Assembly (NCBI GenBank): GCA_949152475.1
Contig: OX424569.1
Span: 17,893,170-17,957,169, forward strand
Source: Terebella lapidaria
Lineage: Eukaryota; Annelida; Polychaeta; Terebellida; Terebellidae
DNA length: 64,000 nucleotides
Direction of reading: 5' to 3'
Below are positions 1 to 64,000 of this stretch, piece by piece (the first letter of the stretch is position 1; every line of letters starts with the position of its first letter). A model generated the notes under the pieces. The model saw nothing but the letters and a program-made list of their open reading frames with translations, was not told the origin of the DNA and searched no databases. The translations under genes were made by a program, and so were the position numbers.

Positions 1-3000
1 AAAAAAGTGAGATTTTCTTTGGAAATTTTGATTTGACGCCCGATCAAACATGCTCAAGGACAATTTGGGGTTTGTTTCAGATAAATGTATTATTCACCCA
101 TATATTACCATCAGTTTGATTCCCCTTGGACTAAATATGTCAAAATTTTAAAAGAGTTGGTAGTCCTACCCCGCTGCTTAGCACCAAACACTTTCTACCA
201 TACTGCTGTCTACACCAATAGTATTCAAATGTCGCAAAATGCTACCACCACACTCTCAATATAGTATATTTCTAAATTAAGCAAAAATTCCAAGGTTTTA
301 ATCTTGACAAAACACAAAAACGTAGACAATTTGTTGAAAATATGGTTTCTGTAAGCCAGAGATCACCGACATTAGGTCACATAGGTGCCTTGTACAGGGG
401 ACTAATTTATATGCTGTATGAAATTTATTTATAAAACACATTTATATGATGGACTGCAATCGATCAAACGGCAAGAGACACATATGGGGTCAAAAATGTG
501 GTTCTACGGCAATATCGAAAAAAAAAAATGGTAAAAAAATCGGAAAAATGCGTACTTGACCAGATATGGTGCCAAAATTGCAAATAATATACCAAATGCA
601 TTCAGCAATGCCTAACCTAGCTTATTTATGATCGACTATATAGGTTGTGGTGATGAATTTCAGAGACACCTAGTATTATCCACCGTTCAATTTTTGGTGG
701 CCATTTCGACACCTTTTTTGGTTAGGCTGTGTCTGAGTCCAGTAGTCCTCAGTGAAAGTGTATAATATTTTACAGTGATTTGAAATATTGGTTACTATAT
801 GAAAATAAAGAAAATAAAAAGGCACTAACTCCATGTCTTTAGCATTCAAGGGGGGGGGGGGATAAACACCGCCGCTATTAGCATGTAGATATAATCCTAC
901 ATATGTAATAAAAATCCACGTGAACGAAAACTATGGTTGCAATGGTGAAAAATTCATGAATACCGCACACTATCCACACACAAATTAAAGAAATGCCACA
1001 AAACCTGCTAAAAATCTATAATACACAAAATTCCATGTCCTCGGTTTAGGTATACGAACACATATAGGATTGCCATTTAACTCCATTATAACGTTTTATG
1101 AGAGAAATCACTTTCAAAATGTTTCAATTTTCATAAAATTTCAGTATGTTGAAGCAATATATATAACTTACAAAATATTAAAAAAATCAGCACATGTTGT
1201 TGGAATAGATCAAACGCTACAAGCATTTGACTGTTAGCTGCTGACACCTGGCGAATTCCTCAGAAAGCAAACTCCCAGAAAGGGCCGGTTTGTTTATATG
1301 TATTCATGCGCACAGTAACAGCTCCAATCAACATGAAAATTCACATGTACATAGAGGAATACCCATAATACCACTATACAAACCAAAACAGAGACATTTT
1401 AAAGTGATACATGTGCATTTGGAGGAGAAACTGGAATAATATAGTACTTTGATGCCTCATTTTGACCATATAAGGAAATCAATACAGGTCCATAACCTAC
1501 TTAGCGGAACGGGTATGGTAGACGAAACGTGTCAAAAATGACAACTGTAACGAAAACGGAGCCCCGCGAAATCGAGCCTGGTGGGCTGTAAATGTTGCGG
1601 CCCAATGAAGCTGAGCTCTTCTTATGATGTATTCCTCTTAAAGAGTGAACATTTGGTATATTCAGGCTATATAATGGACAGGCTATAGAGGAATTGATGT
1701 ATGTCAATGGAATGTTGCTTAGTGGAACTGGAAATGCATATGCGTGTTTGGACAAACTTAGGGGCGCATAGGACAAACTATTAGGTGCACAAAATGCAGG
1801 ATTTGGCGGATGGGAGGATGTGGTAAGAAACGGAAGAAACCCTCACACTTGTTTTATTGGTCTTACACAGATATCATAATTATACAAAGTAATGAGCGCC
1901 ACTTGCGCCAGCAACCCCCCTCCCCCCCCCACCCCTCAAATTTGCTCTTGCATTCGTTGTATATTTTGTCCTTGGTCCACTCAAGTCAAGTAGCAACAAA
2001 TTCCATGTGTTATGCCATACTAGTACATTCATGCTTATTAGCCCTACGAGATCTGCAATACCATGAATAGTCTTTCAAAATATTATTATCGCTAAGCTTG
2101 AGTTGTATTGAAAATTATGCCATGATCCACAGAAGTGTTGTCAATTTATTTAACAGTGTTTTGAATAATTTTACGATCTGTTTGATTATGTTAATCAGAA
2201 GATTTGGAAATTGTTAGGTCTACTAGTTTTGTTGTGCAAACGTTTACTCATATACATATTAAAACTATGTAACGAATGGATGTTCTAGTAGTATTATCTT
2301 CTTAACCGAGGCTGGCCCACTGAAAGACATATGCTGTGATGCTTCCAGTACTTTGTGTGTTCAAGTCGAGACTCCGCCGTACTGATTACAGACCGCCGGA
2401 TTTTCCAGTACTCCCATTGCACGGCAACATTCATACCCCGCCGATCCCTATTTCACCCTGCCGTTACATTCGCTGTTTATGACACGTTTGGTCAACCATA
2501 GACGGGCCACATTGATGACGCGTTCGGTGTATCGAACAACCTTAAGCACAACTTTTGTGTGAGCCTTCCTGACTTAGTCATCATTTCATTTGCTCGGCGA
2601 TATCGAGGTCTTGACCAGCAAGTACGTCATCTATTTCACAACCATACAGTTCAGAATGTGTATTCGGCTATTGGATGTATCACTAATTATCATTTTCATG
2701 AATATATACTTTGACAAACCAAATCTACTCAAGTTGCCGGTACGCTACATTACATCCAGTGATTTGATTCATCGTTTTCGCTGTGTGTTGAACACAACCT
2801 GCCCACCCTTGTAGAGTTCAGTCATGGTCATAACAAACTTCATACAGTGGTCAGTCGTACGTTTGGTGCGTACACTTCAAAATTATGAAAATGCACATTT
2901 CCTGACATGAACTAGGGCAAATTCACAAATATTACTATTACACAATAATAATAACTGATTATCGAGGAGAATACGTTTCTAAAACTTCGAACCCACCATC

Positions 3001-3025
3001 ACTTCCACGTCCACTATGTTTTGGG
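1..3025. other. Region without a recognised gene
   Basis: No convincing exon, domain or repeat family was recognised. Open frames are short, AT-rich and without recognisable motifs. A run of 12 G lies at 850-861 and a C-rich run at about 1916-1932. It may be 5' flanking sequence of gene 1 or ordinary intergenic DNA. Confidence 0.5.
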
Positions 3026-3854
3026 TACGGTATTTTCGCGCATTTAAGGGCGTGCTCTGACTTATAATTGGAAGAGCATGCTCTTACATTCGAATATAAG
3101 GGCATTGCAATTACCGTTGATAAGGGCGTGCCCTTATACCCTAGCACATTAATGCACATAGCGCATCGAATAAGTCAAGTATAGAGGACCTAACTTCATA
3201 TTGACACCAGTTCTTGAGTTGGAGTTGGTAGCTCAGTGGATAAGGCGCTGATCTCGTAACGCAAAGGTCACGGGTTCGAGACTCAGGCTGGACCAGTGGG
3301 TTATTTCGCTAACATCCCACTAATTGTGTGTCTCTACCCAGGATTAAATGGGTAGCGGCCATTCAATAGGATGCAATTATAGTGTAGCGCCAGAGCTGTG
3401 TAGTTATCCTAGACTGGGACAAAAAGTACAGCACTCTTGCTTAGAGCTACATTCTATACAGAAGCGCCTAATAAATGTTAACTTTACTTTTTTACATTTC
3501 ACCTACTTAAACCTGGGCTTCTACCGTGCAAGAAGCCAAGGAATGACCATGGGAACATACGTATTAGCTGTGTTATGTAATATGTACTATATGAATACAG
3601 ACTGTTTCCTAACAATTGATGGTAGGTCGCTATATTTCTATGGTCTACCATGTTGGGAATGCAGATTAATAAGAATTCATCTGTCAAGAATTATAAGTTG
3701 GACTTTATATCCGATCTACCATAATCATATGTTTTGAACGTGCTCATGTGCCCTTATAACTGAGTTAATGCATTTGACCGCCAACAGTTGTTGTTCGCGT
3801 ATGAGGGCATGTTCGATTGTAAAGACACGCTCATAAATGCGCAATTCTACGGTA
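3026..3854. mobile_element. Putative foldback/MITE-like element enclosing a SINE
   Basis: The left end (from 3026, TACGGTATTTTCGCGCATTT) resembles the reverse complement of the right end (ending 3854, TACCGTAGAATTGCGCATTT). Similarity continues inward with gaps over roughly 100 bp, with shared words such as gcgcattta and gggc/tgccc. The arms are diverged and I see no clear target-site duplication. The enclosed DNA includes the tRNA-derived SINE at 3221-3480. Family unknown. Confidence 0.35.
3221..3480 (+). mobile_element. tRNA-derived SINE
   Basis: A pol III type 2 promoter is visible: A box TAGCTCAGTGG (3229-3239) and B box GGTTCGAGACT (3273-3283), spaced as in a tRNA. The anticodon-loop position reads CTCGTAA (anticodon CGT, Thr-like), but the anticodon stem does not pair, so this is not a working tRNA gene. 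A body of about 180 bp follows. It ends in GAAGCGCCTAATAAATGTTA, a tail of the kind found in SINEs mobilised by partner LINEs. The family cannot be named by eye. Confidence 0.7.
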
Positions 3855-4183
3855 GCACTCAAGTCGGAGGGATATATTGTATGTTTAGCTGTCAGTCGCC
3901 AATAGACCCCCAAGTTTCCGTGATGATTTTTTATTAGGGTGTGTTTGTCCTCCCATTGCGTAGTCCATACTTCACAGGACCGTGTAATGCATTTTCAATC
4001 AATGACAACACGCACGTTTTTCCATATTAAGGTTGCCTCACAGTTACATTTGTTTCTACTTTTAGTGACGAACAAAGATATGTGCATTGTGATTCCTGGT
4101 TTGAGTATTATGCATGACTGTTGAACACAATTTGTCATTGTGATCAAACAAACAAATGTGAAAAATTGAAACTGTGTTTAACA

Positions 4184-7100
4184 ATGGAAACCACTGTGTC
4201 TTTGGTTATATTTCTATGTTTGACGATGCTTGTGGACGGATACGATCGCCGTTTCCACGCGGAATTTGGTCGTGACGTTAGATGTAACCGACCAGTTCTA
4301 GAAAGTGTGATAAAAGCTTCTAAGTTACAGTGTGCAGCTGAGTGTAGGAATCTCCACTATTGTGGTGGATTCAACCACCATCTGCTGACCAATGGGAGGA
4401 GCGAATGTGATTTACTGCAGGGTCTCTGTGATGCCTCAGACATCGTTCCTCAGGTTGGAGCAGTGTACTACGAGCGCACTGACTACGGTGAGTAACCATT
4501 GTCAAGTACTAGTGACACGCATCTCTACTATTTAACCTGCATAGGTCATCGCAGTTCAATGCCAATTAAGCTCATGATGTTTCCTCGAGTGTATTCTTGA
4601 AATTCCCCTATTTTGAGATGTTTGGATTCGTGTAGCATGTATATGTTATATTATGCTATGCGACTGTACATTTTCTAGAAGGTTTCACCACTCGAATATT
4701 CACCAGATCCGTTGCATAACATCGAGGTCTTGACCACCAAACACATGGCTTAATTGACCACTGAACAGTTAGATGCTATGATGCGATCTTGATTATCTTT
4801 CATCAATTGGTTTCTTCTGCTGTCTCTTTTTGTTGACCCATATATATTATGCAAATCTGTACACACTGTCAAAGTGAGAAAGTTTTTTTTGTTTGCTGTT
4901 TTTAGGTTGCCGGACCTCTGGTCCGATAACATATTGGCAGACCTGTTTTATGCTCATATGAATCAGATTTCATCCAACATTTACAACGAGGAGGTTTTAA
5001 GAATCTAACACGTAATTTTAATTTCACTTTCCGATACATAGACGATGTATTATCGCTAAATAATCCCAAGTTTGGTGATTATTTGGATGTCATATATCCT
5101 AAAGAACTGAAATTAAGGATACTACAGACTCCGGCAATTTTTCCAACCATCTAGACATGAGGTTGGAGATTGATGATGATTCTAACCTGTCAACTGGATT
5201 ATATAACAAACGTGATGATTTCAATTTTTCCATAGTCAATTTCCCTTTTCTAAGCACAACATTCCTGTGTCACCAGCATATTGTGTGTTTGTTTCTCAAC
5301 TTATACGCTATTCCAGAGCTAGTTGCAAATATGAGGACTTATATGAGGTTTATCGAAGTGTCCAGCTAGTCTATAATGACCATTTTGGGGGGTTCATGAG
5401 TTTCTCTGTCATTTTTGTTTTCTCTCACTTCGTATGCCTTATATGACTTACTCTCCCCGGACTATCAGATTGGATAACGGACCCTGTTTTGTTCGCTCGG
5501 AATACTTAACACTGGGTATTGATATTATCTTTATATTGCCCTGGCGTTGCGTCTGTCGACCGTCTAAATTTTTATCTTTAAAGTTTACGGACAAATCTTT
5601 CTGAAATTTTGCACAAAATGTCTAAAATATTTCAAGAAGGGAATTATTTTTTAGTTTTTGGATTTTCGAATTTTTTTCAAAATGGCCGCCGTTTTTGGCA
5701 GAACATGCTAATTTTAACTTTGCCAGTCGTGTTCTCAAAAACGGTGTGATCAAAATATTCCCCTAATATACCTCTGTGACGTGTATAAGATTCGTAGCCA
5801 TTGAATCGCCGGTGCTGAATATAAGGTCAGAGCACAGAATGGCTAATGTCTCGCTTATTATCAACTTAACAGCTTAGAATCCATAGTGAACATATAGGGA
5901 ATGATATATGCTGAATATTTCGGTGATCTTGAATTTGACATTGACCTCATTTTCAAAGTCATAGAACAAAAAAGGTTAATATCTCGCTTATCATCGACTT
6001 TCACAGCTTAGGAATTAATTGCGCACATATCGGAAAAGATATATGCTGAATATTCTCATGACCTTGACCCTTGACCTTATTTTCAAGGTCAGATCACAAA
6101 ATGGCTAATATTTCACTTATTATCGACTTTACAGCTTAGGAATCAATTGTGGACATGCTAGAAATGATATAGGATGAATATTCTCCTGACCTTGAATTGA
6201 CCAATGACCTTATTTTCAAGATCAAGGGACAAAAGGCTTATATCAAAAATATACATTGTCCGGTGACCTTTCTCAGCCATAGGGCTAATTTTTGTCATTT
6301 CGGGAAGAAGTTATTGTTCTGCAAATACTTGTTAAATAGTCGTTACTTTCTGTGTGCGTTCAGGATTGTTTCACTCATTAGCTAAGGATGAAGTCTTTGT
6401 TGAACCAACTCTAGGTTTGTCATTCGACTCTGTAGCTGGTTCTAAATTTAACTAAGTATGGCTTCGAATGTACTATAATACATATTCCAGCAAAATCCTT
6501 GATTATAAGACAGTATAAGTTATCCTTGCAGTTATTAGGAGGTTGTAGTTAAAATAAGTGATTCAGATTGGCCTCAACTAAATCTCCAATAAGTACAGCA
6601 AACCGTGTTTTGAGCAATGAATGGCCATGCACAAATTGAAGAAAATAGGGATTTCATGTTAATGATTATCATGATTATCTTCGTTGTCTTTGCAGTTGAG
6701 TTGCGAGACTGCGTCGAGTACACGTTCTTCAATGATGACCGGCCTCAAGTTGACATCGACGTGACATATAACGGCGTCACCACGTCACTGCCCGTGGTGT
6801 GTGACAAACGTACGGACGGCGGCGGATGGACGGTCGGTGTTTTCTAATGTGGGCGGAACATTTTTTTCTGAATTACAAGACTGAATTTCTGAATTAAACT
6901 ACGTTTCGTGATCGAATGATGTTATTACCGTTTATATGAGTTCTTGAATACAAATAGTTACAGTTTGGTATTGAAATTTTCCAGGTTCTAATCCAGAGGA
7001 AAGAAGGCACAGAGAATTTCAACCGCAACTGGGAATCTTACAAGGCTGGTTTCGGCAATTTACAAGGACAATTTTATTTAGGTACTAGCTCTCGAATTCT

Positions 7101-8105
7101 TGTTAATGTTTTGGCGTTTCAATATAGTTTTCAATCTAGCGTAGGTGTAAATCGAATGGACCCCAATGAAAGATATATTTAAAATGTCGCCAGTATGTCA
7201 AAATGCCTTTGTAGTATTCTATATGGTAGCGATATATTCAGGTAATGAGCAGATGCACAGATTGACATCGGACGGTCGTCAGCACGAGCTGTACATCAGT
7301 ATGGCAAGTTTTGCTGGAGAGACGAGGTTCGCACGCTACGAATCGTTCCGGATCGGTCCCGAGACGGACAACTACCGTCTGTACCTCGGCGCGTACACTG
7401 GAGGGACCGCACGTGAGTAATTGATATCACACATGATCATCTGAAACCAATGTGCCCAATAAAGACAGGACTTGGTCTGAGACACTCTTTCACACATGAA
7501 CACATACATGTATTACGACAATGAACCTTATGTACTTTATGTATCCTTGTAGACTATCGGATATTCTCCCCGGTGCAAACGCTGTTATTCTTTATTTATC
7601 ATTGTTCTATATCCCCATATGTATTGAGAGTCGCAAAAATATCAAATTTTCTTCCAAAACAATTTGCACATTCATTGATGCATTTTTAATAGGGCTGTTC
7701 TTGGTTATATGAATATTATTGATTGGTATCCGCACTGTGCTAGGGGTGCCCACAGACGTAGTACAAAAGTTGCAACTGGTGTCAGACACACTAAACTATT
7801 CATCGGGTGTTGTTCGCTACATTTCCCCTCCTATATTTACAGTTGATGCGTTTTCCTACCACAACCTGCAAGCGTTCTCTACCCCTGATCGTGACCACGA
7901 CGGGTCAAGTTACCACTGTGCTGCAATCAAAGAGGCCGGGTTTTGGTTCCACAAGTGTGACTACTGTTTGCTGACTGGTCGCTGGGGACAGGCTCTAGTG
8001 TACGTGACTCTCGACGTTGATTTCTACATCGGGATCATCTGGTCAACCTGGCTGGGCTTCAGAGAGAACCTGAAGGAAGTGAGAGTCATGACACGGCCAG
8101 TCTAG
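4184..8105 (+). CDS. Gene 1: secreted PAN + fibrinogen C-terminal domain protein
   Basis: Five exons: 4184-4487, 6696-6832, 6985-7081, 7242-7412, 7843-8105. They sum to 972 nt, or 323 residues plus TAG. The ATG at 4184 begins a signal peptide (residues 1 to about 19). Residues 20-101 are PAN/apple-like with Cys34, 50, 54, 60, 75 and 82. Residues 102-323 are a fibrinogen C-terminal domain: Cys107-Cys137 pair, DGGGWT at 142-147, NRNWESYKAGFG in exon 3, Asp252/Asp254 of the usual calcium loop (TPDRDHD), the Cys262/Cys275 pair and an extra Cys278. Introns are GT-AG; the exon 2 donor (gtcggt) is weak but gives the right frame. Family members are secreted lectins or clotting-related proteins; a recognition role is inference. 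Exon 1 is diverged from that of genes 2-4, while exons 2-5 are nearly identical to those of genes 2 and 3. Intron 1 (2.2 kb) holds a reverse-transcriptase fragment and a 130-bp tandem repeat. Confidence 0.88.
4935..5400 (+). mobile_element. Decayed reverse-transcriptase fragment, Penelope-like
   Basis: Within intron 1 of gene 1, translation gives LADLF, then FRYIDDVLSLNNPKFGDY, then LEIDDDSNLSTGLYNKRDDF, then FSIVNFPFL. These are the palm (catalytic YIDD) and following segments of a reverse-transcriptase group common in invertebrate genomes, which I assign provisionally to Penelope-like elements. It is an interrupted fragment with no intact gene. The piece directly 3' of it recurs inverted in intron 1 of gene 5. 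Confidence 0.6.
5375..5530 (+). repeat. Repeat shared with gene 5 intron 1 (inverted copy)
   Basis: About 150 bp, including CTCTCACTTCGTATGCCTTA and GGATAACGGACCCTGTTTTG. It matches the reverse complement of 50445-50595 at high identity. It probably represents the 3' part of the same retroelement as the RT fragment just upstream, inserted independently in two paralogous introns in opposite orientations. Confidence 0.6.
5815..6250 (+). repeat. Tandem repeat, period about 130 bp, 3-4 copies
   Basis: The phrase (g)gctaatatctcgcttattatc recurs near 5841, 5974 and 6102, and its first part again near 6235. Each is followed by acagcttagg-aatc and then by TGACCTTATTTTCAAGGTCA-like sequence. Copies are diverged (roughly 80 percent). 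The repeat lies wholly in intron 1 of gene 1 and is absent from intron 1 of genes 2-4. Confidence 0.7.
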
Positions 8106-10385
8106 AGCATTGATTTATTCTGGTGGCACGCCTCTTGGAGAAACTTCTCTGGAGAATTCTTCAAAATTCTCAGCATTCAGACACTACGTCTGGGAATGTC
8201 TCGAAATTTTATAGGGTTGTAGTCATTATCACCAAATTATCGACTATTTAATACATGTCCAAAGCTGTGTGTAATTTTGGTTTGACAGACTGTTGATATG
8301 ATATCACTAATGTCATTATGTCACTAAGGAGTTTCTAAATATGGAAAGTAGTTCCTGCTTGCAAATGAAATTGTATACTGTAGGCTACATCTCATCCTTC
8401 ACATGATGAAATACACATAAATGTATTACAATCACCGTTTTATTTCAAGAACAAATTCTCTGAAACGAATTCAATTATCATTGTATAAAAAAACTTATAA
8501 AGACACATCAACGAAATATATATTCAAGATCAGGCACAAGGGACACTGAACCTCTGGTCCTGGAAGACAAATACGCCAACACTAAATTTAGTAATTTTCC
8601 AACATTACAATTATATATGATTTTTTGTTAACAGAATGGCTGTGTCCAACATTACCACGTTACTATGTTATACTCCATGAATCCGTCTAATTCTCAACAG
8701 ACATATGACTCAATTATCAGATAGGCAGAATGTAATTACTGTCACCCTGAGTGGCCCATTGAATCAGTTACAGTAATAGTGCAAGGCTGTACGTGAACCC
8801 GTGTTCTGCCTAAAATTACCGGGATAAAATCTGGACAACAGCACTATTCAAGGAGGTGCAAATGAGTACATCTTGCAATACATAACTGATGCTATTTGTG
8901 ATCTGTCGATGTACACATTCACCCCATTTGTTAGATGAAATTATAAAATCGAGCTTAATAAAATCTGACTATAATATGTCGTCATGCATATCATGTTTGC
9001 AATGCCCGAAATCGTGAATGATCAAGCAACTATTACGGAGGATAACTTGAGGAGAAGGGCAATTTTAAAGCACTGGGCACGATCTGGATCTAAATCATGA
9101 ATATGAATTTGAAATACAATTCTGTTGTGTATCAAATCACGACCTGATTATAAATGAAACTCTCAAGATCAGTACTTTTTAAGATTTCCAACTACTAGTG
9201 GAAGTTTCTCATAGCATTACCCCAGTAGCCTCTTGTCTAATGATATACTAGTATGTATTTTTGTTCCTTGACATACACATTCCAATGGTTGCTTCTATCC
9301 GTTGTTGAGTGGTGGCATACCTGTTCCATCAAGTGTTCTTCGATTTAGAAACAACATTTTCACACGTACACCTTTGATGGCGACTGGGCGGCTATTGATA
9401 TACACTTGGTCACACTTGTGGTTGAGTCGAATTATACAGAAAATCGCGTTTTACTGGTGTCAAAAACTATTGTTATATTAGAGGCAGAAGTTTTTAGTAG
9501 GTCTACAGGATTGACACTGATCAAATACTATTCCTCATGGACGTTAACTGGGTCTATAGGTTAGAGACTGTATACATATGTACTTGTTTTTGTTTATTTC
9601 CTTGGATTCGACTTTCAAATTTTTGATTGATTGTTACGTAAGTTTGCATTATTCAAGCATATGTACAAGGGATCACAATTTAACTATATTTCACACACGG
9701 TCTCTCTGTTGAGGTAATACTGGCTCTAAATTTCACTGTATTTATGGGATCTGCCGTCTGTCAAAGTTATGTTGTACCTGATGTAATGGGAAGATACATG
9801 CATCCCAAATTAGCTCCCTCATAAACCTGCCATTGTCAATTAATGGCGGCTATACATCAGCAACCCATCATTATTTATTCAATGTCCATACTCCCCAGGC
9901 TCACATCTGCAGTCGAGTGGGAACGATTATCACAGAGAATTATGGTATTTGCAAGTCCAAAGCTGTCATAAATGTCGTGATAGTTCATTACAGCACTAAC
10001 TTCTCGAGAGTAAAAACACCGTTACAGCTTTATTACAAGCCCTGGCTTAACACAATACACGCGATTGGTGATTTCCAGGTTGTAAAAATAAGTTCGAATT
10101 ATTATTATTTAGAAAAACAAAGCCATGATAAAGCCATCACATACATACATCAGATGTGTGCAGTGATAATGACATTTCAAATGGCAGCTGAGGCCAAACG
10201 CTACATTCGATTCAATTTTCATGAAAAAATAAAAAACCCACTGTACTAATTTCACACTGAGTTCATGAGGGTACCCGCTATACATGTATACAAATGATAT
10301 GCCACAACTGATTTTCAGTGCAAATATACAAGGTCTCAGGTGGGAATGTATGATTAGCTGTCTGTTTCTGAGTCGCCAATAGTAA
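8106..10385. other. 3' flank of gene 1 (unit 1), no second gene seen
   Basis: No coding exon is recognised. The block is repeated almost exactly at 19433-21713 and 30764-33044, and recurs diverged at 42126-45095 after gene 4. A patch beginning TCTAATTCTCAACAGACATA and continuing through TGTAATTACTGTCACC lies about 0.6 kb after the stop codon. It recurs after gene 4 (about 42710) and gene 5 (about 54205), so it is one of the better-kept non-coding stretches of this family. Confidence 0.6.
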
Positions 10386-10395
10386 CTACATATTT
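10386..10395. repeat. Left target-site duplication of LINE (unit 1)
   Basis: CTACATATTT at 10386-10395 repeats exactly at 16065-16074 and brackets the LINE. The copies in the other units are 21714-21723 with 27396-27405, and 33045-33054 with 38720-38729. Confidence 0.85.
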
Positions 10396-10583
10396 TTTTT
10401 TATATACATGTATATATATATTTATTTCGCACCACTAGTGCGCACAATACTCACATAGGTTTTTACACAAATAGACACATCAACATACAAAAAATGCACA
10501 ATATTTTCTGAAATGTACAATATCTTCCAAATTAAATCGGTTTTACATAGGTTTCAGGTCCCTCCATTTTTCTAAATACAAAT

Positions 10584-10862
10584 CTAATTCAGGTTTTTTC
10601 TTGCTGTTTCTTTTTCAATTCTACGATAATTATTGATACAATTAATAACGCCTTTTCCTAAGGGTAAACAGTTATTTAATTTGCAAGTGTAGATATATCT
10701 TTTGGCAATTAAGTATAATAAATCATAAATTGTCGTAGGGGATCGTATTTGACCTAGTAATATTTCTCTACAATTACATTCGTGAAAATCATTACCAAAT
10801 TTAGATAAAATACTATGAAATTCAAACCAAAATTTTACAACGCATTTACATTCTAAAAACAA
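10584..10862 (-). pseudogene. LINE ORF2 C-terminal tail (copy 1)
   Basis: Contains FLECKCVVKFWFEFHSIL, matching the Cys-rich tail of L1/Tx1 ORF2 proteins (pattern LF.EC..V..FW). The 92-residue frame ends at AARKNLN-like sequence just before the 3' untranslated part. It is separated from the preceding RT frame (11101-11973) by an in-frame interruption or shift. Equivalent copies are 21913-22191 and 33244-33522. Confidence 0.65.
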
Positions 10863-11100
10863 GTGTAATAATATCTCATCTTCTTTTTTTACAAAACGAA
10901 CATTTTGGCGTAACTACAATACCTATTTTAAATAGGAAGGCATTTACAGGCAAAATGTTGTGTAATAGTCTATAATGTAAATATAGTAGATTTGTTGAAA
11001 CAGTGAGAGTATATAACTTCCTAAAAAACATTACCCAGTCAGTATCCAATATGACGACATTAAAGGAATTAGACCAGAAAATTCGTGGTGTTCTTGGTAT

Positions 11101-11973
11101 TTATACAATTTTTTTCACAATGTTTGGATATACGAATTTACATACTTTATCAGCTTTTGTAATGGACGTGAGTTTATTTTCCCCCTCCAAATTTTTCGAA
11201 TCAATTCCATTGTCTTTGACCAGTATTTTCCACGATTTTGGTATTGCTGATATAACACTATAGAAATGCATAAAATTTGTTTCTATTCTGTATTGTTCTG
11301 TAAATTCGGAAAAAGTCATAAATTCACCATCTTTCAACAAATCTTCTATATATTTAACTCCTTTGACATACCAATTCGGGAAAAAAATTACTTTGTTGTT
11401 CACTCTTATGTGGGAGTTATACCAAATAAATTGATTTTTTATCTTCGAGGGTGTATCCACAATAGGTTCGAAAGAGTAGTCAAACCATGCGGTGATTACA
11501 TTTTTGATGATATCGTATTGCAATAAATTCAAAATTGAATGTATATCTCTAGTATGAAGATTACTTCCAAGAAATTCTGATATATCAATGTGGTCTGGTA
11601 TACATATTTCGAAAAATTGTTTCCATTTTCCAGGTTTATCTGTGAACAATCGTTTCACCCAGCCTATTTTCAGGGCACTATCGTGAGATGCGATGTGCGT
11701 TATTGCCAAACCTCCATAATTTCTGGTATTGTACATAACATTCCGTTTTATTTTATCCGGCTTACCGTTCCATAAAAAGGTAAATATCAAAGAATTTACA
11801 TTTTCTATATAAGTTGCCGTAGGAGTGGGCAATACTGATAACAAAAAGGTCAGTTTGGACATCAAAAGTGATTTAATAATTATACTTTTTCCAAATAACG
11901 TCAAATCTCTTTGTTTCCATATATTAATGAGCATATCCATTTTGTTCAGTATTGGTCCAAAGTTCAACAGCAT
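11101..11973 (-). pseudogene. LINE ORF2, RT thumb and downstream region (copy 1)
   Basis: A 290-residue open stretch. The segment WKQRDLTLFGKSIIIKSLLM, followed by FTFLWNGKPDKIKR and NYGGLAITHI, is the conserved region after the RT core in L1/Tx1 elements. The start codon shown by the frame is internal, so this is a piece of ORF2 rather than a separate gene. Copies at 22430-23302 and 33761-34633 differ by N to K in the segment RVNNKVIFF. Confidence 0.75.
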
Positions 11974-12267
11974 TAGGTCTTCATGAATCGGAGTTATTTA
12001 ACCCCTAAGTATTGGACAGGTTCTGAAGTCCAATTCACACCTAGCGATGGACAAACATTGCTCAACATATGTCTATTGGAGCCAAATGGCAATACATACG
12101 TTTTGTTCGTATTGATTTTCAAACCAGATATTTTCTGAAACTCAGCAAAATCTTTAAACAAATGTCCGATGGAATATTCACAATAATGTATTGTTAAAGC
12201 AGTATCATCAGCCTATTGGCTGATTTTATGTTCTGTGTTCCCGATTTGTATCCCTCTGATGTCTGGA

Positions 12268-13026
12268 TTACCCCTTATCCGAGCAGATAATATTTCTACA
12301 CATATGATGAATAAATATGGAGATAGTGGACATCCTTGTCGCATTCCTCTGCCAAGTTTGAAAAAAGAAGAATACCGGCCATTGTTGAGTATACAATACT
12401 AATATGTAATCCAAGCGCGTGAAAACAGGATAAGGTGGTTGTGTGTGGAAGGTAAATATTTTTTTCGATGGGTGTTTTTTTCTGTATGTGTCCAAAATGT
12501 CAAAATCTTCCATATAGTTTTGCGTAACTGTCCTGGCCTTTATGTTGGCATGATCAGATCTACCACCTTGTTTATCTAGAATGGGATTCAGTATATGATT
12601 AAAATCGCCGCATATAATGCGATTGTCATTGGGAATATTTTCAATAAGCTCATATAAATTGCAGAAAAAAGCTGGACTGTCGTGGTTTGGACCATATATG
12701 TTAGCTAACGTAATCCTTTTTTCATCAATGGTAATATCAAGGATGACAAATCGGCCCTTTGGATCTATAAATTTATCATGTATTTCTTTGTTGCACCTGG
12801 GGTTAAATAAAATCATCACTCCTTGAGCATTGGATTTTCCATGAGAAAATATTATGTCTCCCTGAAAATCATTTTTCCACGTATTTTCACTATCGGCTGT
12901 TGAGTGGCTTTCTTGTATGCATATAATGTCATATTTATGTTCTCGAATCCATTCAAATACTTTTTGCCGTTTATTTTTGGATTGCAATCCCCTGACGTTC
13001 TTGGTGACGATCCCAATACTATCCAT
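12268..13026 (-). pseudogene. LINE ORF2 endonuclease, joined to an RT remnant (copy 1)
   Basis: Residues 1-210 are an AP-like endonuclease: Asn10 in TKNVRGL, Glu39 in CIQES, Tyr111/Asn113 in NIYGPN, Asp141/Asn143 in GDFN and Asp206 in RLDYILV. The terminal SDH histidine motif is absent, because sequence jumps at about 12397 to the RT core ([20 protein letters not shown], then [13 protein letters not shown]) read in another frame. In family members the two are separated by some 250-300 residues, so about 0.8 kb is missing. Copies 2 and 3 (23597-24355, 34928-35686) keep W in NNGWYSSFF where this copy has R. Confidence 0.8.
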
Positions 13027-13366
13027 TTTGACTATATATCTGAGATATGTTTCCTATATAATCTGCAGAATTAATTATACCAATGAAGGTATGATTATAC
13101 GGATTGGCAGATATAATGAATGACCTTGAATATTCGTCATTGGTATTTGTGTGCATATCAGAAATTGATTCAGTTTTGCACAAAGGTATGCAATTTTCAA
13201 ACAAAATACAATTGAACACAACAATAAACAAAAGACCTATAGACAACCTCAGCGACATAAACACTGGTGCTTTATGCACTGAAAGCTCGGAGTAATGGGA
13301 ACCTCCGATAACAAGACAGAGTATCGAGAGTAGAACAGACAATCGGACTCCGCTATCACATGACAT
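13019..13366 (-). CDS. 115-aa ORF in LINE, two hydrophobic segments, function unknown
   Basis: ATG at 13366. Hydrophobic stretches are LSVLLSILCLVIGG near the N-terminus and LLFIVVFNCILF near residue 50. The ORF ends by overlapping the endonuclease ORF by 8 nt (stop TAG inside ATGGATAG). It stays open in all three copies (24348-24695 and 35679-36026) with L to R and A to S changes, but those copies are too young to show selection. I do not recognise a family. It may be chance coding in the ORF1-ORF2 spacer. Confidence 0.3.
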   Translation of the reverse strand: MSCDSGVRLSVLLSILCLVIGGSHYSELSVHKAPVFMSLRLSIGLLFIVVFNCILFENCIPLCKTESISDMHTNTNDEYSRSFIISANPYNHTFIGIINSADYIGNISQIYSQNG

Positions 13367-14752
13367 TGTGCCGGAGTTCCGTATACTGGTACGATACGAT
13401 GTTCATGGTGCTTTAACCCACTTAATTTCAGGAAAGGTGTATACTAAATGTACATAGACCTTTGGCTTGATATGCTCGGTAGCGCGTGCAGAACATATTT
13501 ACATGTATGAGAGGTTCACGTCCCCACTGCCATAGCTAGTCGCCTAAGAAGTGAAACCTTGGGCTTATGACATTGATGACCTTGTGAACATACGTACATA
13601 TCACGTACATGTATGTAGGTTAGCTTGGAGCACCAGTTTCCCGGGCGAAAGTAACATTGAGAATGATACAAGCACATGGAAGCGTGAAATTCCGTGTTTC
13701 CCCCCCCCCCCCCCGAAAAAAAAAATCAGATCCAGCTAAAAGTTGCCCCCTATTTCTCAGACCTGGGCACGTTCGAATACAATACACAAAAGGCATAAGT
13801 TTCACCGAAGTGATGTAAATGAAACACGAACGTAAGTTTTTCTGAATCAGAAAGTATTGAGGTGCCCCCATACACGGAATTTATCGACATGCATGTTTAA
13901 CGCAGAATACATCCATGATAGCAACCTGGATACAGCAGCCAATAGTGTCTATGGACTGGAGTATGATTGCATTTGGCATTAATTTGTGAAACAAAAAGGT
14001 TCACACTTCGATTGAGCCACGATCGCAGGCCTCGTGCTTTGATTTTTCTCAGACGTTTGTGTATACATGATAATAGCGAGACGAAAATCATCGGCAAGGT
14101 GTATATCAGAACCACTTTATTTTTTATAAAGGTATGTGTTGAACCCCATAGGCATACGAGATAACATTATAAATGCAACCACAAGTCAGCATCTGTGGAA
14201 AGCTATTTATTTTTTATCGATATTCTGCTTACTATATCTTATTAGTTTTTGATCAGATGTAGATCTATCACCAGAGATGACCTCTGGTTCAAAAAGTACT
14301 TCGTGGTACATAGCAATATACTGAAACATTTGACAATTATCGTCCAAGACAGACATCTGAACACTTTTATTATCTAAATAGAGTATCACAACACCCCAAA
14401 CACCATAGACAGAAACCTCCTTATGCTGTAACTGCATACTGATATATGTGGACTGGTGTATATAACCATTTTCTGAATTTATGCCTGTATGACTGTGGCA
14501 TATATGTAAAAGGCAGATTGTTCACGTTTTGTACTTTGTCCCGCGACGATCGCAAACCCATTTTTCATGAACGTATGTACATAAACTCCATTGTATAATT
14601 AAGCTGTAGCAAGACCAAACGGTAGCTAATTCAGAAGTTACATTGGTGTAGATAGTAAGTACTATAAGTTTGATATGCTGGTACCATGGAAAACCAGAGC
14701 AACAGTATGGTTAGTCTGCTTCAAGGTAAACGAACATAACCAGTCCAACAAT
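13367..14752 (-). other. LINE internal spacer without recognised coding (copy 1)
   Basis: About 1.4 kb between the Pro-rich part of ORF1 and the ORF2 region. Frames are short. A C15/A10 tract at 13700-13725 varies between units (C18 at 25029-25046, C14 at 36360-36373). An inter-ORF spacer this long is unusual, so an older insertion nested here is possible, though I see no terminal repeats. Confidence 0.5.
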
Positions 14753-15238
14753 TCACACCATAGAAATGCTAGTTGAAGGTACAGTTCCTGGCTCCTCGTG
14801 GGAACTAGGCATTCCTGTTGGCGTCGCCATAACTCCCTGGGACCTCGGAGTGAAGATGGGATACAGCGAAGTCAGACGAGCAGCGGTGGTAGGGTTGGGA
14901 GGATGCGATGTGGAGAGGTGAAGGTCAGACGGGTTTGCCATCGACTGAGACGATGGAGCAACATCAGCCGGTTTGACCATCGACGGAGGCAGAGCAGCAA
15001 CATCAGCAGGGTTGGTCATCAATGGGGGCGGAAGAGCAAAATCAGCAGGGTTGGCCATCGACAGAGGCGGAGGTACAACGTCAGCAGGGTTGGAAGGATG
15101 CGGAGTGGAGTGGCGAGGACCAGACGAGATGACCATGGGCAGGACTTGGGGCGCAGCAGCCGCAGCACTTGCTGGAAGCGGGATAGAGTGACCACAATCA
15201 GGCGGACTGACCAGTATTGCCTGTTGGGGTAGCCGCAA
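14753..15238 (-). pseudogene. LINE ORF1-associated Pro/Ala-rich repeat region (copy 1)
   Basis: A 161-residue frame with a 13-residue (39-bp) tandem repeat of the form NPADVxPPPxSMx, about four copies (DNA about 14940-15095). The repeat period is a multiple of three and the peptide repeat is clean only in this frame, which favours former coding. The frame is offset by one from the IMPACT-containing ORF and overlaps its end, so the two are not one open frame here. Copies are 26084-26569 and 37411-37896. Confidence 0.45.
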
Positions 15239-16058
15239 CGGAGGACATCTCCAGGTTGCAACTTAGGTTTGATTTCGTTGAATTGTTTTTCGTCAGGGAC
15301 ACATTTAAAGCCGCTTTTGTGCAATGTCTGATTATGTCAAAACGCCTTGGGCCAAGTTCATTTCCGCTGAACCAACGAGATACCACCACTACCTGGTTAC
15401 TGATGTTAGACCGCTGTAGTTCCTGTAGTATTGACCTAGCTCCTCCATATTCATCATCGTCCTCGCAAAAATCTACGAGATCCCCATTCTGAAAGATTCG
15501 TGCTGCGAACATGTTATGCGTAGCTGTGCTCAATCCACGGTTGTTTGTGTGTTTTATAGCGCTAACTGCCATGGATATTTCAACTGGGCTTGTCACACTG
15601 GCGATATGTGCAACGAATCTATTGCCTTTTTCCGTGACCGCTTGTGAGGAAGCAATGTTCATCAAGTGAGTATTCGCAATAATGTCTGACACCGATATTG
15701 TGCACGGTGGAATTGATGGAGCCACATATTTTCGTCCATCTACAACCACAGCATCCCCCTTACCGACAAACTTGGGTTTCTTCCCTTCTTTTTTTGCTAG
15801 GTTGAAGATATGGCCAACAAGTTTTTTTTTTTCCGAAAGGTTAGGGGGGAGTTGACTACTGATGAAATATTTCGTTCCGGCCAGGTGTTTTGCTTGAGAG
15901 AGGATATGATCTTTCCCTTGGACGAAAACGGCTACGATTGGGCGAGAGGAATCACGTCCTGCGTTACCAAAACGGTGGCACCTAGCGATCCAGACACGAT
16001 TGGGGTCCACTAACTGATCATCGCCAGGCGGGACGAGGCAGGATCGAAGGACTTTCAA
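15198..16058 (-). CDS. LINE ORF1 (5'-truncated) fused to IMPACT/YigZ-like domain (copy 1)
   Basis: An open frame of 286 residues whose first codon (TTG) is only the truncation edge; target-site sequence with a stop lies immediately upstream. Residues about 20-115 match the RRM/C-terminal region of L1-type ORF1 proteins: VWIARCHRFG, RPIVAVF, LAGTKYFISSQLP and VVVDGRKYV. Residues about 135-265 match the IMPACT/YigZ (UPF0029) domain: RFVAHIASVTSPVE, ATHNMFAARI, FCEDDDEYGGARSIL and VVVVSRWFSGNELGPRRF. Cellular IMPACT has an RWD domain in front and acts on Gcn1/Gcn2 translational control; here the partner is a retrotransposon RNA-binding protein. The frame is open in all three units (286, 286, 285 residues, differing in a Lys run). 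The role in the element is unknown. Confidence 0.78.
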   Translation of the reverse strand: MKVLRSCLVPPGDDQLVDPNRVWIARCHRFGNAGRDSSRPIVAVFVQGKDHILSQAKHLAGTKYFISSQLPPNLSEKKKLVGHIFNLAKKEGKKPKFVGKGDAVVVDGRKYVAPSIPPCTISVSDIIANTHLMNIASSQAVTEKGNRFVAHIASVTSPVEISMAVSAIKHTNNRGLSTATHNMFAARIFQNGDLVDFCEDDDEYGGARSILQELQRSNISNQVVVVSRWFSGNELGPRRFDIIRHCTKAALNVSLTKNNSTKSNLSCNLEMSSVAATPTGNTGQSA

Positions 16059-16064
16059 CTGATC

Positions 16065-16074
16065 CTACATATTT
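16065..16074. repeat. Right target-site duplication of LINE (unit 1)
   Basis: CTACATATTT, identical to 10386-10395. From about 16080 the sequence again aligns with the gene 5 upstream region (45112 onward), which places the LINE boundary here. Confidence 0.85.
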
Positions 16075-16205
16075 CATGTCACCCTGGTGGTTCTCTGCAT
16101 GTGCGTTCGCAATGAATCTTGTCTGTACATCAGTCAGTACATCAACTGTACATCAGTCAGGGATGTATAATGGTGAATGTGTTTCATCTAAAGCTTATGG
16201 CTCCT

Positions 16206-16225
16206 GAACACAATTTGTCATTGTG
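16206..16225 (+). promoter_or_regulatory. Conserved block just upstream of exon 1
   Basis: GAACACAATTTGTCATTGTG lies 30 bp before the ATG of gene 2. It is identical before genes 3 (27537-27556) and 4 (38861-38880), identical before gene 1 (4123-4142) although flanks differ, and slightly changed before gene 5 (45296-45315). Keeping it while surroundings diverge suggests 5' UTR or core promoter use. A TGTATAAT sequence sits about 90 bp before the ATG in genes 2-4 but not in gene 5. Confidence 0.45.
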
Positions 16226-16255
16226 TCCTCTGTAATATAAACGTGTGATATCAAA

Positions 16256-19200
16256 ATGGGAACCAGTCTAACTTTGGCTGCATTTCTTTGTTTGCTGATG
16301 CTCGTGGATGGATACGATCGCCGTTTCCACGCGGAATTCGGTCGTGATGTCAGATGTAACCGACCAGTTCTAGAAAGTGTGAAAAGAGCTTCCAAGTTAC
16401 AGTGTGCAGCTGAGTGTAGGAATCTCCACCGTTGTGGTGGATTCAATCACCAGCTGCTGACCAATGGGAGGAGCGAATGTGATTTACTGCAGGGTCTCTG
16501 TGATGCCTCGGACATCATGCCTCAGATTGGAGCTGTGTTTTACGAGCGTTCTGACTGCGGTGAGAAAATTTTTACTCTCCCAGGTAAACAACTGTTTAAC
16601 AGTACAAATGTTTCTCAAATGTTCTTAGTGTTTTAGGTTTGTTATTGTGGCAATCACTTTGTTAACAATAAACCTGAAGGAAAATTAAGATGAATATATA
16701 TATGAAAATATCATTTGTAGGGTCCAAAATGCACCATATTCATTCATGTGTACAATCCTCCAGACACCCTGGCAGCATTTGAGACAAGTCTGCATGGAAA
16801 CTGGGCAAGATTACCAACATACTTGTTTGGATATTGCCAGGATTTTGTCGTGCAGAATCCATGCCTTGTGAGAAACCCGAGGACAACACACAAGTGTCCT
16901 TAGTGATTCTTGACCAGTTTCCATGCAGACAGTTTCCATCTCAATGCTGCCAGGGTGTCGGGAGGCATCTGTGCAGCAGCTGAGATGAGATTAAAAGCTG
17001 GGCTTTAGGCTGAACATTTATGAGTCCTGATGTCTCAGGAACCTGAACTTTTGGAGCGTAGTTAATAGTTCAAGTTAAAACTACTGGTCAATCTTTCTGC
17101 AAAGTCATTGCGGATGATACTTAGTGTCAACTTGCAATACACACACCAAAATTATCTTCCATTGATTAAGTTCAATTTTCTAAAATACCATCCACTTTAT
17201 TCAATGATCTGTATCGATGTGAGACGTCAATAAGAACGACACAGTTGTGATCGAGTGACGAGACAAACATCACAAACAAAGCATGACTTCCAGACATTGA
17301 TAGTGTATTCGAACCACCATGTGCATTCGATTATGCAATTCTCAAAGGACATGCTTTTATTCACACAAATATCATGAAATAGTATTTTTCGACAAGCTTA
17401 TGTCATCGAACCAAGATAACACCATTTCGTTTAACTAACAAGATGACACAACGTATGAACGGGTCCCTCATGCTGAAAGGAACAGTTTATTTTTTGTTGA
17501 ACACGTAGAACTCTGAATATCTCATATGGTATAAGGTTGACAGCATCAATTACTGACACCTTGCTAGTCTAATGAAGCCGACTAATGTACAAAAGATATC
17601 ATGTGCTTTGAACAAAATATCCTGGAATAGAGCCTTCCAGCCGTCCACGCTGGCACATGACATTGGACTCATGTTTTGTATGTTACAGTTTTGCATTTTT
17701 CATTTCACGTCACGCATTTGTCAATATGACATTGTGTTTCATTGGAGCATACTGTTTATTTTCCCTGACGCGTACTGTTTTCTTTTCTGTCGGAAATCAT
17801 TCATTAAGCATTTGCTAGGAGTGAATACATTCGTGACAGAGAGACTATATATCACAGAGACTTCTTTATAGGCCTTTGATTGTGTCTTATATTTTCGACC
17901 AATTAATTAGGTGTTAGGTTGCTCACAAACGATACACCCGCCATGCGTTTTTTCCACGTTGTTTCCCAGATAATACACTGATGCACACCTCTTAGGCAAT
18001 GATAATCTTTGTTGACTTATAGTTGAATTACGAGACTGCGTCGAGTACACGTTCTTCAATGATGACCAGCCTCAAGTTGACATCGACGTGACATATAACG
18101 GCGTCACCACGTCACTGCCCGTGGTGTGTGACAAACGTACGGACGGCGGCGGATGGACGGTCGGTGTTTTCTAATGTGGGCGGAACATTTTTTTCTGAAT
18201 TACAAGACTGAATTTCTGAATTAAACTACGTTTCGTGATCGAATGATGTTATTACCGTTTATATGAGTTCTTGAATACAAATAGTTACAGTTTGGTATTG
18301 AAATTTTCCAGGTTCTAATCCAGAGGAAAGAAGGCACAGAGAATTTCAACCGCAACTGGGAATCTTACAAGGCTGGTTTCGGCAATTTACAAGGACCATT
18401 TTATTTAGGTACTAGCTCTCGAATTCTTGTTAATGTTTTGGCGTTTCAATATAGTTTTCAATCTAGCGTAGGTGTAAATCGAATGGACCCCAATGAAAGA
18501 TATATTTAAAATGTCGCCAGTATGTCAAAATGCCTTTGTAGTATTCTATATGGTAGCGATATATTCAGGTAATGAGCAGATGCACAGATTGACATCGGAC
18601 GGTCGTCAGCACGAGCTGTACATCAGTATGGCAAGTTTTGCTGGAGAGACGAGGTTCGCACGCTACGAATCGTTCCGGATCGGTCCCGAGACGGACAACT
18701 ACCGTCTGTACCTCGGCGCGTACACTGGAGGGACTGCACGTGAGTAATTGATATCACACATGATCATCTGAAACCAATGTGCCCAATAAAGACAGGACTT
18801 GGTCTGAGACACTCTTTCACACATGAACACATACATGTATTACGACAATGAACCCTATGTACTTTATGTATCCTTGTAGACTATCGGATATTCTCCCCGG
18901 TGCAAACGCTGTTATTCTTTATTTATCATTGTTCTATATCCCCATATGTATTGAGAGTCGCAAAAATATCAAATTTTCTTCCAAAACAATTTGCACATTC
19001 ATTGATGCATTTTTAATAGGGCTGTTCTTGGTTATATGAATATTAATGATTGGTATCCGCACTGTGCTAGGGGTGCCCACAGACGTAGTACAAAAGTTGC
19101 AACTGGTGTCAGACACACTAAACTATTCATCGGGTGTTGTTCGCTACATTTCCCCTCCTATATTTACAGTTGATGCGTTTTCCTACCACAACCTGCAAGC

Positions 19201-19432
19201 GTTCTCTACCCCTGATCGTGACCACGACGGGTCAAGTTACCACTGTGCTGCAATCAAAGAGGCCGGGTTTTGGTTCCACAAGTGTGACTACTGTTTGCTG
19301 ACTGGTCGCTGGGGACAGGCTCTAGTGTACGTGACTCTCGACGTTGATTTCTACATCGGGATCATCTGGTCAACCTGGCTGGGCTTCAGAGAGAACCTGA
19401 AGGAAGTGAGAGTCATGACACGGCCAGTCTAG
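16256..19432 (+). CDS. Gene 2: hybrid secreted PAN + fibrinogen-domain protein
   Basis: Exons 16256-16559, 18023-18159, 18312-18408, 18569-18739, 19170-19432; 972 nt, 323 residues. Signal peptide is residues 1-19 and the PAN-like domain has six cysteines at 34, 50, 54, 60, 75 and 82. Cys101 sits at the domain border, where genes 1 and 5 have Tyr, giving an extra cysteine that could pair with the unpaired Cys278 or another chain (inference). The fibrinogen domain is residues 102-323 with all family landmarks listed for gene 1. R117Q and Q176P distinguish it from gene 1; R59 (CGT) distinguishes it from gene 3 (His). Exon 1, intron 1 and the start of exon 2 are gene 4 type; DNA from intron 2 on is gene 1 type, so it is a recombinant. 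A second in-frame donor (CAG/gtaaac at 16584) could add eight residues. Confidence 0.88.
16757..16975. repeat. Hairpin element in intron 1 of gene 2
   Basis: The left arm, beginning CCTCCAGACACCCTGGCAGC, pairs with the right arm ending at 16975 (GCTGCCAGGGTGTCGGGAGG). Arms are about 55 bp with few mismatches around a loop of about 100 bp. Same-strand transcription would give a long stem. Copies are 28088-28306 (gene 3) and 39412-39630 (gene 4); none was seen in introns of genes 1 and 5. It fits a small MITE inserted in the downstream parent gene before the array formed. Confidence 0.7.
17055..18022 (+). other. Rest of intron 1 of gene 2, alignable to gene 5 intron 1
   Basis: No exon is seen. 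About 17055-18022 aligns with 49698-50754 in gene 5 (shared words include AGACGTCAATAAGAACGACA). It is therefore old intron sequence, to which gene 5 later gained roughly 3-4 kb of repeat DNA on the left. A 99-aa open frame at 17572-17871 is not kept in gene 5. Confidence 0.6.
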
Positions 19433-21713
19433 AGCATTGATTTATTCTGGTGGCACGCCTCTTGGAGAAACTTCTCTGGAGAATTCTTCAAAATTCTCAG
19501 CATTCAGACACTACGTCTGGGAATGTCTCGAAATTTTATAGGGTTGTAGTCATTATCACCAAATTATCGACTATTTAATACATGTCCAAAGCTGTGTGTA
19601 ATTTTGGTTTGACAGACTGTTGATATGATATCACTAATGTCATTATGTCACTAAGGAGTTTCTAAATATGGAAAGTAGTTCCTGCTTGCAAATGAAATTG
19701 TATACTGTAGGCTACATCTCATCCTTCACATGATGAAATACACATAAATGTATTACAATCACCGTTTTATTTCAAGAACAAATTCTCTGAAACGAATTCA
19801 GTTATCATTGTATAAAAAAACTTATAAAGACACATCAACGAAATATATATTCAAGATCAGGCACAAGGGACACTGAACCTCTGGTCCTGGAAGACAAATA
19901 CGCCAACACTAAATTTAGTAATTTTCCAACATTACAATTATATATGATTTTTTGTTAACAGAATGGCTGTGTCCAACATTACCACGTTACTATGTTATAC
20001 TCCATGAATCCGTCTAATTCTCAACAGACATATGACTCAATTATCAGATAGGCAGAATGTAATTACTGTCACCCCGAGTGGCCCATTGAATCAGTTACAG
20101 TAATAGTGCAAGGCTGTACGTGAACCCGTGTTCTGCCTAAAATTACCGGGATAAAATCTGGACAACAGCACTATTCAAGGAGGTGCAAATGAGTACATCT
20201 TGCAATACATAACTGATGCTATTTGTGATCTGTCGATGTACACATTCACCCCATTTGTTAGATGAAATTATAAAATCGAGCTTAATAAAATCTGACTATA
20301 ATATGTCGTCATGCATATCATGTTTGCAATGCCTGAAATCGTAATTGATCAAGCAACTATTACGGAGGATAACTTGAGGAGAAGGGCAATTTTAAAGCAC
20401 TGGGCACGATCTGGATCTAAATCATGAATATGAATTTGAAATACAATTCTGTTGTGTATCAAATCACGACCTGATTATAAATGAAACTCTCAAGATCAGT
20501 ACTTTTTAAGATTTCCAACTACTAGTGGAAGTTTCTCATAGCATTACCCCAGTAGCCTCTTGTCTAATGATATACTAGTATGTATTTTTGTTCTTTGACA
20601 TACACATTCCAATGGTTGCTTCTATCCGTTGTTGAGTGGTGGCATACCTGTTCCATCAAGTGTTCTTCGATTTAGAAACAACATTTTCACACGTACACCT
20701 TTGATGGCGACTGGGCGGCTATTGATATACACTTGGTCACACTTGTGGTTGAGTCGAATTATACAGAAAATCGCGTTTTACTGGTGTCAAAAACTATTGT
20801 TATATTAGAGGCAGAAGCTTTTAGTAGGTCTACAGGATTGACACTGATCAAATACTACTCCTCATGGACGTTAACTGGGTCTATAGGTTAGAGACTGTAT
20901 ACATATGTACTTGTTTTTGTTTATTTCCTTGGATTCGACTTTCAAATTTTTGATTGATTGTTACGTAAGTTTGCATTATTCAAGCATATGTACAAGGGAT
21001 CACAATTTAACTATATTTCACACAAGGTCTCTCTGTTGAGGTAATACTGGCTCTAAATTTCACTGTATTTATGGGATCTGCCGTCTGTCAAAGTTATGTT
21101 GTACCTGATGTAATGGGAAGATACATGCATCCCAAATTAGCTCCCTCATAAACCTGCCATTGTCAATTAATGGCGGCTATACATCAGCAACCCATCATTA
21201 TTTATTCAATGTCCATACTCCCCAGGCTCACATCTGCAGTCGAGTGGGAACGATTATCACAGAGAATTATGGTATTTGCAAGTCCAAAGCTGTCATAAAT
21301 GTCGTGATAGTTCATTACAGCACTAACTTCTCGAGAGTAAAAACACCGTTACAGCTTTATTACAAGCCCTGGCTATACACAATACACGCGATTGGTGATT
21401 GTCCAGGTTGTAAAAATAAGTTCGAATTATTATTATTTAGAAAAACAAAGCCATGATAAAGCCATCACATACATACATCAGATGTGTGCAGTGATAATGA
21501 CATTTCAAATGGCAGCTGAGGCCAAACGCTACATTCGATTCAATTTTCATGAAAAAATAAAAAACCCACTGTACTAATTTCACACTGAGTTCATGAGGGT
21601 ACCCGCTATACATGTATACAAATGATATGCCACAACTGATTTTCAGTGCAAATATACAAGGTCTCAGGTGGGAATGTATGATTAGCTGTCTGTTTCTGAG
21701 TCGCCAATAGTAA
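19433..21713. other. 3' flank of gene 2 (unit 2), no gene seen
   Basis: A near-identical copy of 8106-10385, with scattered substitutions such as tgaatgatc to taattgatc near 20341. No exon recognised. Confidence 0.6.
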
Positions 21714-21723
21714 CTACATATTT

Positions 21724-24700
21724 TTTTTTTATATACATGTATATATATATTTATTTCGCACCACTAGTGCGCACAATACTCATATAGGTTTTTACACAAA
21801 TAGACACATCAACATACAAAAAATGCACAATATTTTCTGAAATGTACAATATCTTCCAAATTAAATCGGTTTTACATAGGTTTCAGGTCCCTCCATTTTT
21901 CTAAATACAAATCTAATTCAGGTTTTTTCTTGCTGTTTCTTTTTCAATTCTACGATAATTATTGATACAATTAATAACGCCTTTTCCTAAGGGTAAACAG
22001 TTATTTAATTTGCAAGTGTAGATATATCTTTTGGCAATTAAGTATAATAAATCATAAATTGTCGTAGGGGATCGTATTTGACCTAGTAATATTTCTCTAC
22101 AATTACATTCGTGAAAATCATTACCAAATTTAGATAAAATACTATGAAATTCAAACCAAAATTTTACAACGCATTTACATTCTAAAAACAAGTGTAATAA
22201 TATCTCATCTTCTTTTTTTACAAAACGAACATTTTGGCGTAACTACAATACCTATTTTAAATAGGAAGGCATTTACAGGCAAAATGTTGTGTAATAGTCT
22301 ATAATGTAAATATAGTAGATTTGTTGAAACAGTGAGAGTATATAACTTCCTAAAAAACATTACCCAGTCAGTATCCAATATGACGACATTAAAGGAATTA
22401 GACCAGAAAATTCGTGGTGTTCTTGGTATTTATACAATTTTTTTCACAATGTTTGGATATACGAATTTACATACTTTATCAGCTTTTGTAATGGACGTGA
22501 GTTTATTTTCCCCCTCCAAATTTTTCGAATCAATTCCATTGTCTTTGACCAGTATTTTCCACGATTTTGGTATTGCTGATATAACACTATAGAAATGCAT
22601 AAAATTTGTTTCTATTCTGTATTGTTCTGTAAATTCGGAAAAAGTCATAAATTCACCATCTTTCAACAAATCTTCTATATATTTAACTCCTTTGACATAC
22701 CAATTCGGGAAAAAAATTACTTTTTTGTTCACTCTTATGTGGGAGTTATACCAAATAAATTGATTTTTTATCTTCGAGGGTGTATCCACAATAGGTTCGA
22801 AAGAGTAGTCAAACCATGCGGTGATTACATTTTTGATGATATCGTATTGCAATAAATTCAAAATTGAATGTATATCTCTAGTATGAAGATTACTTCCAAG
22901 AAATTCTGATATATCAATGTGGTCTGGTATACATATTTCGAAAAATTGTTTCCATTTTCCAGGTTTATCTGTGAACAATCGTTTCACCCAGCCTATTTTC
23001 AGGGCACTATCGTGAGATGCGATGTGCGTTATTGCCAAACCTCCATAATTTCTGGTATTGTACATAACATTCCGTTTTATTTTATCCGGCTTACCGTTCC
23101 ATAAAAAGGTAAATATCAAAGAATTTACATTTTCTATATAAGTTGCCGTAGGAGTGGGCAATACTGATAACAAAAAGGTCAGTTTGGACATCAAAAGTGA
23201 TTTAATAATTATACTTTTTCCAAATAACGTCAAATCTCTTTGTTTCCATATATTAATGAGCATATCCATTTTGTTCAGTATTGGTCCAAAGTTCAACAGC
23301 ATTAGGTCTTCATGAATCGGAGTTATTTAACCCCTAAGTATTGGACAGGTTCTGAAGTCCAATTCACACCTAGCGATGGACAAACATTGCTCAACATATG
23401 TCTATTGGAGCCAAATGGCAATACATACGTTTTGTTCGTATTGATTTTCAAACCAGATATTTTCTGAAACTCAGCAAAATCTTTAAACAAATGTCCGATG
23501 GAATATTCACAATAATGTATTGTTAAAGCAGTATCATCAGCCTATTGGCTGATTTTATGTTCTGTGTTCCCGATTTGTATCCCTCTGATGTCTGGATTAC
23601 CCCTTATCCGAGCAGATAATATTTCTACACATATGATGAATAAATATGGAGATAGTGGACATCCTTGTCGCATTCCTCTGCCAAGTTTGAAAAAAGAAGA
23701 ATACCAGCCATTGTTGAGTATACAATACTAATATGTAATCCAAGCGCGTGAAAACAGGATAAGGTGGTTGTGTGTGGAAGGTAAATATTTTTTTCGATGG
23801 GTGTTTTTTTCTGTATGTGTCCAAAATGTCAAAATCTTCCATATAGTTTTGCGTAACTGTCCTGGCCTTTATGTTGGCATGATCAGATCTACCACCTTGT
23901 TTATCTAGAATGGGATTCAGTATATGATTAAAATCGCCGCATATAATGCGATTGTCATTGGGAATATTTTCAATAAGCTCATATAAATTGCAGAAAAAAG
24001 CTGGACTGTCGTGGTTTGGACCATATATGTTAGCTAACGTAATCCTTTTTTCATCAATGGTAATATCAAGGATGACAAATCGGCCCTTTGGATCTATAAA
24101 TTTATCATGTATTTCTTTGTTGCACCTGGGGTTAAATAAAATCATCACTCCTTGAGCATTGGATTTTCCATGAGAAAATATTATGTCTCCCTGAAAATCA
24201 TTTTTCCACGTATTTTCACTATCGGCTGTTGAGTGGCTTTCTTGTATGCATATAATGTCATATTTATGTTCTCGAATCCATTCAAATACTTTTTGCCGTT
24301 TATTTTTGGATTGCAATCCCCTGACGTTCTTGGTGACGATCCCAATACTATCCATTTTGACTATATATCTGAGATATGTTTCCTATATAATCTGCAGAAT
24401 TAATTATACCAATGAAGGTATGATTATACGGATTGGAAGATATAATGAATGACCTTGAATATTCGTCATTGGTATTTGTGTGCATATCAGAAATTGATTC
24501 AGTTTTGCACAAAGGTATGCAATTTTCAAACAAAATACAATTGAACACAACAATAAACAAACGACCTATAGACAACCTCAGCGACATAAACACTGGTGCT
24601 TTATGCACTGAAAGCTCGGAGTAATGGGAACCTCCGATAACAAGACAGAGTATCGAGAGTAGAACAGACAATCGGACTCCGCTATCACATGACATTGTGC

Positions 24701-27395
24701 CGGAGTTCCGTATACTGGTACGATACGATGTTCATGGTGCTTTAACCCACTTAATTTCAGGAAAGGTGTATACTAAATGTACATAGACCTTTGGCTTGAT
24801 ATGCTCGGTAGCGCGTGCAGAACATATTTACATGTATGAGAGGTTCACGTCCCCACTGCCATAGCTAGTCGCCTAAGAAGTGAAACCTTGGGCTTATGAC
24901 ATTGATGACCTTGTGAACATACGTACATATCACGTACATGTATGTAGGTTAGCTTGGAGCACCAGTTTCCCGGGCGAAAGTAACATTGAGAATGATACAA
25001 GCACATGGAAGCGTGAAATTCCGTGTTTCCCCCCCCCCCCCCCCCCAAAAAAAAAATCAGATCCAGCTAAAAGTTGCCCCCTATTTCTCAGACCTGGGCA
25101 CGTTCGAATACAATACACAAAAGGCATAAGTTTCACCGAAGTGATGTAAATGAAACACGAACGTAAGTTTTTCTGAATCAGAAAGTATTGAGGTGCCCCC
25201 ATACACGGAATTTATCGACATGCATGTTTAACGCAGAATACATCCATGATAGCAACCTGGATACAGCAGCCAATAGTGTCTATGGACTGGAGTATGATTG
25301 CATTTGGCATTAATTTGTGAAACAAAAAGGTTCACACTTCGATTGAGCCACGATCGCAGGCCTCGTGCTTTGATTTTTCTCAGACGTTTGTGTATACATG
25401 ATAATAGCGAGACGAAAATCATCGGCAAGGTGTATATCAGAACCACTTTATTTTTTATAAAGGTATGTGTTGAACCCCATAGGCATACGAGATAACATTA
25501 TAAATGCAACCACAAGTCAGCATCTGTGGAAAGCTATTTATTTTTTATCGATATTCTGCTTACTATATCTTATTAGTTTTTGATCAGATGTAGATCTATC
25601 ACCAGAGATGACCTCTGGTTCAAAAAGTACTTCGTGGTACATAGCAATATACTGAAACATTTGACAATTATCGTCCAAGACAGACATCTGAACACTTTTA
25701 TTATCTAAATAGAGTATCACAACACCCCAAACACCATAGACAGAAACCTCCTTATGCTGTAACTGCATACTGATATATGTGGACTGGTGTATATAACCAT
25801 TTTCTGAATTTATGCCTGTATGACTGTGGCATATATGTAAAAGGCAGATTGTTCACGTTTTGTACTTTGTCCCGCGACGATCGCAAACCCATTTTTCATG
25901 AACGTATGTACATAAACTCCATTGTATAATTAAGCTGTAGCAAGACCAAACGGTAGCTAATTCAGAAGTTACATTGGTGTAGATAGTAAGTACTATAAGT
26001 TTGATATGCTGGTACCATGGAAAACCAGAGCAACAGTATGGTTAGTCTGCTTCAAGGTAAACGAACATAACCAGTCCAACAATTCACACCATAGAAATGC
26101 TAGTTGAAGGTACAGTTCCTGGCTCCTCGTGGGAACTAGGCATTCCTGTTGGCGTCGCCATAACTCCCTGGGACCTCGGAGTGAAGATGGGATACAGCGA
26201 AGTCAGACGAGCAGCGGCGGTAGGGTTGGGAGGATGCGATGTGGAGAGGTGAAGGTCAGACGGGTTTGCCATCGACTGAGACGATGGAGCAACATCAGCC
26301 GGTTTGACCATCGACGGAGGCAGAGCAGCAACATCAGCAGGGTTGGTCATCAATGGGGGCGGAAGAGCAAAATCAGCAGGGTTGGCCATCGACAGAGGCG
26401 GAGGTACAACGTCAGCAGGGTTGGAAGGATGCGGAGTGGAGTGGCGAGGACCAGACGAGATGACCATGGGCAGGACTTGGGGCGCAGCAGCCGCAGCACT
26501 TGCTGGAAGCGGGATAGAGTGACCACAATCAGGCGGACTGACCAGTATTGCCTGTTGGGGTAGCCGCAACGGAGGACATCTCCAGGTTGCAACTTAGGTT
26601 TGATTTCGTTGAATTGTTTTTCGTCAGGGACACATTTAAAGCCGCTTTTGTGCAATGTCTGATTATGTCAAAACGCCTTGGGCCAAGTTCATTTCCGCTG
26701 AACCAACGAGATACCACCACTACCTGGTTACTGATGTTAGACCGCTGTAGTTCCTGTAGTATTGACCTAGCTCCTCCATATTCATCATCGTCCTCGCAAA
26801 AATCTACGAGATCCCCATTCTGAAAGATTCGTGCTGCGAACATGTTATGCGTAGCTGTGCTCAATCCACGGTTGTTTGTGTGTTTTATAGCGCTAACTGC
26901 CATGGATATTTCAACTGGGCTTGTCACACTGGCGATATGTGCAACGAATCTATTGCCTTTTTCCGTGACCGCTTGTGAGGAAGCAATGTTCATCAAGTGA
27001 GTATTCGCAATAATGTCTGACACCGATATTGTGCACGGTGGAATTGATGGAGCCACATATTTTTGTCCATCTACAACCACAGCATCCCCCTTACCGACAA
27101 ACTTGGGTTTCCTCCCTTCTTTTTTTGCTAGGTTGAAGATATGGCCAACAAGTTTTTTTTTTTCCGAAAGGTTAGGGGGGAGTTGACTACTGATGAAATA
27201 TTTCGTTCCGGCCAGGTGTTTTGCTTGAGAGAGGATATGATCTTTCCCTTGGACGAAAACGGCTACGATTGGGCGAGAGGAATCACGTCCTGCGTTACCA
27301 AAACGGTGGCACCTAGCGATCCAGACACGATTGGGGTCCACTAACTGATCATCGCCAGGCGGGACGAGGCAGGATCGAAGGACTTTCAACTGATC
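21724..27395 (-). mobile_element. LINE (L1/Tx1-type), copy 2
   Basis: The unit 2 copy of the same insertion (5672 bp), carried along by the tandem duplication and not a separate transposition: target-site duplications (21714-21723, 27396-27405), 5' truncation point, internal deletion and the TAG in place of the YADD tyrosine (near 23542-23544) are all shared with copy 1. Confidence 0.88.
26529..27389 (-). CDS. LINE ORF1 + IMPACT-like domain (copy 2)
   Basis: A 286-residue open frame equivalent to 15198-16058. Differences from copy 1 include K to R in KKEGRKPKF and R to Q in VDGQKYV. IMPACT landmarks ATHNMFAARI, DDDEYGGARSIL and SRWFSGNELGPRRF are unchanged. Confidence 0.78.
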   Translation of the reverse strand: MKVLRSCLVPPGDDQLVDPNRVWIARCHRFGNAGRDSSRPIVAVFVQGKDHILSQAKHLAGTKYFISSQLPPNLSEKKKLVGHIFNLAKKEGRKPKFVGKGDAVVVDGQKYVAPSIPPCTISVSDIIANTHLMNIASSQAVTEKGNRFVAHIASVTSPVEISMAVSAIKHTNNRGLSTATHNMFAARIFQNGDLVDFCEDDDEYGGARSILQELQRSNISNQVVVVSRWFSGNELGPRRFDIIRHCTKAALNVSLTKNNSTKSNLSCNLEMSSVAATPTGNTGQSA

Positions 27396-27586
27396 CTACA
27401 TATTTCATGTCACCCTGGTGGTTCTCTGCATGTGCGTTCGCAATGAATCTTGTCTGTACATCAGTCAGTACATCAACTGTACATCAGTCAGGGATGTATA
27501 ATGGTGAATGTGTTTCATCTAAAGCTTATGGCTCCTGAACACAATTTGTCATTGTGTCCTCTGTAATATAAACGTGTGATATCAAA

Positions 27587-30500
27587 ATGGGAACCAGTCT
27601 AACTTTGGCTGCATTTCTTTGTTTGCTGATGCTCGTGGATGGATACGATCGCCGTTTCCACGCGGAATTCGGTCGTGATGTCAGATGTAACCGACCAGTT
27701 CTAGAAAGTGTGAAAAGAGCTTCCAAGTTACAGTGTGCAGCTGAGTGTAGGAATCTCCACCATTGTGGTGGATTCAATCACCAGCTGCTGACCAATGGGA
27801 GGAGCGAATGTGATTTACTGCAGGGTCTCTGTGATGCCTCGGACATCATGCCTCAGATTGGAGCTGTGTTTTACGAGCGTTCTGACTGCGGTGAGAAAAT
27901 TTTTACTCTCCCAGGTAAACAACTGTTTAACAGTACAAATGTTTCTCAAATGTTCTTAGTGTTTTAGGTTTGTTATTGTGGCAATCACTTTGTTAACAAT
28001 AAACCTGAAGGAAAATTAAGATGAATATATATATGAAAATATCATTTGTAGGGTCCAAAATGCACCATATTCATTCATGTGTACAATCCTCCAGACACCC
28101 TGGCAGCATTTGAGACAAGTCTGCATGGAAACTGGGCAAGATTACCAACATACTTGTTTGGATATTGCCAGGATTTTGTCGTGCAGAATCCATGCCTTGT
28201 GAGAAACCCGAGGACAACACACAAGTGTCCTTAGTGATTCTTGACCAGTTTCCATGCAGACAGTTTCCATCTCAATGCTGCCAGGGTGTCGGGAGGCATC
28301 TGTGCAGCAGCTGAGATGAGATTAAAAGCTGGGCTTTAGGCTGAACATTTATGAGTCCTGATGTCTCAGGAACCTGAACTTTTGGAGCGTAGTTAATAGT
28401 TCAAGTTAAAACTACTGGTCAATCTTTCTGCAAAGTCATTGCGGATGATACTTAGTGTCAACTTGCAATACACACACCAAAATTATCTTCCATTGATTAA
28501 GTTCAATTTTCTAAAATACCATCCACTTTATTCAATGATCTGTATCGATGTGAGACGTCAATAAGAACGACACAGTTGTGATCGAGTGACGAGACAAACA
28601 TCACAAACAAAGCATGACTTCCAGACATTGATAGTGTATTCGAACCACCATGTGCATTCGATTATGCAATTCTCAAAGGACATGCTTTTATTCACACAAA
28701 TATCATGAAATAGTATTTTTCGACAAGCTTATGTCATCGAACCAAGATAACACCATTTCGTTTAACTAACAAGATGACACAACGTATGAACGGGTCCCTC
28801 ATGCTGAAAGGAACAGTTTATTTTTTGTTGAACACGTAGAACTCTGAATATCTCATATGGTATAAGGTTGACAGCATCAATTACTGACACCTTGCTAGTC
28901 TAATGAAGCCGACTAATGTACAAAAGATATCATGTGCTTTGAACAAAATATCCTGGAATAGAGCCTTCCAGCCGTCCACGCTGGCACATGACATTGGACT
29001 CATGTTTTGTATGTTACAGTTTTGCATTTTTCATTTCACGTCACGCATTTGTCAATATGACATTGTGTTTCATTGGAGCATACTGTTTATTTTCCCTGAC
29101 GCGTACTGTTTTCTTTTCTGTCGGAAATCATTCATTAAGCATTTGCTAGGAGTGAATACATTCGTGACAGAGAGACTATATATCACAGAGACTTCTTTAT
29201 AGGCCTTTGATTGTGTCTTATATTTTCGACCAATTAATTAGGTGTTAGGTTGCTCACAAACGATACACCCGCCATGCGTTTTTTCCACGTTGTTTCCCAG
29301 ATAATACACTGATGCACACCTCTTAGGCAATGATAATCTTTGTTGACTTATAGTTGAATTACGAGACTGCGTCGAGTACACGTTCTTCAATGATGACCAG
29401 CCTCAAGTTGACATCGACGTGACATATAACGGCGTCACCACGTCACTGCCCGTGGTGTGTGACAAACGTACGGACGGCGGCGGATGGACGGTCGGTGTTT
29501 TCTAATGTGGGCGGAACATTTTTTTCTGAATTACAAGACTGAATTTCTGAATTAAACTACGTTTCGTGATCGAATGATGTTATTACCGTTTATATGAGTT
29601 CTTGAATACAAATAGTTACAGTTTGGTATTGAAATTTTCCAGGTTCTAATCCAGAGGAAAGAAGGCACAGAGAATTTCAACCGCAACTGGGAATCTTACA
29701 AGGCTGGTTTCGGCAATTTACAAGGACCATTTTATTTAGGTACTAGCTCTCGAATTCTTGTTAATGTTTTGGCGTTTCAATATAGTTTTCAATCTAGCGT
29801 AGGTGTAAATCGAATGGACCCCAATGAAAGATATATTTAAAATGTCGCCAGTATGTCAAAATGCCTTTGTAGTATTCTATATGGTAGCGATATATTCAGG
29901 TAATGAGCAGATGCACAGATTGACATCGGACGGTCGTCAGCACGAGCTGTACATCAGTATGGCAAGTTTTGCTGGAGAGACGAGGTTCGCACGCTACGAA
30001 TCGTTCCGGATCGGTCCCGAGACGGACAACTACCGTCTGTACCTCGGCGCGTACACTGGAGGGACTGCACGTGAGTAATTGATATCACACATGATCATCT
30101 GAAACCAATGTGCCCAATAAAGACAGGACTTGGTCTGAGACACTCTTTCACACATGAACACATACATGTATTACGACAATGAACCCTATGTACTTTATGT
30201 ATCCTTGTAGACTATCGGATATTCTCCCCGGTGCAAACGCTGTTATTCTTTATTTATCATTGTTCTATATCCCCATATGTATTGAGAGTCGCAAAAATAT
30301 CAAATTTTCTTCCAAAACAATTTGCACATTCATTGATGCATTTTTAATAGGGCTGTTCTTGGTTATATGAATATTAATGATTGGTATCCGCACTGTGCTA
30401 GGGGTGCCCACAGACGTAGTACAAAAGTTGCAACTGGTGTCAGACACACTAAACTATTCATCGGGTGTTGTTCGCTACATTTCCCCTCCTATATTTACAG

Positions 30501-30763
30501 TTGATGCGTTTTCCTACCACAACCTGCAAGCGTTCTCTACCCCTGATCGTGACCACGACGGGTCAAGTTACCACTGTGCTGCAATCAAAGAGGCCGGGTT
30601 TTGGTTCCACAAGTGTGACTACTGTTTGCTGACTGGTCGCTGGGGACAGGCTCTAGTGTACGTGACTCTCGACGTTGATTTCTACATCGGGATCATCTGG
30701 TCAACCTGGCTGGGCTTCAGAGAGAACCTGAAGGAAGTGAGAGTCATGACACGGCCAGTCTAG
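27587..30763 (+). CDS. Gene 3: hybrid secreted PAN + fibrinogen-domain protein
   Basis: Exons 27587-27890, 29354-29490, 29643-29739, 29900-30070, 30501-30763; 323 residues. Same architecture and residue positions as gene 2, differing by His for Arg at residue 59 in the PAN-like domain. Shares R117Q and Q176P with gene 2, so both hybrids come from one recombination followed by duplication of the hybrid unit. Cys101 is present. The alternative in-frame donor 24 nt after the exon 1 donor is also kept. No damage is seen. Confidence 0.88.
28088..28306. repeat. Hairpin element in intron 1 of gene 3
   Basis: Copy of 16757-16975 with the same arms. Confidence 0.7.
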
Positions 30764-33044
30764 AGCATTGATTTATTCTGGTGGCACGCCTCTTGGAGAA
30801 ACTTCTCTGGAGAATTCTTCAAAATTCTCAGCATTCAGACACTACGTCTGGGAATGTCTCGAAATTTTATAGGGTTGTAGTCATTATCACCAAATTATCG
30901 ACTATTTAATACATGTCCAAAGCTGTGTGTAATTTTGGTTTGACAGACTGTTGATATGATATCACTAATGTCATTATGTCACTAAGGAGTTTCTAAATAT
31001 GGAAAGTAGTTCCTGCTTGCAAATGAAATTGTATACTGTAGGCTACATCTCATCCTTCACATGATGAAATACACATAAATGTATTACAATCACCGTTTTA
31101 TTTCAAGAACAAATTCTCTGAAACGAATTCAGTTATCATTGTATAAAAAAACTTATAAAGACACATCAACGAAATATATATTCAAGATCAGGCACAAGGG
31201 ACACTGAACCTCTGGTCCTGGAAGACAAATACGCCAACACTAAATTTAGTAATTTTCCAACATTACAATTATATATGATTTTTTGTTAACAGAATGGCTG
31301 TGTCCAACATTACCACGTTACTATGTTATACTCCATGAATCCGTCTAATTCTCAACAGACATATGACTCAATTATCAGATAGGCAGAATGTAATTACTGT
31401 CACCCCGAGTGGCCCATTGAATCAGTTACAGTAATAGTGCAAGGCTGTACGTGAACCCGTGTTCTGCCTAAAATTACCGGGATAAAATCTGGACAACAGC
31501 ACTATTCAAGGAGGTGCAAATGAGTACATCTTGCAATACATAACTGATGCTATTTGTGATCTGTCGATGTACACATTCACCCCATTTGTTAGATGAAATT
31601 ATAAAATCGAGCTTAATAAAATCTGACTATAATATGTCGTCATGCATATCATGTTTGCAATGCCTGAAATCGTAATTGATCAAGCAACTATTACGGAGGA
31701 TAACTTGAGGAGAAGGGCAATTTTAAAGCACTGGGCACGATCTGGATCTAAATCATGAATATGAATTTGAAATACAATTCTGTTGTGTATCAAATCACGA
31801 CCTGATTATAAATGAAACTCTCAAGATCAGTACTTTTTAAGATTTCCAACTACTAGTGGAAGTTTCTCATAGCATTACCCCAGTAGCCTCTTGTCTAATG
31901 ATATACTAGTATGTATTTTTGTTCTTTGACATACACATTCCAATGGTTGCTTCTATCCGTTGTTGAGTGGTGGCATACCTGTTCCATCAAGTGTTCTTCG
32001 ATTTAGAAACAACATTTTCACACGTACACCTTTGATGGCGACTGGGCGGCTATTGATATACACTTGGTCACACTTGTGGTTGAGTCGAATTATACAGAAA
32101 ATCGCGTTTTACTGGTGTCAAAAACTATTGTTATATTAGAGGCAGAAGCTTTTAGTAGGTCTACAGGATTGACACTGATCAAATACTACTCCTCATGGAC
32201 GTTAACTGGGTCTATAGGTTAGAGACTGTATACATATGTACTTGTTTTTGTTTATTTCCTTGGATTCGACTTTCAAATTTTTGATTGATTGTTACGTAAG
32301 TTTGCATTATTCAAGCATATGTACAAGGGATCACAATTTAACTATATTTCACACAAGGTCTCTCTGTTGAGGTAATACTGGCTCTAAATTTCACTGTATT
32401 TATGGGATCTGCCGTCTGTCAAAGTTATGTTGTACCTGATGTAATGGGAAGATACATGCATCCCAAATTAGCTCCCTCATAAACCTGCCATTGTCAATTA
32501 ATGGCGGCTATACATCAGCAACCCATCATTATTTATTCAATGTCCATACTCCCCAGGCTCACATCTGCAGTCGAGTGGGAACGATTATCACAGAGAATTA
32601 TGGTATTTGCAAGTCCAAAGCTGTCATAAATGTCGTGATAGTTCATTACAGCACTAACTTCTCGAGAGTAAAAACACCGTTACAGCTTTATTACAAGCCC
32701 TGGCTATACACAATACACGCGATTGGTGATTGTCCAGGTTGTAAAAATAAGTTCGAATTATTATTATTTAGAAAAACAAAGCCATGATAAAGCCATCACA
32801 TACATACATCAGATGTGTGCAGTGATAATGACATTTCAAATGGCAGCTGAGGCCAAACGCTACATTCGATTCAATTTTCATGAAAAAATAAAAAACCCAC
32901 TGTACTAATTTCACACTGAGTTCATGAGGGTACCCGCTATACATGTATACAAATGATATGCCACAACTGATTTTCAGTGCAAATATACAAGGTCTCAGGT
33001 GGGAATGTATGATTAGCTGTCTGTTTCTGAGTCGCCAATAGTAA
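30764..33044. other. 3' flank of gene 3 (unit 3), no gene seen
   Basis: A near-identical copy of 19433-21713. No exon recognised. Confidence 0.6.
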
Positions 33045-33054
33045 CTACATATTT

Positions 33055-36000
33055 TTTTTTTATATACATGTATATATATATTTATTTCGCACCACTAGTG
33101 CGCACAATACTCATATAGGTTTTTACACAAATAGACACATCAACATACAAAAAATGCACAATATTTTCTGAAATGTACAATATCTTCCAAATTAAATCGG
33201 TTTTACATAGGTTTCAGGTCCCTCCATTTTTCTAAATACAAATCTAATTCAGGTTTTTTCTTGCTGTTTCTTTTTCAATTCTACGATAATTATTGATACA
33301 ATTAATAACGCCTTTTCCTAAGGGTAAACAGTTATTTAATTTGCAAGTGTAGATATATCTTTTGGCAATTAAGTATAATAAATCATAAATTGTCGTAGGG
33401 GATCGTATTTGACCTAGTAATATTTCTCTACAATTACATTCGTGAAAATCATTACCAAATTTAGATAAAATACTATGAAATTCAAACCAAAATTTTACAA
33501 CGCATTTACATTCTAAAAACAAGTGTAATAATATCTCATCTTCTTTTTTTACAAAACGAACATTTTGGCGTAACTACAATACCTATTTTAAATAGGAAGG
33601 CATTTACAGGCAAAATGTTGTGTAATAGTCTATAATGTAAATATAGTAGATTTGTTGAAACAGTGAGAGTATATAACTTCCTAAAAAACATTACCCAGTC
33701 AGTATCCAATATGACGACATTAAAGGAATTAGACCAGAAAATTCGTGGTGTTCTTGGTATTTATACAATTTTTTTCACAATGTTTGGATATACGAATTTA
33801 CATACTTTATCAGCTTTTGTAATGGACGTGAGTTTATTTTCCCCCTCCAAATTTTTCGAATCAATTCCATTGTCTTTGACCAGTATTTTCCACGATTTTG
33901 GTATTGCTGATATAACACTATAGAAATGCATAAAATTTGTTTCTATTCTGTATTGTTCTGTAAATTCGGAAAAAGTCATAAATTCACCATCTTTCAACAA
34001 ATCTTCTATATATTTAACTCCTTTGACATACCAATTCGGGAAAAAAATTACTTTTTTGTTCACTCTTATGTGGGAGTTATACCAAATAAATTGATTTTTT
34101 ATCTTCGAGGGTGTATCCACAATAGGTTCGAAAGAGTAGTCAAACCATGCGGTGATTACATTTTTGATGATATCGTATTGCAATAAATTCAAAATTGAAT
34201 GTATATCTCTAGTATGAAGATTACTTCCAAGAAATTCTGATATATCAATGTGGTCTGGTATACATATTTCGAAAAATTGTTTCCATTTTCCAGGTTTATC
34301 TGTGAACAATCGTTTCACCCAGCCTATTTTCAGGGCACTATCGTGAGATGCGATGTGCGTTATTGCCAAACCTCCATAATTTCTGGTATTGTACATAACA
34401 TTCCGTTTTATTTTATCCGGCTTACCGTTCCATAAAAAGGTAAATATCAAAGAATTTACATTTTCTATATAAGTTGCCGTAGGAGTGGGCAATACTGATA
34501 ACAAAAAGGTCAGTTTGGACATCAAAAGTGATTTAATAATTATACTTTTTCCAAATAACGTCAAATCTCTTTGTTTCCATATATTAATGAGCATATCCAT
34601 TTTGTTCAGTATTGGTCCAAAGTTCAACAGCATTAGGTCTTCATGAATCGGAGTTATTTAACCCCTAAGTATTGGACAGGTTCTGAAGTCCAATTCACAC
34701 CTAGCGATGGACAAACATTGCTCAACATATGTCTATTGGAGCCAAATGGCAATACATACGTTTTGTTCGTATTGATTTTCAAACCAGATATTTTCTGAAA
34801 CTCAGCAAAATCTTTAAACAAATGTCCGATGGAATATTCACAATAATGTATTGTTAAAGCAGTATCATCAGCCTATTGGCTGATTTTATGTTCTGTGTTC
34901 CCGATTTGTATCCCTCTGATGTCTGGATTACCCCTTATCCGAGCAGATAATATTTCTACACATATGATGAATAAATATGGAGATAGTGGACATCCTTGTC
35001 GCATTCCTCTGCCAAGTTTGAAAAAAGAAGAATACCAGCCATTGTTGAGTATACAATACTAATATGTAATCCAAGCGCGTGAAAACAGGATAAGGTGGTT
35101 GTGTGTGGAAGGTAAATATTTTTTTCGATGGGTGTTTTTTTCTGTATGTGTCCAAAATGTCAAAATCTTCCATATAGTTTTGCGTAACTGTCCTGGCCTT
35201 TATGTTGGCATGATCAGATCTACCACCTTGTTTATCTAGAATGGGATTCAGTATATGATTAAAATCGCCGCATATAATGCGATTGTCATTGGGAATATTT
35301 TCAATAAGCTCATATAAATTGCAGAAAAAAGCTGGACTGTCGTGGTTTGGACCATATATGTTAGCTAACGTAATCCTTTTTTCATCAATGGTAATATCAA
35401 GGATGACAAATCGGCCCTTTGGATCTATAAATTTATCATGTATTTCTTTGTTGCACCTGGGGTTAAATAAAATCATCACTCCTTGAGCATTGGATTTTCC
35501 ATGAGAAAATATTATGTCTCCCTGAAAATCATTTTTCCACGTATTTTCACTATCGGCTGTTGAGTGGCTTTCTTGTATGCATATAATGTCATATTTATGT
35601 TCTCGAATCCATTCAAATACTTTTTGCCGTTTATTTTTGGATTGCAATCCCCTGACGTTCTTGGTGACGATCCCAATACTATCCATTTTGACTATATATC
35701 TGAGATATGTTTCCTATATAATCTGCAGAATTAATTATACCAATGAAGGTATGATTATACGGATTGGAAGATATAATGAATGACCTTGAATATTCGTCAT
35801 TGGTATTTGTGTGCATATCAGAAATTGATTCAGTTTTGCACAAAGGTATGCAATTTTCAAACAAAATACAATTGAACACAACAATAAACAAACGACCTAT
35901 AGACAACCTCAGCGACATAAACACTGGTGCTTTATGCACTGAAAGCTCGGAGTAATGGGAACCTCCGATAACAAGACAGAGTATCGAGAGTAGAACAGAC

Positions 36001-38719
36001 AATCGGACTCCGCTATCACATGACATTGTGCCGGAGTTCCGTATACTGGTACGATACGATGTTCATGGTGCTTTAACCCACTTAATTTCAGGAAAGGTGT
36101 ATACTAAATGTACATAGACCTTTGGCTTGATATGCTCGGTAGCGCGTGCAGAACATATTTACATGTATGAGAGGTTCACGTCCCCACTGCCATAGCTAGT
36201 CGCCTAAGAAGTGAAACCTTGGGCTTATGACATTGATGACCTTGTGAACATACGTACATATCACGTACATGTATGTAGGTTAGCTTGGAGCACCAGTTTC
36301 CCGGGCGAAAGTAACATTGAGAATGATACAAGCACATGGAAGCGTGAAATTCCGTGTTTCCCCCCCCCCCCCCAAAAAAAAAATCAGATCCAGCTAAAAG
36401 TTGCCCCCTATTTCTCAGACCTGGGCACGTTCGAATACAATACACAAAAGGCATAAGTTTCACCGAAGTGATGTAAATGAAACACGAACGTAAGTTTTTC
36501 TGAATCAGAAAGTATTGAGGTGCCCCCATACACGGAAGTTATCGACATGCATGTTTAACGCAGAATACATCCATGATAGCAACCTGGATACAGCAGCCAA
36601 TAGTGTCTATGGACTGGAGTATGATTGCATTTGGCATTAATTTGTGAAACAAAAAGGTTCACACTTCGATTGAGCCACGATCGCAGGCCTCGTGCTTTGA
36701 TTTTTCTCAGACGTTTGTGTATACATGATAATAGCGAGACGAAAATCATCGGCAAGGTGTATATCAGAACCACTTTATTTTTTATAAAGGTATGTGTTGA
36801 ACCCCATAGGCATACGAGATAACATTATAAATGCAACCACAAGTCAGCATCTGTGGAAAGCTATTTATTTTTTATCGATATTCTGCTTACTATATCTTAT
36901 TAGTTTTTGATCAGATGTAGATCTATCACCAGAGATGACCTCTGGTTCAAAAAGTACTTCGTGGTACATAGCAATATACTGAAACATTTGACAATTATCG
37001 TCCAAGACAGACATCTGAACACTTTTATTATCTAAATAGAGTATCACAACACCCCAAACACCATAGACAGAAACCTCCTTATGCTGTAACTGCATACTGA
37101 TATATGTGGACTGGTGTATATAACCATTTTCTGAATTTATGCCTGTATGACTGTGGCATATATGTAAAAGGCAGATTGTTCACGTTTTGTACTTTGTCCC
37201 GCGACGATCGCAAACCCATTTTTCATGAACGTATGTACATAAACTCCATTGTATAATTAAGCTGTAGCAAGACCAAACGGTAGCTAATTCAGAAGTTACA
37301 TTGGTGTAGATAGTAAGTACTATAAGTTTGATATGCTGGTACCATGGAAAACCAGAGCAACAGTATGGTTAGTCTGCTTCAAGGTAAACGAACATAACCA
37401 GTCCAACAATTCACACCATAGAAATGCTAGTTGAAGGTACAGTTCCTGGCTCCTCGTGGGAACTAGGCATTCCTGTTGGCGTCGCCATAACTCCCTGGGA
37501 CCTCGGAGTGAAGATGGGATACAGCGAAGTCAGACGAGCAGCGGCGGTAGGGTTGGGAGGATGCGATGTGGAGAGGTGAAGGTCAGACGGGTTTGCCATC
37601 GACTGAGACGATGGAGCAACATCAGCCGGTTTGACCATCGACGGAGGCAGAGCAGCAACATCAGCAGGGTTGGTCATCAATGGGGGCGGAAGAGCAAAAT
37701 CAGCAGGGTTGGCCATCGACAGAGGCGGAGGTACAACGTCAGCAGGGTTGGAAGGATGCGGAGTGGAGTGGCGAGGACCAGACGAGATGACCATGGGCAG
37801 GACTTGGGGCGCAGCAGCCGCAGCACTTGCTGGAAGCGGGATAGAGTGACCACAATCAGGCGGACTGACCAGTATTGCCTGTTGGGGTAGCCGCAACGGA
37901 GGACATCTCCAGGTTGCAACTTAGGTTTGATTTCGTTGAATTGTTTTTCGTCAGGGACACATTTAAAGCCGCTTTTGTGCAATGTCTGATTATGTCAAAA
38001 CGCCTTGGGCCAAGTTCATTTCCGCTGAACCAACGAGATACCACCACTACCTGGTTACTGATGTTAGACCGCTGTAGTTCCTGTAGTATTGACCTAGCTC
38101 CTCCATATTCATCATCGTCCTCGCAAAAATCTACGAGATCCCCATTCTGAAAGATTCGTGCTGCGAACATGTTATGCGTAGCTGTGCTCAATCCACGGTT
38201 GTTTGTGTGTTTTATAGCGCTAACTGCCATGGATATTTCAACTGGGCTTGTCACACTGGCGATATGTGCAACGAATCTATTGCCTTTTTCCGTGACCGCT
38301 TGTGAGGAAGCAATGTTCATCAAGTGAGTATTCGCAATAATGTCTGACACCGATATTGTGCACGGTGGAATTGATGGAGCCACATATTTTTGTCCATCTA
38401 CAACCACAGCATCCCCCTTACCGACAAACTTGGGTTTCCTCCCTTCTTTTTTTGCTAGGTTGAAGATATGACCAACAAGTTTTTTTTCCGAAAGGTTAGG
38501 GGGGAGTTGACTACTGATGAAATATTTCGTTCCGGCCAGGTGTTTTGCTTGAGAGAGGATATGATCTTTCCCTTGGACGAAAACGGCTACGATTGGGCGA
38601 GAGGAATCACGTCCTGCGTTACCAAAACGGTGGCACCTAGCGATCCAGACACGATTGGGGTCCACTAACTGATCATCGCCAGGCGGGACGAGGCAGGATC
38701 GAAGGACTTTCAACTGATC
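33055..38719 (-). mobile_element. LINE (L1/Tx1-type), copy 3
   Basis: The unit 3 copy (5665 bp), between CTACATATTT at 33045-33054 and 38720-38729. Same truncation, deletion and TAG as copies 1 and 2. The length differs mainly by shorter C and A tracts. Confidence 0.88.
37856..38713 (-). CDS. LINE ORF1 + IMPACT-like domain (copy 3)
   Basis: A 285-residue frame equivalent to copies 1 and 2, one Lys shorter in the NLSEKK run because of an A-tract change that keeps the frame. The IMPACT domain is identical to copy 2. Confidence 0.78.
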   Translation of the reverse strand: MKVLRSCLVPPGDDQLVDPNRVWIARCHRFGNAGRDSSRPIVAVFVQGKDHILSQAKHLAGTKYFISSQLPPNLSEKKLVGHIFNLAKKEGRKPKFVGKGDAVVVDGQKYVAPSIPPCTISVSDIIANTHLMNIASSQAVTEKGNRFVAHIASVTSPVEISMAVSAIKHTNNRGLSTATHNMFAARIFQNGDLVDFCEDDDEYGGARSILQELQRSNISNQVVVVSRWFSGNELGPRRFDIIRHCTKAALNVSLTKNNSTKSNLSCNLEMSSVAATPTGNTGQSA

Positions 38720-38910
38720 CTACATATTTCATGTCACCCTGGTGGTTCTCTGCATGTGCGTTCGCAATGAATCTTGTCTGTACATCAGTCAGTACATCAA
38801 CTGTACATCAGTCAGGGATGTATAATGGTGAATGTGTTTCATCTAAAGCTTATGGCTCCTGAACACAATTTGTCATTGTGTCCTCTGTAATATAAACGTG
38901 TGATATCAAA

Positions 38911-41900
38911 ATGGGAACCAGTCTAACTTTGGCTGCATTTCTTTGTTTGCTGATGCTCGTGGATGGATACGATCGCCGTTTCCACGCGGAATTCGGTCGT
39001 GATGTCAGATGTAACCGACCAGTTCTAGAAAGTGTGAAAAGAGCTTCCAAGTTACAGTGTGCAGCTGAGTGTAGGAATCTCCACCATTGTGGTGGATTCA
39101 ATCACCAGCTGCTGACCAATGGGAGGAGCGAATGTGATTTACTGTAGGGTCTCTGTGATGCCTCGGACATCATGCCTCAGATTGGAGCTGTGTTTTACGA
39201 GCGTTCTGACTGCGGTGAGAAAATTTTTACTCTCCCAGGCAAACAACTGTTTAACAGTACAAATGTTTCTCAAATGTTCTTAGTGTTTTAGGTTTGTTAT
39301 TGTGGCAATCACTTTGTTAACAATAAACCTGAAGGAAAATTAAGATGAATATATATATGAAAATATCATTTGTAGGGTCCAAAATGCACCATATTCATTC
39401 ATGTGTACAATCCTCCAGACACCCTGGCAGCATTTGAGACAAGTCTGCATGGAAACTGGGCAAGATTACCAACATACTTGTTTGGATATTGCCAGGATTT
39501 TGTCGTGCAGAATCCATGCCTTGTGAGAAACCCGAGGACAACACACAAGTGTCCTTAGTGATTCTTGACCAGTTTCCATGCAGACAGTTTCCATCTCAAT
39601 GCTGCCAGGGTGTCGGGAGGCATCTGTGCAGCAGCTGAGATGAGATTAAAAGCTGGGCTTTAGGCTGAACATTTATGAGTCCTGATGTCTCAGGAACCTG
39701 AACTTTTGGAGCGTAGTTAATAGTTCAAGTTAAAACTACTGGTCAATCTTTCTGCAAAGTCATTGCGGATGATACTTAGTGTCAACTTGCAATACACACA
39801 CCAAAATTATCTTCCATTGATTAAGTTCAATTTTCTAAAATACCATCCACTTTATTCAATGATCTGTATCGATGTGAGACGTCAATAAGAACGACACAGT
39901 TGTGATCGAGTGACGAGACAAACATCACAAACAAAGCATGACTTCCAGACATTGATAGTGTATTCGAACCACCATGTGCATTCGATTATGCAATTCTCAA
40001 AGGACATGCTTTTATTCACACAAATATCATGAAATAGTATTTTTCGACAAGCTTATGTCATCGAACCAAGATAACACCATTTCGTTTAACTAACAAGATG
40101 ACACAACGTATGAACGGGTCCCTCATGCTGAAAGGAACAGTTTATTTTTTGTTGAACACGTAGAACTCTGAATATCTCATATGGTATAAGGTTGACAGCA
40201 TCAATTACTGACACCTTGCTAGTCTAATGAAGCCGACTAATGTACAAAAGATATCATGTGCTTTGAACAAAATATCCTGGAATAGAGCCTTCCAGCCGTC
40301 CACGCTGGCACATGACATTGGACTCATGTTTTGTATGTTACAGTTTTGCATTTTTCATTTCACGTCACGCATTTGTCAATATGACATTGTGTTTCATTGG
40401 AGCATACTGTTTATTTTCCCTGACGCGTACTGTTTTCTTTTCTGTCGGAAATCATTCATTAAGCATTTGCTAGGAGTGAATACATTCGTGACAGAGAGAC
40501 TATATATCACAGAGACTTCTTTATAGGCCTTTGATTGTGTCTTATATTTTCGACCAATTAATTAGGTGTTAGGTTGCTCACAAACGATACACCCGCCATG
40601 CGTTTTTTCCACGTTGTTTCCCAGATAATACACTGATGCACACCTCTTAGGCAATGATAATCTTTGTTGACTTATAGTTGAATTACGAGACTGCGTCGAG
40701 TACACGTTCTTCAATGATGACCGGCCTCAAGTTGACATCGACGTGACATATAACGGCGTCACCACGTCACTGCCCGTGGTGTGTGACAAACGTACGGACG
40801 GCGGCGGATGGACGGTCGGTGTTTTCTAAATGTGGGCCGAATACTTTATGAATTAAAAGACTATATTGATAGGTAGTTGTAATAACTACGTTTCGTGACG
40901 AATGATGCTATTACCCTTTATATGAGTTCTTGAATACAAATAGCTACAGTTTGGTATTGAAATTTTCCAGGTTCTAATCCAGAGGAAAGAAGGCACAGAG
41001 AATTTCAACCACAACTGGGAATCTTACAAGGCTGGTTTCGGCAATTTACAAGAACAATTTTATTTAGGTACTAGCTCTCGAATTCTTGTTGATGTTTTGG
41101 CGTTTCAATGTAGTTTTCAATCTACCGTAGGTGTAATTCGAATAGAACTCAATGAAAGATATATATAAATTGTCCCTAGTATGTCAAACGGCAAGAATTT
41201 TATTAAATTGCAAAACACTTATCCTATGATGAGCCATTGTAGTATTCTATATAGTAACGAAATATTCAGGTAATGAGCAGATGCACAGATTGACATCAGA
41301 CGGTCGTCAGCACGAGCTGTACATCAGTATGACGAGTTTTGCTGGAGAGACGAGGTTCGCACGCTATGAATCGTTCCGGATTGGTCCCGAGACGGACAAT
41401 TACCGCCTGTACCTCGGCGCGTACACTGGAGGGGCCGCACGTGAGTAATTGATATCACACATGATCATCTGAAACCAATGTGCCCAATAAAGACAGGACT
41501 TGGTCTGAGACACTCGTTCACACGTGAACACATACATGTATTACGACAATGAACCTTATGTACTTCTTGTAGACTATCGAATATTCTCTCAGGTGCAAAC
41601 GCTGTTATTCTTCATTTATCATTGTTCTATATCCCCATATGTATTGAGTGTCGCAAAAATGTCAAATTTTCTTCCAAAACAATTTGCACATTTATTGATG
41701 CATTTTTAATAGGGCTGTTCTTGGTTATATGAATATTATTGATTGGTGTCCGCACTGGGCTAGGGGTGCCCACAGACGTAGTACAAAAGTTACAACTGGT
41801 GCCAGACACACTATAATATTCATCGGGTGTTGTTCTCTATATCCCCCCTCCTATATTTACAGTTGATGCGTTTTCCTACCACAACCTGCAATCGTTCTCT

Positions 41901-42125
41901 ACCCCTGATCGTGACCACGACGGGTCGAGTTACCACTGCGCCGCAATCAAAGAGGCCGGGTTTTGGTTCCACAAGTGTGACTACTGTCTGCTGACTGGTC
42001 GCTGGGGACAGGCTCTAGTGTACGTGACTCTCGACGTTGATTTCTACATCGGGATCATCTGGTCAACCTGGCTGGGTTTCAGAGAGAACCTGAAGGAAGT
42101 CAGAGTCATGATACGGCCGGTCTAG
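38911..42125 (+). pseudogene. Gene 4: PAN + fibrinogen-domain gene with nonsense codon in exon 1
   Basis: Exons 38911-39214, 40678-40814, 40971-41067, 41270-41440, 41863-42125, with the same sizes and splice phases as the other four. Codon 79 (39145-39147) is TAG where genes 1, 2, 3 and 5 have CAG (Gln). A full-length transcript would give a 78-residue secreted fragment ending inside the PAN-like domain, before the fibrinogen domain. Exon 1 is otherwise like genes 2 and 3. From intron 2 onward the gene diverges from the array. G175E in the usually conserved LxGxFYLG segment and R161H suggest relaxed constraint. The alternative donor of genes 2 and 3 is lost (gt to gc at about 39239). It could be a young pseudogene, a segregating null allele or a sequencing error. 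Confidence 0.8.
39412..39630. repeat. Hairpin element in intron 1 of gene 4
   Basis: Copy of 16757-16975 with the same arms. Confidence 0.7.
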
Positions 42126-45100
42126 AGCATTGATTTATTCTGGTGGCACGACTCTTGGAGGAACTTCTCTGGAGAATTTTTCAAAATTCTCAGTATTCAG
42201 ACACGACGTCTGGGAATGTCTCGAAATTGTATAGGGTTGTACTCATTATCGCCAAATAATCGACTGTTTAATACATGTCCAAAGCGGTGTGTAATTTTGG
42301 TTTGACAGACTGTTGATATGATATCACTAATGTTATAATGTCACTATAGAGTTTCTAAATATGGAAAGTAGTTGCTGCTTGCAAATGAAATATTATACTG
42401 TAGGCTACATCTCATCCTTTATATAATGAAATACACATCAATGTATTTCAATCACCGTTTTATTTCAACAACAAATTCTCTGAAACGAATTCAGTTATCA
42501 TTGTACATGTATAAAAAACTTGGAAAAACACATCAACGAAATATATATTCAAGATCAGGCACAAGAGACGATGAACCTCTGGTCCTGGAAGAAAAATACG
42601 CCAACACTCAATTTAGTAATTTTCCAACATTACAATTATATATGATTTTTTGTTAACAGAATGGCTGTGTCCAACATTACCACGTTACTATGTTATACTC
42701 CATGAATCCGTCTAATTCTCAACAGACATATGACTCAATTATCAGATAGGCAGACTGTAATTACTGTCACCCCGAGTGGCCCATTGAATCAGCTACAGTA
42801 ATAGTGCAAAGCTGTACGTGAACCCGTGTTCTGCCTAAAATTACCGAGATAAAATCTCGACAGCAGCACTATTCAAGGAGGTGCAAATGAGTACATCTTG
42901 CAACACATAACTGATGCTATTTGTGATCTGTAGATGTACAAATTCACCCCATTTGTTAGATGAAATTATAAAATCGAGCTTATTAAAATCTGACTATAAT
43001 AAGTCGTCATACATATCATGTTTGCAATGCCTGAAATCGTTATTGATCAAGCAACTATTACGGAGGATAACTTGAGGAGAAGGGCAATTTTAAAGCACTC
43101 GGCACGATCTGAAGCTAAATTATGAATATGAATTTGAAATCCAATTCTGTTGTGTATCAAATCACGACTTGATTATAAATGAAACTCTCAAGATCAGTAA
43201 TTATTAAGATTGTCAACTACTAGTGGAAGTTTCTCATAGCATTACCCCAGTAACCTCTTGTCTAATGATATACTAGTACGTATTTTTGTTCCTTGACATG
43301 CACATTCCAATGGTTGCTGCTATCCATTGTTGAGTGGTGGCATACCTTTTCCATCAAGTGTTCATCGATTTAGAAACAACTTTTCCACACGTACACCTTT
43401 GATGGTGACTGGGCGGCTATTGATATACACTCGGTCACACTTGTGGTTGAGTCGAATTATACAGAAAATCGCGTTTTACTGGTGTCAATAACTATTGTTA
43501 TATTAGAGGCAGAAGTTTTTAGTAGGTCTACAGGATTGACACTGATCAAATACTACTCCTCATGGGTCTATAGGTTAGAGACTGTATACATATGTACTTG
43601 TTTTTGTTTATTTCCTTGGATTCGAATTTCAAATTTTTAATTGATTGTTACGTAAGTTAGCATTATTCAAGCATATGTACAGGGGATCTACAATTTAACT
43701 ATGTTCACACACGGTCTCACTGTTGAGGTAATACTGGCTTTAAATTGCATTGTATTCAAGGGATCTGCCGTCTGTCAAAGTTATGTTCTACCTGATGTGA
43801 TAGGTAGATACATACATCACAAATTAACTTCCTCATGAGCCTGCCAGTGCCAATTATTGGCAGCTAGACATCAGCAACCCTGGGACCTGGTAGATCTAGA
43901 TCCATAACTCCCAGGCTCACATTTACAGTCCCGTGGAAGCGATTATCACAGAGACACATGGTATTTGCAAGTCCAAAGCTGTCATAAATGTCGCAATAGT
44001 TTATTGCAGCTTCATCAACTTCTGGAGAGTAAGATTACTGTTACAGCGTGATTACAAGCCCCTGGCTTCTCACAATACACGTGAGTGGTGGTTTCCCACA
44101 TTGCAAAAATACATTCGAATTATTATTTCATTAGTAGCAGTATTATTATTGATGCACACCAAACATTTCATAAAAGATAGTGTCAAATTGCAAATGTGCA
44201 AGAATTTTTTCAGAAAATGCATTCAACTGCTTGACATGACATTGATATTACATTAATATGACAAGTCGAATGGGTGGCGCCCCTAGTGAGTAAATTGTGC
44301 AAACAACCGCTTGTGGTCTATGCATTGAATATTTCTTATTTATATAGCATGTCATCACTTGTCATGCCGTTTATTAGTGTACAAATGATTCATGTACAAA
44401 TGAAATCAGTTTTGACCTGTTAGATGTGAGTATCATCCGATTCCCGCCAATACAACACCATTCGCTGATACCAATAGATAACCGGAAACAATATTAAAAA
44501 AATAAATAAAAACAAAGGCTGACCAAATAGTCCCATCCGGAGTCACACTGGCTTCATTGAAGTCTGACCGTTGTACAATATATATAGGCTATTGTATGCA
44601 TGATATTATTGTATTTGTCGCGTGAGAAATTATACTATATACCATACTACACAGAAATTATGAATTAACCATTTCATTCCTTTACTATTTCATTTGATTC
44701 CCAATTGGACATATGACGAAATCCCACAGCAAATACAATATTCTGCATCATTTGTTTGAGAGAGTATTTATCAACATATTTGCTCATTGAATGCTACTAG
44801 TATGTTGATAATGCCATCGCATCATATGTGTTCGGTGGTAATGACATTTCAAATAACATATCAAGACCGAACGCTTCATTCGACTCAATATTCATGAGAA
44901 AGAGACGGGCTGTACCAAGCTCAGACCGACTTCATAAAGGTACCCGCTGCTCAGCTGTTTGTTTGTTCCATGGACATGAACTGTTATCAATACAAAAGTA
45001 TATGTCACAATCGATTTTCGATGCAAATATGCAACATCTCAGGTGGGACTGTATATTTAGCTGTGTGTTTAAAGAACTGAGTCGTCAATAGCAACTACAA

Positions 45101-45345
45101 GTTTCCTGTTAGCCTGGCGATTCTTTGGCATGGGTGAGCTCTGCCAGTGCGTGCGCAACGAATCTTGTCAATCAATGATAACCCATTGGCCACCGTTTGG
45201 ACCTGTTGGGTTGACTTTGTTTTACATATTTGATTGACAAATGGGATATGGAATGTACAACGGTGAATGTGTCTTATCTAAAGCTTATGGCTCCTGAACA
45301 CAAGTTGTCGTTGTGTCCTCTGTAATGTAAACGTGTGATATCAAA
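42126..45345. other. Gene 4 to gene 5 intergenic region, LINE-free paralogue of the array spacer
   Basis: Aligns with 8106-10385 through numerous substitutions and indels. It carries about 650 bp of extra sequence at 44150-44815, then resumes at 44840-45100 (GGTAATGACATTTCAAATAA, ctcaggtggga, gagtcgtcaatagcaactac). It passes at about 45100-45113 directly into sequence that in the array lies right of the LINE. No gene recognised. Confidence 0.65.
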
Positions 45346-46708
45346 ATGGAAACCAGTCTAACTTTGGCTGCATTTCTCTGTTTGTTGACGCTTGTGAATG
45401 GAAACGATCGCCGTTTTCACGAGGAATTTGGTCATGATGTTAGATGTAACCGACCAGTTCTAGAAAGTGTGATAAAAGCTTCTAAGTTACAGTGTGCAGC
45501 TGAGTGTAAGAAACTCTACTATTGTGGTGGATTCAACCACCAGCTGCTGACCAATGGGAGGAGCGAATGTGATTTACTGCAGGGTCTCTGTGATGCCTCA
45601 GACATCGTGATGCAGATTGGAGCTGTGTACTACGAGCGCACTGACTACGGTGAGAAACTTCCACGGTCCCAGACAAACAACTGTGTAACAGTATTGTGAA
45701 GCAGCTTTTCGATTAAGTCATCATCACTAAATGGGTGATAATTTTTTGCTTGTCTATTTTAATAAACATAACTCACGAACTCAATGTCAGAAAAAAATAT
45801 GAGATAGATCATAACCTATATATCCCAACTATAGATATTTCTAAATTCTATAGAAATTTAATGTATATATCTTGCTTTGTCGACTACTGATGGAACCAAA
45901 AACGATTTGGAAAGATCTACCATCTGGTTTCAATTGAGTAACGCAAAATGAGTAAAATGCGGACATTCAAAGTTCCATTCGCATCTTTAGTACATATTTA
46001 TCGTAAATATATGAATACTTTGACACTAATTACAAATTTGAATATAATTGATATATATTACTAAGTAAAAATTTAATTTCATGTTATGACAGAATCAACG
46101 TAATTTCCATAGCCGTCAATGCATTTGTGTGTTAAAACCATGTACATTTCACTGTGAACAAGACTACAAAATTTGTCATACTTTCAAAACTGAAGTATAG
46201 ATTTTGTTTTATTGTCATATTTTGTAGAAATTTATTCTGATATTCGAGCAGGTTCCTGAAAAAGTGCTATACAAAAATTCACATTATTATTATTATAGTG
46301 ATGATATGAATTGATCGGACATACCCCATCAGTCAGGTGCAGACATACCCCATGATGTCGTGCCTTACTTAGTAACACCACAAATGTATCTGGATTCATT
46401 TCTATGGGCCTGGGTGTCCAATGTAGGTTTGGTGGTTGGGTTGGGATGACGTGAAGCTGAAATAATAATAAAATGAAATACAGGATTTTCCTTATTAAAG
46501 AATAGTTTAAGAAGATGAAGCTAAAATGATAATAAAATGAAATACAGGCTTTACCTTATTAAACTATAATTTAGGAAGATGAAGCTAAACTGATAAAAAA
46601 ATGAAACCCAGGCTTTTCCTTATTGAACTATAGTTTAAGAAGATGATGCGAGTCATACTTACCCCATGGGGTAAGTGCGACCAAAGTCGGACATACCCCA
46701 ATCTTTAC

Positions 46709-46757
<49 letters not shown>

Positions 46758-49635
46758 ATTATTATTATTATTATAAGGATCGTACCCATAAAAGGCGACC
46801 TCTCCTAAAAATTGTTATAACTCCCTCAGATTGTAAAATTTGTCAACAAATATGACATATATTATTGTTCTTGCATAGTTTTAGATGGCTACTGGTTCAA
46901 ACTTGTTTTCATTTTTGGAGTTTTTGAGATAACTCTCAAAAAGTCTTACGAAACGGGGCATGTCATGCATTGTGATGAAATACCTTTGTGATGTGCGGGT
47001 TTCAAATATATTTCAGCATAGAAGCATTATTTGGGTGTCAATAATTTTCATTAACAGCATTTCTCATTATCTACAGCAAGAAAAAAGTTGAAATTTCCGA
47101 ATTTGAGAACATGCGGTTCCGGGGTAGTATTTGAATCACACTCGAAAGCTTCCGTTGACACGCAAATGTTGTTTAGAACAAAGACATCTATTTACCCTTG
47201 ACCGATTCACTTTTCATGCACATGAGTGAGTATATACATATGTTCCATACCTAGAGAAGCGGTAATGATGATCATAGGCACTTGGGTGCATTAACATCAT
47301 TAAAATCTGCATGTTTGGAAAATGGGTACAGGATTCCAGCCGCAGGCGGGGTATGTAAACCAGCCTCGGAAGGGGTATGTAAGCCCGCCTGAGGAGGGAT
47401 ATTGGCATGTATGACATGGAACAAGGTGGGAAGATCGACATTTCGTGCACGTAAATTAATATATACATACAACACATGCCAAGACAAGCAGATTTAATGA
47501 CCCTAGACCCTTGCATTTAATATCATGCCCCCTCGGCAGGGGTATGTAAGCCAGCCCAAGGAAGTGTATAGCTGCTAAGGAGGGTAGTTGACCCATGCCA
47601 GGAGGCCTAAGTATTGGAGTTGACCCATGCCTAAGGAGGCCTAAGGTGGGGAGGTGACCCATGCCTAAGGAGGCCTAAGGCGTGGAGGTGACCCATGCCT
47701 AAGGAGGCCTAAGGTGGGGAGGTGACCCATGCCTAAGGAGGCCTAAGGAGGGGAGGTGACACATGCCTAAGGAGGCCTAAGGTGGGGAGGTGACCCATGC
47801 CTAAGGAGGCCTAAGGTGGGGAGGTGACCCATGCCTAAGGAGGCCTAAGGTGGGGACGTGACCCATGCCTAAGCAGGCCTAAGATGGGAACGTGACCCAT
47901 GCCTAAGGAGGCTTAAGGTGGATAGGTGACCCATGCTTCAGGAGGCCTAAGGACAGGAGGTGACCCATGCGTATAAGGATGCGTAAGGAGGTGACCAATA
48001 TGTAAGCCGGCATAAGGATTGGCATTGGTATGTATGACCTGAAAGGTGGGAAGATCGGCATACGTTAATACATGCCTAGACAAGCAGATTTAATGATCCT
48101 AGACTCTTGGGTGCATCTGATATTATGAAAAATAGTGGACTAGTAGGCCTAAGTTGGGATGACGGGGTATCTAAGCCAGCCTAAGGAGGTGTATTGGCAT
48201 ATATAATAATAATAATAATAATAATACTTTATTTTTATATAGCGCATACAAATTAAAATTCTCGATGCGCTTAACAATAAAACCACAAGTTAAACAACAC
48301 AAAAGTGTACAAAACATTATTGAATAACACAAAAGTGAGTAAAATATATTAAAATATGCTAGTGGATTATATGACCTGGCGGTGGTAAGATCAACTATTC
48401 AGGCGCGTTAATGAATATATAAACATACATTAGACTACATGCCTAAACAACCAGATTTAAAGCTGACGGAGCCGTATATAAGGGGGGCCCTCCCCCCGCC
48501 CACTGCAGAGCATGGGCTGGGGGGACGCCTCCCCTTATATACGGCTACGGCAGCTTCAATGTTCCTAGGGATGATGCGGTATGTAAGTCCCAAGTGTGCC
48601 TGCTGTGTCAGGGCATCAATGGAAAGAAGCATATTATCTCCATGTAGGGGAGAGACGTGTAATATGGACCGGTGTGTAATATGGACCACCCCAGGTAGAA
48701 GCAGCAGGACTGCATATATATCCATGGTGATTAAGGTAATTATGACACTCATCAATTGTGTCTTTTTGTCATCGAGGAGAACAACATCACAGAAGGCATG
48801 GTGTATTTAATGAAATTTGAGTGAAAATCGCTAAAAATGATGTTATTTTTTAATCGTAAGTATTATCATCTGGTCAACTATTGTTTATCCCAAGGGCTAC
48901 GTTGTGATTCCTTATTACATGTCATTAAATATAGTATTTCGAAGGTTAGTTGTGATTATGCCTTCAATTCGTTAGAAACCAAATTACACGAGACGTGGTC
49001 CATTATCACTACATGGTGGTCCAGATGAGAGACGTGTAATATGGACCGGTGTGTAATATGGACCACCCCTGGTAGAAACAGCAGGACGGTATATATATTC
49101 ATGGCGATTGACGTAGTTATAACACTCATCAATTTTAGGGACATGACACAAATTAGTCTCTTTCCAGTATGCCTAACCAGTACATACAACTAGTAATGTG
49201 GTTAGAGTTGGTTTGTATGTTAATCGTAGCCTGCGATTCGAGCTCAGTTGGTTTGCTTTGATCTTCCCAAATAAGTATATCAGTCCCTTTTGATGGGTAA
49301 GTAGTACCCTCAGTAGGGGTATGTAGCACCCTCCGATGGGTATGTCAGGCTTTCAAAGGGGGTATGTATCTCCTTGTATGGGGTATCTCTAACTTTCGAA
49401 GGGGTATGTCGGGCCCTGAAATGGGCATGTCATGCCTTCAATGGGGGTATGTCTGTCTTGAGAAGGGTATGTCTGACCCTCCGATGGGGTATATCCTGCC
49501 TTGCCAGGGGTATATATGACTTTCATGTGGGGCATGCCCGACCTTCATGTACCCTCATGGGTGGGGTATGTGCGGCCCTTACTTGGGGACCATGGGGTTG
49601 TTCAAGATAATCTGTCGTACATACCCCCACAATTA

Positions 49636-49691
<56 letters not shown>

Positions 49692-52600
49692 AATGTTGTT
49701 CAAGTCAAGCTACTGGTCAATCTGTCTCGAAGTCATTGCATATGTTAATTAGTGTCAACCTGCAATACTGCAATGCTACGTCCGATACTAAAATCAATAT
49801 CCCTCATCATCCACTTCCAACCATGCATTTTTCACAATGGTTCATATTCATTGATCTGTACCGATGTGAGACGTCAATAAGAACGACACAGTTGTGATCG
49901 AGTGACGAGACAAATGTCACAAACACAGCATGACTTCCAGACATTGAGACTTGAGAGTGTATTCGAACCACTGTGAGCATTCGATTTATGCAATTCTCGA
50001 AGGACATACTTTCATTCGTAGAAATATGGTATAATATCTTTCGACAAGCTTATGTCATCGAACCAAGATGATGCCAATTCGTTGAACTAACAAGATGACC
50101 GAATATGAACGGGTCCCCTTATGCTAAAAGGAACAGTTTTTGTTGTTGTTGTTGAGCAAGTAGTACTGTAAATATCTCATATGGAATAAGGTTCACAGCA
50201 TTACTTACTGGCACCTTGCAAAAAAAAAATCGACTAATGTAATCCTGGAATAAAGTCTTCCATCCGTCCAAGCTGATGTATGACGTTGGCCAAGTTTTGT
50301 ATGTGTCAGTTTTGTATTTTTCATTTCACGCCACGCATTTGTCAATATGACATTGTGTTTCATTGAAGCATACTGTTTACTTTCCTGTCCGAAATTATGG
50401 CATTTGCTGAGAGTGAATACACTTGTGACAGAGAGACACAAAACTAATAGACGTGGAATCAATATCCAGTATTAAGTATTCCGAGCAAACAAAACAGGGT
50501 CCGTTATCCAATCTCATAGTCCGGGGACAGAAAGTCATATCAGGCATACGAAGTGAGAGAAAACAAAAATGACAAGGAAACTCATGAACCCTCAAATATC
50601 ACTGAGACTCACACGTAGGCCTTTGATTGTGTCTTATATTTTCGACCAATTAGGTGTTAGGTTGCTCACAAACGATACACCCGCCGTGCGTTCACACACT
50701 ATTTCCCAGATAATACACACCTCTCATACAACGACTATCTTTGTTGGCTCACAGTTGAATTGCGAGACTGTACCGAGTACACGTTCTTCAATGATGACCG
50801 GCCTCAGATTGACATCGACGTGACATATAACGGCGTCACCACGTCACTGCCCGTGGTGTGTGACAAAGGCACGGACGGCGGCGGATGGACGGTCGGTGTT
50901 TGTAATCAATCGTCATACATATTCTAAATAAAATGCAATATGACTTGAGTGGGATAATGGCAAATTAACGGAAACTGTTCAATGTACACCAAATGACCTA
51001 TATGTAATGACAAATCAACTATGCCCTATTGTTGTCAGAAATCAATCTGGTTTTGTGAATGAAGGTAATGATAGTTATATAATTATTGACATTGGTATTC
51101 TCAGGTTTTAATCCAGAGGAAAGAGGGCACGGAAAACTTCAATCGCAATTGGGAATCCTATAAGGCTGGTTTTGGCCATTTGCAGGGCCAATTCTATCTA
51201 GGTACTTGCCGAGAAATGGTCTGCAGGTTTTGTGCCCGGGTTGTTTGTGCCCCGTATACTACTCTCCAATGACACAACACCGTTGTGGCACCTCTTTAAC
51301 ATTTATTGAATATACCAGAACAAGCAGCACAACCTATCTGGGTCGTGTCTTGTTTAGCCTTGTATTGAGTATTGAACAAAACGTGATATATTTAATGCCT
51401 AAAGAAGAAAAAAAAGAGCAATAGTGAGAAAATGTAGTTGGAACAAGTTATAAAATTGACATCTATACAGCTACCATAAAAATAGAACGTTATGTGGTGG
51501 CGATATATTCAGGTAATGAGCAGATGCACAGATTGACATCGGACGGTCGTCAGCACGAGCTGTACATCAGTATGACAAGTTTTGCTGGAGAGACGAGGTT
51601 CGCACGCTACGAATCGTTCCGGATCGGTCCCGAGACAGACAACTACCGGCTGTACCTCGGCCCGTACACTGGGGGGAACGCACGTGAGTATATCACTTAT
51701 GGCCATCTGAATCCGAGAACAATCCTGTTTCCGTCCTTGTGTCCTACAAGTCTCAAAACGACCTCGGTTATATACAGCTTGGGTTAAATAAATACGATGT
51801 TTTACAGATACAAACACAGACTACAATAACTGGTAGAGCTGTTGCAACACGGGACACTAATGTTTTTTTTTGTTTTTTTTTGTTTGTTTTGCAATTTGCA
51901 ATTTATTCAACAATAACAATAATAACCACAGTACATTAGTAGCAACACTTAGTAGTAGTACCAACAATTAGTAGTAGTTACACAATTTTATATTTCAGAC
52001 ATTCATCTTCCACTCAAAATCATAGTTCAACGTTATTACAAATCCATATATCTAAATTACATCATCATTCACCAATCTAGAAATTTAACATATATTCATT
52101 TTTACTCAAGTACATACATGGTGCTTGTATATAAACCAGAAACAACTCTAGCATGCTACTTTGGGAGAAATTAAGATTGAATATTAGAGATAACGTATGC
52201 TTATTTATGTATAATCGGTTTGAGTGAAGTATTCAATGGTATCATATGCTTGTAGAATTAACGGTTTTTATTCAATGGTATCATATGCTTGTAGAATTAA
52301 CGGTTAATTGGAACCTCTTCATCAATGGTTGTAACCTATGTTTGTGGTTATTCATCAAACTGTGTTGTAAATTTCAAGCAGCCCTGTGGTTATCTCAGGT
52401 TTACGTTTCAGAAAAATCATTCATTGGCTATTAGAAACCAGTGGTTAGTTACTTGCGACTAGTGGTTGGTAACCGGAGTTAGTTACAGACCAGAGACACT
52501 CGATATACACATCTCCACTATCCACCGTGAACGATTGACGTAACATACCCAAAATTTATGTAACGAAATACTTTATTCTGTTCCTATCGTTCCTTACTTG

Positions 52601-52866
52601 CAGTTGATGCGTTTTCCGACCACAACCTGCGAGCGTTCTCTACTCCTGATCGCGACCAAGACCAGTCATTTACAAACTGTGCAGATATAAAGGAAGCTGG
52701 GTTTTGGTACCACAGTTGTGATACATGTTTGCTGACTGGCCGCTGGGGACAGGCTGTAGTGTACAAGACTGTCGACATTGACTACTACCTCGGGATCTTC
52801 TGGTCAACCTGGCTGGGCTTTGACGAGAACCTGAAGGAAGTCAGGGTCATGATACGTCCCGCCTAG
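45346..52866 (+). CDS. Gene 5: secreted PAN + fibrinogen-domain protein
   Basis: Exons 45346-45649, 50755-50891, 51105-51201, 51513-51683, 52604-52866; 972 nt, 323 residues. Signal peptide is residues 1-19; the PAN-like domain has the six cysteines; residue 101 is Tyr as in gene 1. The fibrinogen domain is the most diverged of the five, especially in exon 5, where the calcium loop reads TPDRDQDQSFTNC and the pocket reads GFWYHSCDTCLLTGRW; it keeps all five domain cysteines. Substitutions elsewhere are mostly conservative (for example V120I), suggesting a maintained gene. Intron 1 is 5.1 kb and filled with tandem repeats. Reading through the exon 1 donor gives a stop at 45697-45699 and AATAAA at 45761-45766, a possible short PAN-only form. 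Confidence 0.88.
46452..46641 (+). repeat. Tandem repeat, 64-bp period, three copies
   Basis: The phrase gaagct(g/a)aa(a/c)t followed by aataaaatgaaatacagg and ttccttatt begins near 46452, 46516 and 46580. It lies in intron 1 of gene 5. Confidence 0.7.
46706..46774 (+). repeat. (TTA)n microsatellite
   Basis: An interrupted TTA run in intron 1 of gene 5, directly after an ACATACCCC motif. Confidence 0.9.
47600..47985 (+). repeat. Minisatellite, 34-bp unit, about 11 copies
   Basis: The unit reads CCCATGCCTAAGGAGGCCTA followed by AGGTGGGGAGGTGA. Central copies are nearly identical and both edges degenerate. The core AGGCCT is palindromic. It lies in intron 1 of gene 5. Confidence 0.88.
48203..48300 (-). 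mobile_element. SINE-like 3' end with (ATT)n tail
   Basis: Read on the minus strand, GCGCTATATAAAAATAAAGT runs into an (ATT)n tail, with a matching GCGCATCGAG upstream. This is the common tail form of invertebrate SINEs. No promoter boxes were identified, so it is probably truncated. Confidence 0.4.
48470..48546. repeat. Perfect 16-bp inverted repeat containing TATATAAG on each strand
   Basis: AGCCGTATATAAGGGG (48470-48485) is exactly complementary to CCCCTTATATACGGCT (48531-48546), with a GC-rich interior holding ggggggccctcccccc. It could form a cruciform, or be the joined ends of a small element. Confidence 0.75.
48650..48760 (+). repeat. Direct repeat, first copy (about 110 bp)
   Basis: GAGAGACGTGTAATATGGAC and the DNA following it recurs at 49025-49135 with a few changes, 376 bp apart. 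The phrase gtgtaatatggacc is also doubled within each copy. Confidence 0.8.
49025..49135 (+). repeat. Direct repeat, second copy (about 110 bp)
   Basis: Second copy of 48650-48760. Confidence 0.8.
49285..49600 (+). repeat. Degenerate minisatellite with GGGGTATGT core, about 28-bp spacing
   Basis: GGGTATGT or close variants recur about every 25-30 bp with intervening CC(T/C)TC(G/C)(A/G)A-like sequence. The core also occurs at 47345-47390 and 47537, and as ACATACCCC near 46320, 46350 and 46690, so much of intron 1 of gene 5 is built from one decayed repeat. Confidence 0.65.
49632..49690 (+). repeat. (TTA)n microsatellite
   Basis: An almost pure TTA run in intron 1 of gene 5, at the edge where alignment with intron 1 of genes 2-4 resumes (about 49698). 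Confidence 0.9.
50445..50595 (-). repeat. Inverted copy of the 5375-5530 repeat
   Basis: The reverse complement of the retroelement-associated repeat in intron 1 of gene 1. It interrupts sequence that is continuous in intron 1 of genes 2-4 near 17850. Confidence 0.6.
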
Positions 52867-55029
<2,163 letters not shown>

Positions 55030-55149
55030 TTACACTATGGAACAAAAACTTCATCACTAATATCAAGAGTGTACAAAATATTACGACCGTAGAAAATTGC
55101 CGGCCTTTATGATCAGACCCTGAACTGATACAGCCTGGGACCGAACAAA

Positions 55150-55380
55150 GTCCAGATGTTTGTCCCCTGCTGCTGGTGACGTCGTGTTTCTGTTAGCAGA
55201 ATATGGACGATAATAAGCGACACTATGATGGCAATATCTCTGGAGTCTCTTGTGTTGATAACAGATGCCGTTGATGGGACAATGTCCATGTACTTGATTT
55301 ACGGCTTGTTTCCTCGGTTTACATAATAGAGGACACCACAAGGACGACACCACCATTTACAACTCCAAAAATTATTTCCC
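55150..55380 (-). other. Unidentified Cys-rich frame remnant, conserved among copies A-C
   Basis: On the minus strand the three duplicates share a frame containing CPI(N/K/H)GICYQHK. In copies B (about 59645-59780) and C (62297-62545) it is preceded by a similar Cys/Arg/Trp-rich run ending YCV. Several differences between B and C are conservative. Copy A does not keep one continuous frame. I recognise no family; it may be a decayed exon or chance. Confidence 0.25.
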
Positions 55381-57213
55381 TTGGATGTGGATTGTTTTTT
55401 TTTTGTCTACAGTGACGTACGTGATTCCTATATGCGATTATTAATTCCCTTCTATCATATGTTTCTCAAACAATTCATTGTGACCACAATATTGCATCCT
55501 GAAACCCTGCCCGTAGCATTTCATCATTTTATTGTATAATTGTGTCTATGCATATAGAAACTTATTTCAGTAATGTTCGTTCTCCTTCATTTACATCAAT
55601 TTTAATTTTTGTGTTAATATAAGGATATGTTTGATACTATTTCTTGCAATATCACATGAAAAGACAAATACATACATGGGATATGAAACCTTCCACGCTT
55701 GGTACTAACATTGTGATTGGTATGTGCATTTCGGGACAACATGAGTTATTTGTCATCAGAATACTTGGTAACATATAGATACATATTGTCAATGAAACTT
55801 TGATTTATCCATATTACGACACCAACAACCGTATACTGCATGTACTGTCTAGTTAAGTAAAACATGGGTTTAAGTCGACAATGAGCATACGTTTCAGAAG
55901 GGTTAATGTTCGGAAGAAAATCGTACAAAACAACCCATTGTAATACCAGTCATGTGATGACACCAATGTACATTATACCCGTCAAAGAGGTGATTGTCTC
56001 GAGAAATAGGGATTTCACTGTTACATGTTAGATTAATGATATCATCATTCAGGTTGTAACATTTTTGGTATCGTGTATCCTTTGTGATATCAGCTGATAT
56101 GTTCTTTGTTCCTATCTAGCTGGGGAGCAAACGCATTATCATCCATTTATATGAGCAAAACGGCTAGAAAAATCTTGGTCTTATAATGTACACAACACGG
56201 ATGTATTTTTTTTAGATGACGTTAGTTAAACAACGTATGAGCAACAATTTCAAAAAGAACAAATTTCGAGCGTCAGGCGCGATCAGGATGGACTTCCGGG
56301 TAGAGTAGCAAGATAGAAAGTATTTTCACAAGCAATTATCAACAGTTTGTTAGACGTTGTGGAAAATATGTACCAAATCATGTGACAAGCCCCGAACTGG
56401 GAGAAGTCTCACTAACTTACAGTTTGTAAATTTCATCTGATGTGAAGTTCAACTGGTGAAGTTCAACTGGTCACCGTTATATCGTCGCCCAGAACATACT
56501 GCAATCATCGCCTCTATCGACAACATGTCCAGTTAAGTATGGGCGAATTCTGCCGGATAAATGGCAGGATGTAGCCGCCATTCCAGGCTCAGCAGTGAGT
56601 CTTTTTCACATTATGATTTCATATAGCAAAACCTGGTATGCTATAAATTCATATGAGAGCATTAAACATACATTGTACTCGAAGTACTAGTAGTTGAGAA
56701 TGCGGATAGTTATTTTCAATCAGTTTTTCGTCAAAAAGAAATTGGATGATAACCTAAATTTATCTGTATATATCGTCTTGTAATCATCAGCATAAAATCA
56801 TGATGAAACCATCAGAAAACCTGAAATGATTAACTCTCAGAATTGAAACAAAGTCTGGCCATTCATCTTGCATCTTCAGTCATTTGCTATACCTGCTATA
56901 ATTTGCCCAACACCAATTTTGGAATACAAAGCATTTGCTACAACTAAAAGGACGATAGTTGAAAAGAAATGTTATCCGTGAACAAGTACAGTGTAGGTTG
57001 AAATCATCTAATGATGCGCAAAACGCTTCTTCCTAGACCACATGTACAGTGCTCAATCAGGGCACTGTATTCTAATCAATGGGATACCTAATAGCCACGG
57101 ACACGGAGGTGATTAATGAGCAAGAATAACTTGAAAGTAGACTTTTGTGCACCAACGGGGTCAACTGTTTCCCAATCCACTGCACAATCCACTGCACACA
57201 ACAAGAAAAGCTA

Positions 57214-58181
57214 ATGTCCGTTCATTTAGAATATTCGCCAACATATTGGACTATACCGAAAACAATGAGACACACTGTGCTCTCCAATGAAATTCAAAGT
57301 GAGAACGAGATCAAAACCAAACTGATTTTGCAGGCTGAATAAACATGATAAATTGGTGAACGATATTTTTTAAACAAAGTCGTTTTCTTTATTTTCTTAT
57401 GGAGATTTAACATGAGAAGGCCAAAGCCATGTTCAGGCCTGCACTGGGACAGAGCCGACTGACCGGCACAGCACACTCTGATAGGGGTCATCTCAAAATG
57501 TCCAAAACACTATAATGCGTGTGTCAATACCATACGTTGTGATCAATCTTTGTAATGTTTGTGATCCCCTATATATTCATTCATTCATTTATAGATTTTT
57601 GGCTGACATTCTTGATAGGGTCCCCAAGCCACTATAGCTCATGACTGTTGACCATGTCCATAATAGCTCATGACCGATGAGACATAGCAAGTACACCGTC
57701 CGAGAATAATTTGGTGATGTATGTGGTTAAAATATATATCAACAGAAGGCACTGAAGTCTGTGAAACGGAAGAGCTGAGTATATTCTTTCTGGTATTACA
57801 AATTCTGTCACATAGCATAGGAAAGTCACATGGATGTTGCTTTGGGCAGAGAACTCTTTCCTCTGGGTCGTGGGATGGTTAGACCTCCCGAAATGACCAA
57901 TCACGACAAACCTCATTCAGAACATGCAACGGCTGTTCGTTCATGTGCAGTCAACCACCCAGCGGCCCAAAACATAGCTATGTCCCTCTCATGTTAAATC
58001 TCCATAAGAAAATAAAGAAATCGACTTTGTTTAAAAACTATTGTTCACCAATCAATAAAGCCTGCAAAATCAGTTTGGTTTTGATCCCGTTCTCACTTTG
58101 AATTTCATTGGAGAGCACAATGTGTCTCATTCTTTTCTGTATAGTCCAATATGTTGGCGAATGTACTAAATGAACGGACAT
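57214..58181. mobile_element. Foldback MITE, 968 bp, about 200-bp terminal inverted repeats
   Basis: The left arm 57214-57417 (beginning ATGTCCGTTCATTTAGAATA) is the inverse of the right arm 57987-58181 at roughly 90 percent identity. TA dinucleotides flank it (57212-57213 and 58182-58183). The corresponding place in copy B, about 61280-61310, has no element and one TA. A TA target is typical of Tc1/mariner-type non-autonomous elements. No transposase is seen. Confidence 0.8.
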
Positions 58182-59149
58182 TAATGATTTTGCTGTGAAA
58201 TATTTATGATAACAAATATGGAATATCCTTCACTTTTCGTGAATAGTGTACCATGTTTCTTACTGGGGTGCGACCTAGCAAGGTGAAGACAAGACCAGTG
58301 GTTAAGTTTGGTCAGACATACGTTCCTATTATATCACGGAGTGTCCCTGTACACTGTAATTATTGTCACCCCGAAATGGCACGAATTCATCACCGACGAT
58401 GACGATGCTGAATAGGAAACCTGTCATTGGCACCAAAACAATTCTTAACAGACACAACTCCACAACGTTCGTTATTTCTCCGAGATGTCTGACAGAGTAA
58501 ATTGAGACAGTAAGAACTATAGTAATTACCTAACAGTGGACTTCGCAATTCATTCAAATCTTCAAAATTACATACATATTCCTAGAATATATAAGTTATA
58601 TGGCTGGTTGAAATGACTACCCACCTATGTTATGAATGACTATTTTAAGGTTCATACCAATTTTCCGAGAATTATCAATTGTCAATTATTATTATTATCA
58701 ATTGTTTGATAATAGCTGTACAAATATATATTGAATTTGAACTAACTGATAAGTGTACTTCTAACAGGATTATTTTGAAAAATACTAAACAATACCTGAC
58801 ATTCAATTTTGCAATTTTTAAAAAAAAAAATGTCGTTTTGATTAATTCGCTGCGAATTGTCATTGCAATCAATAATACCCAGCCTCTTAGCACCAGCTGT
58901 CATCTCAGGTCGTTTAGGACCACGCACCAGCCATCCTGTGATCTGTCTTGGTCACATTCTACTTTTCATTAGGCTGCGGCTGCTGAAAGTAGGTTGAAAA
59001 TCTCTGGAAATTCACACCCATCCTGGTGACATCACTGAACAAATGCACTCCCTCAGTGTTATGTGGCCCGGGTAATGTGTTCCTTTCATTTCAGTCGTCA
59101 TGTAGATATACCTGTGTGAGCAGTTGGGTATTGGTTCCATGTTTATTGG

Positions 59150-59275
59150 AGTGAGAGGGCAGGTAGGGCAGTGGGTGAAGCACTCAAAATATCGGTGTAA
59201 TAATTGCAAGGTGCTTTGAGCATGCCAAACATGGAAAGCACAATATAAAAATCACAATTATCATTATTATTAATC
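59150..59275 (+). mobile_element. SINE-like 3' end with ATT-rich tail
   Basis: AAAGCACAATATAAAAATCA, followed by caattatcattattattaat, resembles the tail of the minus-strand element at 48203-48300. It lies between segmental copies A and B. The promoter part was not identified. Confidence 0.35.
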
Positions 59276-59469
59276 ATATATCAATGTATTGACTGGCCAT
59301 GAATATTCCAAAACTTTCTACCCTGTTCTACAGCGTCTTATTAGGAAATATCCCTGTCGTCATTTGTTATTTGTTAACGTATTTTTCTTAAATTGTTGTA
59401 CATCTACAGTAGCATTCACAAATGAATACCCTTTTGAATGTAACAAATCTTGATTTAATTTCCCCTCTT

Positions 59470-61864
59470 ATTCTATGGGGAAAATTTCTTTTGCTAATAT
59501 CAAGAGCATACAAGGACGTAACACCAATAAAAAATCGCCAGCTGGGAATGCTGAACCTGAGCTGATACAGCCCAGTATATGTCCCCTGCTGCTGGTGGCG
59601 TCGTGTTTCTGTTAGCAGAATATGGACGATAATAAGCGACACGATGATGGCAATATCTCTCAATCTTTTGTGTTGATAACAGATGCCTTTGATGGGACAA
59701 TATCTATGTGCTAGATTTACGGTTTGTGTTCCCCGCTTTACACAATAGAGGACACGAGAAGGACGGCATCGCCAGTAAAACCTTCAAAAATTATTTTCTC
59801 TTGGATGTCGTTCCTTATTTTGTCTTCAGTGACGTACGTGATTCCGAGGTGTGATTATTAATCCCACTCTGTTGTACGTTTTCTCATAAAATCCATTGTC
59901 ACCACGTTATTGCATCCTGAAACCCTGCCCATGGCATTTCATCATTTTATTGTAAAATTGTCTCTATGCATATAAAAACTTATTTTAGTAATGTTCGTTC
60001 TCCTCCACTTAGATCACTATAATTTTTGTAATATAATATAAAGATATGTTTGACACTATTTCTTGCAATATCACATGAAAAGACAAATTCATACCTGGGA
60101 TATGAAACCTTTCCAGGCATGTTCCTAATATTGTGATTGTTGCATGTATTTCGGGACAACATGAGTGATTAGTTATCAGAAGACTTGGTAACGTATGGGT
60201 ACATAAAAACAATTGCACTTTGATTATCCATATTTATGACACCAACCATCGTATACTGCAGTTACTGTTTAAGTCGACATTGAGCATATGTATCAGAAGG
60301 GTACTAAGAAAAAAATTCAAACGTCAGTCATGATCAGGATGGACTCCCGGGTAGAGTAGCAAAATAGAGAGTATTTTCGCGAGCAATTATCAACAGTTTT
60401 TAGACGTTGTTGAAAACATGTACCAAATCCTGTGACAAGCCCCGAACTGGGAGAAGTCTCACCAACTTACAGTTTGTAAATTTCATCTATGTGAAGTTCA
60501 ACTGGTCACCGTTATATCGTCGCCCAGGACATACTGCAATCATCGCCTCTATCGACAGCATGTCCAGTTAAGTATGGGCGAATTATACCGGATAAATGGC
60601 AGGATGTAGCCGCCATTCCAGGCTCGGTAGTGAGTCGTGTTTCACATTATGATTTCATGCAGCAGAACCTAGTATGCTAGGGAATCATGTGAGACCATTA
60701 AACGTACATTGTACTCGAAGTACTAGTGGTTGAGAATAAGGATTGTTATTTTCAATCAGTTTTTCGTCAAAGAGAAATTGGATGATAACTTAAATTTTTC
60801 TGCATATATCATGTATATCGACTTGTAATCATCAGCATAAAATCATGATGAAACCATCAGAAAACCTGGAATGATTAACTCTCAGAACTGAAACAAGTCT
60901 GGCCATTCATCTTCCATCTTCAGTCATTTACTATACCTGCTATAATTAGCTCAACACCAAATCTTGGAATACAAAGAACTTGCAGACACTAAATGGACGA
61001 TAGGTGAAAGGAAAGGTTCCTCTAGAAATTGTGACCACGTGGAAACATCGAAATGTCACCGTGACCAAGTACGGTGTAGGTTGAAATCATCTGATGATGA
61101 GCGAAATGTTTTTTCCTAAACCACATGTACAGTGATCAATCAGGGCCTTGTATTCTAATCAATGGGAAACATAACAGTCACGGACACGCAGGTGATTAGT
61201 GAGCAAGAATAACTCGAAAGTAGACTATTTTTTTTGCACACAAGCGGGGTCAAATGTTTCCCAATCCACTGCACACAACAGTTTATTCCTCCAAAACTTA
61301 ATGATTCTGATGAGAAATATTTATGATAACAAATTTGGAATATTCTTCACTTTTCGTGTATAGTGTACCATGTTTCATATTGGTTCCCACCTAGCAAGGT
61401 GAAGACAAGACCGGTGGTTAAGTTTGGTAAGACATATGGCCCTTTTATATCATGGACTGTCCTTGTACACTATAATTACTGCCATCCTGAAATGGCACAA
61501 ATTCATCACCTACGCTGACGATGCTAAATCGGAAACGTGTCACTGGCACCAAAACAATTCTGAACAGACACGACTCCACAACGTTCGTTATTTCTCCGAG
61601 ACGTCTGACAGAGTAAATTGAGACAACAAGAACTATAGTAATGAGATAACAGTTTACTTTGCAAATCATTCAAATCATTATAATTACATGGCTGGTAGAA
61701 ATGACCACTCACTTATGCTATGAATGACTTTCTTTAAAGGTTCATACCAATTGTTCGAGAATAGTAATAGTTATAAAAATATATATTGAAATTGAACTGC
61801 ATTGACAATAATATTGTAGTTGAAGCAGGATTATTTCGAATTATACTGAACAATATCTGACATT
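59470..61864. repeat. Segmental duplication, copy B
   Basis: Paralogue of 55030-58806 at roughly 85-90 percent identity, without the MITE and with a deletion relative to A near 60290 (A bases about 55900-56260). Its right end is interrupted at gacatt/ggcg by the 420-bp repeat. Confidence 0.8.
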
Positions 61865-62284
61865 GGCGAAGCCCCCAACCCTCTACATGTCTATGTGCTG
61901 ACATTTTTATGGAGGTTTCATGCCAAAGTATCGACGCTCGTTTTGGCATGTAAACGTTTAGACACCTACTTCAAATGAGGATATTCTTCGTCCTTGACTT
62001 AAAATCTCTCGAATTGATGGGAAACTTTGACTATTCCACAGATATATTAGGCATAAATCGATGTGTTAGGTTTGAGAAAATTACGTAAAATGTTCAAATT
62101 ATCTAAAAACGTCCCAAAATGGCAGAGCCGATGGAAATTGACGTTCCCAGAATGCAAAGCAAATTTTACCACAATCACGCGTATTTTGGAACACAATTTT
62201 CTGTTCAGCAATTCGTGCATGCATACATGCATGTGGGCATCTGCGGGTGGGCATCTTCGCCGTTATGAAGTAAACACAACGATT
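61865..62284. repeat. 420-bp repeat, copy 1
   Basis: Starts GGCGAAGCCCCCAACCCTCT and ends aacacaacgatt. Matches 62789-63208 base for base in length with about 15 substitutions. Both copies hold an open plus-strand frame (KLRKMFKLSKNVPKW and onward) with no known domain, and the near-palindrome gcatgcatacatgcatg. No terminal inverted repeats seen. Confidence 0.8.
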
Positions 62285-62788
62285 ATTTGTGTTTCATCAG
62301 CCAGATGTTTGACCCCAATCCTGATGCTGTCGTGTTCCTCTGAGCAGAATCAGACAGTAATCAGCAACATGATGATGGAAATACCTCTCGAGTTCTTTGT
62401 GTTGATAACAGATGCCGTGGATGGGACAATGTCTATGTACTTGATTCACGGCTTTTGTCCTCCAGTTTACACAATAGATGGCACGAGAAAGACGACACCA
62501 CCAGTTACACCTCCCGAAAATATTTTCTCTTGCATGTCGTTCGTTTTTTTTTGTCTTCGGTGACGTACGTGACTCAGAGATGTGATTATTAATTGCACTC
62601 TATTGTAGGTGTTCACATAAAAACTATTGTAACCGCGATATTAAATCCCGAAACCCTGCCAATGACATTTCATCACTTTACTGTAAAATTTTTCATATGC
62701 GTATAAACAGGTATGCATACTATACGTGATACATGCATTTTGGTATATTTGTTATACATTGTTTAATTTTTGACATTAAAGCGTTATC
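62285..62788. repeat. Segmental duplication, copy C (part 1)
   Basis: 62300-62700 matches 55150-55550 (copy A) and 59570-59970 (copy B), for example GTTGATAACAGATGCCGT. It is more diverged than A is from B. Confidence 0.7.
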
Positions 62789-63208
62789 GGCGAAGCCCCC
62801 AACGCTCTACATGTCTATGTGCTGACTTTTTTATGGAGGTTTCATGCCAACGTATCAACGCTCGTTTTGGATTGTAAACGTTTAGACACCTACTTCAAAT
62901 GAGGATATTCTTCGTCCTTGACTTAAAATCTCTCGAATTGATGGGAAACTTTGACTATTCCACAGATATATTAGGCATAAATCGATGTGTTAGGTTTGAG
63001 AAAATTACGTAAAATGTTCAAATTATCTAAAAACGTCCCAAAATGGCGGAGCCGATGGAAATTGACGTTCCCAGAATGCAAAGCAAATTTTACCACAATC
63101 ACGCATATTTTGGAACACAATTTTCTGTTCAGCAATTCGTGCATGCATACATGCATGTGGGCATCTGCGTGTGGGCATCTTTGGCGTTATGAAGTAAACA
63201 CAACGATT
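62789..63208. repeat. 420-bp repeat, copy 2
   Basis: Same length and order as 61865-62284, offset 924 bp throughout. Confidence 0.8.
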
Positions 63209-63719
63209 TGTCTGCAATGCCACGGTTACATTTACCGTAATTTGACGTATTTCATCACATGACAATTAAGCTGGTGTTCTGTGCTGGGTTGCGAAGCCTT
63301 TTTATTTTAAACTGGTCTTTCAATTTGCCCAGTGAAGGCATGTGTTAGGGTATATCTGATGATATCAGATGCAGATATTCCTCCTAGTTTCCAATGTTTC
63401 AGGGATATCTTAATGAGGTTCCAAATCATTTTAGCAGGCGTATCTGTTCCATTGATCGATTTCAAAATAAATGTTTACTTATTAGGAATATGAATGAAGT
63501 AGGCCATATTTTTCATCCTAATATACAAAAATGAATTGGAATCATGTAGGGGAAGGAAATGATAGCTTATGTTTGTTTGTTTGGTTTTTGTTTTTGTTTT
63601 TTTTTTGGGGGGGGGGGGGTGAGAGAGGGTAACGTTGTGTAAGATACATTCAGCTGTCGTGGTACCGATGACGTGCTCGAGCTCTAATGTCGTCTCCCGC
63701 AGTTAGCTGCATTTTCTTG
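63209..63719. other. No gene recognised; T10/G13 tract
   Basis: A homopolymer tract T then G lies at 63597-63619. Otherwise unremarkable AT-rich sequence inserted within copy C. Confidence 0.5.
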
Positions 63720-64000
63720 TTTGTATATATCCCTGGACAGACAATTCATATCTTGGATATGAAACTTGTCAGTGCTTGTTACTAGCATTATGATAGTTAA
63801 GAGCATTTCGTGACCAGAAATATGATCACACTAACTTACATTATACCCATCAAAGAGGTGGTTGTCTTGGGAAGTCGGGATTTCACTTTTCATGTTAGAT
63901 CCATATGAAAACGTCCCAAAGACGGTAACATTTTTGGTATCGTGTATCCCTTTTTTATAAACTACAATTTGTTTGTTGTCAGCTCATATGTATCACCCTG
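63720..64000. repeat. Segmental duplication, copy C (part 2, runs off the window)
   Basis: Matches about 55660-56110 of copy A, including ATTATACCC(A/G)TCAAAGAGGT and ACATTTTTGGTATCGTGTAT. Confidence 0.75.

Follow-up and report, generated by a model that had tools for sequence, protein, structure and literature searches.

An IMPACT/UPF0029 domain in the ORF1 proteins of several LINE lineages of an annelid, and its putative role as an effector

How does a domain of the IMPACT family come to stand in a retrotransposon protein, and what would the element do with it? The question is raised by a frame of 286 residues that runs without interruption at 15198..16058, on the minus strand, of the window (the whole stretch of 64,000 nucleotides that was analysed). 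Its start is a TTG directly after a stop codon. The first-pass annotation had described a LINE ORF1 protein joined in a single frame to an IMPACT/UPF0029 domain, and had named a UPF0029 search as the check. The description is borne out: UPF0029 (Pfam PF01205) matches the C-terminal part of the frame, residues 145-251 (window 15306..15626, minus strand), with an E value of 8.7e-22 and 77.6 bits against a cut-off of 27. The match covers model positions 2-107 of 107, that is, the whole domain, and all 10 full ORF1s scanned likewise score above the curated cut-off. Among solved structures, the best match of the frame is PDB 6bqi, 'Protein IMPACT homolog' (E 1.3e-12). The YigZ-specific NCBIfam model IMPACT_YIGZ (TIGR00257) gives an E value of 6.6e-8 and 32.3 bits against a cut-off of 167.95, which places the frame outside that family. 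A structure prediction had also been expected to display the IMPACT fold; AlphaFold, run on the single sequence of the window frame, returned a mean pLDDT of 37, too low to inform on the fold either way.

Based on homology to L009 (a locus on contig C1), on its flanks and on a shared 10-bp word, the LINE insertion around this frame occupies 10396..16064 on the minus strand. It comprises a 5′-truncated ORF1-IMPACT remnant, a spacer, an endonuclease (EN) part and a remnant of ORF2 with the reverse transcriptase (RT) deleted. The homology runs with gaps from window position 16065 down to 11267, and at ~12396-12398 the window copy lacks about 1.3 kb of the RT region seen in L009. The frame with the EN part (12268..13026, minus strand; PF03372, E 3.1e-12) crosses the junction of this deletion, while the C-terminal remnant of ORF2 (11101..11973, minus strand), recognised by homology to L009, has no Pfam RT match. 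A 161-aa frame with a Pro-rich segment (14753..15238, minus strand) is frameshifted in the window; in L009 it lies in frame at the ORF1 C-terminus, within an ORF1 frame of 573 aa. The word CTACATATTT adjoins both the 5′ end of the LINE (16065..16074) and its 3′ end (10386..10395), where a T-run, the minus-strand A-rich tail, follows; we take it, as the longest word common to both ends, for the probable target-site duplication. The flanks align with a LINE-less repeat unit near 45072-45111. By its sequence, the window copy is a dead, 5′-truncated insertion with a 10-bp target-site duplication, and the idea of a complete element at this place has to be given up.

The same frame had been reported twice more in the window. 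Both frames are present on the minus strand, at 26529..27389 and 37856..38713, in LINEs that lie, by offset, at about 21725-27395 and about 33056-38719. As the frame list and the repeat spacing indicate, they are tandem duplicates, and they add neither further LINE insertions nor evidence of repetition. We rejected the three copies as independent insertions: an 11.33-kb segment is tandemly triplicated, with spacings of 11331 and 11324. All three copies have DDDE at a site where the other 20 L1-type rows and the 11 CR1-type rows compared have DDGE, as L009 also has in the ORF1 alignment, and from this they appear decayed.

The array itself extends over window 4088-45693, with a unit of about 11.33 kb and more diverged partial units at both ends. 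Each unit also carries a short PAN-like protein gene, for which the Pfam PAN match is under cut-off. A diverged copy of this gene at 45346-45699 has no PAN match.

All LINE evidence reported here comes from one genome, the window's own (761.6 Mb in 438 contigs). Contig C438, of 15,973 bases, is mitochondrial; translated with TGA as W and AGA as S, as in the invertebrate mitochondrial code, its COX1 is an open frame. The first-pass reading called for further LINE copies with the domain elsewhere in the genome, and these were found. A search of the whole genome yielded at least 137 matches out of 484 candidates, of which 136 were scored. Identity ranges from 27 to 100%; the matches lie on contigs C1 to C17 and C320, and many have open ORF1 frames of 430-573 aa. 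With the PF01205 model, 150 of 381 candidates were scored and all 150 lie above the cut-off, so that the genome has at least 150 matches.

From these we retrieved 20 loci of about 10 kb, selected for long frames and for diversity. An ORF1 frame of 453-573 aa is present in all 20, as the selection demanded, and an ORF2 frame of 1197-1379 aa in 7; in the other 13, ORF2 is broken or runs off the ~10-kb piece. Each of the six ORF2s scanned has both EN and RVT_1 and lies near its ORF1, as befits a LINE. Human L1 ORF2p is matched by the ORF2 of L012 along 888 residues (E 7.2e-102).

Some of these elements are young. L015 on contig C14 and L016 on contig C16 are 99.5% identical over an alignment of 8085 bases, and each has an intact ORF1 frame of 505 residues, an intact ORF2 frame of 1264 residues and a 3′ run of A. 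Their target-site duplications differ, being 12 bp in one and up to 15 bp in the other. A clear duplication with an A-tail was seen in these 2 of the 8 loci tried; in the other 6 the 3′ end was undefined by alignment and no clear duplication was seen. Judged from these copies, this genome shows that LINEs with IMPACT in ORF1 have moved recently.

Searches of viral contig and prokaryotic genome collections for relatives of the ORF1-IMPACT protein returned no LINE relatives. Among the best 80 of 354 prokaryotic loci, all with bacterial titles, the IMPACT profile matches 80 and the ORF1 middle-region profile none. In molluscs, many database entries bear the name 'Impact N-terminal domain-containing protein', and these may be such elements.

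An alignment of 16 ORF1s defines the architecture of the protein. A coiled-coil-like N-terminal part is followed by a basic middle region with motifs of the RSMKNNLVF and RCHRFG...RPIVAVF types, to which IMPACT is directly joined; some families have an extra tail. Of 29 invariant columns, IMPACT accounts for 14 (A, H, R, DDGE, R-W and G among them), the middle region for 13 and the coiled-coil part for 2. Neither Pfam (window frame and 10 ORF1s) nor the solved L1 ORF1p RNA-binding domain gives a significant sequence match to the middle region. The L1-type RNA-binding label first given to it is thus a resemblance by eye only, and for the same reason 'RRM-CTD' is here a working label only. We identify the protein as ORF1 because it stands upstream of an EN-RT ORF2, because full-length copies have the coiled-coil-like N-terminus and because it is conserved among copies. 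The N-terminal RWD domain that marks cellular IMPACT/YIH1 proteins has no match in the ORF1s scanned: 10 full ORF1s give none at E up to 1, and a set of 5 and one of 4 ORF1s none at E up to 0.01.

The family signature is well kept. Motifs of the A-x-H, DDGE and R-W/Y/F-x-G-G types are present in 21, 20 and 20 of the 21 L1-type rows, respectively, and each in all 11 CR1-type rows, which represent 9 loci, two being entered twice; near-copies are included in both sets. The two L1-type exceptions are the window row, with DDDE, and L027, which lacks the third motif.

Substitution rates point the same way. When the three regions of ORF1 are compared in 14 diverged pairs, dN is lowest for IMPACT in 13; in the remaining pair, L013-L014, the coiled coil is lower. 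These pairs have sequences in common and are hence non-independent, and dS is saturated in most comparisons. Where dS could be estimated (4 of the 14 pairs), dN/dS of IMPACT is about 0.09-0.13, a rough value since dS exceeds 2. Four near-identical ORF1 pairs carry no information on dN/dS. Low dN against high or saturated dS indicates that the domain is under constraint in LINE ORF1s. Such strong conservation, together with intact copies that moved recently, suggests that the elements use the domain.

Is the domain confined to one kind of LINE? The best eight PF01205 matches (L029-L036) lack the L1-type middle region. In all five of them that were scanned, an SGNH/GDSL esterase (PF13472) is found with E 1.3e-7 or better; three of the five exceed the cut-off, and L030 and L034 score 32.7 against a cut-off of 32.9. 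IMPACT precedes the esterase in L029, L030 and L035 and follows it in L033 and L034. PHD-like matches occur only in L029/L117 and L033/L118, with E values between 1.9e-5 and 8.1e-5, none of them reaching its curated cut-off; by eye, some of the esterase-bearing ORF1s also have coiled-coil and zinc-knuckle segments. Longer pieces reveal EN and RT downstream of ORF1 in L117 and L118, and in L119 a match to RT alone. We call these elements 'CR1-type', a working label taken from ORF1 architecture. Kapitonov and Jurka reportedly described, in 2003, CR1/L2-like LINEs whose ORF1 has a PHD or an esterase. Yet another arrangement is found in L120 (contig C14), where an ORF1 of 907 aa has IMPACT in mid-protein and EN and RT lie in separate frames. 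The tail of this ORF1 looks SGNH-like by eye, with no Pfam match, and its RT falls near but outside the L1 group.

Also among the best eight matches, L032 has a minus-strand frame of 188 aa with a divergent IMPACT-like sequence that has neither the DDGE nor the RW signature (LDGDYG) and resembles, by eye, the divergent L125 described below.

In a tree of 24 RT rows, human L1 included, the L1-like group (group A) joins human L1 with support of 100/99 and has L120 as its neighbour (97/97). All other lineages fall on the opposite side (97/97), with L020-L026 (91/84) separate from L027, L128 and L117-L119 (94/93). L014 and L028 have no usable RT, and since Tx1, CR1, L2 and RTE reference rows are not among the 24, we assign no finer clade. 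With this qualification, the sequences show IMPACT to be present in the ORF1s of several RT lineages as well as in esterase-bearing ORF1s.

ORF1 and RT may not always tell the same story. For L020 and L021 (contigs C3 and C8), the tree test rejects an RT that groups with the L1-like elements (p 2.3e-6, or p 0.0026 if human L1 is added). Their RT sits with group B and their ORF1 beside group A, and a place of ORF1 with the other set is not rejected (p 0.36, L027 included). A mosaic of ORF1 and ORF2 is possible in these two elements. The RT of L027 stands beside L128, an element with NADAR (94/87), and its placement with group B is rejected (p 0.023). In L027, the ORF1 and RT frames are some kilobases apart and their putative linkage comes from a single copy.

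The tree of the domain itself, with 41 IMPACT rows of which 8 are bacterial, admits both one capture with later spread and several captures: a single clade of all LINE IMPACTs is not rejected (p-AU 0.25), and neither is a single clade of the L1-type ones (p-AU 0.16). An earlier tree had 21 bacterial rows, namely every fourth of the 80 prokaryotic loci and one solved structure. We also looked for the host IMPACT gene through PF05773, which gave 7 matches; in L121, the one examined, no IMPACT motifs were seen by eye in 2.5 kb.

Next to IMPACT, we found a second domain in the same position. A search of the genome with the middle region of L024 gave at least 157 matches from 596 candidates (150 scored). 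Eighteen of these loci were picked for being absent from the IMPACT match lists, and 6 of the 18 were examined. At the C-terminal slot that IMPACT fills in their relatives, 5 of these 6 have NADAR (L122, L123, L124, L126 and L127) and one, L125, a divergent IMPACT. NADAR (PF08719) was identified by Pfam in four of the five, with E values of 9.6e-28 to 9.9e-34, and in L127 by a profile built locally from these sequences. An EN and RT frame lies downstream of L124 (the row L128 of the RT tree). Across the genome, 150 NADAR matches were scored of 973 candidates and all 150 are over the cut-off, hence at least 150 in total; their ORF1 context was established for the slot loci.

The divergent IMPACT of L125 reaches 32.6 bits against the cut-off of 27 and is joined to a LINE ORF1 middle region. 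It falls outside the motif row set and lacks DDGE, which is replaced by DSDGDYG, as well as the RW signature. With one of the six slot relatives having lost it, the DDGE signature is not always kept.

What might the domain do? We infer that in several LINE families the IMPACT/UPF0029 domain is a functional addition to the ORF1 protein, an effector borne on the ribonucleoprotein, and on balance we consider this reading probable. ORF1p would multimerise via its coiled coil and bind LINE RNA through its middle region, and the IMPACT domain would be displayed on the resulting particle. There it would most likely bind a conserved protein or a small ligand, plausibly at the ribosome, and help LINE RNA to be translated or protected, instead of contributing bulk RNA binding. 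Partial text of a 2015 study calls the function and partners of this ancient domain elusive and places its invariant motifs in loops on one side (PMC4503747). The LINE versions keep these loop motifs and have a charge near neutral, which makes binding of a protein or small ligand the most likely mode. Net charge has a median of +9 for the middle region vs +1 for IMPACT in 20 ORF1s. With wider bounds the median of IMPACT is +3 in L1-type, 0 in CR1-type and +4 in bacterial sequences, and since +3 is close to +4, charge says little that is special to LINE IMPACTs.

A doubtful, though the best surviving, alternative, which goes back to the first-pass annotation, is that the domain mimics cellular IMPACT: it would compete with Gcn2 for Gcn1 and damp eIF2alpha phosphorylation, and LINE RNA would stay translated. 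Precedent exists, as overexpressed Yih1 inhibits Gcn2 through competition for Gcn1, and Yih1 and IMPACT bind Gcn1, ribosomes and actin, the partner of the ancient domain itself being unknown to the authors in the text available (PMC4503747). According to the same partial text, the parts of Yih1 that suffice to bind Gcn1, actin and ribosomes overlap with the linker that connects RWD to the ancient domain (PMC4503747), and the ORF1s scanned have no RWD match. Moreover, bacterial YigZ has the domain and bacteria, as is generally known, have no Gcn1. Since the ORF1s scanned have no RWD match, it is more likely that the LINEs employ the conserved surface of the ancient domain itself than that they copy the Yih1 mechanism directly.

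It is unlikely, in our view, that IMPACT is a structural or generic nucleic-acid-binding addition which solely packages LINE RNA. Its direct junction with the basic middle region would fit such a role, as would the RNA binding that is expected of ORF1p from general knowledge of L1. That the domain is so close to neutral (median charge +1, or +3 when its bounds are widened) weakens this plain nucleic-acid-binding role, which had been among the first suggestions for the locus. Furthermore, the conserved residues are the signature of the family and not basic patches, and esterase-bearing ORF1s place IMPACT in different surroundings, before the esterase or after it. With no RWD match in the ORF1s scanned and a near-neutral charge, GCN1 mimicry and plain RNA binding are both conjecture.

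That the domain is a passive hitch-hiker, fused once by chance and functionless, we regard as very improbable. The window copy, being dead, would agree with it. Low dN with high or saturated dS, a dN below that of both other ORF1 regions in 13 of the 14 pairs, the intact recent copies and the presence of the domain in several RT lineages and ORF1 positions all argue against it; a single capture is compatible with the IMPACT tree, yet a lack of function is unlikely. Lastly, a chimera or assembly artefact at this locus, to which the three near-identical window copies in one tandem array might point, has a negligible probability in view of the interspersed copies on C1 to C17 and C320, two of them with target-site duplications and intact ORFs.

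Returning to the effector reading, the finding that related ORF1s have NADAR in the place of IMPACT suggests that this position is a general slot, open to domains which protect the RNA of the element, or its translation, against the host. NADAR is a family of guanine de-ADP-ribosylases, which take ADP-ribose off guanine (PMC11543638, partial text). Tentatively, and as a possibility that we would not yet bet on, we propose an exchangeable 'effector slot' behind or beside the RNA-binding part of ORF1, filled here by IMPACT or NADAR and with the esterase as a companion in other lineages. The domains in it might serve the ribonucleoprotein against host control: NADAR could remove ADP-ribose from LINE guanines, and IMPACT could keep a stress or defence response away from LINE-bearing ribosomes. 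If true, the slot would be the site of an arms race, in this case non-viral, over translation and the modification of nucleic acids.

A constrained IMPACT domain in mobile elements, across several LINE lineages and ORF1 contexts, offers a new handle on the role of this ancient domain, because here it must serve a particle of RNA and protein that undergoes both translation and reverse transcription. Together with NADAR, it also hints at anti-host functions carried by ORF1. The domains described for LINE ORF1 in the text available of Metcalfe and Casane 2014 (PMC4120745) are RRM, CTD, zinc knuckle, PHD and esterase, in types that include type II, PHD and esterase, and IMPACT and NADAR would be two additions to them. 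The esterase class is described by Schneider et al. 2013 (PMC3905857, partial text). Among the open-paper titles and starts of abstracts listed, none describes IMPACT/UPF0029 in a retrotransposon; an earlier mention is possible, for example in Repbase reports. Neither PMC4120745 nor PMC3905857 has the word 'impact' anywhere in its main text; 'retrotranspos' is likewise absent from PMC11543638, and 'NADAR' from PMC5408684, PMC9115989 and PMC10294476.

How do these elements compare with known systems? Like the type II ORF1 of human L1, the IMPACT ORF1s have a coiled-coil-like N-terminus and a conserved basic middle region, and among solved structures the ORF2 of the L1-like group is closest to human L1 ORF2p. 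They differ from it by the IMPACT or NADAR added at or near the C-terminus and by having no significant match to the solved RRM and CTD. With the type III/IV ORF1s of CR1- and L2-like LINEs, as described in parts of PMC4120745 and PMC3905857, the CR1-type elements share the SGNH/GDSL esterase (5 of 5), PHD-like matches below the cut-off (2 of 5) and, by eye, zinc knuckles in some; the difference is the IMPACT domain before or after the esterase in the elements of this genome. Cellular IMPACT and YIH1 have the same UPF0029 domain with motifs of the A-x-H, DDGE and R-W-x-G-G types, whereas the LINE versions have no RWD match and are fused to a retrotransposon ORF1. YigZ and other short bacterial IMPACT proteins also share UPF0029, but with other partners, and the window frame is far below the YigZ-specific cut-off. 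Finally, the LTR retrotransposons of bdelloid rotifers (PMC5408684, partial text) resemble these LINEs as retroelements that capture and share enzyme-like domains in extra ORFs, although the domains there are a GDSL esterase and a DEDDy exonuclease and the elements belong to another class.
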